Part shown: piece after piece, positions 1 to 64,000 of the stretch | Layout of the letters: every line of letters begins with the position of its first letter | Position numbering within the stretch: the first letter of the stretch is position 1 | Source: Granulicella tundricola MP5ACTX9 | GTDB taxonomy: Bacteria; Acidobacteriota; Terriglobia; Terriglobales; Acidobacteriaceae | Direction of reading: 5' to 3' | NCBI RefSeq assembly: GCF_000178975.2 | Contig: NC_015057.1 | Location: 186,001-250,000, forward strand | DNA: 64,000 nucleotides | Made by a program: the position numbers and the translations under genes | The notes under the pieces: generated by a model | Databases searched by the model: none | Told to the model about the DNA's origin: nothing | Seen by the model: the letters and a program-made list of their open reading frames with translations, nothing else

Positions 1-264
1 GACCCGCCCGGAGATGACTCCGCTCGTGTCCGCACCGCCCAGGCTCGTCTTCGGAACCTGGGTAAACGTGATCTTAGTAGAGGGACGCCGGCAGCTCGTC
101 AGAGCGAGGCACAGCAACGCCTCCGTCCCCAGGAGTATGCTCCACCGGGGCCGCCGGCTCTGCCCGGAGCGCAAGATCCACTGCATCATGCCAAAACACC
201 AAAACCGAGGACTACGAAGGATTCCATCACACCCATTGGTTTCACACACCCCTCATTCGAGTAG
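1..264 (+). CDS. Possible 3' end of an upstream gene, product unknown
   Basis: Frame 1 is open from the first base to a TAG at 262-264, giving 87 residues of a protein whose start lies outside the window. The residues are rich in Pro, Ala, Arg and Gln with no hydrophobic stretch, which would suit a disordered C-terminal tail. There is no recognisable domain and third codon positions are only moderately GC-rich. It could equally be a chance open frame in GC-rich intergenic DNA. Bases 265-347 up to the next gene hold nothing I can identify. Confidence 0.3.
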   Translation, partial: DPPGDDSARVRTAQARLRNLGKRDLSRGTPAARQSEAQQRLRPQEYAPPGPPALPGAQDPLHHAKTPKPRTTKDSITPIGFTHPSFE

Positions 265-347
265 AAGAACACGGATTCACACCGACACCACCCGCAGCGC
301 AACTCGACCCTAAGAACCCACGGCCGCAAAATTGGCGTCTTATACCC

Positions 348-2492
348 ATGGGTCTTTCCGCAGTCAGCACCAAGCCAGCCTCCCGCACGCTCCGTCGAGT
401 CCTCCTCACGGCTACCACCGCCGCCCTCACCTGCGCCGCCGCGCTCCTCGCCCAGGCCAGCACAGCCGCCGCTCCAACGCCTCAGACGCCTGCACCTGCA
501 CCCCAGACAGCCGCGCCCACGACAAAAATCACGACGCCCACCACTCCCACCGTGCCGCTCCAGGTCCCACCCGCCAACTTCGATCTCGAAGCTCGCAGCA
601 ATCAGGTCCTGGCCCATCTCAGCGCCGTCATCCGCTACTACCGCACCGCCGTCACTCCCATTCAGAAGGTCGGTGAACCCACCGACGCCCTCTATCGCGA
701 AGAGGCCGTCAGCGACGCCAAGCTCATCGCCGCCTACGCCTTCCAGTCCGGCATCGCGGAGGCCAAGCTGCTCGCCGCCTACCAGAAGCAACAGCCCGAC
801 ACCCCGAACGCTGCCCCGTCCGACGGCAAGCAACCCCCCGTCGGCGAGGCCCAGAAGCTCCAGACCACGCTCATTGGCGTCAATAAACGCACAGAAGATC
901 TCAAGACCCAGCAGAAGACGCTCGAAGATCAGCTTCAATCAGCGAAATCAGCAGAGATCCCCACCCTCCGCGCCCAGATCGAGCAAGTCCAGGGAGCCCT
1001 GCAGCTCAACGTCGCCATGAGCGACGCCCTCAGCAAGATCGTCAGCATGTCTGACACTCAGGGCCAGGCTGGCCTCGCCGGAGATATTGAGCAACTCTCC
1101 CGCACCGCGCCAGAACTCACCGATCCCAAATCCAAGGTCGTTCCCGCGCCGCTTGAAAACCTCAGCGCAGCCCGTTCCGCCGGCGTCAGCAGCCAGGCCA
1201 CCGTCCTCTTCCAACTCCTCTCCACCCGGCGTGATATTGACCAGTGGACCCAGGAGACCGACGCTCTCCACGCCCAGGCGCTCGCCCTCCGCACGCCCGT
1301 CACCGATACCCTCCGTGGCACCATCCGCAAGGGTCAGGACCTCTCCCAGCAGGCAGCCGACGGTACCATCGCACCACCCCCCGCAGCCCCATCCGCAATT
1401 CCTGCGGTCAAGCTCACCGCAGCCCAGGCTCAGGCCGCCCAGGCAGCCGCGGCAGCAGCAGGTCTCGCTCAACTCAAGCAGACCCGCGCCACCTTTGACT
1501 CCATCACCGCCACCTTCAAGGTCCTCAGCGATGCCGCCGTACCGCTCAGCCAGGAGATCATCACGCTCGAGCAGTCACGCGCCAACCTCGTGGCCTGGCG
1601 CCTCGCCGTAGACTCCGAGTACCACAGCGTCATGCGCTCCTTGTTACTTCGCATCCTCGTCATCGCCATCGCACTCGGCGCCCTCTTCATCATCGGTGAG
1701 GTCTGGCGTCGTGCCACCAGCCGTTACGTCCATGACCTCCGCCGCCGCCGCCAGTTCCTCGGCATGCGGCGCATCGTCATCGGCTTTCTCAGCGGACTCG
1801 TCCTCATCCTGGGCTTCGTCAACCAGTTCAACTCACTGGCCACCTTCGCAGGCTTCATCACCGCCGGTATCGCGGTCGGCCTCCAGACCATCCTGCTCTC
1901 GGTCGCGGCATACTTCTTCATCATCGGCCGTTACGGCGTACGTGTCGGAGACCGAATCACCGTCGCAGGGGTCACCGGAGACGTCATTGAGGTCGGACTC
2001 GTCCGCTTCTACGTCATGGAACTCGCCGGCAACGGTCTGGAGCTCCAGACCACCGGGCGAGTCGCCGTCTTCTCCAACGCCATCCTCTTCCAGGCCGGAA
2101 CCCCTCTTTATAAACAGATGCCCGGCACCGATTACGCCTGGCATGAACTGACCGTCAAGCTCCAGGATTCGGCCGATTACCGCCACGCCGCAAAGGTCCT
2201 CCTTGGCGGCGTGGAGAAGATCTACGCCGGCTACAAGCAGCTCATCGAGCAGCAGCACCGCAACGTCCAGGCCGGTGTGGACGCCGCCATCGACGCACCC
2301 ACCGTAGAATCCCGCGTCCTCCTCGTCGATGGTGGCCTCCAGCTCCTTGTCCGCTTCCCCGTCGAGATTCGCGACGCCTCCCTCGTTACCCAGCAGGTCT
2401 CGGAGGCCCTCATCGCGCTCATCCAGGGAGATGAGGCCGTCAAACAGGCCGTCGCCGCCGCACCCGTCATCAAGGCAGCGGTAAAGGGGTAA
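348..2492 (+). CDS. MscS-family mechanosensitive channel with long periplasmic N-terminal region
   Basis: A 714-residue protein with an N-terminal signal-like segment (residues about 15-42) followed by a Pro/Ala linker and a long, helical, Gln/Ala-rich region (about 75-410) likely to be coiled coil in the periplasm. Three membrane segments follow at about 428-450, 474-495 and 498-530. The last is the Gly/Ala-rich pore helix, leading into [17 protein letters not shown], the characteristic beta-domain entry of MscS channels. The family gates ion and solute efflux on hypo-osmotic membrane tension. It is larger than the E. coli MscS core, resembling extended MscS/MscK-like members. The ATG at 348 has no clear Shine-Dalgarno sequence. 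The next gene on the same strand begins 88 bases downstream. Confidence 0.85.
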
Positions 2493-2498
2493 GCTTGA

Positions 2499-2539
2499 GA
2501 GCGTCTGTGCCAAATCCAGCATCCCACGCACAGACGCTC
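2499..2539 (+). other. Perfect 12-bp inverted repeat between mscS-like and permease genes
   Basis: Arms GAGCGTCTGTGC (2499-2510) and GCACAGACGCTC (2528-2539) are perfectly complementary around a 17-base loop, seven bases after the MscS stop codon. There is no T-run after the second arm, so it is not a classical intrinsic terminator. It may protect or partly terminate the upstream transcript. Confidence 0.5.
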
Positions 2540-2580
2540 CCTGTAATCACGAAGGAGCAGGACCACGTCAGGAAAACGAA

Positions 2581-4473
2581 GTGACGAAGACCGCCCTTGC
2601 CGATTGGCTCCTCTCTGACATTCGCCTCCCCAAAGGCGTTCAGGGCCACCCAGAACCCGAGCACCCTTGGTGGCGCGTCATGTGCCTTACCGGGGTAGAT
2701 TACTTCTCCACCCTCGGCTATCAGCCGGGCATCGCCTTCCTCGCTGCGGGCTTCCTCTCTCCCATCGCCACCTTCGTTCTGGTCCTGGTCACCCTCTTCG
2801 CCGCGTTGCCCCTTTACAGCCGCGTAGCAGAGGTCAGTCCCAACGGTCAGGGCTCCATCGCCATGCTGGAGCGGCTCTTTCCCCAGTGGGGCGGAAAGGT
2901 CTTCGTCCTCGTCCTGCTCGGCTTCGCGTCGACTGACTTCATCATTACCATGACCCTCTCGGCCGCCGACGCAGCCGCCCACTTCATCCACAATCCCTTC
3001 GCGCCCCACTGGCTCACCAGCCAGATGCTCGTCACCCTGCTCCTGCTCGCCGGGCTCAGCGCCATCTTCCTCAAAGGCTTCAAGGAAGCCATCGGCATCG
3101 CCGTTGTACTGGTCGGGGCCTACCTGTTCCTGAATGCCATCGTCACGGTCGTAGCCTTCAACGTGCTCTTCCACCACCCGGAGGCCTTCCCCCGGTGGAA
3201 GTCCGCAGTCCACGAGCATCACCCCAACATCCTCGGAATGATCGGTCTCTCCCTGTTGCTCTTCCCCAAGCTCGCCCTCGGCCTCTCCGGATTCGAGACC
3301 GGCGTCGCCGTCATGCCGCTCATCGCCGGCAAGGACCTGCAGGATCGCATCCACAACACCCGCAAGCTCCTGGCCACCGCCGCCATCATCATGAGCGTCT
3401 TCCTCATGGCCACCAGCATCGTCACCACCATGCTCATCCCGCGCGCCGCCTTCGCGGAAGGTGGGGAAGCCAGCGGCCGAGCCATGGCCTACCTCGCCCA
3501 CCAATACCTCGGCAACGGCTTCGGCACGGTCTACGACATCTCCACCATCCTTATCCTCGCCTTCGCCGGCGCGTCCGCCATGGCCGGCCTGCTCAATCTC
3601 ATCCCGCGTTATCTCCCCCGCTTCGGCATGGCGCCGGAGTGGGCTCTCGCCTCGCGGCCCCTGGTCTTGGTCTTCATGACCACTGCCGTATTCGTCACCA
3701 TCGCCTTTCACGCGGACGTCAATGCACAGGGCGGCGCCTACGCCACCGGCGTCCTGGTCCTCATCACCTCCGCCGCGGTCGCCGTCACCATCCACGTCTG
3801 GAAGAAGCCGCTCCTGCGCTTCGCCTTCGCAGCTATCACCGTCATCTTCATCTACACAACCGCGCTCAATATCTACGAGCGCCCTGAAGGCCTGAAGATC
3901 TCATCCTTCTTCATCCTCGCCATCATCACCACCTCCGTCGTCTCCCGAGCCATGCGCTCCACGGAGCTCCGTATCTCGGAGGTAGAACTCCTCCCGGAGG
4001 CCGTCTCCATGCTCGCCGAAGACGAAGACCAGGTCATCCGCCTCATCGCACGCAGCCCCAAGGAAGAGGAAGATAAGCACTGCGCGGATGAACTCGACGC
4101 ACTCGACGCCTTCGTCCGCACCCGATACGGCATGACCCCCACCGAGTGCCTCTACTTCCTCGAGATCGAACGCATCGACGCCTCAGAGTTCGAACACTGT
4201 CTCTGCATCGAAGCCCGCCGCGTCGGCCGCCATCGCATCCTCTGCGCCAACAGCCCCGTCGTCGCCAACTCCATCGCAGCCTTGCTGATGCACCTGGAAG
4301 AGACCACAGGAAAACTTCCCCATGCCTACTTCAAGTGGAAGGAAGGCAATCCCGTCGTCAACATCATTCGCTTCATCTTCCTGGGCGAAGGCGACACCGC
4401 CCCTCTCACCCACGAGGTCCTGCGCCGCGCCGTCCCCAACCCGGATCGCCGCCCCATCATCCACGTCAGCTAG
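2581..4473 (+). CDS. APC-superfamily amino-acid-type permease with cytosolic C-terminal domain
   Basis: A 630-residue polytopic membrane protein with about 12 hydrophobic segments between residues 40 and 455. The first segments contain [14 protein letters not shown], where APC permeases have their unwound substrate-binding helix. From about residue 457 a soluble domain of some 170 residues follows, acidic at its start. The family imports amino acids or related solutes in symport with a cation; the substrate here cannot be told. The start is GTG at 2581, preceded by AGGA eight bases upstream. The gene lies 88 bases behind the channel gene and may be co-transcribed with it. It ends convergently against motB. 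Confidence 0.8.
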
Positions 4474-4491
4474 AAACACGTCAGCTAGAAA
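4462..4491. repeat. 15-bp perfect tandem duplication spanning the permease stop codon
   Basis: CACGTCAGCTAGAAA occurs twice back to back (4462-4476 and 4477-4491). The unit contains the TAG stop of the permease, so the stop codon is duplicated in frame. The second copy ends one base before the stop codon of the convergent motB gene. Confidence 0.9.
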
Positions 4492-5235
4492 TCAGTGCAG
4501 CTTCTCTTCCCGGCTGCGCGGCGATAGAACCACCAGGTCCACTCGCCGATTGCTCCGCCGCCCATCCAGCGTCGCGTTATCCGCCACCGGGTGGTACGGC
4601 CCATACCCCGCCACCGAAATCTTCGTCGGCGGGAATCCCGCCTCATCCACCAGAAGCGAGAGTACGCTCATCGCACGCGCCGTAGAAAGCTCCCAGTTCG
4701 ACTGGAACTGCCCGTTATGAATCGGCTGGTCGTCCGAGTGGCCCTCCACCCGCACCTCCAGCCCATCCTCCATCAACACCTTCGCCGTATCCTGCAGCTT
4801 CGCCGCCGCACCCGGCAGCAGGGTAGCCTCCCCAGAGTTGAAGAATCCCAACTCCCGCAGGCTGATGATGAAGCCGTCCGCTGTCTGCTGCATCACGATC
4901 TCGTGCTTGTCGATCGCATCCCCCAGCACTCCCTGCAGCTGCTGACTCAACTTCGCCGTATCGAACCGCAGTGGATCGGCGCTCTGCGTCGGCCCCCTCA
5001 ACTGATCCGGCACCGGTGTCTCCGGAGCCGTCTCCGTCTGCGCCGCGCTCATCGAATCGAAGCCCGACCGGATCGCCGTTGAAACAGTCCGGATCGCCTG
5101 CTTGCTATGCCACGAGTAAGCGAACAGCACTACGAACACCGCAAACAGCAGTGTCACAAGGTCTGCATACGAGATCAGCCACCGATCATGCGATGGCCCC
5201 GCCTCTCCCAACTCCGCTCTGCGTCTCCGTTTCAC
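4492..5235 (-). CDS. motB: Flagellar stator subunit MotB/MotD type, OmpA C-terminal domain
   Basis: A 247-residue protein with a short basic N-terminus, one membrane helix (about 19-40) and a C-terminal OmpA/MotB peptidoglycan-binding domain (about 125-240, with VRVEGHSDDQP and the closing NRRVDLVV). The helix begins RWLISYADLVTLLF, with the ion-binding Asp at residue 25. This pattern resembles MotD of the pseudomonad MotCD pair more than E. coli MotB. It anchors the stator to the cell wall and conducts ions with its MotA partner. The start is GTG at 5235-5233, whose G is the last base of the motA TAG stop, so the two genes are translationally coupled. Confidence 0.9.
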   Translation of the reverse strand: MKRRRRAELGEAGPSHDRWLISYADLVTLLFAVFVVLFAYSWHSKQAIRTVSTAIRSGFDSMSAAQTETAPETPVPDQLRGPTQSADPLRFDTAKLSQQLQGVLGDAIDKHEIVMQQTADGFIISLRELGFFNSGEATLLPGAAAKLQDTAKVLMEDGLEVRVEGHSDDQPIHNGQFQSNWELSTARAMSVLSLLVDEAGFPPTKISVAGYGPYHPVADNATLDGRRSNRRVDLVVLSPRSREEKLH

Positions 5236-6038
5236 TAGGTCGTCATCTCCGGTTCAGCCCGCCCCTGAGCCTCCGAAGGCCCTTCCGTCAGATAAGCCTC
5301 CAGCCGCTGTCTCAGCGCACGTGCACTCACGCCCTCCATAATCGAGACCACAGCCTCAAGCGTCATCTCCCGTACAAGCTGACGCTCCCGCATCCGAATC
5401 TTCAGCTTGCCCGCCAGCGGCAGAAACACCAGGTTCGCCAGCCCGATGCCATACAGCGTCGACACAAACGCCACCGCAATGCCCTTCCCAATCTCTCCGA
5501 CATTATCCATACGCTGCATCACCTGGATCAGCCCCAGCACCGCACCGATAATCCCCAGCGTAGGCGCAAACCCACCCGCGGCCTCCAGCACCTTGGCCAC
5601 GCCCGCCTCGCGCTCATGCCATACATCCAGATCCACCTCCAGCGTGTCCCGCAGCTCGCGGACCCCCACCCCATCCACCGCCAGCATCATCCCCTTACGA
5701 AAGAACGGGTCTGCTATCTGTGGCAGATATGCATCCAGCGCGAGCATCCCCATCCGCCGCGCCTGCAGACACCAGCTCACCAGCTCTTCCACCAGCTCCC
5801 GATTCAAAGGCTTCGCATCCAGCAAAGCATGACGCAGCTCTTTAATAGTGGAGCGGATCGTCTGCATCGGGAACTGGATCATCACTGCACCCAGCGTGCC
5901 GCCAACCACAATCAACGCAGCCGTCGGCTGCAGGATCTGCCGCACCGTCCCGCCATCCAGCAGCAGCCCCGCCACAACGCCGGCTCCCGCCAGCATCACT
6001 CCCACCACCGTACTCTTATCGATCTGTCGTTTACCCAT
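5235..6038 (-). CDS. motA: Flagellar stator subunit MotA/MotC type
   Basis: A 267-residue inner-membrane protein with four predicted membrane segments. The N-terminal VGVMLAGAGVVAGLLLDGG and the LQPTAALIVVGGTLGAV stretch are typical of MotA/MotC. APTLGIIGAVLGLIQVM in the middle carries the conserved Pro of the third helix. It forms the torque-generating ring around MotB and contacts FliG. I place the start at ATG 6038, because that ATG overlaps the flbD stop by eight bases (ATGGGTAA); a longer frame exists to 6080 but would overlap flbD by 50 bases. It is the second gene of flbD-motA-motB and is probably driven by the sigma-54 site at 6313-6328. Confidence 0.9.
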   Translation of the reverse strand: MGKRQIDKSTVVGVMLAGAGVVAGLLLDGGTVRQILQPTAALIVVGGTLGAVMIQFPMQTIRSTIKELRHALLDAKPLNRELVEELVSWCLQARRMGMLALDAYLPQIADPFFRKGMMLAVDGVGVRELRDTLEVDLDVWHEREAGVAKVLEAAGGFAPTLGIIGAVLGLIQVMQRMDNVGEIGKGIAVAFVSTLYGIGLANLVFLPLAGKLKIRMRERQLVREMTLEAVVSIMEGVSARALRQRLEAYLTEGPSEAQGRAEPEMTT

Positions 6039-6246
6039 GGGTCGTATCGACTCCCAATCCCAGGCCCATCCGTACAGCATGTTTGAAAGCGATCACCTTA
6101 TCGATCAACTCCTCAAGTCCTTCGCGTATGACAAGCTTGTTGCCGGTCGTCAAGGTGATCACAGTATCTGGAGTCGCTTCCGCATGCTCAATCAGATCGC
6201 TGTTGATCGCAAAGACCACGCCGTTAAGCCCCGTGACTGCAACCAT
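6031..6246 (-). CDS. flbD: FlbD-family small flagellar protein
   Basis: A 71-residue soluble protein matching the small FlbD family found in flagellar operons, not the Caulobacter transcription factor of the same name. It has an N-terminal V-A-V-T-x-L-N-G stretch, then L-I-E-H-A-E-A-T-P-D-T-V-I-T-L-T-T-G and a C-terminal helix. The biochemical role of the family is not established; it is usually next to motA/motB, as here. It is the first gene of the - strand operon flbD-motA-motB and its stop overlaps the motA start by eight bases. Confidence 0.8.
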   Translation of the reverse strand: MVAVTGLNGVVFAINSDLIEHAEATPDTVITLTTGNKLVIREGLEELIDKVIAFKHAVRMGLGLGVDTTHG

Positions 6247-6312
6247 CGTGTTAGTCCCGCTTTCATCAATCGCTCAGACCGCGCACATCCGCCGCGGTCT
6301 CACCATGACAAG

Positions 6313-6328
6313 TGCAAGTCTCATGCCA
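6313..6328 (-). promoter_or_regulatory. Sigma-54 promoter candidate for flbD-motA-motB
   Basis: On the - strand the site reads TGGCATGAGACTTGCA, matching the -24/-12 consensus TGGCACG-N4-TTGCA with one mismatch and exact GG-to-GC spacing. The predicted transcript would start near 6302, giving an untranslated leader of about 56 bases before flbD. The match to a known consensus is seen; activity is inferred. Confidence 0.7.
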
Positions 6329-6360
6329 AAGCCACAGCTTCTCTACAAACTGTTAAAAGC

Positions 6361-6393
6361 GCATAAAACCCTTATATTGACAGGGTTTTATGC
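6361..6393. promoter_or_regulatory. Perfect 12-bp dyad in the flbD-flagellin intergenic region
   Basis: GCATAAAACCCT (6361-6372) and AGGGTTTTATGC (6382-6393) form a perfect inverted repeat around a nine-base spacer. It lies between the leftward and rightward sigma-54-type sites, where an upstream activator site for a bacterial enhancer-binding protein would be expected. There is no T-run on the + strand side, so a terminator is less likely. Confidence 0.5.
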
Positions 6394-6442
6394 ACCTGCC
6401 TCATTACAGTTCTTCCCGATGAGAGCTTCATGAGACCTGTCG

Positions 6443-6458
6443 TGGCACATAACGTGCA
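6443..6458 (+). promoter_or_regulatory. Sigma-54-like promoter candidate upstream of flagellin
   Basis: TGGCACATAACGTGCA matches the -24/-12 consensus at 14 of 16 positions with correct spacing. It would start a transcript near 6469, about 186 bases before the flagellin ATG. It may be a second promoter besides the sigma-28-like site at 6534-6561. Confidence 0.45.
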
Positions 6459-6533
6459 ATGAACCCATATGCTGCGAACCAACGCTTCACATTCTCAGCA
6501 GGCAACTCCTTGCAGAAAGTTTCATCTGGGCCC

Positions 6534-6561
6534 TGAACGCAATTGCAACCCGTACCGATAG
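6534..6561 (+). promoter_or_regulatory. Sigma-28 (FliA) promoter candidate for flagellin
   Basis: TGAA (6534-6537), 16 bases, then ACCGATAG (6554-6561). The same arrangement with identical spacing recurs upstream of flgM, the second motA and the HDOD gene in this window, and the -10 half matches the enterobacterial FliA consensus GCCGATAA. The transcript would start near 6568, about 87 bases before the ATG. Confidence 0.7.
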
Positions 6562-6654
6562 AGTTCCTGCAGCAAGATGGCTAAGCCCTAAAGAGCGATG
6601 CTCAGCAGTGGCCAAACAAGTTTAGAAATCTAAAAACCAACAAGGAGAAACACC

Positions 6655-7473
6655 ATGTCACTCAGCATCCTCAACAACATCTCCGCTCTTCAGGCAGAGA
6701 ACCAGCTCTCCATCACAACCGCAGCCGCCAACAAGAGCCTGCAGCAGCTCTCCTCCGGTTCGCGCATCAACTCCGGTTCGGATGACGCCGCCGGTCTCGC
6801 CATCTCGGACGGTCTCAACGCCAACGTTGCCGCTCTCAACCAGTCCTCGCTCAACGCCACCAACGCTGTCGGTTCGCTCCAGACCGCTGACGGCGCGCTC
6901 GCGCAGGTCACCGCTCTCCTCAACCGCTCCGTAACGCTCGCCACCGAGGCGTCCAACACCGGCCTCAGCTCCGCTCAGTCCACCGCCATCAACAACGAGT
7001 TCCAGGCTCTGCTCACGCAGATCGGCAACATCGGAACCTCCACCAACTTCAACGGCACCGCGGTATTCGGTTCCACCGTCTCCGCCTTCACCTCGGACGG
7101 AACCACCAACGGCACCGTCAGCATCGGCGGCGCGGTTGCGGCTCTCACCACCACCTCGCTCGGCCTCAATGCCTCCACTCTCGCCACCTCCTCCGGCGCG
7201 CAGGCTGCTCTGACCGTCATTACCGCAGCCATCTCCACCGTCTCGGCTCAGCGTGGCACCCTCGGCGCCACCGTCGAGCAGCTCCAGGCCGCTTCCACCG
7301 TCGACACCAACGAGAGCCAGAACCTGGTCTCCGCGTCCAGCAACATCACCTCTGCTGACATCAGCACGGTCGTTGCCAACGACACCAAGTACAGCATCCT
7401 TCAGCAGACCGGTATCTCCGCTCTGCAGCAGGCTAACCAGCAGGCTCAGACCGTTCTGAAGCTCCTGCAGTAA
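6655..7473 (+). CDS. fliC: Flagellin, short type
   Basis: A 272-residue flagellin, the filament subunit, exported through the flagellar type III apparatus. The conserved N-terminal D0/D1 region carries LSSGSRINSGSDDAAGLAI (about 32-50). The C-terminal D1/D0 region carries SADISTVVANDTKYSILQQ and ALQQANQQAQTVLKLLQ. The central variable region is only about 60 residues and rich in Ser, Thr and Ala, so the filament surface domain is small compared with the roughly 500-residue enterobacterial flagellins. The AAGGAG Shine-Dalgarno is optimally placed before ATG 6655. It is the only flagellin in the window and is followed by a strong terminator, then fliD and fliS. Confidence 0.97.
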   Translation: MSLSILNNISALQAENQLSITTAAANKSLQQLSSGSRINSGSDDAAGLAISDGLNANVAALNQSSLNATNAVGSLQTADGALAQVTALLNRSVTLATEASNTGLSSAQSTAINNEFQALLTQIGNIGTSTNFNGTAVFGSTVSAFTSDGTTNGTVSIGGAVAALTTTSLGLNASTLATSSGAQAALTVITAAISTVSAQRGTLGATVEQLQAASTVDTNESQNLVSASSNITSADISTVVANDTKYSILQQTGISALQQANQQAQTVLKLLQ

Positions 7474-7481
7474 AAAGCACG

Positions 7482-7521
7482 GGCGGCGGCCGCTCAACCC
7501 AGCGGCCGCCGCTTCTTTTTC
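7482..7521 (+). terminator. Intrinsic terminator after flagellin
   Basis: GGCGGCGGCCGCT and AGCGGCCGCCGC form a near-perfect GC-rich stem (7482-7494 with 7501-7512) around a six-base loop, followed by TTCTTTTTC. It begins nine bases after the flagellin stop. Confidence 0.9.
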
Positions 7522-7529
7522 TTGAGTCA

Positions 7530-7547
7530 TCAAGGCATAAGCCTTGA
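7530..7547. other. 7-bp inverted repeat in the fliD leader
   Basis: TCAAGGC (7530-7536) and GCCTTGA (7541-7547) flank ATAA, nine bases after the flagellin terminator and about 70 bases before fliD. It could be an extra hairpin or an operator. Confidence 0.35.
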
Positions 7548-7619
7548 GCCAAGCATCCAGAGGCGCTCTCCACCTGCCTCCCGCATCCGTCCGCAAGCAC
7601 CCAGGAGGGCCCGGCTCCG

Positions 7620-8969
7620 ATGAGCACTACATCCTCAACACTCAATTCGGTTCTCTCTGCGCTCGGCGGTTCCAACGGAATCGACGTTACCTCGACCGTC
7701 GCCAGCATCCTTTATGCCGACCGTGCGCCGGAACGCGCCTGGCAAGCCCAGCAGACGACACTCGCCACGCAGACCGCGGCCATCCAGCAGATCGAGAGTG
7801 AATCCTCCTCTCTTTCGGACGCGCTCAGCGCCCTGCAGAGTTCCACTGGAGCCCTGACCTCAGCCGCCGCCACATCCTCCAATAGCGATGTGGTCACCGC
7901 TACCGCAGTCGCCGGAACCCCTGTCAGCAGCCATCTCATTGTTGTCAACAGTCTTGCCGCCACCGGCTCCTGGTACTCCGACCCACCCACGAGCAGCACC
8001 GCTACGCTGACGGCCGGCAGCTTCGACATCACCATTGGCGGAGCCACAAAAACCATCTCGGTCAGCAGCTCGGACACGCTTGCCACCGTCGCCGCCTCCA
8101 TCAACAGCCAGTCGCTCGGGGTCACCGCCAACGTCGTCACCGATAGCACCGGCTCACGCCTCGCACTCGTCTCCACCACCTCAGGAACTGCCGGCGACTT
8201 TTCCATCGGCAACGACAGCACCACGACGTTCAAGCGTGCTAACACCGGCACCGACGCCTCTCTCACCGTCGACGGCGTCCCGATCAGCAGCTCCTCGAAC
8301 ACAGTGGAGGGCGCCCTCAGCGGAGTCACCCTCAATCTGGTCGGCGCTGCGCCCAACTCAGAGATCTCACTCAACGTCGCTCCGGACACCAGCTCCATCA
8401 CGGATGCTGTCAACACCTTCGTGACCGCGTACAACACCCTCATCACAGATGTGAACTCGCAGTTCAAATACGACAGCAGCACGGCCACCGCCGGCACGCT
8501 GCAGAGCGATAGCGCCGTCCAGGGCCTGCAGTCCGCCCTGCTGGCTGCGACCAACTATAGCTCTGGTTCCGCCACACTTTCCAATCTCAACGCCCTAGGC
8601 ATCAGCACCAACGCCGACGGAACTTTGACCCTTAACTCCACCCTTCTCGGCGTCGCCGTTCAGAGCAACAGCGCAGCGGTCACCAACTTCTTTCAGGGAT
8701 CGGCGTTGGACGGATTCGCCGCCTCCCTCACCTCCACCCTCAACACCTACACCGATCCTACCCAGGGTGCCTTTACCGTCGATCTCAAGAGCATCTCCAA
8801 CGAGTACAGCGACCTGAGCGACCAGACCAGCACCCTTGAGCTCTATCTCGCCTCGCAGCAGATCATCCTGACCGCACAGTACAACGCAGCCGATATCGCC
8901 ATCCAGCAGCTCCCACAAAAACTCAAGCAGATCCAGGCTCTGCTCAACCCCAACGCCAGCTCCTCCTAA
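7620..8969 (+). CDS. fliD: Flagellar hook-associated protein 2 (filament cap)
   Basis: A 449-residue FliD, the distal cap that helps flagellin subunits fold into the growing filament. FliD_N lies at about residues 10-105 (LGGSNGIDVTSTVASILYAD near the start). A flagellin_IN motif follows at about 140-195 (LTAGSFDITIGGATKTISV). FliD_C fills residues 225-445, ending in a helical segment with DIAIQQLPQKLKQIQALL. Length is usual for the family. AGGAGGG lies about ten bases before the ATG. It sits between the flagellin terminator and fliS, six bases from the fliS start, so fliD-fliS form a unit. Confidence 0.95.
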   Translation: MSTTSSTLNSVLSALGGSNGIDVTSTVASILYADRAPERAWQAQQTTLATQTAAIQQIESESSSLSDALSALQSSTGALTSAAATSSNSDVVTATAVAGTPVSSHLIVVNSLAATGSWYSDPPTSSTATLTAGSFDITIGGATKTISVSSSDTLATVAASINSQSLGVTANVVTDSTGSRLALVSTTSGTAGDFSIGNDSTTTFKRANTGTDASLTVDGVPISSSSNTVEGALSGVTLNLVGAAPNSEISLNVAPDTSSITDAVNTFVTAYNTLITDVNSQFKYDSSTATAGTLQSDSAVQGLQSALLAATNYSSGSATLSNLNALGISTNADGTLTLNSTLLGVAVQSNSAAVTNFFQGSALDGFAASLTSTLNTYTDPTQGAFTVDLKSISNEYSDLSDQTSTLELYLASQQIILTAQYNAADIAIQQLPQKLKQIQALLNPNASSS

Positions 8970-8975
8970 ACTCCT

Positions 8976-9446
8976 ATGACAAACTTGGCTTCTCTCGAGT
9001 ATCGGCGCGCGGCCACCCAGCAGGCATCAGTTGTCGGTCTGGTCATCGCACTCCACGACACCCTCATCGGCAATCTTAAGCGCGCAGCAGACGCGATGGA
9101 TCGCAATGACATCGCAACCCGCTGCGACCAGCTCATCCACGGCTTCAAGGTCATCACCCAGCTTGAAGCCATGCTGGATAGAAACAACGGCGGCGCGGCG
9201 GCCGTCAGCATTGAGCGCTTCTACAAGCACGTCCGCGCGCAGATGTTGAACGCCCAGTTCAAGCTCGATCCCGCCATCCTGCGCGATCAGGTCAGGGTCG
9301 TCATGGAGGTTCGCCAGGCTTGGCAGCAGGTCGATAGCGCCCCCATGGAAGCCCGCCGCACCCAGCCCAACTACCCGTCCGCTCCGGTGGAGATCCTACA
9401 GCCGATCGAGACGGAAGCCCACACCTCCTTCTCCTGCTCCGGCTGA
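8976..9446 (+). CDS. fliS: Flagellin-specific export chaperone FliS
   Basis: A 156-residue all-helical protein of the FliS family, which binds the C-terminus of flagellin in the cytosol, prevents premature polymerisation and delivers it to FlhA. The N-terminus has the typical Tyr-rich opening (EYRRAATQQASVVGLVIALHD) and the helix with LIGNLKRAADAMDRND. The C-terminal 40 residues are Pro-rich and longer than in many FliS proteins. The six-base gap from fliD and the terminator directly downstream mark it as the last gene of the unit. Confidence 0.9.
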   Translation: MTNLASLEYRRAATQQASVVGLVIALHDTLIGNLKRAADAMDRNDIATRCDQLIHGFKVITQLEAMLDRNNGGAAAVSIERFYKHVRAQMLNAQFKLDPAILRDQVRVVMEVRQAWQQVDSAPMEARRTQPNYPSAPVEILQPIETEAHTSFSCSG

Positions 9447-9470
9447 TCTTGGTCGGAAACACAAACCACG

Positions 9471-9500
9471 GCGGCGACCTGCATCCAGGTCGCCGCTTTT
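9471..9500 (+). terminator. Intrinsic terminator after fliS
   Basis: GCGGCGACCTG (9471-9481) pairs perfectly with CAGGTCGCCGC (9486-9496) around a four-base loop, followed by TTTT. It lies 24 bases after the fliS stop. Confidence 0.9.
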
Positions 9501-9668
9501 GCTTGCCCGCAGATAATCAGTTCGCCAGATGGATCGCCCTGAGGATTCCGTAGGCACGTCCTCACTTGGTGTCCTCATTGGGGACTAACCGAAAGCGTCG
9601 GGCAAAATAATTGCCTCAAAGACCCTTAAAAACACAAGCAAATCCGCATGTCAAGACCCTGGGATCAC

Positions 9669-9685
9669 GAGATATCGCGTATCTC
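9669..9685. other. Palindrome GAGATA-N5-TATCTC
   Basis: A perfect inverted repeat with six-base arms around TCGCG, in non-coding DNA between convergent genes. Function unknown; it could bind a dimeric protein. Confidence 0.3.
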
Positions 9686-9824
9686 ATTGTATCCAAACGG
9701 CTTACGCGCAAAAGAAAAATGGGGTATTCACCCCTTCCGCTTTAGTAAAATGGAAGTGTAGCTGGAGTCTCAGTCCGATGCCGAACGGCCGTTGAAACCT
9801 TTGAGACTGAACTATAACCCTTTT

Positions 9825-9907
9825 ATAATGAATACTTTGCCCCTAAGCTATTTAGAATGAATACTTTGCGAGTAATTTTGTGCGTAAACTCTTCATTCTA
9901 GATACTT
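9825..9907. repeat. Three copies of an AT-rich dispersed repeat (TTCATTCTA family)
   Basis: Copies at 9825-9840 and 9850-9869 are in the - orientation (core GAATGAATACTTTGC). A third at 9885-9907 is in the + orientation (core CTTCATTCTAGATACTT). The same core, CAAAGTATTCATTCYARAT, occurs three times at 44088-44176 and twice at 57697-57790, always outside genes. Confidence 0.7.
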
Positions 9908-9916
9908 AAGCAGAAA

Positions 9917-9934
9917 CACCCCCGGGAGGGGGTG
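9917..9934 (-). terminator. Probable terminator after flgL
   Basis: On the - strand CACCCCC-TCCC-GGGGGTG is followed by TTTCTG, about 33 bases after the flgL stop. The stem is strong but the T-run is short. An overlapping alternative hairpin uses the adjacent CACCCCTAGGGG. Confidence 0.55.
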
Positions 9935-9966
9935 CCCCTAGGGGTGTCTCGAAACCAGAGCCAGAC

Positions 9967-10860
9967 CTAGTGTAGATACGTCAGCAGGTTGTTCTGGAGA
10001 ACGCGAGCCGATGCCGACAAGATCGCCGTGTTGCTGGTCTCCGCTTGGGTCAGGTTCTCAGCCGCCGTCGCCGTGTCGATTCCGACCAGGGACGTCTCGC
10101 GAGAGCTCAGAGTCACCTTGTCGGAGGCCAGGTACGTCTCCTGCGCGTTCAGTTGATTGATCGTGTTGCCGTAGACGACGTGCTGCTGGGTCACGTAGTT
10201 CAAAGCCGTCGTGACTGCCGTCGTCGCCGTGCCGATGTCGGTGCTGGAACCGCTTGTCAGAGCCGTGGCAAGCCCGCTCAACGCACCCAGGACGCTTGCG
10301 CTGGAGTTGTCGAACAGGGTGTTGCCCGGGATGTTCGCCTGCACGCTCAATGAGTCGCCAACGGAGACCGAGTTGACTCCGCTGTTTCCGTTGTACTTGT
10401 ACCCGGTGGCAGAGGTGGAGTCCGCCGTGAACGCAGCCTGGCCGCTCACCGTCCCGCCGAACAGCGAGATGCCTTGGAAGCTTGTATTGGCCAGTGACAC
10501 GACGTTCGAGAGCAGGCCTTGCACCTCGGTCGCAATCGAAGCACGGTTCGCCGTGGAGGACGTGCTGTTCGCGCCTTCCGTGCCAAGGGTGATGGCACGG
10601 TTCAGCAGAGACACAACCGAGCTCACCACGGAGTCCGCGCTCTGCGCCTGTGAGAGCGCAGACGAGGCGTTCGTCGTGTACTGGTCTATGTTCGCCGACT
10701 GCGCCTGTAGCTGCACCAGGGCGGCGGATGCGGCTGGGTCATCCGAGGGCAATGAGACTCGAAGGCCTGAAGACACCTGTTGCAGAGCGGTCTGGACGTT
10801 CTGGTCGCTCGCTTGGATGTCGGTAATGACGTTGGAGGCAATATTGGGAACAAAGCGCAT
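9967..10860 (-). CDS. flgL: Flagellar hook-filament junction protein FlgL (HAP3)
   Basis: A 297-residue protein with flagellin-like ends. The N-terminus has TALQQVSSGLRVSLPSDDPAASAALVQLQ split over residues about 22-55, and the C-terminus has LTQAETSNTAILSASARVLQNNLLTYL. FlgL joins the filament to FlgK at the hook tip and is exported by the flagellar apparatus. Length is near the enterobacterial value of about 317. It follows flgK by five bases and is the last gene of flgM-flgN-flgK-flgL. Confidence 0.95.
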   Translation of the reverse strand: MRFVPNIASNVITDIQASDQNVQTALQQVSSGLRVSLPSDDPAASAALVQLQAQSANIDQYTTNASSALSQAQSADSVVSSVVSLLNRAITLGTEGANSTSSTANRASIATEVQGLLSNVVSLANTSFQGISLFGGTVSGQAAFTADSTSATGYKYNGNSGVNSVSVGDSLSVQANIPGNTLFDNSSASVLGALSGLATALTSGSSTDIGTATTAVTTALNYVTQQHVVYGNTINQLNAQETYLASDKVTLSSRETSLVGIDTATAAENLTQAETSNTAILSASARVLQNNLLTYLH

Positions 10861-10865
10861 GTCAG

Positions 10866-12239
10866 TTAACTCCCGCTGATCATATTGATGGTTGTGTCGA
10901 ACAGGGTGGAGATGGTGCTCACCACCTTGGCCGCCGCCTCATAAGCCTGCTGATAGCGGATAAGATTTGCGGACTCTTCGTCGATCGAGACTCCGGAGAC
11001 TGAACTCTGCTGCGTCGTCAGACTGCTCAAGCTCAGAGAAATTGAGCTCTGCTGCGTCGTCGCATTGGAAGTCAGATTGCCGATCTGGTAGACCAGGTTC
11101 GCCGACCCTGTCGTAACACTCTGCCCGGAAGGCAACGCCGAATTCTGTAACGCAACCAGATTCGCCACGTTGCCGCTGCTGCCGGAGGATCCGTCCGAGC
11201 TCGCCGCAATGGCGGTAGGGTCGGTCGTCGTCAGCGAGATCGCCGCTGCGGAGCCGGCGACGGTCGTCGGAATAGAAAACAGGGCGGCGCCGGCGGTTCC
11301 ATTCTGCGTATAACCACTCGCCTGCGCGGAGTTGAACGCAGTCGCAAACTGATTCGCCAGCGTATCCAGCGAAGTCTGTAGGCCGGGAAGAACGGTATCG
11401 CGGATCTGGATCGTTCCGCCAAGATCGCCACTGCTGATCGCGGAGGTGATGTCGGTCCCGCTGGAGTCCAGGATATGCGTATTGCCATCGGAGCCGGTAG
11501 ACGTCTGCAACGCATGGCTCTGGCCGGCCAGCACCAGTGGCGTCCCATTGCCGGTCGTAATGGTATCCCCACCGGTGCCATGGGTTACTGAGATATTGGT
11601 CAGCGACGCAAGCTGCGTCTCGACCTGGCCCAACTGATCCGTCAGAGTTCCGGAGCTTTGCCCGGTAGCGCTCTGCGACGTAATCTGCTGGTTCAGGCTG
11701 GCCGCTTCGCTGCTCAGTTCATTGATCTGCGCCACGTCGGTCTTCACCGTGGTGTTCAAGCTGCTGGCCGGCCCGCTCAACCCTGCCGAGACGGAGTTGA
11801 ACTGCTGCACCAGCGTCTGTGCGCTGGAAAGAACGGTCTGCCGGTTCGCTGCATCCGTCGGATTGGACGAAAGCGCGGATAGGCTGGTGAAGAAGCCGGA
11901 AAGGCTGCTCGCCAGGCTGGTGCCGGTGCTCGGAAAGAGGGTTTGGATCTGCGTCAGGGCGGTCACCTGCGCATCCGAGCTGCCCTGCTCTGAGGTCTGC
12001 TGTTGAATGCGTGAGGTGAGAAGCTCGTTCCGGACCGAGGTAATGCCGGCAACCTCCACGCCATTGCCTACGCTCAGGGCGCCTTGGCTCGTGGGGGCGG
12101 CCTCCTGCAGGCTCACCGTCTCACGGGTGTACCCGGCTGTGCTCGCGTTTGCGATGTTATTGTTGGTGACCGAAATCTCGGCCTCCTGCGCCATAAGCGC
12201 CTCGCTCGCCGTATTGAGAGTGGACATCAAACTGATCAT
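10866..12239 (-). CDS. flgK: Flagellar hook-associated protein 1 FlgK
   Basis: A 457-residue HAP1. The N-terminal rod/hook motif is LMAQEAEISVTNNNIANAST-type at about residues 14-33. A long Ser/Thr-rich middle follows, and the C-terminal basal-body domain ends ANLIRYQQAYEAAAKVVSTI. FlgK is the first junction protein on the hook. It is shorter than E. coli FlgK (about 547), the difference lying in the surface domains. It starts 31 bases after flgN, its probable chaperone, and is followed by flgL. Confidence 0.95.
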   Translation of the reverse strand: MISLMSTLNTASEALMAQEAEISVTNNNIANASTAGYTRETVSLQEAAPTSQGALSVGNGVEVAGITSVRNELLTSRIQQQTSEQGSSDAQVTALTQIQTLFPSTGTSLASSLSGFFTSLSALSSNPTDAANRQTVLSSAQTLVQQFNSVSAGLSGPASSLNTTVKTDVAQINELSSEAASLNQQITSQSATGQSSGTLTDQLGQVETQLASLTNISVTHGTGGDTITTGNGTPLVLAGQSHALQTSTGSDGNTHILDSSGTDITSAISSGDLGGTIQIRDTVLPGLQTSLDTLANQFATAFNSAQASGYTQNGTAGAALFSIPTTVAGSAAAISLTTTDPTAIAASSDGSSGSSGNVANLVALQNSALPSGQSVTTGSANLVYQIGNLTSNATTQQSSISLSLSSLTTQQSSVSGVSIDEESANLIRYQQAYEAAAKVVSTISTLFDTTINMISGS

Positions 12240-12270
12240 GAGGGTGAATCTCCTTCAAAGAAGCGAAACG

Positions 12271-12705
12271 TCAGAGTTCGCAGGACCAGGTGGAAAGCAT
12301 TCCCGGTTGGGTCGTGCCTGTATAACTGCGGAAAAGTCCAGCAAACATGCGCAGCGTATCGCCGGAATGCTTCAGCAGGGCCGAGTAGCGCTTGTTCAGA
12401 GCTACCAGGGCTACCGAGGCAGCCGCAATGCGTCCCGTCAGTTCAGCATCCGGGGCGGCCTCTGAGCTCACGTCCCGCACGCGTCGTGCGGAGCGTTTGG
12501 GAAGCTCGGCCAGCTTGACGCACGCGGACATCTGCCTGGAGACGCTCTGCTCGAACGCCGGAAGCTCACGGGAGACGATAGCCTCCATGGCCCGGTCAAG
12601 CTCATGCGTGAGCGCCTGGATGGACTCCAGGTACTCCTGGGCTTCGAGCGGCGAAAGCGTGGTGACGACGGATTGTATCTGCGACTGAGTTAGGGCGGTC
12701 TGCAT
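12271..12705 (-). CDS. flgN: FlgN-like export chaperone for FlgK/FlgL
   Basis: A 144-residue, largely helical cytosolic protein whose N-terminal half (LEAQEYLESIQALTHELDRAMEAI in part, residues about 20-42) resembles the FlgN helical hairpin. Sequence similarity to FlgN is weak in this family, so the call leans on size, helical content and position between flgM and flgK, which is the standard order. FlgN holds FlgK and FlgL in an export-competent state. Confidence 0.75.
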   Translation of the reverse strand: MQTALTQSQIQSVVTTLSPLEAQEYLESIQALTHELDRAMEAIVSRELPAFEQSVSRQMSACVKLAELPKRSARRVRDVSSEAAPDAELTGRIAAASVALVALNKRYSALLKHSGDTLRMFAGLFRSYTGTTQPGMLSTWSCEL

Positions 12706-12749
12706 AGTGTTTGTCCGATCGATCGCCGGAGAACTCAGTCGCGCGTTGC

Positions 12750-13049
12750 CTATACGTCAGCGTTCGCGAGTGCTTCGGCAATCTTGGCAGAATCAAGTTG
12801 ATACGTTGCGTCGTTCACGGACTGCTTCAGCAAAGCCACCTTGGCTGCCCGGGAAGGAGTGGTCTCGAGTGCCGTCTTCGTCAGCGATTGAACTGGATCG
12901 CTTGCTGAAGTCAGCGTGGTCGTGTCTTCGGTTTCAGTCTTCTGGACGCCGGTTTTGGCCTGCGCGTTCAGGGACTTGTCTTGGGCAATCTTGCTTGCCT
13001 GTGTGGTTGCTTCTGTTGCGGCTGCCGAGTTGTAAAGGTCTACTCTCAC
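12750..13049 (-). CDS. flgM: Anti-sigma-28 factor FlgM
   Basis: A 99-residue protein beginning MRVDLYNSAAA and ending in helices with VALLKQSVNDATYQLDSAKIA, the FlgM-like sigma-binding region. FlgM holds FliA inactive until hook completion, when it is exported. I choose GTG 13049 because GGAGG sits six bases upstream; the longer frame to 13085 has no such site. A sigma-28-like promoter (13076-13103) lies directly upstream, so FlgM would be made under the control of the factor it inhibits, as in enterobacteria. Confidence 0.88.
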   Translation of the reverse strand: MRVDLYNSAAATEATTQASKIAQDKSLNAQAKTGVQKTETEDTTTLTSASDPVQSLTKTALETTPSRAAKVALLKQSVNDATYQLDSAKIAEALANADV

Positions 13050-13075
13050 AACGCACCTCCTGTGGAACGAACCCA

Positions 13076-13103
13076 CTATCGGCACCTGCGGAAAATCTGT
13101 TCA
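13076..13103 (-). promoter_or_regulatory. Sigma-28 (FliA) promoter candidate for flgM-flgN-flgK-flgL
   Basis: On the - strand TGAA (13103-13100), 16 bases, then GCCGATAG (13083-13076). The -10 half differs from GCCGATAA by one base. It would start transcription near 13069, about 20 bases before the flgM GTG and just before its Shine-Dalgarno. Confidence 0.75.
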
Positions 13104-13123
13104 GTCAAAGACAGAAAAAAAAC

Positions 13124-13543
13124 TTAAGTTTCTTTTCTGCCGCTGATCGTTGTTGAATTCGCTCCCGGCTTCGCGTGCGCTCCGGCCTTCTCCGAGTCCG
13201 CAGCCGAGTGCAGATGAGAGGTGATCATCTTGGCGATCCCGATACCGCCAGACGCCGTCAGAGAGCCTGCCATGGCCTGCATGGCAATGCCTTGGAACTG
13301 GTCCTTACCGGAGCCGGCGTCATCGTCTTCGTCCCCGCCGGGGACGGAGCCAAAGGAGTTCTCCGCCTGCTGGAGCCAGCTACCCAATAGGATGGACTCA
13401 AAATCCTTCCCGGCCTTGGTGATCTTGGCGTCTTCGAGAGAAGGGGTTGCACTTGCGTTGGCGGCGGCCTGCGTTCGCTGTAGAAGCCGATCGGACTGCG
13501 TAGCAAGATCGTTGAATTGTGAAGATTGAACGTCGAACGTCAT
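13124..13543 (-). CDS. flgJ: Rod-binding protein FlgJ, N-terminal domain only
   Basis: A 139-residue protein with the rod-binding FlgJ_N domain: KAGKDFESILLGSWLQQAEN at about 46-65 and a second helix with FQGIAMQAMAGSLTASGGIGIAKMI. It has no muramidase domain, unlike enterobacterial FlgJ (about 313 residues), so peptidoglycan cutting for rod passage must come from another enzyme not seen here. The ATG follows the flgI stop with no gap (TAAATG). Confidence 0.88.
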   Translation of the reverse strand: MTFDVQSSQFNDLATQSDRLLQRTQAAANASATPSLEDAKITKAGKDFESILLGSWLQQAENSFGSVPGGDEDDDAGSGKDQFQGIAMQAMAGSLTASGGIGIAKMITSHLHSAADSEKAGAHAKPGANSTTISGRKET

Positions 13544-14692
13544 TTAGATCACCTCAAGATCGGCCTGAAGGCCGCCGGCTGATTTGATAGCTTGCAGAAT
13601 CGCGACAATGTCATGCGAGGTTGCGCCGATGGCGTGAAGCCCACGGATCAGGTCATCCACATTCGCGCCGTTCTCCAACCGGATCGACTGCGCCGGAAGG
13701 TCTTTGACTGCGAGCACGGTATTCGCGACGGGCTGCGTCGTTCCACCGGAGCTGAAGGGTAACGGTTGTGAGACGGTATAGGTCGTCTCGACCTCAATAC
13801 TCAAACTGCCGTGCAGGACAGAGACAGGCGAGAGGGTAACGCTTCCGCCCATGACGATCGTTCCGGTGCGCTCGTTGATGGTGACCTTCGCAGGCGAATG
13901 AAAGGGAATAGAAAGACTCTGGACCCGGGATATAAGGATGGGAACCGAAGATGCCCCAGCCCCGGCTACATCGATTTGGACAGTCCTGCTGTCAATGGGC
14001 GTGGCGACCGTATGCTGGAAGTCCTTGTTGATGGCCTCAGCCATATCCCGCGCAGCCGTGAAATCTGGATTGCGCAACATCAACGAAACAGTGTGAAAAT
14101 GGCTGAGATCGACATTCGCATCCCGCTCGACGATTGCACCTTCAGGGATTCGTCCGACAGTGGGATGATTGACAGAATGCAACTGACCGGCTGTGCCCTC
14201 GGAGTAGCCGCCCAGTGCAAGCGGTCCCTGCGCCTCTGCATAGACCTGCCCGTCGGGCCCCCGAAGTGAGGTCATGAGCAACACCCCCCCTTCCAGACTC
14301 TTCGCGTCGCCAGCCGAAGATACGGTGATGTCCAGCTTGGAGCCGGGGCGAGCGAAGGGTGGAAGCGAACCTGTAATGAAGACGGCAGCCACGTTCTTGA
14401 CGACGACCTGTCCAGGGGCAATCTGCACCCCCATCCGCTTCATGGCATTGGCAAGTGTCTGCACGGTGAAGTAAGTCTGCTGACGATCTCCAGTACCCCG
14501 GAGGCCGACCACCAGTCCGTACCCCACGAGTTGGTTATCGCGAACGCCTTCAATGTCCGTGATGTCACGCAAGAGTACTTGCCGTTCCGGCTGGGTGGCA
14601 AGAGCGAGCGGAGCGAACGAGAGCGCAAGCAGGCCAAGGAATAGAACGTGTGTAATCCGGATTAGGAGATGGGAGCGGAGGGAAAGTTTCAT
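13544..14692 (-). CDS. flgI: Flagellar P-ring protein FlgI
   Basis: A 382-residue periplasmic protein with a Sec signal peptide (hydrophobic residues about 12-32, ending LALA). The FlgI family sequence follows: RDITDIEGVRDNQLVGYGLV near the start, GTGDRQQTYFTVQTLANAMKRMG, and the C-terminal LENGANVDDLIRGLHAIGAT. It forms the bushing ring in the peptidoglycan layer. Its presence with flgH shows a diderm envelope. It is four bases from flgH and directly abuts flgJ. Confidence 0.97.
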   Translation of the reverse strand: MKLSLRSHLLIRITHVLFLGLLALSFAPLALATQPERQVLLRDITDIEGVRDNQLVGYGLVVGLRGTGDRQQTYFTVQTLANAMKRMGVQIAPGQVVVKNVAAVFITGSLPPFARPGSKLDITVSSAGDAKSLEGGVLLMTSLRGPDGQVYAEAQGPLALGGYSEGTAGQLHSVNHPTVGRIPEGAIVERDANVDLSHFHTVSLMLRNPDFTAARDMAEAINKDFQHTVATPIDSRTVQIDVAGAGASSVPILISRVQSLSIPFHSPAKVTINERTGTIVMGGSVTLSPVSVLHGSLSIEVETTYTVSQPLPFSSGGTTQPVANTVLAVKDLPAQSIRLENGANVDDLIRGLHAIGATSHDIVAILQAIKSAGGLQADLEVI

Positions 14693-14696
14693 GAAG

Positions 14697-15392
14697 TTAG
14701 AACCCGAAGAGCCATAGAACAGCGCGAGTCAAAGCGTTAGGAGGACGGACACTATCCGAGATGATGCCCTTGCCCTTCATCTCAATCTCTAGATTGCTGA
14801 GCGATGAAGACGGAATGGTGTTGTTCGAGCTGATGTCACCAGGCCGGACGATACCGCGGATCACCAGATCCTCATGCTGGTTGTTCATGGAGATCTGGCG
14901 CTCGGCCTCGATCACCATGTTTCCATTTGCGAGCACTGCGATGATCTGACCGGTCAGGCTGGTCGCAAACGTGGTATTCGAAGCAGTCGCTCCGGAGCCC
15001 TTCAAGGTCGTCGCTGAATTCGCCGCAAAGAGAGGGTTGGTAGCATTTGTCGAAACGCCCCCCGGAAGACCGGTGATCGCAGACGCAGTATTGAAAGCCC
15101 TTGAACTGTTCACGTTTCCGCTTTGAGCGGCAGTCGTTTGTACTGAAACTTGTACAACGATCGTGTCGTTGACATTGCGAGCACGGTAGTCAGAAGAGAG
15201 ATCGCCCAATGAATTTGCCGCCGCCCAAAGGCTGCCCATAGTTCGAGCATCAGGCGGTGGCATGTACTGCTCATGGAGACGTGTCAGGTAATCTGCTCGT
15301 AGTTCCTGAGCAGTTTTCTTCACCGGCTTGATCCCTGCGTATCCAGGAATTGCCGTAATCAGGACAAGCGAGAACAACAGTACTCGTCTCAT
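14697..15392 (-). CDS. flgH: Flagellar L-ring protein FlgH lacking a lipobox
   Basis: A 231-residue FlgH. The N-terminus is a signal peptide (LLFSLVLITAIPGYAG), and the mature part has MGSLWAAANSLGDLSSDYRARNVNDTI-type family sequence (about 51-78), INQ-like NNQHEDLVIRGIVRPGDIS and the C-terminal FGF. The ring sits in the outer membrane around the rod. Typical FlgH is a lipoprotein with Cys after the signal peptide; no Cys is present at that point here. It is one base from flgA and four from flgI. Confidence 0.93.
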   Translation of the reverse strand: MRRVLLFSLVLITAIPGYAGIKPVKKTAQELRADYLTRLHEQYMPPPDARTMGSLWAAANSLGDLSSDYRARNVNDTIVVQVSVQTTAAQSGNVNSSRAFNTASAITGLPGGVSTNATNPLFAANSATTLKGSGATASNTTFATSLTGQIIAVLANGNMVIEAERQISMNNQHEDLVIRGIVRPGDISSNNTIPSSSLSNLEIEMKGKGIISDSVRPPNALTRAVLWLFGF

Positions 15393-15393
15393 A

Positions 15394-16026
15394 TCAAAAG
15401 CTTCCTTTCAACAAGGTAGGCGTGACGATCTCAGCCACATAGGCCTGCTTGCGATCTGGCGTGGTGACCCGCACTTTGTCACCCGTGATTCCACCGTCGA
15501 GACAGACGACTCGCAAGCGAACATGCACGCGATCGTGATCCATCATGAGCATTGCGGCCGAGCCGACTCGCAAGGTGGTGGGTGCGGAAGAACGCGTCGA
15601 TGAATCAGAGGCAGGAGCCCCCGAGGAAAGCAGAAGATTCGGCTGCTTTGAACGCCCCTCTTGTTTCACCGAAGCAGGCAGCACCAGATTAGGAGACGTT
15701 TCCGGCCACACCGCATTCACATAAAACGGCAAGCATTCCCTGTGATCCCGGCAGCTCATTTTGAGTTGGGCGGTATGGTTGTTTACCAGAGCGATCGTTT
15801 GAATTTCCAGGACTGGAGCTGAAACAGCTGCGGTGATCGGCGCTGAAAGAATAACCTTCACACCCTCTACAGGAAGCTGACGCACCTGCATCGCTGCGAT
15901 AATTTGGTCGGGAGTCAGCGGGAAACGGATGTCTACTTTCTGAGCGGCAGCCCACACAGCATTTGTAGCCGCTAGTGCGGCACAGAGAAGACGACAGAGG
16001 TACAAGTTGCTCTTACCCAATTTCAT
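15394..16026 (-). CDS. flgA: Flagella basal body P-ring formation chaperone FlgA
   Basis: A 210-residue periplasmic protein with an N-terminal signal peptide (about 8-28, ending WAAAQ). The C-terminal half shows the SAF-like FlgA fold: LRVGSAAMLMMDHDRVHVRLRV-type sequence and DKVRVTTPDRKQAYVAEIV. FlgA assists FlgI ring assembly in the periplasm. It lies between flgG and flgH, nine bases after flgG, the usual context for this gene in many diderms. Confidence 0.88.
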   Translation of the reverse strand: MKLGKSNLYLCRLLCAALAATNAVWAAAQKVDIRFPLTPDQIIAAMQVRQLPVEGVKVILSAPITAAVSAPVLEIQTIALVNNHTAQLKMSCRDHRECLPFYVNAVWPETSPNLVLPASVKQEGRSKQPNLLLSSGAPASDSSTRSSAPTTLRVGSAAMLMMDHDRVHVRLRVVCLDGGITGDKVRVTTPDRKQAYVAEIVTPTLLKGSF

Positions 16027-16035
16027 GCGTAGCCC

Positions 16036-16827
16036 CTACTGCGAAAGCTGGTTGAGTTGCTGCATCATTTCGTCTGCCGCCTTGACGACACGGGAGTTGG
16101 ACTCATAGGAGCGCTGCGCGACGATCATCTCTACAAACTCGTCGACGACGCTCACGTTTGAAGCTTCGAGTGTTCCCTGCTGAATCGTTCCAAGACCTTC
16201 AGAGCCACCGGGCGTACCGATGATCGGATCTCCGGAAGCGGTGGTGGCAAGGTAGATGTTGTTCCCCACGCTGTTCAAGCCGCCAGGGTTTACAAACAGT
16301 GCCATCTGAATGCTGCCGATCTGCGCGCTCTGCGTCGTCCCGGGCTGTACTACGCTGACCGTGCCATCGCTGCCAATCGTAATATTGGTCGCGTCCGGGG
16401 GAATGGTGATCGCCGGCTGCAAAGGATTGCCGTCCGCTGTAACAACATTCCCGGTGGAGTCCATGTGGAATGAGCCAGAACGCGAATAACCGGTCTGCCC
16501 GTTCGGAAGAAGAACCTGGAAGAAGCCGCCGCCGGAGATGGCGAGGTCCAGAGGATTACCCGTTGAATTGAAATCGCCCTGGGTCTGGATGGTTTCTGTC
16601 GAAGTGGGTCGAACGCCGAGACCGACTTGGAGACCGGCTGCATTGGTCGTCTGCTGGGTTGCGGCAGAGCCCGGGGATGTTGTGTTCTGGTAGAGCATGT
16701 CTGAAAATGCCAGCCGACGCTGCTGGAAGCCTGTGGTGCTGGAGTTCGCCAGATTATTGGCGATGTTATCTAGATTGAGTTGCTGAGCCGTCATACCGCT
16801 CGCCGCTGTATAGAGTGCACGAATCAT
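16036..16827 (-). CDS. flgG: Flagellar distal rod protein FlgG
   Basis: A 263-residue FlgG of normal length (about 260). It has the N-terminal rod motif AASGMTAQQLNLDNIANNLANSS in residues about 8-30, the FlgG-specific FQQRRLAFSDMLYQ, and the C-terminal EFVEMIVAQRSYESNSRVVK. It builds the distal rod. It follows flgF by 29 bases in the flgF-flgG-flgA-flgH-flgI-flgJ unit. Confidence 0.97.
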   Translation of the reverse strand: MIRALYTAASGMTAQQLNLDNIANNLANSSTTGFQQRRLAFSDMLYQNTTSPGSAATQQTTNAAGLQVGLGVRPTSTETIQTQGDFNSTGNPLDLAISGGGFFQVLLPNGQTGYSRSGSFHMDSTGNVVTADGNPLQPAITIPPDATNITIGSDGTVSVVQPGTTQSAQIGSIQMALFVNPGGLNSVGNNIYLATTASGDPIIGTPGGSEGLGTIQQGTLEASNVSVVDEFVEMIVAQRSYESNSRVVKAADEMMQQLNQLSQ

Positions 16828-16856
16828 AGTAAGAGCCTTTCTGTAACGGTTTAGGG

Positions 16857-17597
16857 TTAGCTAACGCGAGGGAGATCCTGCGCGGCAGTCTTATCAATCT
16901 CTGTATCGATCATGGTCATGGCATGCCGCATCCCTTCAGCAGCACGCTGTGCGTTGATCAGTTCAATCACGCTGGCAACCGGGTTGACGTTCGATCCCTC
17001 CAGCATGCCCTGGCGCACCTCCGACTTCGACGCTGCAACAACGTCTTTATCCGGCACCGTGTAGTAGCTGCTGCCCATACTTTGAGGGTCTGCCGTGGCG
17101 GAGAACTCGACGAGCTTCAGCTTGCCGGCAATGGCGCCATTTGCGGAGATCGTGCCGTCTGCGCTGATCGTGACGCTGGAGTTGCGAGGTATGGTGATCG
17201 GACCATTCTCTCCGAGGACTGGTTCACCCGTGGCAGTGATGAGTTGCCCTTGCGTGGAAACCTGTAAGCTCCCGTTCCGCGTGTAAGCGTTTCCGCTGGC
17301 CGTCTTTACAGTAAGGAAGCCAGGACCGTCGATGCCTACGTCGAGGTCACTGCCGGTGCGTGCCAGCGATCCTTGCTGCATATCCAGATGAGATCCGCCC
17401 AGAAGGCCGTAGCTGTTCGTAGCTTCGTTGAGTTGCGATGCAAGTGGCCGACCGGACCCCGCCAGCACAGAGCTAAAAGTAGTATGCCGAGCCCTGAAGC
17501 CGCCTGTGCTGCTGTTCGCAAGATTGTTGGCGATTGTATCCAAGGCGTCGGTGCGCGCCATCAGCGCCGTGCATGCTGCGTAAAGTCCGCTATCCAT
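16857..17597 (-). CDS. flgF: Flagellar proximal rod protein FlgF
   Basis: A 246-residue flagellar rod protein of the FlgF/FlgG group. The N-terminal ALMARTDALDTIANNLANSS and C-terminal SVIELINAQRAAEGMRHAM are the family motifs. It is called FlgF rather than FlgG because a clear FlgG follows and the FlgG-specific post-motif sequence is missing. GAGGA lies just before ATG 17597 and a sigma-54 site ends 26 bases upstream of it, so this is the first gene of the rod and ring operon. Confidence 0.92.
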   Translation of the reverse strand: MDSGLYAACTALMARTDALDTIANNLANSSTGGFRARHTTFSSVLAGSGRPLASQLNEATNSYGLLGGSHLDMQQGSLARTGSDLDVGIDGPGFLTVKTASGNAYTRNGSLQVSTQGQLITATGEPVLGENGPITIPRNSSVTISADGTISANGAIAGKLKLVEFSATADPQSMGSSYYTVPDKDVVAASKSEVRQGMLEGSNVNPVASVIELINAQRAAEGMRHAMTMIDTEIDKTAAQDLPRVS

Positions 17598-17622
17598 GAA
17601 GAATCCTCATGCATAGACTTGT

Positions 17623-17638
17623 TGCAACCTACGGGCCA
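17623..17638 (-). promoter_or_regulatory. Sigma-54 promoter candidate for flgF-flgG-flgA-flgH-flgI-flgJ
   Basis: On the - strand TGGCCCGTAGGTTGCA matches TGGCACG-N4-TTGCA at every defined position but one, with correct spacing. The transcript would start near 17612, leaving a 14-base leader that contains the GAGGA ribosome-binding site of flgF. Confidence 0.75.
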
Positions 17639-17785
17639 ATTGAAAACGGCAGAATTTGCCTACTAAAACACCCAATGTGCAGACTTTAGCTCGCTGTCTG
17701 AGTCGAAAGTGAGAAGAAGAACTTACTGACTAAGTAGATGAACAAATCTTGCTCTAATCTTCTTGGCCAGGACCTACTTGGCTAT

Positions 17786-18472
17786 CTAATCCTGAAATGC
17801 GGCTGGTTCTGACTTGATAGCAACCGCCTGGGCCATCTGCAATATTTCTCCCCACCGGGATGAACTTGCCGGGCTCTGGAGTTCCTGGATGGCACAACAA
17901 AAATAGGTCGGGAGATGCCAGTAATCCGCCAACATGACCCCAACTGCGCTGTGTTCAGCCGACGAGCCGGTATCGTTGTTCCAGCCAAGGATATGCGGCA
18001 GGGTCCCCAGTTGTGAAAGCAACCCCACTAGGTATGCCTCTTCCGGCGACAGCCCATCCACACACTTCGCGAGCTCTCTGGCGCATTGAGCAACCCGGCG
18101 CCAGTATTCCCAATGCGCCAAGACATGGCTGCTTTGTGGGATGCTCAGCGCGCACACGACTTCGTACCATCGGTTTGAATTAAAGCTGACGATGCAGTCT
18201 TCGATACGAGTCGGGCGGTCCTCATCATTGGGATACTCTTCGCCAATCAGGCGTAGCAGCTGAAGAGTTGCACCTGGGTCCGAAAGAATGACCTCTGACA
18301 CGGCGCTGAGATCGATCGACGGCTCCTGCAGCAACAACTCCAAACGCAACCTTGTCGTCATCATCGTTGGGATATTCGGCAACGAATCCAACAAACGGTT
18401 CGGGCTCGAGCTGCTTAGTATATCTGAAATGTATAAACTCGTTTCAACAACTGCGTACTGATCTTCTTGCAT
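17786..18472 (-). CDS. HDOD-domain protein, probable late flagellar gene
   Basis: A 228-residue soluble protein with the HDOD fold: LPNIPTMMTTRLRLELLLQE and VILSDPGATLQLLRLIG at about 28-80, then YLVGLLSQLGTLPHILGW at about 147-164. HDOD is an HD-related domain without the full metal-binding residues, found in signalling proteins; its role is usually regulatory rather than enzymatic. It sits between the fliM/fliN gene and flgF. A sigma-28-like promoter lies 31 bases upstream of the ATG, which points to a job in late motility or chemotaxis. The exact function is unknown. Confidence 0.75.
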   Translation of the reverse strand: MQEDQYAVVETSLYISDILSSSSPNRLLDSLPNIPTMMTTRLRLELLLQEPSIDLSAVSEVILSDPGATLQLLRLIGEEYPNDEDRPTRIEDCIVSFNSNRWYEVVCALSIPQSSHVLAHWEYWRRVAQCARELAKCVDGLSPEEAYLVGLLSQLGTLPHILGWNNDTGSSAEHSAVGVMLADYWHLPTYFCCAIQELQSPASSSRWGEILQMAQAVAIKSEPAAFQD

Positions 18473-18502
18473 GAAGCCCTCAGCCGTCGACGGTCTAGTT
18501 CA

Positions 18503-18530
18503 CTATCGGTACTTTTGCGCCAGACTTTTA
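18503..18530 (-). promoter_or_regulatory. Sigma-28 (FliA) promoter candidate for the HDOD gene
   Basis: On the - strand TAAA (18530-18527), 16 bases, then ACCGATAG (18510-18503). This copy keeps the classical TAAA -35 start. The transcript would begin near 18496, about 24 bases before the HDOD ATG. Confidence 0.7.
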
Positions 18531-18569
18531 GCTGGCCGCCAGACTTTCGTGTGGAGGCGCGTTACTTTC

Positions 18570-19355
18570 TCAGGCAGTGACTTGTTGAAGCACCTGTGTG
18601 ATTCGCATTCCATAGTTTCCGTCGATGATAACCGCTTCACCACGTGCGACAACCTTGCCATCGAGCACAAGCTCTACCGGTTCATCAACCTGGCGGTCCA
18701 ATTCAACGACAGAACCGCTGGTCAGATCGAGCACTTCACGCAATGACAACTGCCGCTGCCCGAAGCGTAGGGTGACGTTCAGTTCAACGTCTAGCACCAA
18801 GTTCAGATTTGACGTTGATGTTCCAGTCACTTCGGGAAAGGAGAAAGTTTGCGCGGAGGCATTTTGATAGGTCGTCACAAGCTGCTGATCAAAGAAGAGG
18901 AGAATTGACACCCGAATTTTCGTACCCTCTGCCTCAAGGAACAGCTCGGCGAGACGATCGGTTGGAAGCTCGGGTGCACTCATGCGCTCAACCTGAACTG
19001 TCACGGGCGACTTCTGTGAGAGATGCTGGCAAAGCTCGTTGCAGGATGCCTCGAAGATACTCGACAACGCCATCGCGTGTTCATCACCGAAGGCGTCAGT
19101 ATCATCGAGCATGTCCTGCAGTCCAAGCGTGACAACTTCGGCGTGACGCAACAGCGCAAACCCTTGGCCTGATACCTCCCCGCTGAACGTGCATCGAAAG
19201 ATTACGGCATCTTCCAAAGCGGGCGCCGTCGGGACTGGTTCAGTAGAAAGCGCTAAATGCCAAGTTGAGGTGCAGGCATCCGAAAATGGCTTTGCCAGCG
19301 CACCGCAAAATAGAGATTCAAGCGTTTTCGTGGAGCTGATTTCAGGAGCCTGCAT
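18570..19355 (-). CDS. fliN: Flagellar switch protein FliN/FliY-like, long form
   Basis: A 261-residue protein with a C-terminal SpoA (FliN) domain at about 180-258: VLDVELNVTLRFGQRQLSLREVLDLTSGSVVELD in part, then VELVLDGKVVARGEAVIIDGNYGMRI. The N-terminal 170 residues have a FliY/CheC-like character but no clear phosphatase motif. It belongs to the C-ring that sets rotation direction. I choose ATG 19355: an AGGA site lies upstream and the ATG overlaps the fliM stop by 14 bases. A second, short FliN is encoded at 26532-26834. Confidence 0.85.
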   Translation of the reverse strand: MQAPEISSTKTLESLFCGALAKPFSDACTSTWHLALSTEPVPTAPALEDAVIFRCTFSGEVSGQGFALLRHAEVVTLGLQDMLDDTDAFGDEHAMALSSIFEASCNELCQHLSQKSPVTVQVERMSAPELPTDRLAELFLEAEGTKIRVSILLFFDQQLVTTYQNASAQTFSFPEVTGTSTSNLNLVLDVELNVTLRFGQRQLSLREVLDLTSGSVVELDRQVDEPVELVLDGKVVARGEAVIIDGNYGMRITQVLQQVTA

Positions 19356-20307
19356 GATGTTCTTCCTCTTTCGCTTCAACATCCGTGTGTTTGGAATGAA
19401 TGGCATTCATAAGTTGCATGGCTTTATTGTTGCCCTGGCGAACAGGCAGCGCCTCATAGTAGGTCTTGCCCTCCAAGGTCAGCTTTCCCGGCATCGACAC
19501 TGGAGCCGATAACATGAGAACGCTCCCTACCTCGATGCGCGCCAGATCGCGGACGGGCACCTTGAGATTCGGGATGTCTCCTGACAAAGCGAACTGACAG
19601 TCCAATATTCTCTTTTGAAGCTTGGGCAGCGGCATGTAAACCACCCCGCCGGTCTTACCGGTCGAGTCAGCCCTGATATTGCGCACCAGATGGCTTGCCA
19701 TCGAGGCCTGGAACGCAATGTAAAGTGCGCCTGTCACTCCTGCGACGCTCACCTCGAAGTGAATCCGCAAGACCTTTTCAGTGGGCGGGAAGACACGGTG
19801 AGCGAGATTTGGCTTGACGCATTTTCCTGGTGTCAGAACAAAACCCACTGGCTGCCAGGCTCGTTCAATCTGTTGAGCGATCAGAGAACCCACGCCTTCC
19901 ATGATCTCCTCATCAATCTCAGTCAATTCTCGTGCGGACTCCGGGTTCTTGCCCGAGCCACCAAGAAGAAGATCGATGACCGTAAACATCAACGAGCTAT
20001 CCATTTCCAGCAAGAGAGTGTTTGAAGAGGGCTTCGCGGAGCAGGGCAGCATGTACGCTGCAGACATGCAGGTAGCCTTGAAATCCTCCATCGAGAATTG
20101 CTCTAAATGAATGAGTCGAACTTCAAGGCCTGTTCCGAGGTACACATCCAAGGAATTGGTGAGATTGCGGGCCAGAGTTTCATGCACCGTTGTCAATGTT
20201 CGAGCGCTCTCGTTGGAGAGGCGGCCGGCTGAACGGAAGTTACATGGAAGAACGGTTGAATTTGCGCTCATTGCGTGCGGAGAAGATTTGCCTTGAATTG
20301 TTTTCAT
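19342..20307 (-). CDS. fliM: Flagellar motor switch protein FliM
   Basis: A 321-residue FliM. The middle CheC-like domain carries LEQFSMEDFKAT and the GGSGKNPESARELTEIDEEIMEG segment (about 125-147), a clear FliM signature (GGxG...R..T.IE). The C-terminal SpoA domain spans about 240-305. FliM binds CheY-P and FliG in the C-ring. The start overlaps the fliA stop by four bases (ATGA) and its 3' end overlaps the following fliN. Confidence 0.95.
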   Translation of the reverse strand: MKTIQGKSSPHAMSANSTVLPCNFRSAGRLSNESARTLTTVHETLARNLTNSLDVYLGTGLEVRLIHLEQFSMEDFKATCMSAAYMLPCSAKPSSNTLLLEMDSSLMFTVIDLLLGGSGKNPESARELTEIDEEIMEGVGSLIAQQIERAWQPVGFVLTPGKCVKPNLAHRVFPPTEKVLRIHFEVSVAGVTGALYIAFQASMASHLVRNIRADSTGKTGGVVYMPLPKLQKRILDCQFALSGDIPNLKVPVRDLARIEVGSVLMLSAPVSMPGKLTLEGKTYYEALPVRQGNNKAMQLMNAIHSKHTDVEAKEEEHHAGS

Positions 20308-21140
20308 CTTGCCCTCTGAAGCTGTACGGTTTCGGCAGACTTGAGCACGGCTCGAGGGCCTACCCCCTTGGGCTTCGACACGTCTTCCGGTGCAAGATGT
20401 CCCAGGGCAGCCTTCAGCTTGGCCAGAACCGCAGAGTGGATCTGCGAGACACGTGAGACTGCCAGGCCGACAACCTCGGCAACTTCTTTCATCGTCAACT
20501 CTTCACGGTAGTAAAGCGAAAGAATCAGTTGCTCGCGCTCAGAGAGTTCTGAGATGGCACGAATGAGATGAGCCTTTGACTCCGCCTTGGCATACATCTC
20601 GAACGGGTTATCCCAGCTGCTCGGCGCCGACTCGATCAGGTCGTGCGCCGTCTCACCTTCAAAGGAAGACGTTACCTCTTGTCCCACCAGGTGTAGACCA
20701 TTGAGTTGCGTCTGAATCTCATTGAGGTCGGCGATGGTGAGACCAAGTTCAGCGCTGATCTCTTCCTTGCTGGGCGACCTCCCGAGGGCGCCTTCAAGCT
20801 TCAGAGTTGCTTCGGCTATCTCACGGGCTTTACGACGGATTCCACGTGAACCCCAGTCGAGGGCACGCAAGCTATCGAGGATGGCACCCTTGATCCGAAA
20901 CTTTGCAAAGGTCTTGAATTGCGCGTTCTTCGTGTTATCGAATGTGCGATAAGCCTCGAGAAGACCGATGACTCCCGCATGGACGAGGTCGCCCAGTTCC
21001 ACATGCTGCGGAAGGCGCTCCATCATGCGTGATGCGATGTAATGCACCTGGGGAAGCTCCTGCAGAATGAGTTCATTGCGTTCTTCGAATCCGCCTTCTT
21101 CTTCGGCGATCATCTTGTAAATCGTGTGCGCTGATGCCAT
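20304..21140 (-). CDS. fliA: RNA polymerase sigma factor FliA (sigma-28)
   Basis: A 278-residue sigma-70-family protein. Region 2 includes LGDLVHAGVIGLLEAYRTFD and AQFKTFAKFRIKGAILDSLR (about 49-90); region 3 holds LGRSPSKEEISAELGL; region 4 holds LSEREQLILSLYYREELTMKE and VVGLAVSRVSQIHSAV (about 197-240). It directs late flagellar genes and is held by FlgM. It lies 41 bases after flhA and overlaps fliM by four bases. Four probable target promoters are present in this window. Confidence 0.96.
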   Translation of the reverse strand: MASAHTIYKMIAEEEGGFEERNELILQELPQVHYIASRMMERLPQHVELGDLVHAGVIGLLEAYRTFDNTKNAQFKTFAKFRIKGAILDSLRALDWGSRGIRRKAREIAEATLKLEGALGRSPSKEEISAELGLTIADLNEIQTQLNGLHLVGQEVTSSFEGETAHDLIESAPSSWDNPFEMYAKAESKAHLIRAISELSEREQLILSLYYREELTMKEVAEVVGLAVSRVSQIHSAVLAKLKAALGHLAPEDVSKPKGVGPRAVLKSAETVQLQRAR

Positions 21141-21181
21141 TCGCTCTCCTACATTTACTACTTAGCCTGACTGCTTTCGAT

Positions 21182-23317
21182 CTATCGAACGACTCCCAAC
21201 GATTGCACCAAAGTCATTGGCGGTATCTCACTGGGGGAGATCACAACCACCTTCGGAATGAACGGCTCAAGCAGCCGGCGAAGGTAAAAACGGCCGGGTG
21301 AAGAGCAGAGCAAGACAGGCGGTGCGTCGCCGATTGAATCTCCAAAAGTCGCTCGCAAACTATCTAGCACGCGGCGTGCCACATTGATCTGGAGAGCGCT
21401 TGAGGAAAGCTGACCGGCCTGCATATTCGCTGCTCGGGCACACTCTTCCTCGATCGAGCTGTCCAGCGTGACTACTCTGAGCTCCCCTCGCGGATCTAGA
21501 AGTGGGCGGATTAGCGCTCTTCCCATTGCCTGGCGCGCTGCTTCCACAAGTGCAACCTGATTCTTGTTCGTCGTAGCCGTATCGACCATTGACTCCAGAA
21601 TGGTGCCGAGATCCCGGATCGAGACCTGTTCACGGAGGAGCTGCTGCAAAACCTTTTGCACCTCCCCGAGGCTCATAAGCTTGGGGACGAGCTCTTCAAT
21701 GAGTTTTGGATGAGAGTCGTTGAGCCGATCTATGAGACGTTTCGTCTCAGAACGCGTGAGAAGCTCATAGGCGTTGCGCTTGATGAGTTCAGCAAGATGA
21801 GCTGCCAGGACAGACGTTGAGTCCACCACTGCATACCCCGCCGCAATGGCCTGGGCCTGCAACTCCCGGCTGATCCATTTGGCAGGCACATCAAACGCAG
21901 GCTCCCGGGTCTCTTCACCAGGCAGATTTGGAACCCCAGTATCTGAGCTGATTGCGAGAAGAAAACCTCGACGCAACTCCCACCGAGCAATCTCAACACC
22001 ACGAAGATGAACGACGTACTCCCCTTCGCGCAGGGAAAGGTTATCGGTGATGTGGATTGAAGGGACAAGAAATCCCAACTGCTGGGCAAGACTCTTGCGC
22101 AATGCCTTGACTCTGGAGAGCAGCTGGCCGCCCTGTTTAGCATCTACAAGAGGAACCAAGCCGACGCCCACCTCCAGCATGAGTTCGTCAAGCTTCAGGA
22201 CGGAGTCCATGGCTTCAGCCGCCGAAGCGGCCGTTCCGACCTTAGCTGCGGTAGGCGAGGATACCTCAACCGATTCGAGCTCTTCGAATGGCTTCTCGAC
22301 CTTCATCTTGTACGCAGCGAACATCATGGCGCCGGCTACGGGAAAGAAGGCCAGCTTGGGTAGGCCGGGGATGAGTCCCAGAGCACCTAGTACACCGCCA
22401 CCAATCCAAAGCAGGCGGGGGCTATTGAGGATCTGCTTCCGGACGTTGACGCCGAGTGACTCCTTGGAAGCTGCCCGGGTCACCACAATACCGCCCGCAA
22501 CGGAGACGAGCAACGAAGGCAAAATGGAGACCAGGCCATCTCCTACGGTGAGGATGGTGTAGGTCTTCAAAGCCTCCTGGAACGGAATCCCCTGCTGGAA
22601 GACGCCGATGAGGAACCCGGCAATGATATTGATCGCCATGATCAGGATCGTGGCCAGCGAGTCACGCTGGGAGAAGCGCGCCGCACCATCCATTGCACCG
22701 CAGAATTCTGCTTCGCGCGAGACGCCTTCGCGTCGCTTACGTGCTTGCTGCTCAGTGATAAGGCCGGCGTTGAGGTCGGCGTCAATCGCCATCTGTTTAC
22801 CGGGCATCGCATCCAGCGTGAACCGGGCAGTGACCTCAGCGGTTCTGACAGCTCCGTGACTCACCACAAGGTATTGAATCGCAATGAGTGCAAGGAAGAG
22901 GACGAACCCGACGATGTAGTTTCCGCCGACTACAAACTGGCCGAAGGCTTCAATGACCTTACCGGCAGCCGAAGCGCCTTCATTCCCGTGCAAGAGGATC
23001 CGGCGGGTGCTCGCAAGGTCAAGGGAGAGACGAAGCAAGGTCAAAAGAAGCAAAAGACTTGGGAATACGGAGAACTCAACCGGCTTGAGAATCTGGACGG
23101 CGGTGAGGAGTACCAGAACAGAAGCTGTAATGCTGACGGTCAACATCAGATCCAGCAGGAAGCTGGGCAGCGGCACGAGCATGACGAAGACCATCGCCAC
23201 GGCTGCGATTGGCACGACCCACTCGCCGGATGAACTGAGCATCTTGAGCAGGCCATTGCTCTGTTTTCCTGAAGGTATCGTAGATACGTTGATTGCGGGA
23301 CTCATTGCCTGGCTCAT
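21182..23317 (-). CDS. flhA: Flagellar export gate protein FlhA
   Basis: A 711-residue FlhA of usual length. Eight membrane segments span about 35-335. The cytoplasmic loop carries TARFTLDAMPGKQMAIDADL, the FHIPEP signature, and ends REAEFCGAMDGAARFSQRD. The C-terminal domain of about 350 residues (nonameric ring in the family) binds chaperone-substrate complexes such as FliS-flagellin. The start overlaps the flhB stop by four bases (ATGA). Confidence 0.97.
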   Translation of the reverse strand: MSQAMSPAINVSTIPSGKQSNGLLKMLSSSGEWVVPIAAVAMVFVMLVPLPSFLLDLMLTVSITASVLVLLTAVQILKPVEFSVFPSLLLLLTLLRLSLDLASTRRILLHGNEGASAAGKVIEAFGQFVVGGNYIVGFVLFLALIAIQYLVVSHGAVRTAEVTARFTLDAMPGKQMAIDADLNAGLITEQQARKRREGVSREAEFCGAMDGAARFSQRDSLATILIMAINIIAGFLIGVFQQGIPFQEALKTYTILTVGDGLVSILPSLLVSVAGGIVVTRAASKESLGVNVRKQILNSPRLLWIGGGVLGALGLIPGLPKLAFFPVAGAMMFAAYKMKVEKPFEELESVEVSSPTAAKVGTAASAAEAMDSVLKLDELMLEVGVGLVPLVDAKQGGQLLSRVKALRKSLAQQLGFLVPSIHITDNLSLREGEYVVHLRGVEIARWELRRGFLLAISSDTGVPNLPGEETREPAFDVPAKWISRELQAQAIAAGYAVVDSTSVLAAHLAELIKRNAYELLTRSETKRLIDRLNDSHPKLIEELVPKLMSLGEVQKVLQQLLREQVSIRDLGTILESMVDTATTNKNQVALVEAARQAMGRALIRPLLDPRGELRVVTLDSSIEEECARAANMQAGQLSSSALQINVARRVLDSLRATFGDSIGDAPPVLLCSSPGRFYLRRLLEPFIPKVVVISPSEIPPMTLVQSLGVVR

Positions 23318-24417
23318 CGTCTGACCAACTCTCCTGATGCATTGCGGTTGCGGCGCATGGCCTCTTGTTGACGGACTTCAGCCTGCGCGCGGAAGACGAT
23401 GACGAGAATGTCAGCGACTGCCTGGTAGAGGGTTGAGGGTATGACCTCACCCACCTCCACCGTTTTATAAAGTGCCTGCGCCAGAGGCTTGTTTTCCAAA
23501 ATCATGATCCCGTTCTCAGCGCCAAGCGCTTTGATTTGCTGCGCGAGTAGGTTCATACCCTTTGAAACAACCTCCGGAGCTGCCATCTCCGGGGTGTATC
23601 GCAGGGCAACGGCGTAGTGTGTAGGATTAGTGACAATGACTGTCGCGGTCGCGGCCGCCGCAAGGGCCTGCTTCTTCCGCATTCTTCTCTGCAGTCTGCG
23701 GATGCGGCTCTTGATCAATGGATTTCCATCGTTCTGCTTGTACTCTTCCTTGATCTCTTCCTTCGACATCTTGAGATCACCTTCCATCTTTTTCCAGGTG
23801 AGGAGATAGTCGACGCCAGCCCACGCCACGAGGACCAAGGCCGACTTCCAAGCGACTTCAAAGATCATGCCTCCAAGGGTTGTCACCAACTGGCGCAAGC
23901 CGAAGGATGACGCGCGGATCAGCATACCCCAGTTCGAACGGATACAGGCTTCCCCAATCCAGGCGATCGCTCCGAACGGCAACAGCGACTTGAGCATGTT
24001 GCTTACGCCGGCAAGCGAGAATATCTGTCCGACCTTGCTTGCAGGATTGAAGCGCTCAAATTTGAGCTGCATCGCCTCAGGTGCGATGCTGAGTCCGCCC
24101 TGGGCCAGACCCGCGGCCACTGAGAGCACCGTGGCCGACATCAGCACCGGGATGATCCAGCGGAAGACTTCAACCGAACCCCAGAACAAGATGGGACCGT
24201 TGCTTTCGAGATCGCTCGTCGAAGCCGTGTCCAGCATGGAGCGGTAGAATGTAGTCCAATGCGTCACCGCGCTTTGCGACATCATGCAAAGCGCGCCGAT
24301 TGCCCCTGCTATGGCGAGAACACTCGGAAGTTCTTTAGACCGTGCGACCTGACCCTGCTCACGGGCCTTTTGCCGTCGTTTGGGTGTCGCTTCTTCTGTT
24401 TTATTCGAATCTGCCAT
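23314..24417 (-). CDS. flhB: Flagellar export switch protein FlhB
   Basis: A 367-residue FlhB. The N-terminus is basic (EEATPKRRQKAREQGQVARS), four membrane segments follow, and the cytoplasmic domain contains VIVTNPTHYAVALRY with the autocleavage motif NPTH. Cleavage there switches export from hook to filament substrates, together with the hook-length protein FliK. It lies six bases after fliR and overlaps flhA. Confidence 0.97.
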   Translation of the reverse strand: MADSNKTEEATPKRRQKAREQGQVARSKELPSVLAIAGAIGALCMMSQSAVTHWTTFYRSMLDTASTSDLESNGPILFWGSVEVFRWIIPVLMSATVLSVAAGLAQGGLSIAPEAMQLKFERFNPASKVGQIFSLAGVSNMLKSLLPFGAIAWIGEACIRSNWGMLIRASSFGLRQLVTTLGGMIFEVAWKSALVLVAWAGVDYLLTWKKMEGDLKMSKEEIKEEYKQNDGNPLIKSRIRRLQRRMRKKQALAAAATATVIVTNPTHYAVALRYTPEMAAPEVVSKGMNLLAQQIKALGAENGIMILENKPLAQALYKTVEVGEVIPSTLYQAVADILVIVFRAQAEVRQQEAMRRNRNASGELVRR

Positions 24418-24423
24418 TGTCGC

Positions 24424-25200
24424 CTACCGAGCCACAGCTGCCAGGTGAAGGAGACGATCGGCGAAGCCCATCGAATCGATAAAGAGAACGCGGAACATAT
24501 CCGGCCAGTACTTGAGCGAGGTGAAGAGAATTGCAAGACCAAGGAGGCTCTTAACCGCGGGGCCAAGAAGCATGAGAGGAAGCTGAGGAGACGCCTTGCC
24601 GAGTAACCCGAGAACGATATCTGTGAGAAGAGTGGCTGAGAGTACAGGCGCGGCGATCTGGACTCCGATAGACAGGATCGCTGAACCAGCACCGATCAAG
24701 GTGAACATGAAGGGGCGCGAAAGCTGTGCTCCGCCGGGAGGCAAGTAGGTAAAGCTATTGCCAATAGCGCGAATCAACCAGAGGTGAACGTCCAGGCGTA
24801 GAAAGATGAGCATCGCAATCGACTGGTGGAACATCGCGATCACGGTGGTGTCCACCTGCGTATTGGGATCAAGGATGTTGATCAGTGAGTAGCCCATTTG
24901 GATGCTCAGGATCTGGCCAGCCATTTGAACCGCCTCAAATACAACTGACGTCGCGATCCCTATTGACACGCCGACCAGCAGTTCCCGAAAGACTAGTAAG
25001 GGCCAGTCATTCAGAGGCTGGGGCGTGAGGGAACGTGAGACCAGGGGATAGATCACGAAAGTAAGTGCCACGACGAGGACTGCTTTGATTCGAGCGGGGA
25101 TGACAGCACTGCCGAGGAATGGCGCAAACAGCATCAGCCCCGAGAGTCGAACTCCGATGGCGAGAAAGGCTTGAATGATGTCTGCGAAGGGGATCTGCAT
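24424..25200 (-). CDS. fliR: Flagellar export protein FliR
   Basis: A 258-residue polytopic protein with about six hydrophobic segments, including the family stretch LVGVSIGIATSVVFEAVQMAG (about 79-100). It is part of the FliPQR export channel in the MS ring. I place the start at ATG 25200 because it shares a base with the fliQ stop (TAATG) and gives the normal family length; the open frame extends to 25269. Confidence 0.93.
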   Translation of the reverse strand: MQIPFADIIQAFLAIGVRLSGLMLFAPFLGSAVIPARIKAVLVVALTFVIYPLVSRSLTPQPLNDWPLLVFRELLVGVSIGIATSVVFEAVQMAGQILSIQMGYSLINILDPNTQVDTTVIAMFHQSIAMLIFLRLDVHLWLIRAIGNSFTYLPPGGAQLSRPFMFTLIGAGSAILSIGVQIAAPVLSATLLTDIVLGLLGKASPQLPLMLLGPAVKSLLGLAILFTSLKYWPDMFRVLFIDSMGFADRLLHLAAVAR

Positions 25201-25469
25201 TACTCGAGAACCTTGTGAAAGTCGGAGAAAAGCAGCAGTGTATAGGTGCTGATGTGGCGCCACATCCAAGGCATCAGAATGAAGAGCGTGGCTCCCGTCG
25301 CCAGAAGACGCGGGACCGTGGATAAAGTCTGATCCTGCAGGGATGTCAGAACCTGAATGATGTTGACCACGAGGCTGACCGCGATGGCGACCAGCAAAAT
25401 GGGCGCGGTGAGGATAATTACCTCTTCCAACATCATTCTTCCCATGGCTACTACTGCGTCGGCTCCCAT
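25200..25469 (-). CDS. fliQ: Flagellar export protein FliQ
   Basis: An 89-residue protein with two membrane helices: ILTAPILLVAIAVSLVVNII and LLATGATLFILMPWMW. This is exactly the usual FliQ length when ATG 25469 is taken, which shares a base with the fliP stop (TGATG). The motif IQVLTSLQDQTLSTVPR between helices is characteristic. It is part of the export channel with FliP and FliR. Confidence 0.95.
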   Translation of the reverse strand: MGADAVVAMGRMMLEEVIILTAPILLVAIAVSLVVNIIQVLTSLQDQTLSTVPRLLATGATLFILMPWMWRHISTYTLLLFSDFHKVLE

Positions 25470-26179
25470 CAGTTGAAGCTCCTCATGAGTGAACTGATCA
25501 GCAGGTGCCATCCGTCTACCATCAGGAAGAGCAGCAGCTTGAGCGGAGTCGAGATAACGACGGGCGGAAGCTGCATCATGCCGACCGAGGTCGTGATGGA
25601 CGCCACCACCATGTCAACAACAAGGAATGGCAGAAAGAGGACCGTGCCGATCTGGAAGCCGGCCTTCAGCTCCGAGAGGATGTAAGCCGGAAGCATGACG
25701 CGGAAGGAAAGGTCCTGCACATTGTGAGGGCGGGGCTCCTTTGCCAGTTCGAGAAAGAGTGCTACATCTTTGTCCCGGACATAGTGGGCCATGAACTGAC
25801 GCATCGGCGTTCCGGCGCGCTCCAATGCTTGAAGGGGAGTGATCGTTCCTGCTTGCAGCGGGGTTACTGCGGTGTCATAGATCACTGCGCCAACAGGCTG
25901 CATGAGGAAGAAGGTCATGATCATCGACAGTCCGATCAAGGTCTGATTGGACGGCGTAGTCTGTAAGCCCAGCGCCTGCCGCAAGAAGTGAAAGACGATC
26001 AGTAGTCTTGCGAACGGCGTGATGCAAAGAAGCAGTGAGGGGATGAGCGATAGAAATGTTAGGAGGACGACGATAGTCCAGGGGGCGGACGCCCCCCCGA
26101 GGCCGGTGATCTGGAGACCGTTGGCATTGGCGGTTGCACCGGGTGCGTGGAGGAAGACGGAGCCGAGGGCAGCGATCAT
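25469..26179 (-). CDS. fliP: Flagellar export channel protein FliP
   Basis: A 236-residue FliP with an N-terminal signal-like segment and four membrane helices. Family hallmarks are SLIPSLLLCITPFARLLIVF, RQALGLQTTPSNQTLIGL and the C-terminal VVDMVVASITTSVGMMQLPP. FliP forms the core ring of the export gate. The ATG overlaps the fliO stop by four bases. Confidence 0.97.
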   Translation of the reverse strand: MIAALGSVFLHAPGATANANGLQITGLGGASAPWTIVVLLTFLSLIPSLLLCITPFARLLIVFHFLRQALGLQTTPSNQTLIGLSMIMTFFLMQPVGAVIYDTAVTPLQAGTITPLQALERAGTPMRQFMAHYVRDKDVALFLELAKEPRPHNVQDLSFRVMLPAYILSELKAGFQIGTVLFLPFLVVDMVVASITTSVGMMQLPPVVISTPLKLLLFLMVDGWHLLISSLMRSFN

Positions 26180-26535
26180 GAAGGCTGCTCCATTGAGACG
26201 GCGTCTTGCTGCTTGTCGAGGATCGCGAGCAGGGTGACGTTGCCGGCGGCGCCTCCAATGAGGAACTGAGCACCATCAACCTGAAGGATGGAGACGAAGC
26301 GTTTTTCACCGAGAGAGACCGTCTCCGCGACTTTGAGACGCCGAGTCGCGATTTGCTGAGTGCGCTTCTGCTCCAGCCACTTCCAGGCGGAGGTCAGTTG
26401 CGCGATGAGGGGGCGCAGGGCGGTGATGGGCTGGCCCAGTGGGCTTCTGACGCCGTGAAGCGCCGATGTTCCGTCAACGCTGTCCAAGAGTGAGGTGTTG
26501 TCTTCCGTTCTCGCAACGGCTTGCCAGGCGCTCAT
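26176..26535 (-). CDS. fliO: FliO-like protein without an obvious membrane helix
   Basis: A 119-residue protein whose C-terminal half (KVAETVSLGEKRFVSILQV, then AQFLIGGAAGNVTLLAIL) matches the cytoplasmic FliO domain. FliO helps FliP ring assembly. Family members normally have an N-terminal membrane helix; the first 60 residues here are polar and contain none. The position directly before fliP and after a fliN is the usual fliN-fliO-fliP order. Overlaps are four bases on both sides. Confidence 0.75.
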   Translation of the reverse strand: MSAWQAVARTEDNTSLLDSVDGTSALHGVRSPLGQPITALRPLIAQLTSAWKWLEQKRTQQIATRRLKVAETVSLGEKRFVSILQVDGAQFLIGGAAGNVTLLAILDKQQDAVSMEQPS

Positions 26536-26834
26536 ACGAGATCCGTGATGCGTGCGGCAAGACGCTCACCGACGACTTCAAATTCAGTCCAGGCCATGAG
26601 GATCCCGTTGACGTGGAGGGGGATATCCGTGCTCTGGTGGCAGGAGGTCTGAACCAGGGAACCCTTGGTCAGTTTGAGGAGCGATCCGACCGTGAAGCCG
26701 ACGACTGAGACCTCCAGGGCGAGGGTGCAGGGGAGCCAGGGGACGAGCTTTCCTGGATCCGGATCCTTGAAGACAGCGATCGTGGCCTGAGGAGCCGCCT
26801 GTTGTGTTGTCGAGACCGGTGATGCAGTTCCCAT
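26532..26834 (-). CDS. fliN: Flagellar switch protein FliN, short form
   Basis: A 100-residue protein consisting mainly of a SpoA domain: LVPWLPCTLALEVSVVGFTV, GSLLKLTKGSLVQTSC and the C-terminal VVGERLAARITDLV. FliN forms the lower C-ring. I choose ATG 26834: a purine-rich site (AAGGGG) precedes it, the length is usual, and the sigma-54 site at 26906-26921 would start the transcript near 26895, downstream of the longer frame's start at 27029. It heads the export operon. Confidence 0.85.
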   Translation of the reverse strand: MGTASPVSTTQQAAPQATIAVFKDPDPGKLVPWLPCTLALEVSVVGFTVGSLLKLTKGSLVQTSCHQSTDIPLHVNGILMAWTEFEVVGERLAARITDLV

Positions 26835-27212
26835 CGAAACCCCTTGCGCCAAGTTCGGCGATTTCTCTCGTCGCATCCGCGGATGGCGTGAGATACCAGG
26901 AGTAATGCAAGTGGGGTGCCAAACGGGCTGGCAGGCCTGAGCCGAGGCAGAGAGGATGAGGCGAGAGTTGTCGGCTGGGAAAAACGAGGGCTTCACCCCC
27001 ACCCGGGTAAGAGGTCCCAAAGTCTTCAAAGCAAATGATTTAGGTCTGGACTTCCGGCTCCAGACCGATCATGCACCCCCGGCGAAACGGGAGGTGCTGG
27101 GCTGTTCCGAAACGGCTCGAAACCGTACCCCGGAAGCGCCTGCGGTTCCCCTTTTTGCGGGGGAACTGCAGGCTCTCATCCGGTCCTCATAATGCGGGAG
27201 CCTATCTTAGCG
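26835..27212. other. Intergenic region between flgE and fliN with three hairpins and a sigma-54 site
   Basis: A 378-base non-coding stretch. Nearest fliN is the sigma-54 site. Between 27043 and 27172, close to the flgE end, three strong hairpins follow one another: 27043-27066 (GGTCTGGA/TCCAGACC), 27072-27097 (GCACC plus CCCG with CGGG plus GGTGC) and 27139-27172 (a 13-bp stem with one G-T pair). None is followed by a T-run on the - strand, so simple intrinsic termination is not obvious. Confidence 0.6.
26906..26921 (-). promoter_or_regulatory. Sigma-54 promoter candidate for the fliN-O-P-Q-R-flhB-flhA-fliA-fliM-fliN operon
   Basis: On the - strand TGGCACCCCACTTGCA differs from TGGCACG-N4-TTGCA at one defined position and has the exact GG-to-GC spacing. 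The predicted start near 26895 leaves a leader of about 60 bases before fliN. Confidence 0.8.
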
Positions 27213-28451
27213 CTACCCGGTGATCATCTGCAGGGTGGCCTGCGAGATCTGGTCGAAGGTGGTGACGGTCTTTGCGTTGGCCTGGTAGGCCTGCTGGGCG
27301 ACGATCATCTTGGCGAATTCCGCCGCGACATCGACGTTGGACGACTCCACCGATCCGCCGGTGATGACGCCACGGCCTCCGGTTTCAGCGGTCCCGACGC
27401 TGGCCGCGCCTGAACCCACAGTTGCCTGATAGTCGTTGTTGCCGGTGCGAAGCAGGCCCTGGGTGTTGGCGAAGCTGGCTACGGCGACCTGGCCGAGGGC
27501 TACGGGGTTTGAGATGTTCGAGAAGGTGCCTTCAACGGTTCCGTCGGCTGCTATGGAGTAGCCGGTCAGGGTGCCGCTGGCGTTTCCATTCTGGGTGGAG
27601 GTGCTGTTGGCGCTGACGAGGCTGGTCTGGGTGAGAGTGGGATTGCCGGAGGAGTCAGTCAGATTCCATGCGAAGTTCATGGATGCTGCCCCGTCAGTCA
27701 AGGTGGGAACATTGATGGCGACGGAACCGGTAGGCGAGGTGAGATTGCCGGAGGTATCGAAGTTCAAGGTGCCGCTGGCGACGGTCGTAGTGGCCGCGCC
27801 GGTGTCCGCGGTGGGCAGATCCACCGAATAGCTCCAGGTGTTGGTACCCGTCTTGGTGTAGTTGACGGTGAGGGTGTGCGCATCTCCGAGCGAGTCATAG
27901 ACTGGCGTGGGGCTGGCGAAGGTTGACCCAACGGCGGCGCTAGAGTTCAGGTTTGCGGAGATGGTGAACTTGGTGGTGGCGCTGGCGGGAATGACGGTGC
28001 CTGTGCCGATCTGGATGGGCTGGAGTTCACCCGAGGTGTTGACGACACCGTTTGCCGCAGGGTATCCCATGACGAGATCTCCGGACGGGGTGACGAGCTG
28101 ACCGCTGGAGTTCTTGGTGAAGTCTCCGGCACGGGTATATGCGGTTGCGCCAGTTGCCGTCTTGGTGACGAAGAAGCCGTTGCCGGTGAGCGCCATGTTG
28201 GACGCGATTCCGGTGGCACTGACCGCGCCATCTGTGAAGTCCGAGGTGGTCTGTGAGGCGTTGACGCCGAGGCCGGTCTGGACGGGATCATTGCTGCCGT
28301 TGTTCAGGCTGCTCTGAGCGAAGACGTCACTGAAGTTGACGTTCTGGTCTTTGAAGCCGACGGTATCAAGGTTGGCGAGGTTGTTGGAGACCGCCTGAAG
28401 CTGCGACTGGCTGGCGATAAGACCGGAAAGGGGAACACCGAAGAATGACAT
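27213..28451 (-). CDS. flgE: Flagellar hook protein FlgE
   Basis: A 412-residue hook subunit. The N-terminal motif LIASQSQLQAVSNNLANLDT is followed by VGFKDQNVNFSDVFAQ. The middle region is rich in Ser, Thr and Gly, including VYDSLGDAHTLTVNYTKTG, a FlgE hallmark. The C-terminus is EFAKMIVAQQAYQANAKTV. Length is usual (about 400). Its ATG shares a base with the flgD stop (TAATG). It is the last gene of fliK-flgD-flgE. Confidence 0.97.
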   Translation of the reverse strand: MSFFGVPLSGLIASQSQLQAVSNNLANLDTVGFKDQNVNFSDVFAQSSLNNGSNDPVQTGLGVNASQTTSDFTDGAVSATGIASNMALTGNGFFVTKTATGATAYTRAGDFTKNSSGQLVTPSGDLVMGYPAANGVVNTSGELQPIQIGTGTVIPASATTKFTISANLNSSAAVGSTFASPTPVYDSLGDAHTLTVNYTKTGTNTWSYSVDLPTADTGAATTTVASGTLNFDTSGNLTSPTGSVAINVPTLTDGAASMNFAWNLTDSSGNPTLTQTSLVSANSTSTQNGNASGTLTGYSIAADGTVEGTFSNISNPVALGQVAVASFANTQGLLRTGNNDYQATVGSGAASVGTAETGGRGVITGGSVESSNVDVAAEFAKMIVAQQAYQANAKTVTTFDQISQATLQMITG

Positions 28452-28939
28452 TATTTGCCTCCGTTGGGGATGTTGAGTTTCGAAAAGTCAAGGGTGGAGC
28501 CGGGATCGCTCGCGGCCGAGGTGGCAGCATCCGACGCACTGGGTGCGGAGCTGTTGAGAAGTGAGGCGCGCGCGGCCATGACAGCGGCCGAACTGGTTGA
28601 GCTCTGTCCGGCGGATGCGACGCTTGCGGTCGCAGTGCTGGATGAGCCACCGAGAGTCTGGTTGATGCTGATGAGCTGATCGAGCTGGTTGAGCGAGATC
28701 ATCTGGCCGACCATGGCGGTGGAGTCCATGGGTGCGGTGGGGTCCTGATTCTGCAGCTCTTTGACGAGCAGGTTGAGAAAGGTCGTTCCAGCGGTTGAGC
28801 CGGTGAGCCCGTCACTTGTTGTGCTTGAGGTGGTGGCGGCGTTTGCCTTTGCCTTTGCTTTAGCCTGTGCGGCTGCGGCGCTCTGACCCAGCAGATTTGC
28901 TGGTGAAAGGGGTGAAGCTGCCATGAATGAAGAAGACAT
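28451..28939 (-). CDS. flgD: Hook cap protein FlgD, short form
   Basis: A 162-residue FlgD with the conserved N-terminal scaffold region TFLNLLVKELQNQDPTAPMD and MVGQMISLNQLDQLISINQ (about 54-100). The remaining 60 residues are Ala/Ser-rich. The C-terminal FlgD Ig-like domains of longer homologues (about 230 residues) are missing. FlgD caps the growing hook. It lies 24 bases after fliK and overlaps flgE by one base. Confidence 0.92.
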   Translation of the reverse strand: MSSSFMAASPLSPANLLGQSAAAAQAKAKAKANAATTSSTTSDGLTGSTAGTTFLNLLVKELQNQDPTAPMDSTAMVGQMISLNQLDQLISINQTLGGSSSTATASVASAGQSSTSSAAVMAARASLLNSSAPSASDAATSAASDPGSTLDFSKLNIPNGGK

Positions 28940-28963
28940 TGATTCCTCCTGAATGGAAAAGTG

Positions 28964-30523
28964 TTAGATACGAATGTCGAGCCGGGCATCGCTGGAGGCG
29001 ACCGAGGCAGATGAACTTGAGTTTGCCGTGGATGAAGCGAGCAATGAAATTGGGGAGCCTGTCAGGGAACCGGTGCGGCCTTGACGGCGGCTATCGTTGT
29101 GCTGCGAGTTCGACTCCCGGGCGGATTCGCCGGAGGATGCCGAGCTACTGTTGTGAACCTCCACCTTTGCCTGAATCCCGTAGGCGTTGCCCAACTTCTC
29201 CTGGATGGCCGGCATGTGGACGGCGAGAGCACGGCTGAGTTCCGAGTGGTCTGTGGAAATCTGAGCCGAAAGAACCTGGCGGCTCAACGAGGTGTTGATG
29301 GAGATGGAACCAAACTCTGTGGAGTGCATGCCGAGACGCATCTCCGACCCATGCATGGACTGGATCAGCTGGGCGCTGCTGAGGGCGGGCGTTGATACAG
29401 CCTCCGGCTTCACGGTAACCGGCGTCTGGGTTGCCGCCGCGTCCGCACCAGAAGTTATGGTGGGAGTTACTGCTTGAATCGAGGCGTGTGCGGGAACTGA
29501 GCTTGACAGAGCAGCCTGCAACGCCTGCTGCGCAGCGGGGTCATTGGCGGCGGACTGATGATCCGGCGCTGAGTGATTCACCTGGGGCTCGGCCTGGATC
29601 AGGGTTGCAGAGTTCGACGCGGCGGACTCTGTTTCAGAGGCGTCCGTATCGGACTCGTCGACCTTGCGTCTGGCGGCTATGTCTGAGGATGGTGCGTGAG
29701 TTTTGCCGGCTACACCAGCGGGCTTTGCGCTGCCGAGGGCGGCGACTGCGTTCGAAGTACTCTGGCCCGCGCTCAAGGCGGGTAGCGTTGGGACGACCGC
29801 TGGGACAACGAATGTGGTTTGCGCTACAGAGGCCAAGAGGGCCGCAGGATCACTTGGGGCGGGCGGCTGCGTGGGCTGATTTGCCGTGCCGTCCGTTGCG
29901 GGTGCCTGGCTGCTGTCCGGCGAGGCAGGATCGAGGAGACCTGAAAGATCCGCGCCGGGTGCCTGTGGGATGGGGAGCGCGATGGGCAGCCGGTTTGGGG
30001 CTGCTGCATCCTCTTTCGCAGAGGCTTCCGAAGCTGACTTCACGGGCTGGGTTGGCTGGGCTGTTGCTGAAGATGAATCAGGAGTCTGTGCGGGCTTGCC
30101 GGTTACAGGGGTGTCTGAAAACTGGCCGACCCCATCTTCCACGCCAGCCTGAAGGGGATGAACGGTTGCTGAGAACGGTGCGGTGGTCTGTAGGGAGGGG
30201 CTGCTAGAGGATCCCGGACCGCTTGACTGGGCTGACTGGTCTTCGGAGCTGCTTCCGTTGTCGGGCAGCGATATGCCGGGCTGTGAGAGCGCTACGGGGA
30301 CCGGCACGGGGAGCGTACCGAACTGGTGTGCGGGGACAGCTGCCTGATCCGTGGAATTTTTGGGATGATCGCTCTTCTTCTCAACCGGGGATGTGGGCGC
30401 AGGCATGGCTGTCTGGGAGGCAGCAACCAGAGCATGCTTGAAGATGGAATCCAATGCGGCGGGAGGATTCGACTTCAAGTTGCCGGTCGAGATGCTGCTT
30501 GCGATCTGTGAAGAGATATGCAC
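28964..30523 (-). CDS. fliK: Hook-length control protein FliK
   Basis: A 519-residue protein with a long low-complexity Ala/Pro/Ser/Gln region (about 35-380), as expected for the molecular ruler. A C-terminal FliK domain follows at about 385-460, with LGMHSTEFGSISINTSLSRQ and LSRALAVHMPAIQEKLG. The last 60 residues are Ser-rich. FliK measures hook length and triggers the FlhB switch. The start is GTG at 30523 with no Shine-Dalgarno sequence; no better start lies within the next 38 residues. flgD follows after 24 bases. Confidence 0.88.
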   Translation of the reverse strand: MHISSQIASSISTGNLKSNPPAALDSIFKHALVAASQTAMPAPTSPVEKKSDHPKNSTDQAAVPAHQFGTLPVPVPVALSQPGISLPDNGSSSEDQSAQSSGPGSSSSPSLQTTAPFSATVHPLQAGVEDGVGQFSDTPVTGKPAQTPDSSSATAQPTQPVKSASEASAKEDAAAPNRLPIALPIPQAPGADLSGLLDPASPDSSQAPATDGTANQPTQPPAPSDPAALLASVAQTTFVVPAVVPTLPALSAGQSTSNAVAALGSAKPAGVAGKTHAPSSDIAARRKVDESDTDASETESAASNSATLIQAEPQVNHSAPDHQSAANDPAAQQALQAALSSSVPAHASIQAVTPTITSGADAAATQTPVTVKPEAVSTPALSSAQLIQSMHGSEMRLGMHSTEFGSISINTSLSRQVLSAQISTDHSELSRALAVHMPAIQEKLGNAYGIQAKVEVHNSSSASSGESARESNSQHNDSRRQGRTGSLTGSPISLLASSTANSSSSASVASSDARLDIRI

Positions 30524-30535
30524 GATATAAGTAAA

Positions 30536-30551
30536 AGCAGGTCAGGGGCCA
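30536..30551 (-). promoter_or_regulatory. Weak sigma-54-like site before fliK
   Basis: On the - strand TGGCCCCTGACCTGCT has the invariant GG and GC at correct spacing but three differences from the consensus. The implied start near 30525 is only two bases before the fliK GTG, so the site is either fortuitous or gives an almost leaderless mRNA. Confidence 0.25.
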
Positions 30552-30559
30552 AACTGGAT

Positions 30560-30625
30560 TTTTCGACTTACTTACGATTTACTGGTGTTATTTCTATTTA
30601 TTCGGGCTGTAGCATTTTCGACTTA
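30560..30625. repeat. 11-bp direct repeats in the AT-rich fliJ-fliK spacer
   Basis: TTTTCGACTTA occurs at 30560-30570 and 30615-30625, 55 bases apart, in a 156-base AT-rich gap of the otherwise tightly packed flagellar block. The gap probably holds the promoter or an activator site for fliK-flgD-flgE. Confidence 0.45.
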
Positions 30626-30679
30626 GTTTGTTACTGGGCATTGCGGTAATGCTTGCCGCCTTTACCCGGCAAACGATGC

Positions 30680-31117
30680 CTAGCGCATGGCTCTTCGGGA
30701 GGCAAAGTTGTCATCCATGATGTTCTGCTCCTGCCGTGTCTGCTCCCGGCGATAGAGGTCAAGGTGATCTTCACGCATACCTGCGAGGAGTTCCTTGTTC
30801 CGATGGGCCTCTTCATACACTTTCATCTGCTTGAGGCGGAGATCTTCCAGCTTGATGAGCTGCTCCCTGGCCTGCTGCTGCATGCGCTCCAAGGAGTGAA
30901 TCTGCCCATAGGAAACGTGAAGTTCCGCAGCGGCCATCTGTCTTTGAAGATCGGCTTCACGCAATGCCAGCAAGTGAATGCGATGTCTTCGCAGAGTCTC
31001 AATTCTCTGCTTCGCCTGCACGATCTGTTGAAGGATCTGTCCCAGAGCGCGTTCTTCACGCTCTTCCGCTATCTCTCTCAAGCGCAGCAAGGTGGCGAGT
31101 GAAAAGCGATAGGCCAT
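30680..31117 (-). CDS. fliJ: Flagellar export ATPase-associated protein FliJ
   Basis: A 145-residue, highly charged, almost wholly helical protein beginning YRFSLATLLRLREIAEEREE, which is typical of FliJ coiled coils. FliJ occupies the centre of the FliI hexamer and helps couple ATPase activity to export. It starts two bases after the fliI stop region, completing fliF-G-H-I-J in the standard order. A 156-base gap follows before fliK. Confidence 0.9.
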   Translation of the reverse strand: MAYRFSLATLLRLREIAEEREERALGQILQQIVQAKQRIETLRRHRIHLLALREADLQRQMAAAELHVSYGQIHSLERMQQQAREQLIKLEDLRLKQMKVYEEAHRNKELLAGMREDHLDLYRREQTRQEQNIMDDNFASRRAMR

Positions 31118-31118
31118 A

Positions 31119-32423
31119 TCAGCTTGCCATCTCGTTCAAACGCTTGGCGACAGCGGCGAATCGCGGCGTTTCCTCTGATGTCTGCTGCAGAAATCGATTG
31201 AGCTCAGGAAGCACTTCCACGGCTCGGTCAAGCACGGTGTCAAAGCCCTTCTGGTAAGCGCCGATGCGGATGAGATCCTCCGACCGCTTATAAGAAGCAA
31301 GCAGGATTCGGAGCGCGCGAGCCTTACCTAGATGCTCCGGAGCGGCGATGGAAGACATGAGCCGACTGAGACTATCGAGCACCGAGATGGGCGGATAATG
31401 ATTCTGCAGCGCAAGATTGCGATCCAGGATGACGTGGCCATCCAGCAGGGATCGAACCGTGTCTACGACGGGATCCTGCTGATCATCCCCTTCCATCAGG
31501 ACGGTATAAAAGGCTGTGATGCTTCCCTTGTTGAAGTTCCCCGCGCGCTCTACGAGACGGGCCAGGGTATTGATCACGGAAGGCGTGTAACCCTTGCTTG
31601 TGGGGGGCTCCCCGGCTGCGAGACCAATCTCACGTTGCGCCATGGCAAAGCGAGTGAGCGAATCGACGACGAGCAGAACGTTCTTGCCTTCGGCGGCGAA
31701 GTACTCCGCGATGGCCGTGGCAGCGAGTGCCGCACGCATCTTGAGAAGGGGCGACTGGTCAGAGGTTGAGACGACGAGGATCGATTTTTTTCGACCTTCT
31801 TCGCCGATGACTTCAAGGAACTCCTGCACCTCGCGGCCGCGTTCTCCGATGAGAGCCATGACGGTTAGATCCGCTTCCGTACCGCGGGCCATCATGCCAA
31901 GCAATGTACTTTTTCCAACGCCACTGCCGCCAAAGATTCCGAGACGCTGACCACGGCCGCAGGTGATGAAGGCGTCGATGGCACGTACGCCGCAGCCAAG
32001 CGTATTACGAATGGGAAGACGATCCAGTGGGAGGGGCGCTGCTGCATCGACAGGCATGGAACGACGCGAGCCGTATGGGCCGAGGGAGTCAAGAGGCTCA
32101 CCCGTACCGTCGATGACACGGCCGAGCAGCTCAGGTCCAACGCGAATGGAGGGACGGCTTCCAGTTGCAATGATGCGATCACCGTAGCGAATACCCTGGG
32201 GGAGTTGCAGGGTCATGGTGAGCATGGTGGAACCGCGAAAACCGACGACTTCGCCAGAGAAAGAGCGGCCTTCGCGAGTGATGATTTCGCACTCGTCGCC
32301 GACGGAGCAGGAGGGTCCTTCGGACTCGACGAGGTTGCCGATGACCTGGAGGACGCGACCGCTCCAACGCAGGCTGCTGCTGCGCTCAAGCTGGCTGAAG
32401 TAGGGTGCGAGAGGGGTCGGCAT
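31119..32423 (-). CDS. fliI: Flagellum-specific ATPase FliI
   Basis: A 434-residue F1-beta-like ATPase. The Walker A is GGSGVGKST (about 160-168). ALIGERGREVQEFLEVIGEEG, the Walker B VLLVVDSLTRFAMAQREIGLA and VERAGNF follow, all hallmarks of the FliI/type III secretion ATPase family. It energises substrate unfolding and delivery at the export gate. The start overlaps the fliH stop by one base (TGATG). Confidence 0.97.
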   Translation of the reverse strand: MPTPLAPYFSQLERSSSLRWSGRVLQVIGNLVESEGPSCSVGDECEIITREGRSFSGEVVGFRGSTMLTMTLQLPQGIRYGDRIIATGSRPSIRVGPELLGRVIDGTGEPLDSLGPYGSRRSMPVDAAAPLPLDRLPIRNTLGCGVRAIDAFITCGRGQRLGIFGGSGVGKSTLLGMMARGTEADLTVMALIGERGREVQEFLEVIGEEGRKKSILVVSTSDQSPLLKMRAALAATAIAEYFAAEGKNVLLVVDSLTRFAMAQREIGLAAGEPPTSKGYTPSVINTLARLVERAGNFNKGSITAFYTVLMEGDDQQDPVVDTVRSLLDGHVILDRNLALQNHYPPISVLDSLSRLMSSIAAPEHLGKARALRILLASYKRSEDLIRIGAYQKGFDTVLDRAVEVLPELNRFLQQTSEETPRFAAVAKRLNEMAS

Positions 32424-33088
32424 CAGAGGACGGGCTTGTGTGAGAGGACGTCGAAGAAGCCCTGCTGGACCTCCTTCAGTTGCACGTCGAGGCTAAAGTT
32501 GACGGAGCCGAGCTCGGTTTCCAGGATGCAATCGCCGGGCTGAAGCTCGGTGTCTTCAACGATCTCGATGGAGAGCTTCATGGAGAGCGAGGCGAAGTGT
32601 TGGTGCCAGCGCTGGGCATTGTCGGGACGGACACGGATCGTCGCCGCTGAACCTTCTTTCAGTTGACCCAGCGCGATCTGAACGAGGGCGGCGACCAGCA
32701 TGGGATCGACCTGCGACTCACGATGAAGGATCTTTGCCGCGATGGCGAGCGCGAGGTGAACAACCTCTGATTCGACCTTGGCGAAGTAGTCTTTGCGTGT
32801 CTTCTCAAATTCGGCGATGGTTTTTGAGATCCGGGCTGTCTCATGCTGGGACCTGCCTTCGTACTCACCGCGAAGACAAGATTCTGTCTCTGCTGCTCCG
32901 CGGGCATGCTCCGCGGCGAGACGGCGGGTGAGGTCTTCTTCGCTGTGGTCCTCTGCGATTGCAAGTGCGGCATGGGCGGCCATGGCGGGCGCAGTGACTA
33001 TCTGCGGCTGCATTTGGCGATACTTGAACTCTGCTACAGGAAATTGGAACAGATTCTTTGAGGGTGATTTGCTAGACGACATATTCAT
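32423..33088 (-). CDS. fliH: Flagellar assembly protein FliH
   Basis: A 221-residue cytosolic protein with a Glu/Ala/Arg-rich helical middle (about 45-120). The C-terminal FliH/YscL region has VVHLALAIAAKILHRE and AATIRVRPDNAQRW. FliH is the stator-like regulator of FliI. The ATG at 33088 overlaps fliG by 17 bases; a second ATG at 33082 is better spaced from the AAGGAG and may be the true start. Confidence 0.9.
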   Translation of the reverse strand: MNMSSSKSPSKNLFQFPVAEFKYRQMQPQIVTAPAMAAHAALAIAEDHSEEDLTRRLAAEHARGAAETESCLRGEYEGRSQHETARISKTIAEFEKTRKDYFAKVESEVVHLALAIAAKILHRESQVDPMLVAALVQIALGQLKEGSAATIRVRPDNAQRWHQHFASLSMKLSIEIVEDTELQPGDCILETELGSVNFSLDVQLKEVQQGFFDVLSHKPVL

Positions 33089-34097
33089 CGGCTCCTTCGC
33101 TCTTGAGGATGATCTTGCCTTCCATCTCCAGCTTGCGGGCGACGGCTACTATATCCAACTGTGCCTTGGCGACATCCTTGCTACGGACGGGACCGAGGAG
33201 GTCGGCTTCTTCCTTCATCATCTCAATGGCACGAGAGGACATGGTGGAATAGAAGTGGCCACGCAGTCTTTCGTTGGCACCCTTGAGAGCAAGCGTCAGG
33301 ACCTTCTTGTCGACCGTGCTGGTGACGGTGCGGAGCTGAACCTCAGAGACCCCGAGGAAGTCGTCGAAGGTGAACATGAGATCGCGGATGCTGACGGCGA
33401 GAGTGGACTCTTCCTTCTCGATGGTCTCGAGGATCTCGCCCGATGTTGTTGCGTCGATGTTGTTCATCAGGTCAGCGACACTCTGGAAGCCGGAGTAGGT
33501 TTTCTTCTTCTGCTCTCCAACGGAACGTAGGCGCTTGTTGAGGACGATGGCTACTTTTTCAGCCATGGCGGGCGAGAACTGGCGAAGATTCGCGAGCCTT
33601 CTGACCGACTCGGCACGTACAGGATGAGGCAAGCACATCAGCAACGCGGAGGCCTGCTTGGTTTCAAGGTGGCCGAGGATCAAGGCGATCGTCTGAGGGT
33701 GTTCGCCTTCGAGGAAACGAGCCAGTTGCTTCGGATCGATTCGCTGCAGGGACTCTACCTTGGAGGAGTTGACCTCCTGCGAACGGATGAGCCGCTGGAC
33801 CATGTCGCGAGCGCCGTTCTCTCCAAAGGCCCGATTCAAAAGGCGAGTCGCCATGTCATGCCCACCCTGAGCGATGTGATCCTGCGCAACCGTCATCTGC
33901 TGATACTCTTCCAGCACCTGTAAGGAGATGTCTTTAGACACACTTCCAAGGCGAGAGATCTCATGCGTCAGGCCTTGCAAGTCTTCTTCAGAAAGATGTG
34001 GGAAGATGCTGGCAGCTGTCTCCTCTCCGAGGAGAGCGATGAGGATTGCGGCCTTGCGCGTTCCGGTCATCTGGTTGAAATCTGTCTCCGGGTTCAT
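33072..34097 (-). CDS. fliG: Flagellar motor switch protein FliG
   Basis: A 341-residue FliG of normal length. The N-terminal domain has KAAILIALLGEETAASIF; the middle domain carries the EHPQ motif (GEHPQTIALILGHL); the C-terminal torque domain holds FTFDDFLGVSEVQLRTVTS and the charged helix GANERLRGHFYSTMSSRA. It connects the MS ring to stators and C-ring. The start overlaps the fliF stop by four bases. Confidence 0.97.
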   Translation of the reverse strand: MNPETDFNQMTGTRKAAILIALLGEETAASIFPHLSEEDLQGLTHEISRLGSVSKDISLQVLEEYQQMTVAQDHIAQGGHDMATRLLNRAFGENGARDMVQRLIRSQEVNSSKVESLQRIDPKQLARFLEGEHPQTIALILGHLETKQASALLMCLPHPVRAESVRRLANLRQFSPAMAEKVAIVLNKRLRSVGEQKKKTYSGFQSVADLMNNIDATTSGEILETIEKEESTLAVSIRDLMFTFDDFLGVSEVQLRTVTSTVDKKVLTLALKGANERLRGHFYSTMSSRAIEMMKEEADLLGPVRSKDVAKAQLDIVAVARKLEMEGKIILKSEGADEYVV

Positions 34098-35671
34098 TCT
34101 GCTTCTCCACGTAACCAGGCCTGCACAACACGTGCGCTTCCTTCTGGCTCAGACTTCACTTGTTGAACGACCTGTTCTTTCAGCGCGAGCGCCCGGGCCA
34201 TGCTTGTGGATGGTGCAAGCAGCGGAAGGGCGGCGGCCATCTCAGGCAACAAAGGCTGTTGCGGGAGTTGTACGGAGACCGCAAGCACCTTCTTCTGAAC
34301 GGGCCTGATCATGAGGACATAGGCGAGAACGAAAAGGATCAGCAGCATTGCATAACGAACGACTGAAGAGAAATCCGAGACTCCCTTACGCGCACGGTCG
34401 AGAGCTGTGACCGGTGCGACATCTGGTTCGTCTGGTCTATCGAAGGCAAGGTTTTCAACACTGATGACATCGCCTCGGGTTGTATCCAGACCGATGGCAT
34501 TCTGCGCAAGCGTTTCAATCTGCTTCAACTCCTGTGGGGAACGTTTCGTACGAATCTCCGTCCACTTTCCGTTCGCGCCTAGTTTGCGCTTCACGGAATC
34601 ATCCACAACCAGCGCGGCTGTGATGCGCTTGATTCGACCTGCCGGCTCAAGAGAATGACGCGTGATCTTGTTGACTCCATACGTTGCGTTCTCAGTCTTT
34701 GAGACCTGCGCTGAATCCTCTCCCACGGGTGGCGGAACGTTTGCCTTATTCTGCGGTACATTGCTTGTAGTTCCTGGGACTCCCCCGACGCCCGCACCTG
34801 CGCCGGTCGACTCGTCGGAACGCTGAATGGTGAGAGGAACACTCACGGCAGGATCGTATTTTTCCTGGTTCTCTTCCGTGGTTCCGGGGTCATACTCGAC
34901 GTTGACGCTGGCTCGCAGATGATCGCCACCTACGACCGGAGTCAAGGTTGCCATGAGCCGCTGCGTGAGTTGACGCTCCGCGCCTTCTTCTCCCATGGCA
35001 CCATCGCCTGCAGCGCCCATGGACTGGTTGGAATCTGCATCGATGATGGAAACATCGGTCGGCTTGAGTCCTTCTACCGCACCCGAGACGAGACGCTGAA
35101 TGGACGCAGTTTCATCGTGAGAGAGTCCGCCGCGATTCAACTTCAATGTAACGGAGGCTTTGGCGCTCTTCTCACGATCGAGAAACACGGAATCGGTTGC
35201 CATCACTAGGTGGACGCGGGCGCTCTTGACACCGCCGAGCGTTACGATGGTGCGCTCAAGTTCGCCTTCAAGGGCACGCTGGTAGTTGACTTTTTCGTCA
35301 AACTCCGTCTGTCCCCAGGAGACCTTATCGAAGATCTCAAACCCAAGGCGACCGCTGTGCGTGGACTGATTGGATGCGACATCCAGCCTGGCAGCATCTA
35401 CCTGGTCCGCCGGAACACTGATGCTCTTGCCGTCCGGACTTAGCTGGAAGGGGATCTTCTTTGCAGTGAGATCGGCCGAGATAGCCTGAGCATCTGCAGA
35501 CTCCAAGCCGCTGATGAGAGGCTTATAGTCTGGCGTCACCATAAGGTTGGCGAACAGCGCGAGGAGACCGACGGTTGCCGCCGCACCTACGCCAAGGAAG
35601 AGGCGTTGGCTCTGCGTCCGGGTAGCCCAGAACTGCTTCGCTTGTACAAATATTTGATCGAATCCGGCCAT
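34094..35671 (-). CDS. fliF: MS-ring protein FliF
   Basis: A 525-residue FliF. There is an N-terminal membrane helix (about 22-45), a YscJ-like ring domain with GRLGFEIFDKVSWGQTEFDEKVNYQ divided over about 93-117, and a second helix near 440-462. The acidic/Leu-rich FliG-binding tail ends VQAWLRGEAE. It is the base on which the whole basal body is built. It lies 26 bases after fliE and overlaps fliG. Confidence 0.97.
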   Translation of the reverse strand: MAGFDQIFVQAKQFWATRTQSQRLFLGVGAAATVGLLALFANLMVTPDYKPLISGLESADAQAISADLTAKKIPFQLSPDGKSISVPADQVDAARLDVASNQSTHSGRLGFEIFDKVSWGQTEFDEKVNYQRALEGELERTIVTLGGVKSARVHLVMATDSVFLDREKSAKASVTLKLNRGGLSHDETASIQRLVSGAVEGLKPTDVSIIDADSNQSMGAAGDGAMGEEGAERQLTQRLMATLTPVVGGDHLRASVNVEYDPGTTEENQEKYDPAVSVPLTIQRSDESTGAGAGVGGVPGTTSNVPQNKANVPPPVGEDSAQVSKTENATYGVNKITRHSLEPAGRIKRITAALVVDDSVKRKLGANGKWTEIRTKRSPQELKQIETLAQNAIGLDTTRGDVISVENLAFDRPDEPDVAPVTALDRARKGVSDFSSVVRYAMLLILFVLAYVLMIRPVQKKVLAVSVQLPQQPLLPEMAAALPLLAPSTSMARALALKEQVVQQVKSEPEGSARVVQAWLRGEAE

Positions 35672-35697
35672 AAGGGTCTCAACTCATCCAAATAACT

Positions 35698-36006
35698 TCA
35701 GAACTGCATCTTCTCGATATCCTGGTAGGCACTTACAATCTTGTTGCGTACCTGCATCATGAGTTGGAAGGCAACATCGGCTTTTTCAACCGAGATCATG
35801 ACCTTGCTCATATCAGCATTGCCGCCCTGGATAAGCCTGTTGACTTGCTGATTTGCACTACCTTCAAGGTTGCTGACCTGGCTGATTGCCCCTTTCAGGA
35901 CATCACTGAAGCCGCCGCTCTGACTGGGATCAGTCATGCCGCCGAAGGATGGAGTAGTCATTCCGGTGGGGATCGGGATCGACATACCGCCAATTGGAAT
36001 ATTCAT
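35698..36006 (-). CDS. fliE: MS ring-rod junction protein FliE
   Basis: A 102-residue protein with the FliE C-terminal half: FSDVLKGAISQVSNLEG, VMISVEKADVAFQLMMQV and RNKIVSAYQDIEKMQF. The first 30 residues are Gly/Met/Pro-rich. FliE links FliF to the proximal rod. It lies between flgC (26 bases) and fliF (26 bases). Confidence 0.95.
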   Translation of the reverse strand: MNIPIGGMSIPIPTGMTTPSFGGMTDPSQSGGFSDVLKGAISQVSNLEGSANQQVNRLIQGGNADMSKVMISVEKADVAFQLMMQVRNKIVSAYQDIEKMQF

Positions 36007-36032
36007 ATTTCTAACTCCTTAGTTACTTTTAT

Positions 36033-36479
36033 CTAGCTCTTGAGAATGTCGATGGACTGCTGAATCATCTGCTTGGCCGCTGAGACAGCGGAGGCATTCA
36101 GTTGATAGGCACGGGTAGATCCCATAAGGTCCACCATCTCCTGCACAGGATTGATGGCCGGGTAAGCGACGAAGCCATCCTTATCCGCGTCCGGGTGGCC
36201 GGGCTCGTACCGCATTACAGGTGCGGCGGTATCATCGACAATCTGCGAAATGCGCACCGTTCCTGGTGTTTTTCCGGACAAGCCGCCCGTCTTGGCGAAG
36301 GTGAGGTGAAAGGAAGAGTCGCTGGCCGAGGAGAAGACCACCTCTTTACGCTTGAAGGGACCACCCGTATCGGTGTGAGTCGTTTCAGCGTTGGCCATGT
36401 TTGCTGCGATGACTTCTGAGCGCTGTCGTTCTGCGGAAAGAGCAGAACCACTGATTTGAAGCATGTCAAAGGGACCCAT
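36033..36479 (-). CDS. flgC: Proximal rod protein FlgC
   Basis: A 148-residue rod protein. The N-terminus is LQISGSALSAERQRSEVIAANMANAET-like (about 6-32), and the C-terminal NPVQEMVDLMGSTRAYQLNA and ASAVSAAKQMIQQSIDIL are standard for FlgC. It is two bases from flgB. Confidence 0.96.
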   Translation of the reverse strand: MGPFDMLQISGSALSAERQRSEVIAANMANAETTHTDTGGPFKRKEVVFSSASDSSFHLTFAKTGGLSGKTPGTVRISQIVDDTAAPVMRYEPGHPDADKDGFVAYPAINPVQEMVDLMGSTRAYQLNASAVSAAKQMIQQSIDILKS

Positions 36480-36481
36480 GA

Positions 36482-36835
36482 CTAGCTACCTCCATTGATT
36501 GCGCTGAGTAACTGGTGAAATTGACCCTTAACTAACTGGGTGCCAAGTGAGTATTGAAGCTGGGACTGAGCGAGCAGCAAGCTCTCTCGATCAAGGTTGA
36601 CGTTGTTTCCGTCAGGGCGCTCGAGGAGACCATTGACTTTGTTGACGACCGGCGTGAATTCAGAGCCATCCGCGCCTGAGCTCGCAGTCATCATCGCCTG
36701 CTTGAAGTTGACGTCCTTGGTGCGATACCCCGGGGTATCCACGTTGGCCATGTTGGAAGCGATGGTTTGTTCCCGGTCAGTGGTGAGTTCCAAAAACCGC
36801 TCCAAAGAGGGGGGAAGAAGAGATGTTGTGGCCAT
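36482..36835 (-). CDS. flgB: Proximal rod protein FlgB
   Basis: A 117-residue rod protein with LERFLELTTDREQTIASNMANVDTPGYRTKD in part (residues about 11-40) and the C-terminal LLLAQSQLQYSLGTQLVKGQ. Its ATG shares a base with the stop of the upstream sigma-54 activator gene, so the regulator and the basal-body operon appear to be one transcript. Confidence 0.96.
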   Translation of the reverse strand: MATTSLLPPSLERFLELTTDREQTIASNMANVDTPGYRTKDVNFKQAMMTASSGADGSEFTPVVNKVNGLLERPDGNNVNLDRESLLLAQSQLQYSLGTQLVKGQFHQLLSAINGGS

Positions 36836-38199
36836 TATGCATACCTCCGGGGCGGGAGCCCGTATTCACGAATTCTGTTGCGCATGGTGCGGATGCTGAT
36901 GCCGAGCATCTCGGCGGCCTGGGTGCGGTTGCCCTGTGTCATGGCCAATGTGTTCTCAAGATGAACTCGCTCAAGCTGGCGAATGGGTGCGCCGGCGATG
37001 ACCAGAGGAGCGGAAGCAGCCGCTGGGATCGCCTTGGTGCGCGTCTGAAACTCCTGGTCGAAGCAATCAGCATCCAGCAGGACGCTAGGGTGAAGAGAGC
37101 AGACCCGACGCATGAAGTTACCGAGCTCACGAACATTGCCGGGCCAGTTATGTGCGTTGAGGCGATCTACAAACTCTGCACTCAGCCTGGGAGCCGGGCC
37201 TCCGAGCTTTGCTGCGAACTTCTCCACAAAGTAGTTCGCGAGAAGTTCGATATCACCTGCACGATCTTTTAGCGCAGGGATTGAAAGAGGAATGACATTA
37301 AGCCGATAGTAGAGATCGCTGCGGAACTTACCCTCATCGACCATGGAAGCTAAATTCACATTCGTCGTCGCGATCACCCGGATATCAACCTTGATGGACC
37401 GTGTCTCGCCAAGCCGCTCAAACTCACGCTCCTGGAGGGCACGCAGAAGCTTGGGCTGCAGATTCAGCGGCATCTCACCGATCTCGTCCAGAAGAAGCGT
37501 GCCGCCGTTGGCCAGCTCAAATTTGCCGGGCTTTGCTGTGGTGGCGCCGGTGAAGGCACCGCGTGCGTGCCCGAAGAGCTCGCTCTCCAGAAGATGCTCC
37601 GGGACGGCAGCGCAGTTGACTGCGATGAACGGCTTGCGCGCGCGATTGCTGGCTTCATGAATGAAGCGTGCGAGCAGTTCCTTGCCGGTGCCGCTTTCCG
37701 CTTCAACCAAGACATCAGCGTCCGTGCTGGAGGCGGCGCGGGCTCGGCTGATGGCGCGTAAAAGCTGGGGGGCGCGTCCGACGATGCTGCCAGTGTCTGA
37801 GGTGTCGGGACGAATGGCGTCCTTGACCGGCTGCATGACGCGGGCGGCAGCTTCTTCCAACTGCTCAAACGAGACCGGCTTGGTGAGGTAGTCGAAGGCC
37901 CCGCCACGCATGGCCTGAACTGCATCAGGAACACTGCCGAAGGCGGTAAGAAGAATCACGGCTGTGCTGGGGGAGACTTTGCGCGCGGAGCGCATGACTT
38001 CAAGGCCATTGCCATCCGGCATACGCATGTCACTGACAACGAGGTGAAACTCCTTGCTCTCTAGGAGTCGTGCGGCTTCAGTCACGCCGCTGGCCGTTTC
38101 GACGGTCCAACCGTTGCGTGCGAAGTTCACCCGCAACGCGGTGCGAATGCCGGCCTCGTCGTCTACGATGAGCACCGATGATGGTTGCGCGAAGTTCAT
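36835..38199 (-). CDS. NtrC-family sigma-54-dependent response regulator (FlgR/FleR-like)
   Basis: A 454-residue protein with three domains. The receiver (about 7-120) has the acidic pair at 13-14, phospho-acceptor Asp57 (LVVSDMRMPDGNG) and YLTKPV. The AAA+ domain has Walker A SGTGKE, GAFTGA for sigma-54 contact and LLLDEIGEMPL. The Fis-type HTH is NRTQAAEMLGISIRTMRNRI near the C-terminus. Such proteins activate sigma-54 promoters when phosphorylated. It overlaps its probable kinase gene by four bases and flgB by one, so it is very likely the flagellar activator for the sigma-54 sites in this window. Confidence 0.93.
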   Translation of the reverse strand: MNFAQPSSVLIVDDEAGIRTALRVNFARNGWTVETASGVTEAARLLESKEFHLVVSDMRMPDGNGLEVMRSARKVSPSTAVILLTAFGSVPDAVQAMRGGAFDYLTKPVSFEQLEEAAARVMQPVKDAIRPDTSDTGSIVGRAPQLLRAISRARAASSTDADVLVEAESGTGKELLARFIHEASNRARKPFIAVNCAAVPEHLLESELFGHARGAFTGATTAKPGKFELANGGTLLLDEIGEMPLNLQPKLLRALQEREFERLGETRSIKVDIRVIATTNVNLASMVDEGKFRSDLYYRLNVIPLSIPALKDRAGDIELLANYFVEKFAAKLGGPAPRLSAEFVDRLNAHNWPGNVRELGNFMRRVCSLHPSVLLDADCFDQEFQTRTKAIPAAASAPLVIAGAPIRQLERVHLENTLAMTQGNRTQAAEMLGISIRTMRNRIREYGLPPRRYA

Positions 38200-39452
38200 A
38201 GGGTGGGAATCTCCACAAAGAAAGTTGTTCCGGTTCCAACGGTGCTGGTGACGCGAATGTTGCCTTCATGCTGCTTGACGATCTGGCTGCATACTGCGAG
38301 ACCGAGTCCTGAACTGTTACCGCTGCCGCTAAAGCCGGGGCGAAAGATCTCCTCCAGATGCTCCTGGGTGATGCCGCTGCCTGTGTCCGCAAACTCGATG
38401 ACGGCGAACGTGCTGTCCTGCCTCTCAGCCACAAGAACCGACACCTGAATCGTGCCGCCCTTTTCCGTGTGCCGAATCGCGTTGCAGATGATGTTGAGTA
38501 CAACCTGCTGCAGGGCGCTGCTGTTCCCTCTGACCATGAGCTTCGATCCCGCCGAAGCGAAGAGGAGGGATACCCCTGCTTCGTCTGCGATGGGACGAAC
38601 GAACTCTACGCTGCTACGGATTGAGGTGACGAGATCGATAGCGGTCAGCGAAGGGAAGCCCACACCATGGAAGCTAAGCACGTTGTTGACCGTTCCCGCT
38701 AAAGAGCGAATTCCGGCGCGAAGATGCGATATCCACTCGTCAGTTCCCTCTCCACCAGCGGCGATGAGGCCGGCGAAGAGCTCGAGGCTAGTGAGGGGGT
38801 TTCTAATTTCATGAGCGAGCGTGGTGGCGACTTCAGAGAGCGCTGTTGCTTTGCGTGCGCGCTCGCGCTCCTGTTCGGCCTGCTTGTGGACCGTAACATC
38901 ACGAAGAATCAGGATGGTCTGTCTTACGCCACGGCCATAGGGGTCGGTTTCGTCACCGCGGAAGAGGCAGCGGTCATGGACAGAGAGCCAGCGCTTGCCA
39001 CTGGTCGAGTTCCTGCAGAACTCCTGCTCTTCTTCTGAGCTGGTGTGGCGATGGAGAAATCCGGCGAGATCTATGCCGGTCTGCGCGGAAATAGTCTCCA
39101 GGCACTGGGCCGGAGCTTCGTCCAGATCAAGGAGGCGGCGGCACTCGGGATTGATCATCGAGATATCGCCATCCCCATCGACGACGAGAACGCCGCACGG
39201 CATGGAATCGACGATCTGTTGCAGGGCTCGGTGGACGCGTTCGTTCTCAGCGAGACTGGCCTTCAGGGCGAAGTTGCGATCTGCCAGTTCGTGGCTGAGA
39301 TGTGTGACTTCAAGCTGGAGCTTTCCGTAGGACGCCTCAAGCCGAGACGAAGCGGAGATGAACTCGGAGAAAGCATCCGCGAGGACGAAGACGTCCGGGG
39401 GGGCGATCAGTCCGGGAACATTTATTGGCTCATGATGAGAGAGGTATTCCAT
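38196..39452 (-). CDS. PAS-domain sensor histidine kinase (FlgS/FleS-like)
   Basis: A 418-residue soluble kinase with no membrane segments. A helical, probably coiled-coil region (about 25-85) precedes a PAS domain (about 83-190, SMPCGVLVVDGDGDISMINP). A HisKA helix follows with phospho-acceptor His in ATTLAHEIRNPLTSLELF, and a HATPase with DTGSGITQEHLEEIFRPGFS and SGLGLAVCSQIVKQHEG. The cytosolic location fits FlgS-type kinases that sense the state of flagellar assembly rather than an external signal. The gene overlaps the NtrC-like regulator by four bases. Confidence 0.92.
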   Translation of the reverse strand: MEYLSHHEPINVPGLIAPPDVFVLADAFSEFISASSRLEASYGKLQLEVTHLSHELADRNFALKASLAENERVHRALQQIVDSMPCGVLVVDGDGDISMINPECRRLLDLDEAPAQCLETISAQTGIDLAGFLHRHTSSEEEQEFCRNSTSGKRWLSVHDRCLFRGDETDPYGRGVRQTILILRDVTVHKQAEQERERARKATALSEVATTLAHEIRNPLTSLELFAGLIAAGGEGTDEWISHLRAGIRSLAGTVNNVLSFHGVGFPSLTAIDLVTSIRSSVEFVRPIADEAGVSLLFASAGSKLMVRGNSSALQQVVLNIICNAIRHTEKGGTIQVSVLVAERQDSTFAVIEFADTGSGITQEHLEEIFRPGFSGSGNSSGLGLAVCSQIVKQHEGNIRVTSTVGTGTTFFVEIPTL

Positions 39453-39489
39453 CTACCAGTTCCAGATGCAAGCCAAGGGCCAATCTGAA

Positions 39490-40644
39490 CTAGAGGAGGA
39501 TTTCCTTTGCAGTTATCTCGCGTTCGGTCCCTGCAAGGATGCTGGCGCGCTCAATTACATTTCTAAGCTCACGGACGTTACCGGGCCAGTCATGTTTATA
39601 GAGCGCTTCAATCGCCCGCGCAGTTACTGTGACTCCGGGACAGAACTTAGTAGCGAAGAAATGCGCGAGGCTTGTGACATCCTGCTGCCGATCACGGAGC
39701 GGCGCGAGTTTGATGGGAAAGACGGCCAGACGATAGTAGAGGTCTTCCCGAAATAACTTATCTTTGACCATGGTAGGCAAAGCCGCATTGGTCGCCGCGA
39801 CAACGCGGACGTCTACCCTGAGGTTATCGTTGCTGCCGAGTCTTTGTACTTCACCCTGCTCGACGAAGCGGAGGATCTTGCTTTGCAGCGATAAAGGCAT
39901 GTCGCCGATCTCGTCAAGGAACAAGGTTCCACCGTGTGCGGCGTGGATGCGGCCGATGCGGGATTGCATTGCTCCGGTAAAGGCTCCTTTGGCATAACCG
40001 AAGAGCTCCGCCTCAAGCAGCGCTTCAGGAATTGCGGCGCAATTCACCACGATGAACGGCGACTTCTGACGTGGGCTGATCATATGAATCGCCTGTGCGA
40101 TCAGATCTTTGCCAGTGCCGCTTTCCCCGGTGATCAGGACGGTGGTGTCACGGGGAGCAACCATGTGAACGAGCGCGTATGCGTTCTGCATGACGGGTGA
40201 ATCGCCGATCATGCCGCGCAGGCCTGGACCTGCTTTGGACCTTCGCAAGTATTCGGTCGGCGTGACGGCAGGCTTCACAGAGACTGCTGCTGTCCCCTGA
40301 TAGAGTAACTCCGCTAACTGCGACGCAAATGGGGTGGGGGATGAACTGCCAACCAGGACATGGCCCGTGTTCGCGTTCATTGTAAGTATTTCTATTCCGG
40401 GATAACGCTGGCGAACCATGCCGCAAAACTCAGCGGGCAGAAGGTCCGGCAAGAGAGGATCAAGGAGCAGAACATCTGTCCCCTTCTCCGCGTGCAGTAA
40501 CTCCAGGGCTTCAGAACCACTTTGCGCTTCGATAACTTCCCAGCGCATCGAAGTAAGTCGTTCGTGTAACTGCTCGCGAAAGCCGGCATTCCCACTTACA
40601 AGTAGGATATGAACTGCACTACTATCTTCTCTGCGTGTGTGCAT
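39490..40644 (-). CDS. Sigma-54 activator with degenerate receiver and no DNA-binding domain
   Basis: A 384-residue protein. The receiver-like N-terminus (about 10-110) keeps Asp62 (VLLLDPLLPD), but the acidic pair is replaced by Ser17-Gly18 and no K-P motif is visible. The AAA+ domain is complete: GESGTGKD, GAFTGA, GTLFLDEIGDMPL and DWPGNVRELRNVIERA. The protein ends at AKEILL, just after the AAA+ lid, so the usual Fis-type HTH is absent. Only 37 bases separate its stop from the kinase gene, leaving no room for a frameshifted HTH. It resembles FleQ in its receiver and the HTH-less FlgR of epsilonproteobacteria in its end. It may act from solution or with a DNA-binding partner. Confidence 0.88.
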   Translation of the reverse strand: MHTRREDSSAVHILLVSGNAGFREQLHERLTSMRWEVIEAQSGSEALELLHAEKGTDVLLLDPLLPDLLPAEFCGMVRQRYPGIEILTMNANTGHVLVGSSSPTPFASQLAELLYQGTAAVSVKPAVTPTEYLRRSKAGPGLRGMIGDSPVMQNAYALVHMVAPRDTTVLITGESGTGKDLIAQAIHMISPRQKSPFIVVNCAAIPEALLEAELFGYAKGAFTGAMQSRIGRIHAAHGGTLFLDEIGDMPLSLQSKILRFVEQGEVQRLGSNDNLRVDVRVVAATNAALPTMVKDKLFREDLYYRLAVFPIKLAPLRDRQQDVTSLAHFFATKFCPGVTVTARAIEALYKHDWPGNVRELRNVIERASILAGTEREITAKEILL

Positions 40645-40678
40645 ATTACCTGGGAATGTAATTCGGCAAATCCTTTCT

Positions 40679-40693
40679 CTTAGATCACCTAAG
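40679..40693. promoter_or_regulatory. Palindrome upstream of the HTH-less sigma-54 activator
   Basis: CTTAG-ATCAC-CTAAG is a perfect dyad 35 bases upstream of the ATG at 40644, in the 140-base spacer between this gene and the OmpR-type regulator. It is a candidate operator. Confidence 0.3.
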
Positions 40694-40784
40694 ATAGGCT
40701 CTGCGGAACTAGATGCAGTGAAGACGTCTCACCGGAGAAACCTCCCCCAAAGGTAACCATCCTTTTCGAAATTCGCAAGTACAC

Positions 40785-41573
40785 TTATTGAGTCTGGAAG
40801 AGGTATCCCATGCCGCGGACGGTACGGATCAGCTTCTCATCGTGGTCGCCATCGAGCTTGTCCCGAAGGTACTTGACGTAGACATCAACGATGTTCGTGT
40901 TGGCTTCCGCGGGCATGTTCCAGACCTCCTGCGTCAACATGGCGCGGGAGAGGGTCTTGCCGGCGTTGTCCATCATGTACTGCAGCAGGGCGAACTCGCG
41001 GGGCGTGAGGTCAATGTTCTTTCCGTCGCGCTGTACCCGGCACTGGTCATGGTTGAGCACGATCTTGCTGGACTTGGGAGCGGCGGCCTGCTGGGCCGGA
41101 GCATCGGACCGGCGACGAAGAGCCCGGATACGCGCCATCAGCTCGATCAGCGAGAAGGGCTTCATAAGGTAGTCATCCGCTCCGTGATCCAGGGCGGCGA
41201 CAAGGCCTTCTACACCCGAGCGGCCGCTGAGGACCAGGACGCGGAGGTCAGGGCGGGTGGTGCGGATGGTCTGGAGGAGGTTGACGCCGTCTGCATCCGG
41301 CGGATCCATATCCATGATCATGAGGTTATAGGCGCGCGACTCGAGGAGGCGGGCTGCAGAGGCGACGTCGTGGGTGACGTCTACCGCGAGGGACTCGGCG
41401 GTGAGACCGGTTGCAAGGAGCTTGGCCAGCGAGGCACTGCTCTCCATGATCAGGACACGGTAGGCCGCTGAGGCGGTCTCTTCAGTCGCACGGGGGGCGA
41501 AGTTGAAGTCCTGGTTCATCATGGGAAGGAACTGTGCCAACAATCCGGAATGCTCAACCATCGCTGCCTGCAT
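40785..41573 (-). CDS. OmpR/PhoB-family response regulator with atypical receiver
   Basis: A 262-residue protein with a 37-residue N-terminal extension, a receiver (about 38-155) with Asp88 (LMIMDMDPPDADG) and LMKPF, and a winged-helix DNA-binding domain (IDLTPREFALLQYMMDNAG, NIVDVYVKYLRDKLDG, IRTVRGMGYLF). The first acidic residue pair is Glu44-Ser45 rather than Asp-Asp, so metal binding may be weak. ATG 41573 is chosen for the AAGGAG site upstream. No kinase gene is adjacent. Its position between the stator and flagellar regulators suggests motility control, but this is not shown. Confidence 0.88.
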   Translation of the reverse strand: MQAAMVEHSGLLAQFLPMMNQDFNFAPRATEETASAAYRVLIMESSASLAKLLATGLTAESLAVDVTHDVASAARLLESRAYNLMIMDMDPPDADGVNLLQTIRTTRPDLRVLVLSGRSGVEGLVAALDHGADDYLMKPFSLIELMARIRALRRRSDAPAQQAAAPKSSKIVLNHDQCRVQRDGKNIDLTPREFALLQYMMDNAGKTLSRAMLTQEVWNMPAEANTNIVDVYVKYLRDKLDGDHDEKLIRTVRGMGYLFQTQ

Positions 41574-41748
41574 CGGGTATCTCCTTGGTGCGTTGGTTAC
41601 CTTATAGCAGTCTGAAATCGGCATTGAAAGTGTTAGTCGTAGTACTTAAGTACCATGGATTTGTGACGGCAATTCGGCGGGTCTGCTATCATCTGGCAGC
41701 CGCGCGGGACTCCAGATGCACCCTTTTCCCCCGGCTCACAGACACCCT

Positions 41749-42078
41749 ATGCGCCGGTTTCTCTACAGACTTCCCCGTTTCAAAACGGAGCTGCCCATGG
41801 ACCTCATCCTGGGCGATGCCGTCATCCTGGGCGTATGCCTGAACCTCAGCGAGTCCGGCTTGCGCGGAACCTTCTCACACCCTGTATTGGCGGGGGCCGA
41901 AGGGCTTCTGACGATCTATCAGGGCGAACAGAACGTCCAGATTCATGCGCGGGTGTATTCCCTGAAAGGCGACGAGGCGAGGATTCGGTTTCGCTTCGAC
42001 TCCGAGCAGGAGCAGCAAAACATCCGCGAGTTCCTGAAGCTGGTTACGCCTTCCTCGCCAAAGTCGTGGTGGCGCTGA
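41749..42078 (+). CDS. Single-domain PilZ-like protein
   Basis: A 109-residue protein (117-120 if an ATG at 41716 is used; neither has a clear ribosome-binding site) resembling a lone PilZ domain. RLPRFKTELPMDL aligns with the N-terminal RxxxR region in degraded form, and NLSESGLRG matches the (D/N)xSxxG motif. PilZ domains bind cyclic di-GMP, and lone ones can brake flagellar motors. It is convergent with the second motB (15 bases between stops), which fits such a role. The first arginine motif is not clean, so ligand binding is uncertain. Confidence 0.6.
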   Translation: MRRFLYRLPRFKTELPMDLILGDAVILGVCLNLSESGLRGTFSHPVLAGAEGLLTIYQGEQNVQIHARVYSLKGDEARIRFRFDSEQEQQNIREFLKLVTPSSPKSWWR

Positions 42079-42093
42079 GGCATAACACTTTCG

Positions 42094-43023
42094 TTACTTA
42101 AAGATTCCTTTCATACGGCCGAGTAGGCCTACCGGGGACTTGGCGGCTACCGGCGGTAACGCCATGGCAGTGGGCTTGGCCTCCTCAGCCTTTGGCTGGT
42201 CCGGTTTGGCCTCCGGAGCTGCCTCGGGCTTGGCTTCTGCGACGTTTGTCTTGGTCAGATCTGTCTTAGTCAGGCCCTTCGAGTCAGGCTTCCTGAGCGC
42301 GAAGTTCTGGACTACAAGCGAGATCCTGCGGTTCGAGGCATCCAGGGGCTTTTCCGGTACGTGGAGGCGTTGGTCGGCAAAGCCGCGGACCTGGGAGACC
42401 TGGTCGGTCCGGATGCCGTTCTCCTGCATCTCACGCCGGGCTACGTTGGCACGGTCGGTCGAGAGCTCCCAGTTTCCGTAGACGGTTGCGGTGGCGTAGG
42501 GCTGGGCGTCGGTGTGGCCTTCAATCGAGATGCTGTTGGGTAGGCTCTTAAGCTGTTCGGAGAGAACCTTCAGGATCTCTTCGAGAGCGGGAGTGGGCTT
42601 TGAGCTGCCGGTCTCGAAGAAGGTGCCCTTGGCGTCTTCGACGAGTTCGATGCGGAGACCCTCCTCGGTGACGGTCATCTCGATCTGCTTCTTGAGGCGG
42701 TTGAGGCTGTCGATCTTCTCGATCGCGCGCATCAGGTCCTTCTTCAGGGCGGCCAGATCGTCCTTCTTGCTCTCTTTTTCTTCCTTCTTCGATTCCTTGC
42801 CTTCGGTGCCGTGCTTGGTGGAGGTGCCCTTGGGGTCGTTGAAGTAGCCGGCGATCTCCTCCTGGGTCTGCTTGGAGGTGGAGCTCATGAGCCAGAGAAC
42901 GATGAAGAGCGACATCATGGCGGTGACGAAGTCTGCGTAGGCGACCTTCCAGGCTCCGCCGTGGTGGCCGCCGTGGGCACCTTTCTTCTTGATGACGATG
43001 ATTGGTTGGAGTTCGTCTGCCAT
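42094..43023 (-). CDS. motB: Flagellar stator subunit MotB, proton-type
   Basis: A 309-residue protein. The N-terminus is basic and His-rich, then one membrane helix begins AWKVAYADFVTAMMSLFIVL with the ion-binding Asp31. This closely resembles proton-type MotB. A Glu/Lys-rich segment (about 55-95) follows, with an OmpA-like domain (about 135-250, ISIEGHTDAQPY and NRRISLVVQN) and a Lys/Ala/Pro-rich tail of about 60 residues. It lies 15 bases after its motA and differs clearly from the MotD-like protein at 4492-5235. Confidence 0.93.
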   Translation of the reverse strand: MADELQPIIVIKKKGAHGGHHGGAWKVAYADFVTAMMSLFIVLWLMSSTSKQTQEEIAGYFNDPKGTSTKHGTEGKESKKEEKESKKDDLAALKKDLMRAIEKIDSLNRLKKQIEMTVTEEGLRIELVEDAKGTFFETGSSKPTPALEEILKVLSEQLKSLPNSISIEGHTDAQPYATATVYGNWELSTDRANVARREMQENGIRTDQVSQVRGFADQRLHVPEKPLDASNRRISLVVQNFALRKPDSKGLTKTDLTKTNVAEAKPEAAPEAKPDQPKAEEAKPTAMALPPVAAKSPVGLLGRMKGIFK

Positions 43024-43038
43024 GGGGTCTCCGGGGGG

Positions 43039-43911
43039 CTAAGCGGCGGCGGGTGCGGCGGACTTGTTGCGGCAGGCCTTTTCGACCTCCGAGAAGCTGG
43101 GGCGGAGGTGGGCGGGGATGGCGCGGCGGGCGAGCTCGACTGCCAGAATGGGGCTGGTGCCCTTGATGAAGGCGAGCATGACGACGCGGAGGATGTGGTA
43201 GTAGGCATGCTCCTCTTCGTTCATCTTGCCCATGAAAGAGGCGAGCGGTCCGAGGACTCCGTAGCAGAGGAGAATTCCGAGAAAGGTTCCGACGAGGGCG
43301 GCGGCTACTTTGTGGCCGATCTCTTCCGGGGGGCCACCCAAGGCTCCCATGGTGATGACGATGCCGAGGACGGCGGCTACGATGCCGAGGCCGGGGAGTG
43401 CGTCGGCTACGGTGTTGAGGGCGGTGGTGGGGAGCGACGAGGAGTGGTGGTGCGTGTCCATGTCGAGTTCCATCATCTGGTCCACGTCGAAGGGCAGGAC
43501 GCCGCCGGTGATGGCCATGCGCATGGTGTCGCAGACGAAGTCCACGGCGTGGTGGTCCTTCATGAATTTGGGGTATGCGGTGAAGATGGGGCTCTTGTCG
43601 GCACCTTCAACGTCGGCTTCGATGGCAACCATGCCGTCTTTGCGGGCCTTGCTGAAGAGATCGAACATCATCTTCAGGGTGTCGAGGTAGCGCTGCTTTG
43701 TGAAGGGAGAGCCACCGATCACACCCATGAGGCCGGAGGCGATTCCCTTCAAGATGTGCATTGGGTTGGCAACGAGGAGGGTGCCGAGTGCGGCACCCCC
43801 AATGGTGACGAGTTCGGCGGGCTGGACGAGGACAGCGAGCTGTCCTTTTTCCATCATGAATCCGCCGATCACAGCGCCGAAGACAACAATTATTCCGATA
43901 ATAGAAATCAT
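43039..43911 (-). CDS. motA: Flagellar stator subunit MotA, proton-type
   Basis: A 290-residue MotA with four membrane segments: IIGIIVVFGAVIGGFMMEKG at the start, the TIGGAALGTLL second helix, and DALPGLGIVAAVLGIVITMG with the conserved Pro. The cytosolic loop contains KARKDGMVAIEADVE. ATG 43911 is taken because the extra frame to 43947 is Arg-rich and lacks support. A sigma-28-like promoter lies at 43965-43992. It forms a unit with motB downstream. Confidence 0.94.
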   Translation of the reverse strand: MISIIGIIVVFGAVIGGFMMEKGQLAVLVQPAELVTIGGAALGTLLVANPMHILKGIASGLMGVIGGSPFTKQRYLDTLKMMFDLFSKARKDGMVAIEADVEGADKSPIFTAYPKFMKDHHAVDFVCDTMRMAITGGVLPFDVDQMMELDMDTHHHSSSLPTTALNTVADALPGLGIVAAVLGIVITMGALGGPPEEIGHKVAAALVGTFLGILLCYGVLGPLASFMGKMNEEEHAYYHILRVVMLAFIKGTSPILAVELARRAIPAHLRPSFSEVEKACRNKSAAPAAA

Positions 43912-43964
43912 GGGCACCCTCTCCCGGGGTCTCCTGCCTGCGTACACTTCCGGCAGCGAACCCT

Positions 43965-43992
43965 CTATCGACCGAAGTTCAGGACGATTTCA
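43965..43992 (-). promoter_or_regulatory. Sigma-28 (FliA) promoter candidate for motA-motB
   Basis: On the - strand TGAA (43992-43989), 16 bases, then GTCGATAG (43972-43965). The spacing is identical to the sites before flagellin, flgM and the HDOD gene. The transcript would begin about 47 bases before the motA ATG. Confidence 0.65.
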
Positions 43993-44087
43993 TAGCGGAT
44001 GCCCTCCACAAAGGATGTAGCCGAGAAGGCGGATGAGGGTGAGTTTGTGTGTTAGCGAACGGTACTCCCTCTCCCCCTGTTTTTATC

Positions 44088-44176
44088 CAAAGTATTCATT
44101 CCAGATACTTTATGGTGAAGTATGAGTGCAAAGTATTCATTCTAAATGATTTATTGGTAAAGTATTCATTTTGAAC
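44088..44176. repeat. Three direct copies of the AT-rich dispersed repeat
   Basis: Copies start at 44088 (CAAAGTATTCATTCCAGATA), 44129 (GCAAAGTATTCATTCTAAAT) and 44157 (GTAAAGTATTCATTTTGAAC). The second copy extends through GATTTATTGGTAAAG and aligns with 57771-57803 for about 30 bases. Confidence 0.75.
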
Positions 44177-44229
44177 GGGTTATAGGTTAGCTGTGGCTTA
44201 TATCAGCTCCCTGGCGAAAAGCCTGAGTT

Positions 44230-44267
44230 GATCAAGATTGATAAAAGCGATCAAGACTGATTAAGGC
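44230..44267. repeat. 19-bp imperfect tandem duplication
   Basis: GATCAAGATTGATAAAAGC (44230-44248) is followed immediately by GATCAAGACTGATTAAGGC (44249-44267), with three differences. Confidence 0.7.
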
Positions 44268-44567
44268 AGAGGTGCGTTTTTTGTTGTGGATGTGGATGAG
44301 GTTCACGACGGTGGTTCGTCCTGGACCTCTGGGATTTTCTCTGTACTTCTATTTTATCAAGGTGCGGGGGGGCAAATACCCCAACTATTTTATTGGTATA
44401 AGTGGTTTTGATTGTTATAGTTGTGGGGATTTTTGGGCTTCCGGGGGCTTGACAACGGAGTTTTGGGTTGTTTTCCTGGAAAATAGTTGTAAGTGATTGA
44501 TGGGGAATGAGTTGTGGTTGCTGGCGAACGTCAGGCCGGGTGAGGGTTGTTCCGCTAGAACGACAAC

Positions 44568-44600
44568 TACGGAGGTTCTGCGCTCCGCGCAGAATGACGG
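44568..44600. repeat. Dispersed hairpin repeat (TACGGAGGT...GAATGACG), copy 1
   Basis: TACGGAGG then TTCTGCGC-TCC-GCGCAGAA then TGACGG. Related copies are at 58025-58056 and 59501-59533. All three follow an A/C-rich CAAC-type tract and end in ATGACG. Confidence 0.75.
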
Positions 44601-44685
44601 CTGACGGCTGACGGCTGACGGCTGGCGGCTGGCGGCTGGCGGCTGGCGGCTGGCGGCTGGCGGCTGGCGGCTGGCGGCTGGCGGC
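44595..44685. repeat. Heptamer tandem array, 13 units of TGRCGGC
   Basis: Four units of TGACGGC followed by nine units of TGGCGGC, then a partial unit. The array starts within the TGACGG end of the adjacent hairpin repeat, as if expanded from it. It is not in a supported gene and has no spacers, so it is not a CRISPR. Confidence 0.9.
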
Positions 44686-44745
44686 TGGCCGGGAGGGTAG
44701 CGGTTGGAGTTGGCCTACTTCCTTCAGGGAGTTGTGCTGCTCCAA

Positions 44746-44777
44746 CCCATGTCCGAGAATCCGGACATGGGGCACCC
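44746..44777. repeat. Dispersed palindromic repeat (CCCATGTCCG), copy 1
   Basis: CCCATGTCCG-N6-CGGACATGGG is a perfect 10-bp stem followed by GCACCC. The second copy, at 60140-60171 inside a sigma factor gene, has a C-G pair in place of the T-A pair at the fifth stem position. Confidence 0.8.
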
Positions 44778-44831
44778 AGTTGTGGTGAGGGTGAGATTTT
44801 TGGTGGGTGGGGGCGTGCTAAGTTTTGAGGT

Positions 44832-46208
44832 GTGAAAACCTCTCTTTGTTCTTTGGCTTGCTCTCGGCGTGGTTTGGTTTGGGTGGTGGCGGTTCTGGCG
44901 GGTGTCGGAGGAGTGGCTGCGGGGCAACGTGTGACTGCTCCGGTGCCGGCGGCGGTTACACGGGATCTCGATCCGGGGCTGATGAAGGTGATTGACGGGG
45001 CGAGGGCTGTCGATAACCATGCGCATCCGGTTTTGCCGCCGCCGAACGATAAGACCGACCGTGAGTTCGATGCGCTACCGGTGGACAATATGGAGGCGGA
45101 GACCGATACGGTGGCTTGGCGGACGGATAATCCGCAGCTTCCGGAGGCTTGGAAGGCGCTTTGGGGGTTCGACGGGAAGGTGCCGCTGGATGAGGCGGGG
45201 ATGAAGGGCTTGAACGCCGCCCGGGAGAGGGTGAAGGCGGCTAAGGGGACGGGATATGCGGCCTGGGTGCTCGATGAGGCGGGGGTTGGGACGATGCTGG
45301 GGAATCGGGTTGCGATGGGGCCAGGGGTGATGCGGCCGAGGTTTGAGTGGGTGCCTTATGCGGACGCGCTGCTGCTGCCGCTGGATACGAGCAGGTTGGC
45401 GAAGGGGTCGCCGGATAAGGCTCTGTTTTATCCGATGGAGGATACGCTGCGGGGTAAGTACCTGAAGGCGCTGGGGATGGGGGCAGTTCCGGGGACGCTG
45501 AGTGAGTATCTGGCGAAGGTGGTGACGCCTACGCTGGAGCGGCAGAGGGCCGGCGGGGCGGTGGCGGAGAAGTTTGAGGTGGCTTATCTGCGGGGGTTCG
45601 ACTTTACGGTGGTGACGCGGGAACGGGCGGCTGCTCTTTACGCGAAGGGAGCGCTGAGCGCGGGTGAGTATAAGGAGTTGCAGGATTTTCTGTTCCGGTA
45701 CATTGCGCTGGAGTGTGGGCGGTTGGGGATGGCGGTGCATCTCCATGTGATGGCGGGGGGTGGCGGGTACTTTGGGGTGGCGGGGGCCGATCCGCTGCTG
45801 CTGGAGCCCTTGTTCAATGATTCTGCGCTGAGGAAAACGAAGTTTGTGATGCTGCATGGGGGTTGGCCGTTTGTGCGGGAGGCCGGGGCTCTACTGCAGA
45901 AGCCGAATGTTTACCTCGACTTATCTCAGGAGGCGCTAACCTTTTCTCCACGGACTTTGTCTGGGTGGCTTAGGGAATGGCTGGAGACCTATCCCGAGAA
46001 AGTCATGTATGGGACGGATGGGTATCCGCTTTCGGACGCGATGGGGTGGGAGGAGGCTACGTGGATTGCGGATCGGAATGTGAGGCTGGCGCTGGGACTG
46101 GCACTGACGGGGATGCTGCGGGATGGAGAGGTGACGCGGGAGCGGGCGGAGGGAATTGCTACTGAAGTGCTTCGGGGGACGGCTGCTGGGGTTTATGGGT
46201 TGAGGTAA
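44832..46208 (+). CDS. Secreted amidohydrolase-superfamily (amidohydrolase_2) protein
   Basis: A 458-residue protein with a signal peptide (hydrophobic about 15-32, ending AAGQ) and a TIM-barrel metal hydrolase core. The first strand has DNHAHPV (His-x-His metal site, about residue 55). Later VHLHVMAGGGG, FVMLHGGWPF and YGTDGYPLS supply the His and Asp positions of the family. Such enzymes hydrolyse or decarboxylate small substrates; none can be named. The start is GTG, four bases after GAGG. GC-rich codons with a strong G bias on the coding strand match the right half of the window. Confidence 0.8.
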   Translation: MKTSLCSLACSRRGLVWVVAVLAGVGGVAAGQRVTAPVPAAVTRDLDPGLMKVIDGARAVDNHAHPVLPPPNDKTDREFDALPVDNMEAETDTVAWRTDNPQLPEAWKALWGFDGKVPLDEAGMKGLNAARERVKAAKGTGYAAWVLDEAGVGTMLGNRVAMGPGVMRPRFEWVPYADALLLPLDTSRLAKGSPDKALFYPMEDTLRGKYLKALGMGAVPGTLSEYLAKVVTPTLERQRAGGAVAEKFEVAYLRGFDFTVVTRERAAALYAKGALSAGEYKELQDFLFRYIALECGRLGMAVHLHVMAGGGGYFGVAGADPLLLEPLFNDSALRKTKFVMLHGGWPFVREAGALLQKPNVYLDLSQEALTFSPRTLSGWLREWLETYPEKVMYGTDGYPLSDAMGWEEATWIADRNVRLALGLALTGMLRDGEVTRERAEGIATEVLRGTAAGVYGLR

Positions 46209-46227
46209 GGGGTGAGCCGGCTGACTA

Positions 46228-46677
46228 TCATAACGACTCGGCGGCGATATCGGCGAAGGCCTGGGTGGCCGCGTCGAGGTGGGCCTCCATTTCGCGGGCT
46301 TTGCTCTTGCCTACGAGCTTTGCAACGGTCTGATTGAGTTCATCTCTCACCTCTGCGCAGGCGGCCTTCACCGACTCACCGCGTGGCGTCATTCTGACGA
46401 CCTTAGCGCGAGTGTCGGTGAGATCCGGCACCTGCTCCAGATACCCCTCACGCTCCATCTGCTTCAATTGCTGGCTCATGGCCTGCTTGGTCACGCCCGC
46501 ACGCTGGGCGAGCGTGGTTGAGCGCGTGCCGCCTTCGTCAAGCAGCCACAGAACATTGGCGGAGGCAAACGGGAAGTCGACGTATCCACGCTGGGCAAGC
46601 CTGGCCACGACGGCTGTGGTGTGGGCACGCGCGGCTGTCAGGAGGCCTCTGGCGACATTGGGCAAAAGTTTGTTCAT
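46228..46677 (-). CDS. MarR-family transcriptional regulator
   Basis: A 149-residue winged-helix regulator. Key stretches are FPFASANVLWLLDEGGTRST, LAQRAGVTKQAMSQQLKQME (recognition helix, about 62-81) and LEQVPDLTDTRAKVVRMTPRG (wing). MarR proteins usually repress a divergent gene and release DNA on binding a small phenolic or redox-active ligand. The ATG at 46677 is preferred over an upstream TTG. It is divergent from an azoreductase gene, the probable target, with repeated motifs between them. Confidence 0.9.
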   Translation of the reverse strand: MNKLLPNVARGLLTAARAHTTAVVARLAQRGYVDFPFASANVLWLLDEGGTRSTTLAQRAGVTKQAMSQQLKQMEREGYLEQVPDLTDTRAKVVRMTPRGESVKAACAEVRDELNQTVAKLVGKSKAREMEAHLDAATQAFADIAAESL

Positions 46678-46690
46678 GGTAATTTGGTAA

Positions 46691-46754
46691 ATTTGGTTGA
46701 CTATCCACAAACCGTATGGGAAGCTTGTGGGTAATGGTCAATTTAGTTGACTAA
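46691..46754. promoter_or_regulatory. Candidate MarR operators between the regulator and azoreductase genes
   Basis: ATTTGGTTGACTA (46691-46703) and ATTTAGTTGACTA (46741-46753) are direct repeats exactly 50 bases apart. The second includes the dyad GTCAA-N5-TTGAC (46738-46752). Both lie in the divergent promoter region, as expected of MarR autoregulatory operators. Confidence 0.5.
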
Positions 46755-46792
46755 TTTCGCAGAGCCACTTTAGGTGGCCTGAAAGGAATCAT

Positions 46793-47413
46793 ATGGCAAT
46801 CCTTCTCAATATCCAATCGAGCCCGCGCGGAGCGGATTCGCTGTCTCGCATCCTCAGCCAAGAGTTTGTGTCTGAGTGGAAGCAAAACCACGGCGATGGG
46901 ACGGTCGTTCTGCGTGATCTTGCGGAGACCCAGCTTCCCTTTATCAGTGCGCCTTGGATTGGCGGTATTTTTCTTCCGGCAGAACAGCGATCGACGGCGC
47001 AGCAGGATGCGATCAAGGTCTCGGACGAGTTGATTGCGGAGTTGTTTGCGGCGGATCACATCCTGATCGGGACGCCGATGTATAACTTCACCGTTCCTGC
47101 GAATCTGAAGGCGTGGATTGACATGGTCGTGCGTCCGAAGGTCACGCACTCGGGACCGCCGGAGCGGAGAGGGCTTGTCACGGGGAAGCGCTGCACGATC
47201 ATCATCGCCTCGGGCGGCGTCTACGATGAAGGCCTTCCGGCGGCGGCTTCCGACTACGAGTCCGGCTATCTCAAGCGCATTCTCGGGTTCATTGGGATCA
47301 CGGAGGTTGAGGTTGTGATGGCGGGTGGAACGGCCGCGGCAGCCTTTGGAGCGACGACCATGGAGGAGCTTGCGGGCCAGTTTCGACCGGCTGTGCTTGC
47401 GGCAGCTCAGTAG
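46793..47413 (+). CDS. azoR: FMN-dependent NADH-azoreductase
   Basis: A 206-residue flavodoxin-like quinone/azo reductase. Family features are the phosphate-binding NIQSSPRGADSLS near the start, TPMYNFTVPANLKAWIDMVVRP (about 99-120) and IIIASGGVYDEG. AzoR uses NADH to reduce quinones and azo compounds and protects against electrophilic stress. It is divergent from a MarR regulator, a common pairing. Length is usual (about 200). Confidence 0.92.
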   Translation: MAILLNIQSSPRGADSLSRILSQEFVSEWKQNHGDGTVVLRDLAETQLPFISAPWIGGIFLPAEQRSTAQQDAIKVSDELIAELFAADHILIGTPMYNFTVPANLKAWIDMVVRPKVTHSGPPERRGLVTGKRCTIIIASGGVYDEGLPAAASDYESGYLKRILGFIGITEVEVVMAGGTAAAAFGATTMEELAGQFRPAVLAAAQ

Positions 47414-47779
47414 AGCGATCGGAGTATGGGCGTTCGCGAGCGACAGGTCAGAGTCCGGCAAGATTGGACTTTGGATGTCGCTCGTGGATCGTGAGCTGGG
47501 AACCAAGGCTTCGCCCTTGACTGATCTGTGTCTATGCCTCTATGTCTATGCCGCGCCTTCAGCAGTTTGTATGCGGGCGGATTTCGTGCGACGGGAGTGG
47601 ACTGATGGTTCAGGTGGCGGGGTGGCAGCCTTGACCGTGTGCTCGGGATGGGGCATCCAAAGAGTAAGCGATGTAAAGTTAAGGAAGCGGCTACATTTCC
47701 CTAATGAATCGTGGATTGTGTAGTATGCGGCACGGCGGACTGTGCTGTTAAGAGATTGATTGAGAAGAGGATCTGGACG
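47414..47779 (+). other. Intergenic region before the sugar transporter
   Basis: A 366-base gap between azoR and the MFS gene. No credible ORF with a ribosome-binding site, strong hairpin or repeat was found. The promoter of the transporter should lie here, in its AT-richer right half (about 47680-47760). Confidence 0.5.
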
Positions 47780-49102
47780 ATGGCAATGACGACGAATGTG
47801 AGCGCACCGGGGATCGGCAGCGAGAGAACGAAGACCGATTTGCGGGCGATGTCGATTGCCACGGCACTGTTTTTTCTTTGGGGATTTCTTACGAGTTTGA
47901 ACGACATCCTGATTCCGCACCTGAAGGGGATCTTCGAGCTGAGCTACGCGCAGGCGCTACTGGTGCAGTTCGCGTTCTTCTCCGCTTATTTTGTGTTTGC
48001 GCTGCCGTCCGGCAAGCTGGTGGACTGGCGCGGGTATAAGCAGACGATGGTGATCGGGCTGGTGGTGATGGCGTGCGGAGCGCTGCTGTTTTTACCGGCT
48101 TCGACCGCAGCGAGCTTTGCGCTCTTTCTGACGGCGCTGGTGGTGCTGGCGGCGGGGATTACTTGTCTGCAGGTTTCGGCGAATCCTTACGTGACGAGCC
48201 TGGGACCGGAGAATACGGCGGCGAGCCGGTTGAATTTCTCGCAGGCGTTCAACTCGCTGGGGACGTTTCTGGCTCCGCTGGCCGGGGGCGCGTTGATTCT
48301 GGGTGGGACGCAGATGGCTCCGGATAAGCTTCACTCGCTGGCTGCGGCGGCGCGGCAGGCTTACCGGGCGGAGCAGGCTTCGTCGGTTCGGCTGCCTTAC
48401 TTGGGGATTGCGTTGGCGCTGCTGGCGTTGGCAGCGGCGCTGGGGCTGCTGAAGCTGCCCTCGGCTTCGACGAATGAGTACACGCAGGACTTCCGGCCCG
48501 GGGAGCTGAACGAGGACAAGGGGAGCATCTGGGGGCATAAGTGGCTGCTGCTGGGGGCGATGGGGATCTTTGTTTATGTGGGGGCGGAGGTTTCGATTGG
48601 GAGCTTCCTGGTGAACTACTTTGGGCTGCCGCAGATTATGAGCATGAGCGAGCAGACCGCGGCCAAGTATGTCAGCTTGTACTGGCTGGGGGCTATGATC
48701 GGGCGGTTCATCGGGTCTGCGCTGCTGCAGAAGCTGCGGACCGGGATGGTGCTGGGGTCGGCGGCGATGATGGCTTGTTTGTTGGTGCTGGTCTCGATGG
48801 CGACGCATGGGCCGACGGCGATGTGGGCGATTATTTCTGTGGGACTGTTCAACTCCGTCATGTTCCCGAGCATCTTTACGCTGGGGCTGGCTAACCTGGG
48901 GGCGCTCACGAGTAAGGGGTCGAGCCTGATGGTTTGTGCGATTGTGGGCGGGGCGCTGCTGCCGCTGTTCGAAGGCTTTCTGGCGGACCGGGTGGGCGTG
49001 CAGCATGCGTTTATCGTGCCGGTGCTCTGCTATGTGTTTATTGCATTCTTTGGGTTTTCAGCGCGGAATCTGATGACTTCTACGGAGAAGGTTTCGGCTT
49101 AG
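47780..49102 (+). CDS. MFS sugar transporter, FucP/GluP family
   Basis: A 440-residue, 12-helix transporter. FLWGFLTSLNDILIPHLKG in helix 1 and SANPYVTSLGPENTAASRLN with FSQAFNSLGTFLAPLAGG in helices 4-5 are signatures of the fucose/glucose/galactose:H+ symporter family. It imports a hexose or deoxyhexose; the exact sugar is unknown. ATG 47780 is preferred for the AGAGGA nine bases upstream; the frame is open to 47711. No sugar catabolic gene is adjacent. Confidence 0.9.
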   Translation: MAMTTNVSAPGIGSERTKTDLRAMSIATALFFLWGFLTSLNDILIPHLKGIFELSYAQALLVQFAFFSAYFVFALPSGKLVDWRGYKQTMVIGLVVMACGALLFLPASTAASFALFLTALVVLAAGITCLQVSANPYVTSLGPENTAASRLNFSQAFNSLGTFLAPLAGGALILGGTQMAPDKLHSLAAAARQAYRAEQASSVRLPYLGIALALLALAAALGLLKLPSASTNEYTQDFRPGELNEDKGSIWGHKWLLLGAMGIFVYVGAEVSIGSFLVNYFGLPQIMSMSEQTAAKYVSLYWLGAMIGRFIGSALLQKLRTGMVLGSAAMMACLLVLVSMATHGPTAMWAIISVGLFNSVMFPSIFTLGLANLGALTSKGSSLMVCAIVGGALLPLFEGFLADRVGVQHAFIVPVLCYVFIAFFGFSARNLMTSTEKVSA

Positions 49103-49245
49103 AGACGAAGGCGTAACGCGGACGAGACGGATTGAAGTACGGATCAGAGCGGATTTGAGGCGAGGCTTGGGCTTGGCTTTGGGTCCGCTCTTTTGTTGAG
49201 TTGGATTGCTGTATAGCAGCTACATTTGGTTTTGGAGATTGTGCG

Positions 49246-49812
49246 ATGAGCAATGTGATGAAGCGGTGTGGGTGGGCTGAGAGCGATGAGCTGATGCGGG
49301 GGTATCACGATGAGGAGTGGGGGGTGCCTCAGTATGACAGCCGGGCGCTTTGGGAGATGCTGATGCTCGAAGGGTTTCAGGCGGGGCTTTCATGGGCGAT
49401 CATTCTGAAGAAGCGGGAGGGGTTCCGGAAGGCGTTCAAGAAGTTCGATCCGAAGAAGGTGGCGAAGTTTGGCGAGGCGGATGTGGAGCGCTTGATGGGG
49501 GATGAGGGGATCGTGCGGGCTCGGGCGAAGATTCTGGCGACGATCGGTGGGGCGAAGATCTTTTTGGAGATGGAGAAGAGCGGGGAGGATTTCTCGGAGT
49601 TTGTGTGGGGGATTGTGGGTGGGACGCCGATTGAGGGGACGGGCGTGGTGATGGCGAAGACGGAGCTGTCGGAGCGGATGTCCAAGGAGCTGAAGGAGAA
49701 GGGCTTCAAGTTTGTGGGGCCGGTGATTGTGTATGCGTGGATGCAGGCGGTGGGGATGGTAAACGATCATGCGACGGGGTGCTTTCGTCGGACCGAAATG
49801 GGAAATGGCTGA
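49246..49812 (+). CDS. tag: DNA-3-methyladenine glycosylase I
   Basis: A 188-residue Tag enzyme, which excises 3-methyladenine from alkylated DNA. The zinc-binding start MKRCGWAESDELMRGYHDEEWG is present in part (residues about 5-26). LMLEGFQAGLSWAIILKKRE carries the catalytic-pocket Glu, and the C-terminal DHATGCFRR supplies the other zinc ligands. ATG 49246 is chosen for GGAG eight bases upstream. Length is usual (about 187). Confidence 0.96.
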   Translation: MSNVMKRCGWAESDELMRGYHDEEWGVPQYDSRALWEMLMLEGFQAGLSWAIILKKREGFRKAFKKFDPKKVAKFGEADVERLMGDEGIVRARAKILATIGGAKIFLEMEKSGEDFSEFVWGIVGGTPIEGTGVVMAKTELSERMSKELKEKGFKFVGPVIVYAWMQAVGMVNDHATGCFRRTEMGNG

Positions 49813-49956
49813 GAGTTCTTTGGGGCAATGAGCGGGATGCAAGGGGAGTGAGGCACTGCCCGATGAGAGAATCGGGGCGGCTTTCATGGATCGTTCCAAT
49901 GCTTTGGGAGTTCAGGGTTTAGGACAAACGATCATTTCTGCCCTGATAAAGCAGAA

Positions 49957-49981
49957 CGGCCCAGCATCTCTGCTGGACCGC
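49957..49981. other. Imperfect hairpin upstream of the 39-residue miniprotein
   Basis: CGGCCCAGCA and TGCTGGACCG pair with one mismatch around TCTC, about 22 bases before the small ORF at 50003. It could end the tag transcript or structure the leader. Confidence 0.4.
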
Positions 49982-50002
49982 TCCATCCACTGAAGGAGAC
50001 TT

Positions 50003-50122
50003 ATGCGAAACCTGTTTCGCGTTGAGGCCTCGGGTCAACTGGAGGTACCAGGACTCCTAATCCTGGCACTTGCTGGTTTTCTCGCTGTACTTGCCGCAGC
50101 TGCTCTACTGCTGCTCAGGTAG
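50003..50122 (+). CDS. 39-residue single-helix membrane protein
   Basis: A short ORF with an excellent Shine-Dalgarno (GAAGGAGACTT then ATG). The product has a polar N-terminus (MRNLFRVEASGQLEVPG) and one hydrophobic helix of about 21 residues rich in Leu and Ala, ending in Arg. It is bracketed by hairpins at 49957-49981 and 50137-50158. It resembles no family I know. The ribosome-binding site, charge distribution and clean helix make it a credible gene despite its size. Confidence 0.6.
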   Translation: MRNLFRVEASGQLEVPGLLILALAGFLAVLAAAALLLLR

Positions 50123-50136
50123 TTCACTCACTCCTT

Positions 50137-50158
50137 CCAAACGGCTGGAACCGTTTGG
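50137..50158 (+). other. 8-bp inverted repeat after the miniprotein
   Basis: CCAAACGG-N6-CCGTTTGG starts 14 bases after the miniprotein stop. There is no T-run, so it may be a transcript-end hairpin of a Rho-dependent type or an operator. Confidence 0.4.
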
Positions 50159-50415
50159 GAGGACTACAAGAGCTATGACTGATGAGATTCCTGGGCGTGG
50201 AAAAAGTCAAGAATAGTCTTGGATCAAAGTGTGTTCTTGGTCCCGAAGTGGTCTTGTAGGGGCGGGATGAAGATGTAATTGGGCCTTTCTTTTCACTTTG
50301 AGGAGCGATCAAGGATCAATGGGATTCGAGCTATACTGGGAGCGAATCGCGGACCCTGCGGGGTGCGGCTCATTCCGCTGCAAGGCGAGATCTCGTTGAT
50401 CGACAGGTATAACTT

Positions 50416-51060
50416 ATGGCATTGAAGAGCACGAACTCCATGACGGCGCGGGTTGAAGGATCCTTCAAGCAGCTCTCTTCTGCTGCGCAGACACTGCACA
50501 GCGCCACAGACGATTTGAGCAAGGTGATCCGTCAACTGGACGTGAGCCTGAAGAAGCTGGGTCTGGGCTTTCCGGCATGGGTGCAGGTGAGCGGTGAGGC
50601 CGACGAGGTTCAGTACCTGAGCCACGATCTTGGCTATGCGAAGGTGGATGGGAAGTGGGGTCTCGCACTGCGCGAGGTGACCGGCAACCACCTGGATACG
50701 GACGACGACGCGGAAGAGATCTGGGGCTTCAACGATGCGCCGCGTGCGCTGCGCGTGGATGCGGTTGGGAAGATTCCCGACTTGCTCGAAAAGCTGCTGG
50801 CGCAGACGGAAGAGACGACCAAGAAGCTGCAGGCGAAGATTGCCCAAGCTGCCGAGCTGGCGAGCGTGTTCTCCGACCTGACGGGCGGGGTTCCGGCGCT
50901 GCCGCAGTGGAATCGTCATGGGATTGCGTCTGAGAGCGCACGTGAGATTGAGGGCAACGGTGGGGAGAAGCCTGCGGCGGCCTCGTTTCGCGAAGGCGTC
51001 TCGTTCCCGGGCGAAAGGGCGCTCCCGGTCGAAAAGCCGCTCCCGGCGGAACGCAGCTAA
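50416..51060 (+). CDS. Unknown protein with helical core
   Basis: A 214-residue soluble protein that I do not recognise. Residues about 10-50 and 120-165 are strongly helical and may pair as coiled coils (FKQLSSAAQTLHSATDDLSK; LLEKLLAQTEETTKKLQAK). Between them lies an alpha/beta segment with LGYAKVDGKWGLALREV and an acidic stretch of Asp and Glu. The C-terminal 40 residues are Glu/Pro/Ala-rich. The next unknown gene follows on the same strand, probably co-transcribed. No signal peptide or membrane helix is present. Confidence 0.65.
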   Translation: MALKSTNSMTARVEGSFKQLSSAAQTLHSATDDLSKVIRQLDVSLKKLGLGFPAWVQVSGEADEVQYLSHDLGYAKVDGKWGLALREVTGNHLDTDDDAEEIWGFNDAPRALRVDAVGKIPDLLEKLLAQTEETTKKLQAKIAQAAELASVFSDLTGGVPALPQWNRHGIASESAREIEGNGGEKPAAASFREGVSFPGERALPVEKPLPAERS

Positions 51061-51106
51061 GGATCACGAGCAGGAGATTCTGGATCACGACGCGCTGCTC
51101 CGGGCG

Positions 51107-52399
51107 ATGCTCTACGAGCCTTTCCCGGGGGGCGCGGCGGTGGTGCTGACTCAGCTTGGACTGCTGGAAGAGGGACAGGCCGAAGGGCTTGGGGTCCGAA
51201 CTTTTGATGCTGAGAGTGGCCGTTTGTCGCTGGCGATGGACGACGGGCGCGTGATAGAACTCGTGCGTGCGACCCATGCGCGGATTGAAAACCGGTACGC
51301 GGTGCTGGTGCGTGCGGGCGGACTTGCGGAGGATCGCGGGTTCATACAGATCGACCGGAATTTTGGAGTTACGGATTTGCTGAAGCATCAGGTTGTGTAT
51401 CCGGAGACCGCGCACGACGAGCCCGTCTCTCACGTCTCCGAGGATGAGATGGTGGATGCTCCCTCGGATGAGGTTGTGGACGACGAGACGACCAGGATTC
51501 ATGAGGTGAAGAGGCCCGTGGAGACTCAGGTTACGGCTTCAGACGAGATTGAAGCTTCAGGGGACGACAAGGCTGACGCTATCGTGGCTGAAGCGGCTGA
51601 GGCAGAGGTGGAGCCGTTGGCTGAGGTGGAAGAGGCCAGGATTGAGGATTGGGATTGGGCTGAGCCTGTCAGGCCTTTCGAGCCTGTAGATGAGGCGAAG
51701 GCTGTATGGATCGAGCCCGTCTTCGAGGTTGTGCCGGACGTTGAGGCTGGGCGTGTTTCGCAGGTCGAAGCAGAGGTTGAGAGTGTTCCTGTTGTCGTGA
51801 CGGAGGCTGAAGATCTGCCGAACGTCGAGACGGAGGCGCTGGCGGTAGCCGAGGCTGAGTTGGAAGACGAGTCAGTGGCTGCGGCTCCCGAGGTTCATGC
51901 GGAGGACGAGGCTGATGCGGCTCGGATGAGGTACTACCGTCCGTTGGTGGAAGCGTTTGAGCCGGATGTGGTGGTGATGTTTGGGTGGATTGCGGAGACG
52001 GGGACGATCCAGACGTACGAGCACCGGGCGACGGGACGGTACATGCATATCGATGGGGCGAGCGGGCTGTTTTACGACCAGACCCGTACGCCGATCAGCC
52101 AGGCGGCTGCGCTGCGGCATGCGATGCCCACGGACTCTGTCCGGGAGCGGGCGAAGGCTGCTTTCTTTGAGGAGCCTCCTATTGAGGAGACTCCTGAGGC
52201 ACCGGCTATGCTGGCTACGCGGCAGAGTGTCAGGGTGAGTGACGAGGCTCCGCATGGCGATGAGCTTGGGCTGGATACGTTTGTGCGGAAGGATGCAAAC
52301 GGTGGCGAACCGAACGAGCGGGAGAGCTGGCGGAAACGGATTGCGGGACTGGGTAGGACGTTTCGGCTGGGGAAGAATATGGGGCGGGGCGAGGAGTAG
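51107..52399 (+). CDS. Unknown acidic protein with long Glu/Val/Ala repeat-like region
   Basis: A protein of about 430 residues that I do not recognise. Residues about 1-100 form a compact domain (VVLTQLGLLEEGQAEGLGVR, then IENRYAVLVRAGGLAEDRGF). Residues about 115-275 are low-complexity and acidic (E, V, A, D). Residues about 280-345 form a second domain (YYRPLVEAFEPDVVVMFGWI, then RYMHIDGASGLFYDQ). A basic tail ends the protein. The start is uncertain: the frame is open back to 50918, overlapping the previous gene, and ATG 51107 lacks a strong ribosome-binding site. It is convergent with the kinase operon. Confidence 0.55.
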   Translation: MLYEPFPGGAAVVLTQLGLLEEGQAEGLGVRTFDAESGRLSLAMDDGRVIELVRATHARIENRYAVLVRAGGLAEDRGFIQIDRNFGVTDLLKHQVVYPETAHDEPVSHVSEDEMVDAPSDEVVDDETTRIHEVKRPVETQVTASDEIEASGDDKADAIVAEAAEAEVEPLAEVEEARIEDWDWAEPVRPFEPVDEAKAVWIEPVFEVVPDVEAGRVSQVEAEVESVPVVVTEAEDLPNVETEALAVAEAELEDESVAAAPEVHAEDEADAARMRYYRPLVEAFEPDVVVMFGWIAETGTIQTYEHRATGRYMHIDGASGLFYDQTRTPISQAAALRHAMPTDSVRERAKAAFFEEPPIEETPEAPAMLATRQSVRVSDEAPHGDELGLDTFVRKDANGGEPNERESWRKRIAGLGRTFRLGKNMGRGEE

Positions 52400-52484
52400 G
52401 TCGGTTGTTGGAAGTACAGAGACAACGACAACGGCTTGGCATTGAACAGTTTCGAGTCGTGAGTTTCGAGTTACGAGTCAGGCG

Positions 52485-54128
52485 TTAGAAGACTTCCAAG
52501 CTTTGGGTCAGCCAGGTGTGGGCTGCTTTGGATTGAGCTTTGAGGAATTGGGCGTGGGTGGCGGTGAGCTGGGCCAGGGCCAGGGTAGCGGTGGGTGGGA
52601 TGACAAGGGCGACGATCAGGAGGGATTCCGCAGCGAGGACGCGGCTTTTCTGTGTCTGGAGCTCCATGCGCGGGCGGAGTTGGAGTAAGAGGGAGCGGGC
52701 GGCGAAGTAGGTGGCGAGCGCGCTGAGGGGGATGAGGATGAAGGCGGGGATGGCCGGAGGGCGGATGATTGCGGCGAGGGTGTAGAGGGCCAGGCAGAGA
52801 TCGATGAAGGCCCTGATGAGACGGAAGCGGCGGAGGTTGAGGAGCAGGCCGAAGAGGGCTGCAAGAAGGCACGCGGCGGCGGCGAAGTCCAGGAGCAGGT
52901 TTGCGAGGAGGTTGAAGGCGAGCCATAGGGTGACTGCGGCCGAGACGATGGAGGCGAAGACAATAGACAAACCGATGCGCCGGGTAGAGCGGGGTTGGGG
53001 CGGGGGTAGCGTTGGCCTGGTGATGGGGATTGGGGGACGGGTTCTTTTGGGAACGGTGGGGGTGAAGGTGTTGGGGCGGAGGGGGGTTTGGGTGGGGCTC
53101 TTTGAGACTGGCTTGAGAGTGGGATAAGGGTCCAGGCCTCTGAGGAGGATGGTGCGAGCGCACCAGGGGCAGGCTTTGAGGTGAGGGGAGAACTCATGGC
53201 GCGGGTTGACGGTGCAGGTGCTTAGGGATTGGCCGAGGTCGCGGAGGGCCTGCTGCCATTCTTTGGGCGCTGGGCGGGAGGCTGGGTGGGTGTGGCCCTG
53301 GATGAAGGCTCGGAAGAAGAGGCCCTGAAGGGTGGGCGGGAGCATGTCAAAGGGCGGCGCGGAGGGCATGGGGAGGATGCGTTGGTCGATGGTGGGGGCG
53401 TAGGGATAGTCGTTGTTGGCGATGCGGAGGTGGAGGGATGGAGCCTCGCCGCGGGCCTGCCAGATGCCGGAGTATGGGTGGACGCCTTCCATGACGAGGA
53501 GGAAGATGAGGACGGCGAGGGCGAAGTCGTCGTGCGCGGGGGCGCGGTCGACGCGGGTGAGGTCGAGGCCGTGGAGTTCGGGGGCGAGGTACTCGGGTTT
53601 GGCGACGGTGCAGCGGAAGGGGCCGGCTTGCATGGAGTCACAGTCGACTAGGGTGACGAGAGCTTGATCGGAGACGAAGAAGTTGCTTTCGTTGATGTCG
53701 CCGATGACGTAATGGGCGGCGTGGAGGGAGTCTACGACGGAGGCTATGTTTTCAGCGGTGCGGAGGAGATAGGACCAGGTGAAGTTGGGGGCTTCGAGGG
53801 TTCGGCTGGCGGGGTTGTAGAGCTTGAAGAGCTCGCGGTTGCGGGAGAGATCGAGGCGCGGCATGGTGAAGCCGATGCCCTGCCCTGCTGCGTTGAAGAG
53901 GACATCCTGGGGCCAGCAGATGGAGACGTGGCCGGCGGATCGCATGGGATCGTGCGGAGGATGGGCGAGCATGGCGCGGAGCTTTTCGAGCCGCTCGGGC
54001 GTGGGATGGGAGTAGATTTTGGCGGCGGTGCGGGGGTGGCCTTTGAGGGCGTGGATGGTGGCTTCGCCGCCTTTGCCGATGGGCTCGGCGAGGGTGATAA
54101 GATCTCCGGCCTGGGTGCGGAGGATCAT
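52485..54128 (-). CDS. Membrane-bound protein kinase of a TerY-P-like triad
   Basis: A 547-residue protein. The N-terminal kinase fold (about 10-290) has a Gly-rich loop GKGGEA (18-23), Lys37, catalytic Asp144 in IGDINESN and an Asp-Cys-Asp motif (162-164) in place of DFG. A putative zinc site follows, including CPWC. After a Pro/Thr-rich linker come about five hydrophobic segments (about 385-520). Kinases of this sort occur with a vWA protein and a PP2C phosphatase in the TerY-P triads known from comparative genomics, as here. The ATG overlaps the phosphatase stop by four bases. Substrate unknown. Confidence 0.8.
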   Translation of the reverse strand: MILRTQAGDLITLAEPIGKGGEATIHALKGHPRTAAKIYSHPTPERLEKLRAMLAHPPHDPMRSAGHVSICWPQDVLFNAAGQGIGFTMPRLDLSRNRELFKLYNPASRTLEAPNFTWSYLLRTAENIASVVDSLHAAHYVIGDINESNFFVSDQALVTLVDCDSMQAGPFRCTVAKPEYLAPELHGLDLTRVDRAPAHDDFALAVLIFLLVMEGVHPYSGIWQARGEAPSLHLRIANNDYPYAPTIDQRILPMPSAPPFDMLPPTLQGLFFRAFIQGHTHPASRPAPKEWQQALRDLGQSLSTCTVNPRHEFSPHLKACPWCARTILLRGLDPYPTLKPVSKSPTQTPLRPNTFTPTVPKRTRPPIPITRPTLPPPQPRSTRRIGLSIVFASIVSAAVTLWLAFNLLANLLLDFAAAACLLAALFGLLLNLRRFRLIRAFIDLCLALYTLAAIIRPPAIPAFILIPLSALATYFAARSLLLQLRPRMELQTQKSRVLAAESLLIVALVIPPTATLALAQLTATHAQFLKAQSKAAHTWLTQSLEVF

Positions 54129-55096
54129 GGACGACGCTTTCGGGATTTGGTGGATTGCTTAGACTTTTTCTTTGTGAACTGCTGCGCGGCGGGCGAGGGC
54201 TTGTTCCAGGAGCTGGAGAGTGGTTCTGGGGCGGGTGTTGGGGTGGCGGTGGGAGCAGGTTGGGGAGTGGGCTTTTGTGGTGCTGCTATGGGAGTGGCTG
54301 GTTCGGATGCGGGCGGTTCTGGGGTGGCTGGCTCACTTGCTGCTGGTTCGCGGACGGCGAGGATGAGGGTCTTGTCATCGTCTGTGAGGGCATTGACGCG
54401 GGCGGAGGTGAGGATGGCCTCGAGTTCCTGGACGGCTTGATTGTGGGTGGCTTCGGGGGCGGCGACGTAGTCGAAGAGGGGGTGGAAGAAGGCGGGGTGG
54501 GCGGTGTTGGTGGCGTGATGGAGGGCGAGGACCTCGACTCCGTCTGTGAAGAGGGCGAGGGCGGCGATGCCTGAGGCGGGGAGGATGGTGAGGACGGCGG
54601 CCTGGAGGTAGTTGTCGCCGGTGAGAAAGTCGGTCTCGTTGATGTACTCGGAGAGCCTGGGGTGGGAGAGGACGTGGAGGTCGCCGGTGGGGCTGCGGGA
54701 GACGATGGCGCCATCGCCAAGCTGGATGAGGGCGATGTGGTCCGGGGTGAGGATCGCGACGAGGAGGGTGGTGGCGAGATCGCGGAGGGGCTTGGTTTTG
54801 GCCAGGGTTTGGAGGGACTTGCGGGCGTGGGTGAGGGTCTGGGTGAGGAGGGTTCGCCAGGCGGCCTCAGTTTGAGGGATTGTGGTGAGTTGCGTGGTGA
54901 GGTGGTGGATGGCGGCTCGGACGGCGGTGGTGGAGCCTTCACGGGCGCGGAGGGCGGAGCCGGCACCATCGGCTACGGCGAGGAGGGTGATGGCGTTGGG
55001 GAGGGTCGCCTCTGCCTGGGCGTCCTGGCAGAGGAGGCCCGACTGCTGGTGGCTGGAGCCGGTGATGGATGCGGCGAGGACGCGCCAGGTCTGCAT
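54125..55096 (-). CDS. PP2C-family protein phosphatase of the triad
   Basis: A 323-residue protein with the metal-dependent phosphatase motifs in order: CQDAQ (Asp25), VADGAGS (about 41-47), LIQLGDGAIV, LFTDGVE and the final TDDDKTL. All metal-ligand Asp positions are present, so it is probably active. From about residue 255 a Pro/Ala/Glu-rich linker leads to a basic Lys/Ser/Arg tail. It lies six bases after the vWA gene and overlaps the kinase gene by four bases, consistent with an operon in which kinase and phosphatase act on the same target, possibly the vWA protein. Confidence 0.88.
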   Translation of the reverse strand: MQTWRVLAASITGSSHQQSGLLCQDAQAEATLPNAITLLAVADGAGSALRAREGSTTAVRAAIHHLTTQLTTIPQTEAAWRTLLTQTLTHARKSLQTLAKTKPLRDLATTLLVAILTPDHIALIQLGDGAIVSRSPTGDLHVLSHPRLSEYINETDFLTGDNYLQAAVLTILPASGIAALALFTDGVEVLALHHATNTAHPAFFHPLFDYVAAPEATHNQAVQELEAILTSARVNALTDDDKTLILAVREPAASEPATPEPPASEPATPIAAPQKPTPQPAPTATPTPAPEPLSSSWNKPSPAAQQFTKKKSKQSTKSRKRRP

Positions 55097-55102
55097 GGAG
55101 GG

Positions 55103-55744
55103 CTAGGCGGGTGAGCCGAAGGTGACGGCGGGGAGCGCGGTCTGCTCGTCGGCCTTGCTGCGGGAGATGCCTTTCTGGCTGGCGGAGACCCAGAGGAAGA
55201 GCTCGCGGAAGGAGAGCCCGTCGAGCTTGAGGACGCGATCCGTGATGGCTTTGAGGGTGTCCATGTCTGCGTCGCCTACGCCTACGGCGAAGAAGGTGAG
55301 GCCGCGTGCGGCGGTCTCGCGGCGGACTACGGCGGCGGCTTGCAGCCACTCGTCCGTGGGGGTGCCGTCTGTGATGAGGAAGACCCAGGGCTGGTAGTAG
55401 GAGAGGCCGGCTGCCTTGTACTCGGCTTTGCGGATGTTGATCATGCGGACACCTTCGTACATGGCTTCGCCCATGGGGGTGCCACCGCCGGTGGTGAGGA
55501 CGGGGGCCTGGAAGGCGCCGGCGGAGACCCAGGGCTGGATCTGGCGGGTGATGCCGCCAAAGGTGATGATGGCGATCTCTACGCGGCGGCGGGCGAGGGC
55601 GTCATCCTGGATGTCGTGCTCGAAGGAGCGGAGGCCTTCGTTGAGGGCGTCGATGGGCGCGCCCTTCATGGAGCCGGAGGTATCGAGGAGGAAGATGCAG
55701 GCGCAGCGGGGATCAGGGTTGGTGGCGAATTCCAGGTTGAGCAT
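55103..55744 (-). CDS. vWA-domain protein, TerY-like
   Basis: A 213-residue von Willebrand A protein with a complete metal-ion-dependent adhesion site: DTSGSMKG (Asp21, Ser23, Ser25), the Thr in TTGGGTPMGEAM and the Asp in LITDGTPTDEW. Length and layout match TerY. ATG 55744 is chosen because the longer frame (to 55801) adds a Pro/Gln-rich stretch with no ribosome-binding site; an AGGAG lies about 13 bases upstream of 55744. It is the first gene of the vWA-PP2C-kinase operon. No terB, terC, terD or terE gene is seen nearby. Confidence 0.88.
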   Translation of the reverse strand: MLNLEFATNPDPRCACIFLLDTSGSMKGAPIDALNEGLRSFEHDIQDDALARRRVEIAIITFGGITRQIQPWVSAGAFQAPVLTTGGGTPMGEAMYEGVRMINIRKAEYKAAGLSYYQPWVFLITDGTPTDEWLQAAAVVRRETAARGLTFFAVGVGDADMDTLKAITDRVLKLDGLSFRELFLWVSASQKGISRSKADEQTALPAVTFGSPA

Positions 55745-55873
55745 GGGCGTGCGAGGCTCCTCTTGTGTCTCTTGTGGAGGATATCTCTGGACAGGAGGCA
55801 TGGGAAGAACGTTTTGAGGTTCGGAGGGTAAGGTTACCGCTGAGTGGCAGCGGGGTTACTGCGATTGGTGGAG

Positions 55874-56173
55874 CTACGTTCTCTGCTTAGACTCGACGAT
55901 GGCAACGCGCTCGTGGAGATCGGTCATGTTGCGGAGGATCGCCAACTTACGGTTGTGCAAGGCTTCAAAGACTTCGTCAAAACGGCGGTCGACAGAATCA
56001 AAACGCGCCTCAATACTCTCAGGCATGACGTCAGTATGTTCGTCTACAGTCTTTGCGCGCTGGTTGAGGACTACATCACGCCTGCTGCCGACGATCATGG
56101 ACAACACGATGAGAGCACTAGGGATGCCGATGGAAAGCAGCAGTTGGATGTTCGTTACGATAGTCCCCTCCAC
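55874..56173 (-). CDS. Small membrane-anchored coiled-coil protein
   Basis: A 99-residue protein with one N-terminal membrane helix (LLLSIGIPSALIVLSMIVG, about 11-29) followed by a charged helical stretch (ARFDSVDRRFDEVFEALHN, then LAILRNMTDLHERVAIVESK) that should form a coiled coil. Similar short proteins are common and mostly unassigned. It lies 129 bases upstream of the triad on the same strand and might belong to it; nothing proves this. Confidence 0.65.
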   Translation of the reverse strand: MEGTIVTNIQLLLSIGIPSALIVLSMIVGSRRDVVLNQRAKTVDEHTDVMPESIEARFDSVDRRFDEVFEALHNRKLAILRNMTDLHERVAIVESKQRT

Positions 56174-56200
56174 TGCCGCGATGGTAGCAGAGCGCGAGGG

Positions 56201-57649
56201 TTACCAGGTGTAGTGGACGGTGTAGGTGTAGGTGGTTTGTCCCTTTGCGGGAACCTGGAGGGGGATCTCGATGGTGTTGCTGTCGCGCTTTTTGGAGTCG
56301 GTGGATTGTTCGGCGATCTTCCAGTTTTCGCCGCGGTTGAGGTGCTCGATGACCGTGACTGAGGCGGTGGAGGGCTTTTGGTTTTTGAGGGTGATGGAGT
56401 AGGTTTCGTCGAGGGTGTGGGCGCGGGTGTCGGAGTGGAAGTCGGTCTGGTGGCGCTCTCCGGTGATGTCGAAGGCGTTGCCTACGGCGAGCTTGATGGT
56501 CTCTTCCGTGGGGGTGTGGCCGATCTGGGTTTCTCCGACGAACTCAAGCTGGCCGCCGGCGCTGCGGCGATAGAGGCGGATACGGCCTGCAGGCATGGGG
56601 ATGCCGAGGTGGTTAGCGGTTGAGTTCTTGAACTCCTCGCGGACGGAGACCTTGGTGTTGCTGCCGGTGTTGAAGGTGCGCTGGTAGTTGGGGTTGCCGG
56701 GATAGAACGGGGAGAAGCCTGCGCCGTCGTACTCGTAGACGCGGGACATGGTGACGTCCGTGGCGTTGAGGAACTCGACCTGCTTGGTCTCTCCGTCGCG
56801 GAGGGTGACGGAGCGGTTGAGATCGTAGAGGTGGAAGTCATCAAAGGCTTGCTGGGTGACCTGGGGAGCCGGCGCGGAGCCGGCCATCGCGCGCATCTCG
56901 TACATGGCGCGGCCGTTGACCGGTAGTTGCTGGAGCTTGGCGACGTCTCCGGCCATGAGCTTGATGTGGGCGTCTGCGAACTCTGTGCCGGTGTTGTTGT
57001 GGATGGTGACGGCTCCGACGACCTCGCCGCGCTCCGTGGGGCCTACGTCCCTGGTTTCAGGGGCGATGACGTTGTAGGTGCTCTGCCAGCTCATGCCGTG
57101 GGTGATGTAGGCGAGTTCTGCGTCGAGGCGGGCGGCGTGGGGGGAGTAGATTTGCCAACGGAGGGTGGGTTTGAGGAGGAGGCCGTCTGTTGAGGCGGGA
57201 AAGAGGGGGGTGCCGGGGAGCAGGAACTGGAGGTGGCCGCCGGAGTTGATGAGGGGCTGCTCTCCATTGCGGCCGGCGCGGATGATGGTGCCCTGAACAG
57301 TGGGGAGTGGGGCTCCGTTGGGTCCCGGACCTGGCTGGAAGTCGATGGTCTTGCCTTCGAACTTCTCGAGGAGGGAGTCCTGGTTGATGACGCCGGCGTC
57401 GTAGTTCTGTTCTGCGATGGTGAAGGAGAGTTTTGAGGCGGGGTCGCGGAGGACTACGGAGTCTGGCTCGAGGGAGCGGGTGACGTTGGTGGTGGTGACC
57501 TCCGTGGGGCCTTCTTTGAGGTCGAGCGGGACGTGGGAGCGGACTACGGCGAAGTCCTGGTTGTAGATGGTGAGGGAGGTCTGGGCGGATTGTTGGGCGA
57601 GAGCAGGCGAGGCGATGAGGAAGGCGGCGAGGATCGGAGTGTGTTTCAT
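56201..57649 (-). CDS. Secreted DUF4139 domain protein
   Basis: A 482-residue protein with a signal peptide (about 5-18, cleavage near ALAQQ) and the DUF4139 architecture. An N-terminal beta region (LTIYNQDFAVVRSHVPLDL) precedes TLRWQIYSPHAARLDAELAY and YITHGMSWQSTYNVI, the most conserved part. The C-terminal beta domain has KVSVREEFKNSTANHLGIPM and ETYSITLKNQKP. Function is unknown. It lies on the same strand as the ARPP-1 gene but 500 bases downstream of it. Confidence 0.85.
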   Translation of the reverse strand: MKHTPILAAFLIASPALAQQSAQTSLTIYNQDFAVVRSHVPLDLKEGPTEVTTTNVTRSLEPDSVVLRDPASKLSFTIAEQNYDAGVINQDSLLEKFEGKTIDFQPGPGPNGAPLPTVQGTIIRAGRNGEQPLINSGGHLQFLLPGTPLFPASTDGLLLKPTLRWQIYSPHAARLDAELAYITHGMSWQSTYNVIAPETRDVGPTERGEVVGAVTIHNNTGTEFADAHIKLMAGDVAKLQQLPVNGRAMYEMRAMAGSAPAPQVTQQAFDDFHLYDLNRSVTLRDGETKQVEFLNATDVTMSRVYEYDGAGFSPFYPGNPNYQRTFNTGSNTKVSVREEFKNSTANHLGIPMPAGRIRLYRRSAGGQLEFVGETQIGHTPTEETIKLAVGNAFDITGERHQTDFHSDTRAHTLDETYSITLKNQKPSTASVTVIEHLNRGENWKIAEQSTDSKKRDSNTIEIPLQVPAKGQTTYTYTVHYTW

Positions 57650-57696
57650 GAGTTTTTCTTTCCGGGCGGGTACTCCCCCACCCCCGTCAAAAGTAT

Positions 57697-57790
57697 GTAA
57701 AGTATTCCATCCAATTGGACTTAGGTCCGGACATCCGAGCGAAAGTCTTTGTTTGACGCTTTGTGAGCCGCAAAGTCTTCATTCCAGATG
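57697..57790. repeat. Two copies of the AT-rich dispersed repeat
   Basis: GTAAAGTATTCCATCCAATT starts at 57697 and CAAAGTCTTCATTCCAGATG at 57771. The second continues with AGTTATTGGTTGG, parallel to the copy at 44130. Confidence 0.65.
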
Positions 57791-58024
57791 AGTTATTGGT
57801 TGGCGAGGAAGCTCCACCCGAGCTTTTCCTACTGATTTAATTATAGTCTTTTGCGCCAGGGAACATGACATCTTTATTTCCTTTGGAATGTGAGACTTAG
57901 GTGGTTTTGGGGCTTGACAAGCGAATTTGCTGGTGTTTTTGAGGGTGTTTGAGAGCATTTTTTTTCTTTCCTTCGTTTTTGTTGTTCTGAATTGGGAAAC
58001 AGCAACAGCAACAGCAAAAGAAAA

Positions 58025-58056
58025 TACGGGGGTCCTTCGCTACGCTCAGGATGACG
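58025..58056. repeat. Dispersed hairpin repeat (TACGGGGGT...GGATGACG), copy 2
   Basis: TACGGGGGTCCTTCGCTACG then CTCAGGATGACG. It differs from copies 1 and 3 mainly in the stem. It is followed by a second partial copy, GCTCAAGATGACGTGCA, 41 bases further on. Confidence 0.65.
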
Positions 58057-58125
58057 TGCATCTAGGGCCGTGTTGAAGGAGATCGCTCAAGATGACGTGC
58101 AGTCGAGGTGTATTGAAGCAGGGCG
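58044..58125. repeat. Degenerate 41-bp tandem repeat
   Basis: Units begin GCTCAGGATGACGTGCA (58044) and GCTCAAGATGACGTGCA (58085), with similarity through TGTTGAAG/TATTGAAG. It ends about 25 bases before the stop of the ARPP-1 gene. Confidence 0.45.
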
Positions 58126-58151
58126 TGCAGTTGAGGTCGGTTAATAGTTCG

Positions 58152-59363
58152 TTAGTACATGAGGGCGGGGCGGTGGTCTGTGGAGTTTTTGAGTTTGAGG
58201 CGGCTGATGTGGACTTCCTGCGGGGTGTTGGGGAGGAGGGATTCGAGGTCGAACTGGTCTGTGGGGCCGGTGCGGATCTCGCTGTAGCGGTAGACACCGG
58301 CTTCGCCTTCGGAGTTCTCTGCTCCATGCATGGGGCGGCTGAGGAAGTGCTGGGCGTCTTCGAGGGTGGCTGCGGTTTGGTGGTCGGAGGCGGACGTGGT
58401 GAGGCCTTCGGCGGCGTAGGAGCGGATGAGCTTGGTCCAGTAACGGGTGAGGAGGTCTGTGTTGGAGAAGAGGTCTGCCCAGATGATGTCTCCGTGGACG
58501 GCTACGACGACACCGATGGCATGCTGCTGGCGGAGGGTGGCGAGGATCTGCTCGCGGGAGTGGGCGAGGTTGGACGAGGCTTCGTCTACCTTTGCGCTGA
58601 CGGCTACGGACTGGAGGGCCTTGGCATAACTGGTGGTGGCGAGGGGTTGAACGTTGACGTCAGGGCGGAGGATGGTTACCTGTCCGTGGATGGCGCCAGC
58701 GGATGGAGCAGGCGGTGCGGCGGCCATGGCGGTGATGGAGTTGCTGACGGAGTTCCAGACCTGTTGCTGATCGCGTGCGACCATGGCCTGCTGGCGGACG
58801 GCGGGCTGGACCATGAAGGATTGGGCGGGGCTGTTGGCGGTGGTGCCGAACTTGTCTGAGGATTCTGTCCAGCGGCCGTGCTCGATGCAGAAGACGGAGA
58901 GGTCAATGGGGTCTGCGCCGATGGGGACGATGCGGTCTTTGGCGATGATGCGGTCCTGCTTGCCGCCGGTGACGATCTCTCCGGCGAGGAGAAGCAAAGG
59001 GCGCTGGGAGTGATTGACGAGGACGAGGGTGTTGACCTGGTCGCCGCGGTATTCGGGCTGGGCGATGGCGGGGTGCGCCCCGGAGCGGGAGCGGACGAGG
59101 CCGTGGACTCGACCGGCTTCTGTGACTTCTACCTCGCCGCTGCGGAGACCTTCGTCGAGGGTGAGGAAGGGATCGTCAGGAGAGGCTTTGGCGTTGGTGA
59201 GGACTACGGGAAAGAGGGTGAGATCGCCGGATTCGATTGGCTTGAGGATCTTGTAGGTGAACTCGGATGAGATGGGGCCGGCGTGGACCGGGGAGAGGAG
59301 GCCGGTGGCCAGGATCAAGGCGAGAGGGATGGATAACAGACTGACAGCACGCGGGTTCGTCAT
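58152..59363 (-). CDS. Secreted ARPP-1-type domain protein
   Basis: A 403-residue protein with a signal peptide (about 10-28, ending VHAG). A domain of the ARPP-1 type follows: FTYKILKPIESGDLTLFPVV, VNTLVLVNHSQRPLLLLAGE, IVTGGKQDRIIAKDRIVPIG and LSVFCIEHGRW. The middle (about 190-260) is Gln/Ala/Ser-rich. The family name comes from gene association and its activity is unknown. It is transcribed away from the ECF sigma factor gene, 194 bases from it. Confidence 0.8.
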   Translation of the reverse strand: MTNPRAVSLLSIPLALILATGLLSPVHAGPISSEFTYKILKPIESGDLTLFPVVLTNAKASPDDPFLTLDEGLRSGEVEVTEAGRVHGLVRSRSGAHPAIAQPEYRGDQVNTLVLVNHSQRPLLLLAGEIVTGGKQDRIIAKDRIVPIGADPIDLSVFCIEHGRWTESSDKFGTTANSPAQSFMVQPAVRQQAMVARDQQQVWNSVSNSITAMAAAPPAPSAGAIHGQVTILRPDVNVQPLATTSYAKALQSVAVSAKVDEASSNLAHSREQILATLRQQHAIGVVVAVHGDIIWADLFSNTDLLTRYWTKLIRSYAAEGLTTSASDHQTAATLEDAQHFLSRPMHGAENSEGEAGVYRYSEIRTGPTDQFDLESLLPNTPQEVHISRLKLKNSTDHRPALMY

Positions 59364-59500
59364 GATGGGTTCAGCTCCTTTTTGGCCTTGTGTGCCGCTT
59401 GATTGAGGAACGTGGGTTTGGGGGGAGCTTGCAGATTATTTTTTGGGAGATTGTAAGGGCAAGTGCAAAATGCAAGAACAAGAACAACTGCAACTGCCAA

Positions 59501-59533
59501 TACGGAGGTTCTGAGCTTCGCTCAGAATGACGG
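59501..59533. repeat. Dispersed hairpin repeat (TACGGAGGT...GAATGACG), copy 3
   Basis: TACGGAGG, then TTCTGAGC-TTC-GCTCAGAA (perfect eight-base arms), then TGACGG. It lies 25 bases before the sigma factor start and follows a CAAC/CAAG-rich tract. Confidence 0.75.
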
Positions 59534-59557
59534 GCTTTATGGGGAGGTCGGGCTTTA

Positions 59558-60511
59558 TTGGCGTATCTTGAAGGCGTGGATTCTGTGTCGCTCCAAGACG
59601 CGGTGGTGCTGGAACCGGAGGAATCTCGGGGGGTGATGGGGGTGGCTTCCGAGGCGGTGCTCGATGAGCTTTGGCGGGGGGCTGAGGCGGAGAGCGTGGG
59701 GTTGAGCCGGGCGGAGTTTGTGGGGGCTTTGGTGCGGGTTGGTGAGAAGTGCGGGTATGGATTGGGGGCTGGGGTTGTGGCTGGGACCGCCGAGAAAGAG
59801 CGGTTCTGGCGGGGGTTGCAGGGGGCGGACCTGGCGTTGGCGCAGGCTTGTGCGCTGGGGCGGGAGGTGGCCTGGGAGAGATTTGTGGCGCGGTTCAAGG
59901 GGCCGCTCAGGCGGGCTGCGGTGGCGATGACTCGGTCGTCTGGATTGGGGGAGGATCTGGCGGACTCGCTTTACTCCGAGCTGTATGGATTGAAGGAACG
60001 GGATGGGGTGAGGGCTAGTCCGCTGGCTTCTTACTCCGGGCGTGGATCTTTGATGGGATGGCTGAGGACGACGCTGGCGCAGAGGCATGTGGACCGGCAC
60101 AGGAAGACGGGGCGGGAGGAGCCGCTGGAGGATCATGAACCCACGTCCGAAAGTCCGGACGTGGGGCACCCCGTTTACGAGGCTGCTCTGGAAATGGCGG
60201 TCAAGTTGGTGCTGGGTGGATTGGGGGCGGAAGAGCGGTTTCTGCTTTCGGCTTACTTTCTGGATGGGCGGACACTGCTGGAGATTGGTGGGTTGCTGCG
60301 GGTGCATGAGGCTACGATCAGCCGCCGGGTGAAGCGGTTGACGGGGGATGTGACGAAGCGATTGCTGAAGGAGCTGCAGGCGAGAGGGTTGAGCAAGCGG
60401 GCTGCGGAAGAGGCTTTGGGGACGGACCCCAGGGATATTTCAGTGAATTTGAGGAATGTGCTGCAAAGTTCAGGGAGTGGAACGTTCTCTGAGAAGACGG
60501 GTTTGCGATGA
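59558..60511 (+). CDS. ECF-type RNA polymerase sigma factor
   Basis: A protein of about 317 residues. A long N-terminal extension (about 1-110) precedes sigma region 2 (FKGPLRRAAVAMTRSSGLGE, then GRGSLMGWLRTTLAQRHVDRH, about 111-180) and region 4 (ERFLLSAYFLDGRTLLEIGG, LLRVHEATISRRVKRLTG, about 225-263). The start is a TTG with GGGGAGG about ten bases upstream; GTG 59585 is an alternative. The stop overlaps the anti-sigma gene by four bases. A palindromic repeat sits in frame in the linker between regions 2 and 4. Confidence 0.85.
   Translation: MAYLEGVDSVSLQDAVVLEPEESRGVMGVASEAVLDELWRGAEAESVGLSRAEFVGALVRVGEKCGYGLGAGVVAGTAEKERFWRGLQGADLALAQACALGREVAWERFVARFKGPLRRAAVAMTRSSGLGEDLADSLYSELYGLKERDGVRASPLASYSGRGSLMGWLRTTLAQRHVDRHRKTGREEPLEDHEPTSESPDVGHPVYEAALEMAVKLVLGGLGAEERFLLSAYFLDGRTLLEIGGLLRVHEATISRRVKRLTGDVTKRLLKELQARGLSKRAAEEALGTDPRDISVNLRNVLQSSGSGTFSEKTGLR
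60140..60171. repeat. Dispersed palindromic repeat (CCCACGTCCG), copy 2, inside a coding region
   Basis: CCCACGTCCG-N6-CGGACGTGGG followed by GCACCC. It encodes PTSESPDVGHP in the linker of the sigma factor. Relative to copy 1 at 44746 the fifth stem pair is C-G instead of T-A, keeping the stem perfect. Confidence 0.85.
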
Positions 60512-61572
60512 GTGAGTTGATACAGGCCGGGCAGCATCTGGATGCGGACACGCTGAATGCGTTTGTGGAGCAGGAGCTGCCTGAGCATGAACGTATCGCT
60601 TGCCTGGCGCATCTGGGGGAGTGTGCTCGGTGCAGGGAGATTGTGTTTGTGGCTGGGGGAGCCGATGAGGTTGAGGTTGTGACGGTGGTGGCGCCGGAGC
60701 GGGCCTGGTGGCAGTGGGGTTCGGTGGCTTGGAGTGGGGCGGCGGCGGGGATTGCTGGTGTGCTGGTGGCGGTGACGATGCTGCATGGGCGGCACGCGGG
60801 GGTGGATCGTGTGGCTCAGGTTGAGGCTCCGGTGGCGGAGGCGTTGGGGTTGAAGGCTCGTGCTGCAGCACCACCTGCCGCCTCGGATGCCAAGGCCAAG
60901 GCAGCCGCGCCAAACCTAGCGAAAGCGCTCCGGTATGCAAAGCCAACTCCGCCTAAGGCTGTGTTTGAAGAACCCGAGGAGGCCGTTGCGAATGGTGCTT
61001 TGCAGGCACCGTTGCTGGGCAGGGATAAAGTCGTGACGATGCATGGATCGGCAACTGCGGGCGGGGTTCTGGCAGGATCGGCTGTTGCGGATGTGGCTAT
61101 GCAAGCGCAGGTTTCAAGGCTGGCTACGGCTCCGGCTCCTGTCGCGACTACCGCTGCGCCGAAGGCCCTTCCGATGTACTCCCGGGTGGTGGGCAAGGCT
61201 TCCGCGATGCCTCAGACAGTGACTGTAGAGGCGAATTCTATGGCGCAGATCGTGGTGACGCAGCCGGCGCCTGTCGCGGGAGGGCTTGCCATGCGAGCTA
61301 TGAAGACGGCGGCTGCTCCGATCGTTCTGCCGAACCGGCTGGCGGTGGCGGGCTCTGCTGAGTGGGGCGGGCGAGTCGTGGCTGTCGATACAGCGGGTGG
61401 TGTGTTCTTGAGGGTCGACGGTAATGCGGGTTGGACTAGCGTACGACCGGTCTGGACTGGTAAGGCCGTGGGCGTTGATGCGGGAGGGACTGCGTTTCGG
61501 TTGAGGGTGGTGGACGGGAGCGTGTGGGTGAGTGGGGATGGAGTGGAGTGGAAGCCTGCGGCTAAGGAGTAG
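60508..61572 (+). CDS. Anti-sigma factor with N-terminal zinc finger
   Basis: A 354-residue membrane protein. A zf-HC2 domain covers about 12-52 (LNAFVEQELPEHERIACLAH, then LGECARCREI with the H-x3-C-x2-C-type ligands). One membrane helix lies at about 71-92 (SGAAAGIAGVLVAVTML). A long Ala/Lys/Pro-rich extracytoplasmic part ends in a beta-rich region (WGGRVVAVDTAGGVFLRVDG; VWVSGDGVEWKP). It should hold the preceding ECF sigma factor at the membrane until a signal arrives. Translational coupling (ATGA) supports the pairing. Confidence 0.88.
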   Translation: MSELIQAGQHLDADTLNAFVEQELPEHERIACLAHLGECARCREIVFVAGGADEVEVVTVVAPERAWWQWGSVAWSGAAAGIAGVLVAVTMLHGRHAGVDRVAQVEAPVAEALGLKARAAAPPAASDAKAKAAAPNLAKALRYAKPTPPKAVFEEPEEAVANGALQAPLLGRDKVVTMHGSATAGGVLAGSAVADVAMQAQVSRLATAPAPVATTAAPKALPMYSRVVGKASAMPQTVTVEANSMAQIVVTQPAPVAGGLAMRAMKTAAAPIVLPNRLAVAGSAEWGGRVVAVDTAGGVFLRVDGNAGWTSVRPVWTGKAVGVDAGGTAFRLRVVDGSVWVSGDGVEWKPAAKE

Positions 61573-61582
61573 GCGGGGTGGT

Positions 61583-62611
61583 TCAGGCTGTGGTGGTTTC
61601 GCCTAGCCACTTTGGGTTCTGGGCTGTGCCGTCGAAGTGGGCGGAGGTCTTGAAGAGCTCGTACTTGCCCTGGGATGCGGCTTCTTTGGTTCGGGCGAGG
61701 AGGGATTGGACCTCAGCCTGCGACATGGGCTTGAAGGTGCGGGCGGCTTCAAGGGCCTGGTCCAGGACCTGCTGGTTATCGATGCCGGTGATGAGGACGG
61801 AGACGGGTTGGGTGAAGCCGTAGTGGAGGGCTTCCATGGGCTGGACGGTTTTGCTGTCGAGGATGAAGTGATCGCCGAAGGTCTTCATGGCGAGGACGCC
61901 GATTCCCTGCTTGATGGCGACGGGCATGACCTCGTGGGTGAAGGAGCGGAAGTGCGCGTCCATGACGTTGATGGGCATCTGGACGGTGTCGAAGTGGAAG
62001 TTGTGACGCTGCGCGGTTTCAAGCATGCGGAGGTGGACGGCGGGGTCTTTGTGGCCGGTAAAGCCTATGTAGCGGATCTTGCCGGCCTGGCGGGCAGCTA
62101 CGGCGGCTTCAATGGCTCCGCCTGCGGCGAAGATGCGGTCCGGGTCTTCCATGCGGATGATCTCGTGGAACTGGACGAGGTCGATGACGTCTGTCTGGAG
62201 GCGGCCGAGGGATTCTTCTAGTTGCTTGTTGTAGGCGTCCGCGGTGCGGCCGTCCATCTTTGACATGAGGAAGACCTTCTGGCGGTAGCCGGAGGACTTG
62301 AGGGCCTGGCCCATGCGGACCTCGGAGATGCCGTCGTTGTAGTCCCAGCAGTTGTCGAGGAAGGTGATGCCTTTGTCTACACCGGCGTGGATGAGCTTGA
62401 TGCTTTCGGCGGGGTCTTTTTGTTTGCCGAGGTGGAAGCCGCCCATGCCGATGGCGGAGACTGTCTCGCCGGTGGTGCCAAGCTGGCGGTAGATCATGTC
62501 CGGGGACTGGGGGCGGGTGGTTGGGGCTGGGGTCGCTGCGGCGGCGGAAGCTTTTGTGGCTATGGCTGCTGTTGCGGCGGTGGCGGATTTGAGGAAGTCT
62601 CTGCGCTCCAT
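61583..62611 (-). CDS. Tat-exported aldo/keto reductase
   Basis: A 342-residue protein with a twin-arginine signal (RRDFLK at 3-8, then an Ala-rich stretch to about 35) and an aldo/keto reductase barrel: YRQLGTTGETVSAIGMGGFH, GITFLDNCWDYNDG with catalytic Asp and Tyr, VFLMSKMDGR with Lys and VIDLVQFHEI with His. The family reduces carbonyls with NADPH. The four catalytic residues look intact. The Tat signal implies export as a folded protein with bound cofactor. No redox partner gene is adjacent. Confidence 0.9.
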   Translation of the reverse strand: MERRDFLKSATAATAAIATKASAAAATPAPTTRPQSPDMIYRQLGTTGETVSAIGMGGFHLGKQKDPAESIKLIHAGVDKGITFLDNCWDYNDGISEVRMGQALKSSGYRQKVFLMSKMDGRTADAYNKQLEESLGRLQTDVIDLVQFHEIIRMEDPDRIFAAGGAIEAAVAARQAGKIRYIGFTGHKDPAVHLRMLETAQRHNFHFDTVQMPINVMDAHFRSFTHEVMPVAIKQGIGVLAMKTFGDHFILDSKTVQPMEALHYGFTQPVSVLITGIDNQQVLDQALEAARTFKPMSQAEVQSLLARTKEAASQGKYELFKTSAHFDGTAQNPKWLGETTTA

Positions 62612-62659
62612 GGTGGGTGGCTCCAGTCGGAGAGTGAGATGCGGACTGGAGGTGGAGGG

Positions 62660-64000
62660 TTACGGGAGTGGTTGGCGGGCGAAGAGTTGGGTTTGGGGGT
62701 CTTCGTAGATGAGGTGCCACTGGGGGCTGTGGAGGAGGAGATAGGGGAAGGGACCGCCGCGGGGGAAGAGGACGTGGGTGATGCGGTAGCGGTCTAGGAT
62801 CTCAAAGACCTGGTTGGCGTTGAGGACACTGGCGTAGTCCTTCATGATGCCTTCGTGGACGAAGATGTCGGTGCGGCCGTCGAGGAAGACGGGGCGGGTG
62901 GGGATGTTCCAGGTGAGGTAGCCGCCCCAGTCGTAGAAGTTGAGGATGCGGGCGTTAGGGGGGAGGGCTCGGATGGCGGGGAGGGCGGCTTCCGGGAAGA
63001 CCGCGGCTACCTGGGCGTGGAGTCGGGTTTGGGTGGGGTAGAGGTGGGCTACTCCGAAAATCAGGATGGCTATGGCTGCGGCGTTGATGAGGGGTTTGTT
63101 TGGTTTGGCGGCTTGATGGCCTAAGAGATCTTTGAGGTCCAGGGCGAGCAACGGGGAGAGGACTATTGCGGCGAGGAAGAGGAAGCGGGAGTAGGTGAGG
63201 GCGGCGTAGATGGTGATGGAGGCTAGCAGCAAATCTGCGAGGAGCCAGGTGCGGCGGCGGATGAGGTTGAGGGCGGCCATTCCGAGGAGGACGGCGAGCA
63301 TAAGCTTGCCGCGGAAGAGATGGAAGTCGAGGCTGGCCCACTCTTCGACGTAGAGGAGGGTGAGTTTTTGCTGGAAGGCTACGTCTAGCGGGTAGGCTAC
63401 GAGACGCCAACCGTAGGGATTGAGGAAGAGGGCGGCGAAGGTGAGGGCGGTGATGAGGAGCCACTTGTTGCGCTCGGGCCGGGGCCATGCGGTGGTGGCG
63501 ATCGAGCCCCAGGTGACGGTGATGGAGTTGGCGGCTATGAAGACGAGGAGGAAGACGAAGCCGATGAGCCAGGAGCCGTGCAGGTTGATCCAGAGGAAGA
63601 AGAGTGGTGGGAGGGCCCAGGTGTAGTTTTTGTTTTCCTTGTAGGTCCAGAGGATGAGGAGCTCGGCGATGAGGCAGAGCCAGCCGAAGAGTAACGTGCG
63701 CGGGGCGAGGGAGACGGTGGCTAGTAGGGCTGCGATCCAGGTGGTGAGGAGCGCTGCGCGGATTTCGTGCGAGCGGAGCCAGGCGAGGAGGAAGATGCCG
63801 AGGATAATGGCTTCCGCGAGGAGCATCATGACGGCGAAGAGACCTCGTTCACCGAAGTGGAGGAAAGCGTAGTAGTAGGGGAGTTCGGAGAGCCACTCGA
63901 AGTTGATCCAGGGGTGGCCGTTGACGGTGAAGGTGTCAGTGTCGGCGCGGATGAAGTGGTGGGTGGTGACGAGGTGGCGGGCGTTGGTGAGGTGCCAGTA
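62660..64000 (-). CDS. Polytopic membrane protein, partial; runs off the window
   Basis: The open frame continues past the ATG at 63829 to the end of the window without a stop. Residues before that ATG (FTVNGHPWINFEWLSELPYY) are protein-like, so the true start is outside. About 447 residues are visible. An N-terminal lumenal-type stretch is followed by about ten hydrophobic segments and a C-terminal soluble part with FDLLDRYRITHVLFP-like sequence (IFEILDRYRITHVLFPRGG region). The layout resembles GT-C-type or related integral membrane proteins of unknown substrate in Acidobacteria; no catalytic motif can be assigned. Confidence 0.75.
   Translation of the reverse strand, partial: YWHLTNARHLVTTHHFIRADTDTFTVNGHPWINFEWLSELPYYYAFLHFGERGLFAVMMLLAEAIILGIFLLAWLRSHEIRAALLTTWIAALLATVSLAPRTLLFGWLCLIAELLILWTYKENKNYTWALPPLFFLWINLHGSWLIGFVFLLVFIAANSITVTWGSIATTAWPRPERNKWLLITALTFAALFLNPYGWRLVAYPLDVAFQQKLTLLYVEEWASLDFHLFRGKLMLAVLLGMAALNLIRRRTWLLADLLLASITIYAALTYSRFLFLAAIVLSPLLALDLKDLLGHQAAKPNKPLINAAAIAILIFGVAHLYPTQTRLHAQVAAVFPEAALPAIRALPPNARILNFYDWGGYLTWNIPTRPVFLDGRTDIFVHEGIMKDYASVLNANQVFEILDRYRITHVLFPRGGPFPYLLLHSPQWHLIYEDPQTQLFARQPLP

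Follow-up and report, generated by a model that had tools for sequence, protein, structure and literature searches.

Positions 52485–55801 of the window, by which we mean the whole 64,000-nucleotide stretch of Granulicella tundricola MP5ACTX9 contig NC_015057.1 that was analyzed, encode on the minus strand a vWA protein, a PP2C phosphatase, and a membrane Ser/Thr-kinase-like protein, as read from the open reading frames (Table 1). This triad is an acidobacterial, distant copy of the already known but poorly understood YegL-PphC-YegI signalling system. It probably forms a self-contained switch based on reversible Ser/Thr phosphorylation, the acidobacterial counterpart of YegL-PphC-YegI. The preliminary description of the locus as a TerY-P-type triad of vWA protein, phosphatase, and membrane kinase is supported. 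The genes overlap or nearly touch, as it had stated: the vWA and PP2C genes are separated by 6 bases, and the PP2C and kinase frames share 4 bases. Signals at the locus are near chance, with one promoter-like site versus 0.4 expected and two terminator-like sites versus 2.1 expected.

Table 1 Coordinates of the triad and of its neighbors in the window
Feature	Position	Strand	Description
vWA protein (YegL/TerY-like)	55103–55801	-	232 aa; Pfam VWA, 52% identity to E. coli YegL
PP2C-type Ser/Thr phosphatase (PphC-like)	54125–55096	-	323 aa; PP2C_2, 37% identity to E. coli PphC
YegI-like eukaryote-type Ser/Thr kinase	52485–54128	-	547 aa; 34% identity to E. coli YegI
Small ORF	55874–56173	-	99 aa; one hydrophobic segment and a coiled-coil-like tail (by eye)
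Two convergent ORFs, 50416–51060 and 50918–52399	50416–52399	+	214 aa and 493 aa, overlapping

The vWA protein matches the Pfam VWA family (E=9e-12) and has an intact MIDAS composed of D40, S42, S44, T108, and D145. Its C-terminus carries the motif W-x-S-x-S-x4-S-x-S, with serines at positions 206, 208, 213, and 215 (S206, S208, S213, S215). The phosphatase matches PP2C_2 (E=1.9e-46) and contains the metal-binding aspartates D25, D43, D128, D185, D240, and D241, followed by a basic, low-complexity, Pro/Ala-rich tail (residues ~251–323). Neither sequence has a match in the PDB at E≤0.01. All 18 aligned triads, that of the window among them, have the same catalytic and metal residues in the three proteins: the MIDAS residues, the PP2C aspartates, and K37, D144, and D162 of the kinase. 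This bears out the earlier claim that the motif sets are intact. The four serines of the vWA tail are also kept in 18/18 triads and, judged from the alignment, are candidate phospho-acceptors.

The kinase is composed of a kinase domain (residues ~1–300), a zinc-type cluster (305–323), a Pro-rich linker (~335–380), and four to five hydrophobic segments within residues 384–523; another hydrophobic segment (198–222) is located inside the kinase core. The zinc site and several membrane helices described previously correspond to this cluster and these segments. The Cys/His cluster, formed by C305, H311, H316, C320, and C323, is seen in the alignment of triads, being absent in locus L014 and altered in L015 and L016. 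The Pfam Pkinase match is weak (E=8e-4, under the Pfam cut-off), and so are the matches of the sequence in the PDB (best E 0.007). The AlphaFold model of the kinase has a protein-kinase fold, its structural matches among PDB entries being protein kinases (best E 8e-10, rmsd 6–8 Å). The canonical catalytic-loop motif of kinases is HRDxK. The corresponding loop here reads GDINESN, without the HRDxK lysine, and because of this departure kinase activity cannot be assumed. The YegI-type GD[IVL]N loop and the downstream Cys/His cluster are both present.

The kinase has 24 residues after its last hydrophobic segment, versus 124–139 in the three closest full-length relatives, and a relaxase-like gene terminates 85 bases from the kinase gene. 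Both observations would fit a degraded kinase, in which the loss of a C-terminal domain had left the switch deaf and the locus decaying. However, the kinase frame is intact and its catalytic residues are kept. The C-terminal modules of YegI-like kinases differ widely among relatives, and short versions occur too. A search near the end of the kinase gene with the last 190 residues of the three relatives gave nothing convincing (best E 0.15), and a split or frameshifted C-terminus was rejected, as no domain remnant was detectable downstream. We consider decay of the locus improbable.

Of 22 further loci that have a TerY-like vWA gene, 19 contain all three genes, a count in which L008, L056, and L057 were chosen via the kinase and the kinase of L013 is cut by a contig end. 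Locus L065 has vWA and PP2C genes with no kinase found, and L070 and L071 have a partial vWA gene only. The order vWA, PP2C, kinase, in which the window genes are adjacent, is shared by 16 of the 19 complete loci, and the order kinase, vWA, PP2C by the remaining 3/19. On plasmids of Deinococcus, Trichormus, Mesorhizobium, and Pseudomonas, too, a vWA gene, a gene annotated as PP2C, and a YegI-like kinase gene follow one another in the order of the window. Frames were called by a script with a greedy longest-ORF rule, so false frames or wrong starts are possible; the kinase starts of L060 and L061 look too far upstream. The 18-row comparisons leave out L008 and L013, which are cut by contig ends, and also L065, L070, and L071, where one or two of the three genes are missing from the sequence read. 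The three proteins show correlated pairwise distances across the 18 triads, including that of the window (r = 0.92, 0.89, and 0.87; observed r reached in 0 of 2000 permutations), a pattern that common descent and a small number of deep clades would also produce.

The survey of conserved neighborhoods proposed in the preliminary description found the triad kept as a unit, whereas its flanking genes are not. The neighbors named there exist (the small frame and the two convergent frames), but no tie to the triad was found. For none of them, nor for 58152–59363, did tblastn (E≤1e-4) find a relative at any other triad locus examined, and these flanking genes were rejected as components of the system. 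The product of 50918–52399 is similar to the C-terminus of TrwC relaxases, and that of 55874–56173 has matches in 4 of 62 genomes of the genus, its own included. Relatives of 56201–57649 occur solely in four stretches fetched for carrying that gene. Of the other window genes, only the aldo-keto-reductase-like 61583–62611 is related to a gene at a triad locus (28%, L013). Clustering of the frames of 22 regions (the window and 21 others) gave, beyond the triad, no family present in more than three loci. Closely linked to the triad are an NAD-kinase gene, seen at three loci that belong to a single family-level group, and families shared by two loci, one pair being the Fibrobacter loci L015 and L016 and the other L059 and L071. 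In an empty-site comparison, L072–L075 carry relatives of the DUF4139 neighbor and share no other tested window gene; no triad-free site is definable from them.

Gene content, order, homology, motif intactness, and the co-variation of the three proteins were obtained directly for the window triad. We propose that the membrane-anchored kinase would autophosphorylate and phosphorylate a partner, and that the PP2C enzyme would strip the phosphates. The metal-binding vWA protein would act as an adaptor, in which phosphorylation switches binding to the kinase, the phosphatase, or a client, most plausibly via the conserved C-terminal serines. The vWA protein would then be a substrate, its metal occupancy may matter, and the biological role may lie in envelope, metal, or phage stress. 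It is possible, though rather doubtful, that the kinase acts directly on the vWA protein, whose W-x-S-x-S-x4-S-x-S tail would be the phospho-switch, that modules at the kinase C-terminus can be exchanged, and that the window kinase is a minimal, membrane-only form with the membrane as sensor. Such modules would range from none through membrane segments with an extra domain to a WD40 propeller, helix-hairpin-helix, or TPR, and would determine the place at which the shared kinase-phosphatase-vWA core is triggered and the signal that does so. The relatives separate constant parts (kinase core, PP2C, and serine-tailed vWA protein) from an exchangeable part (kinase C-terminus), and this split points to the serines of the vWA tail as the concrete first thing to test. 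The triad is scattered across phyla and plasmids and is near-universal in E. coli, yet the literature searched gave no substrate or trigger.

TerY-P-like modules have been reported as stand-alone anti-phage systems in the available text of two sources (PMC11090510, PMC7699616), and the triad could be such a system, in which infection triggers defence via the kinase/phosphatase switch. Its spread is patchy, with strong vWA matches in 4/62 genus genomes and 11/396 phylum genomes, and relatives are also located on plasmids. Moreover, 124 flanking frames from 17 triad loci match 40 PADLOC families (E≤1e-10), including type III CRISPR (Csm3, Cas6, Cas7) and viperin-like models. The control gave 10 families in 126 frames from 9 stretches picked without regard to the triad (L072–L075 and L093–L097), which come from one genus and partly bear relaxases. 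The scans took 124 of 128 flanking frames, dropping two from the window, one from L068, and a very long one from L069. The excess is soft, however: each of the 25 families shown (15 others are not shown) matches one to three frames, and several models hit a single protein, a DprA-like frame of L068 alone yielding three. The CRISPR and viperin-like matches were traced to their loci only in part: ten frames were rescanned, and these matches were in none of them. None of the window triad proteins is listed for the PADLOC TerY model at a maximum E of 10, but HMMER filters drop most weak matches, and the model barely detects E. coli YegL (E=0.032; 7e-4 for a Fibrobacter relative). Near-universal presence in E. 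coli is also unlike typical defence genes. The anti-phage module (Gao et al. 2020, via the available text of PMC11090510 and PMC7699616) has the same protein classes as the window. Nevertheless, the tested anti-phage kinases are said there to carry a C-terminal OB-fold, described as a fusion, unlike the window kinase with its zinc-type cluster and membrane helices. The CoCoNuT-associated TerY-P described in the available part of PMC11090510 resembles the window in having a zinc-binding element after the kinase, but no McrBC, HEPN, or helicase-type family was found in the ten window proteins scanned. We regard an anti-phage function as unlikely.

The classical ter locus itself contains vWA, PP2C, and kinase genes, and the triad could be a switch of that type, responding to stress from metals or tellurite. 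The TerY-P set of a ter plasmid (an IncHI2 example, L111) has, like the window, these genes in one row, and the vWA proteins share a C-terminal W-x-S/T-x-S motif. One Deinococcus relative adjoins StiP-type and phosphoribosyltransferase genes, also present in the ter locus. The plasmid set differs in its number of vWA genes (three, of which one encodes a TerY-C metal-binding domain) and in its interspersed TerD-family genes. Its identity to the window triad is 36, 30, and 26% (vWA, PP2C, and kinase; the last two alignments are partial), clearly below that of YegL-PphC-YegI, and by this sequence measure it is the more distant set. The scan of ten window proteins, those of the triad and of its surroundings, found no Ter family, and TerD is absent from the G. 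tundricola genome. Among 18 genomes with triad genes, 16 of which show the complete triad, TerD is matched in one and found nowhere in the other 17. A classical ter function is thus very improbable. The preliminary description had treated the lack of ter genes as unusual; this is not supported, because the sequence read at the E. coli locus has no annotated ter gene and 17/18 genomes have no TerD match, and a lack of ter genes is ordinary for the YegL-PphC-YegI branch.

The closest characterized relative of the window triad, as judged by sequence, is E. coli yegL-pphC-yegI, which is present in 5,342 of 5,426 E. coli genomes. The three families and the gene order of E. coli YegL-PphC(YegK)-YegI match those of the window, with identities of 52, 37, and 34% over 180, 257, and 328 columns, respectively, the last including CPWC. 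As at the window locus, the 18 kb of E. coli sequence read here has no annotated ter gene. The loci differ in that the opposite-strand yegJ sits between pphC and yegI in E. coli K-12, and in the Pro-rich basic tail of the window PP2C. E. coli YegI shares with the window kinase the hydrophobic segments and the Cys/His cluster. Behind these segments, YegI has a helix-hairpin-helix-like region (HHH_5, E=9e-4, below the Pfam cut-off), whereas the window kinase has no such match and ends after segments 384–523. Because the kinase C-termini vary across relatives, we do not take the helix-hairpin-helix as defining the family. According to the available text of PMC13232886, YegI and PphC are a kinase/phosphatase pair, in which membrane-bound YegI autophosphorylates on serine and is dephosphorylated by PphC. 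The system had been called under-described, which is apt in that the literature searched, as far as its text was available, gave no substrate or stimulus, but less so for the kinase and phosphatase, whose E. coli counterparts are already reported as a pair.

The vWA, PP2C phosphatase, and kinase genes of the triad occupy positions 52485-55801 of the minus strand, with a 6-base gap between the vWA and PP2C genes and a 4-base overlap between the PP2C and kinase genes. The near-touching or overlapping ORFs, the VWA and PP2C_2 matches, and the kinase-like model of the third product confirm the operon postulated in the preliminary description, and the triad consists of genuine genes, not accidental ORFs.

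Triad genes and nearby features in the window
Feature	Position	Strand	Characteristics
vWA gene	55103-55801	-	Pfam VWA, E=9.2e-12; transcribed first of three
PP2C gene	54125-55096	-	Pfam PP2C_2, E=1.9e-46; transcribed second
PP2C tail, residues ~251-323	54125-54350	-	basic, Pro/Ala-rich, low-complexity
Kinase gene	52485-54128	-	weak Pfam match, E=8.2e-4; transcribed third
Overlapping ORF pair	50416-51060 / 50918-52399	+	second product TrwC-relaxase-C-terminus-like
99-aa ORF	55874-56173		
DUF4139 / MuiA-like protein	56201-57649	-	
ARPP-1 domain protein	58152-59363	-	E=1.9e-63; signal-peptide-like start by eye

The AlphaFold model of the kinase, calculated from a five-sequence alignment, has a mean pLDDT of 64 and is confident at approximately residues 1-100, 121-210, and 261-300 and poor outside them. 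Its top PDB structure matches are protein kinases, including LIMK2 (E=7.8e-10) and, at rank 9, PknB (E=2.5e-9), with loose superpositions (rmsd of 6-8 Å). The best match to lanthionine-synthetase models (E=2.4e-7) is far under the cut-offs of those models. Residues K37, D144, and D162 are invariant in all 18 aligned triads. Canonical protein kinases have an HRDLK motif with a lysine in the catalytic loop; the loop of the window kinase is GDINESN, with an asparagine at the position of that lysine. The kinase core is followed by a Cys/His cluster (C305/H311/H316/C320/C323), in which C320 and C323 are near-invariant, and which is missing or changed in comparison loci L014-L016. Hydrophobic segments at residues 384-523 lie beyond the cluster, and the last of them is followed by 24 residues, compared to 124-139 in loci L056, L060, and L061. 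The C-termini of the relatives vary: WD40 in L057 and L063, TPR in L069, and helix-hairpin-helix-like sequences, under the Pfam cut-off, in E. coli (E=9e-4) and L069 (E=1e-5). The WD40-fused kinases are encoded at L057:7704-10265 and L063:10675-13056 in phylum relatives and, by annotation, at L107:10452-12500 in Trichormus. Most aligned relatives of the PP2C stop soon after DDDK.

The MIDAS set of the vWA protein is intact. The only vWA serines invariant across the 18 triads are S42 and S44 of the MIDAS and S206, S208, S213, and S215 of the tail. Because the catalytic and MIDAS residues are invariant and the tail serines conserved, we propose that the kinase and phosphatase act as a pair on the vWA adaptor, with the four tail serines as candidate phosphorylation sites. 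Conservation of the tail serines may equally have a structural cause.

Apart from the window, 22 loci containing a TerY-like vWA were compared, and 19 of them have all three genes; L008, L056, and L057 were chosen by their kinase. In the incomplete loci, L070 and L071 contain only part of the vWA, and in L065 the vWA adjoins the PP2C, but no relative of the kinase could be detected within the 20 kb read. The order is vWA-PP2C-kinase in 16 of the 19 and kinase-vWA-PP2C in a Victivallales and two Fibrobacter loci. The distance matrices of the 18 triads whose sequences were usable, window included, correlate with r of 0.92 (kinase-PP2C), 0.89 (kinase-vWA), and 0.87 (PP2C-vWA), values reached by none of 2000 permutations, and to which common ancestry contributes. 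The neighborhood survey of relatives upheld the triad as a unit but no wider association; ORF clustering across the loci identified no other gene family in more than three. An NAD-kinase-like gene is located directly upstream of the triad, on the opposite strand, in three related genomes (L066:3009-3875, L067:8563-9444, and L068:10047-11042).

Kinase matches occur in 10 of 150 family genomes (seven at E<=7e-41, own included), and vWA matches in five of 62 genus genomes (four strong) and 21 of 396 phylum genomes (11 at E<=3e-25); the weaker ones may represent other vWA proteins. The window's genome has a single match to each. The vWA matches 1,542 of 72,556 plasmid records at E<=1e-20, many of those sampled at ~34-35% identity and of the ter-plasmid type, and three of 50,697 phage records at E<=1e-10. 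Four of five named plasmid regions (Deinococcus, Trichormus, Mesorhizobium, and Pseudomonas) have the vWA-PP2C-kinase order with a YegI-like third gene; the incomplete gene table of the fifth (E. coli) lists a vWA and PP2C without a kinase. Such a patchy distribution is compatible with either horizontal transfer or repeated loss.

A survey for co-occurrence of the flanking genes with the triad had been suggested. On the evidence obtained, the overlapping ORF pair is not a partner: its second product resembles a relaxase, and G154, in which the vWA has no match, also contains the pair, with a 66% relative of the first product beside a match to the second. The second product, which has no Pfam match, aligns with two stretches close to the C-terminus of a TrwC-type relaxase encoded elsewhere in its genome (35% over 123 columns, E=3e-18; 33% over 72); relaxase copies lie at G000 C2 and C3. 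Co-occurrence of the 99-aa ORF with the triad was likewise not borne out: it has matches in four of 62 genus genomes, own included, and in one of them (G167) the two are on separate contigs. The ARPP-1 domain protein is found in two of 62 genus genomes and the DUF4139 / MuiA-like protein in eight of 60, own included in both; the G201 relative of the latter is broken by stops. Elsewhere in the window, flagellar-cluster-like ORFs were recognised by eye at ~7600-41600, and the GC skew is clearly positive from ~44 kb onward.

The triad could be an anti-phage defence system, given that PMC11090510 and PMC7699616 describe phage protection by TerY-P-like modules. However, the anti-phage TerY-P kinases are described there with an OB-fold, and no protein of the window triad is matched by the PADLOC TerY model, although this model scarcely matches YegL either. 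The 124 ORFs flanking 17 triad loci gave matches to 40 PADLOC families at E<=1e-10, among them viperin-like and CRISPR type III models, with one to three ORFs in each of the 25 families listed. In contrast, 126 ORFs from nine stretches chosen without regard to the triad match 10 families (1-6 ORFs each), but one protein can match several models and this control represents a single genus. An ORF downstream of a WD40-kinase triad (L057:4705-5877) gives a hit to the RT-Protease_XI defence model, in its protease portion (E=1e-19). An AbiEii-type gene is near the triad at one Mesorhizobium locus, and StiP-type and phosphoribosyltransferase genes at one Deinococcus locus. The evidence backs no one biological role for the triad.

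In the classical ter locus of an IncHI2 plasmid, three vWA proteins, a PP2C, and a kinase are placed among TerD-family genes. The triad had been described as lacking ter genes, which agrees with the absence of any TerD match from the genome of the window. One of 18 genomes with triad genes, own included, has TerD matches (G254, on contigs other than the triad's); the triad is complete in 16 of them, G265 having no detected kinase and G504 only part of the vWA. The three ter-plasmid vWA proteins have Ser or Thr at the first three of the four tail-serine positions. The IncHI2 proteins are less similar to those of the window (vWA at most 36%, PP2C 30%, kinase 26% over 223 columns) than are E. coli K-12 YegL (52% over 180 columns), PphC (37% over 257), and YegI (34% over 328).

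No ter genes are annotated in the 18 kb read around the E. coli triad locus, at least 80% of which is covered in 5,342 of 5,426 E. coli genomes. The accessible text of the open-licence literature searched gave no substrate or trigger for a YegL-PphC-YegI-type triad. YegI is an inner-membrane-localised kinase without conserved motifs, according to a title cited in PMC13232886. The window triad shares the gene order of yegL-pphC-yegI. K-12 has the opposite-strand yegJ between pphC and yegI, a gene that is absent from E. coli strains outside the K group according to PMC13232886.
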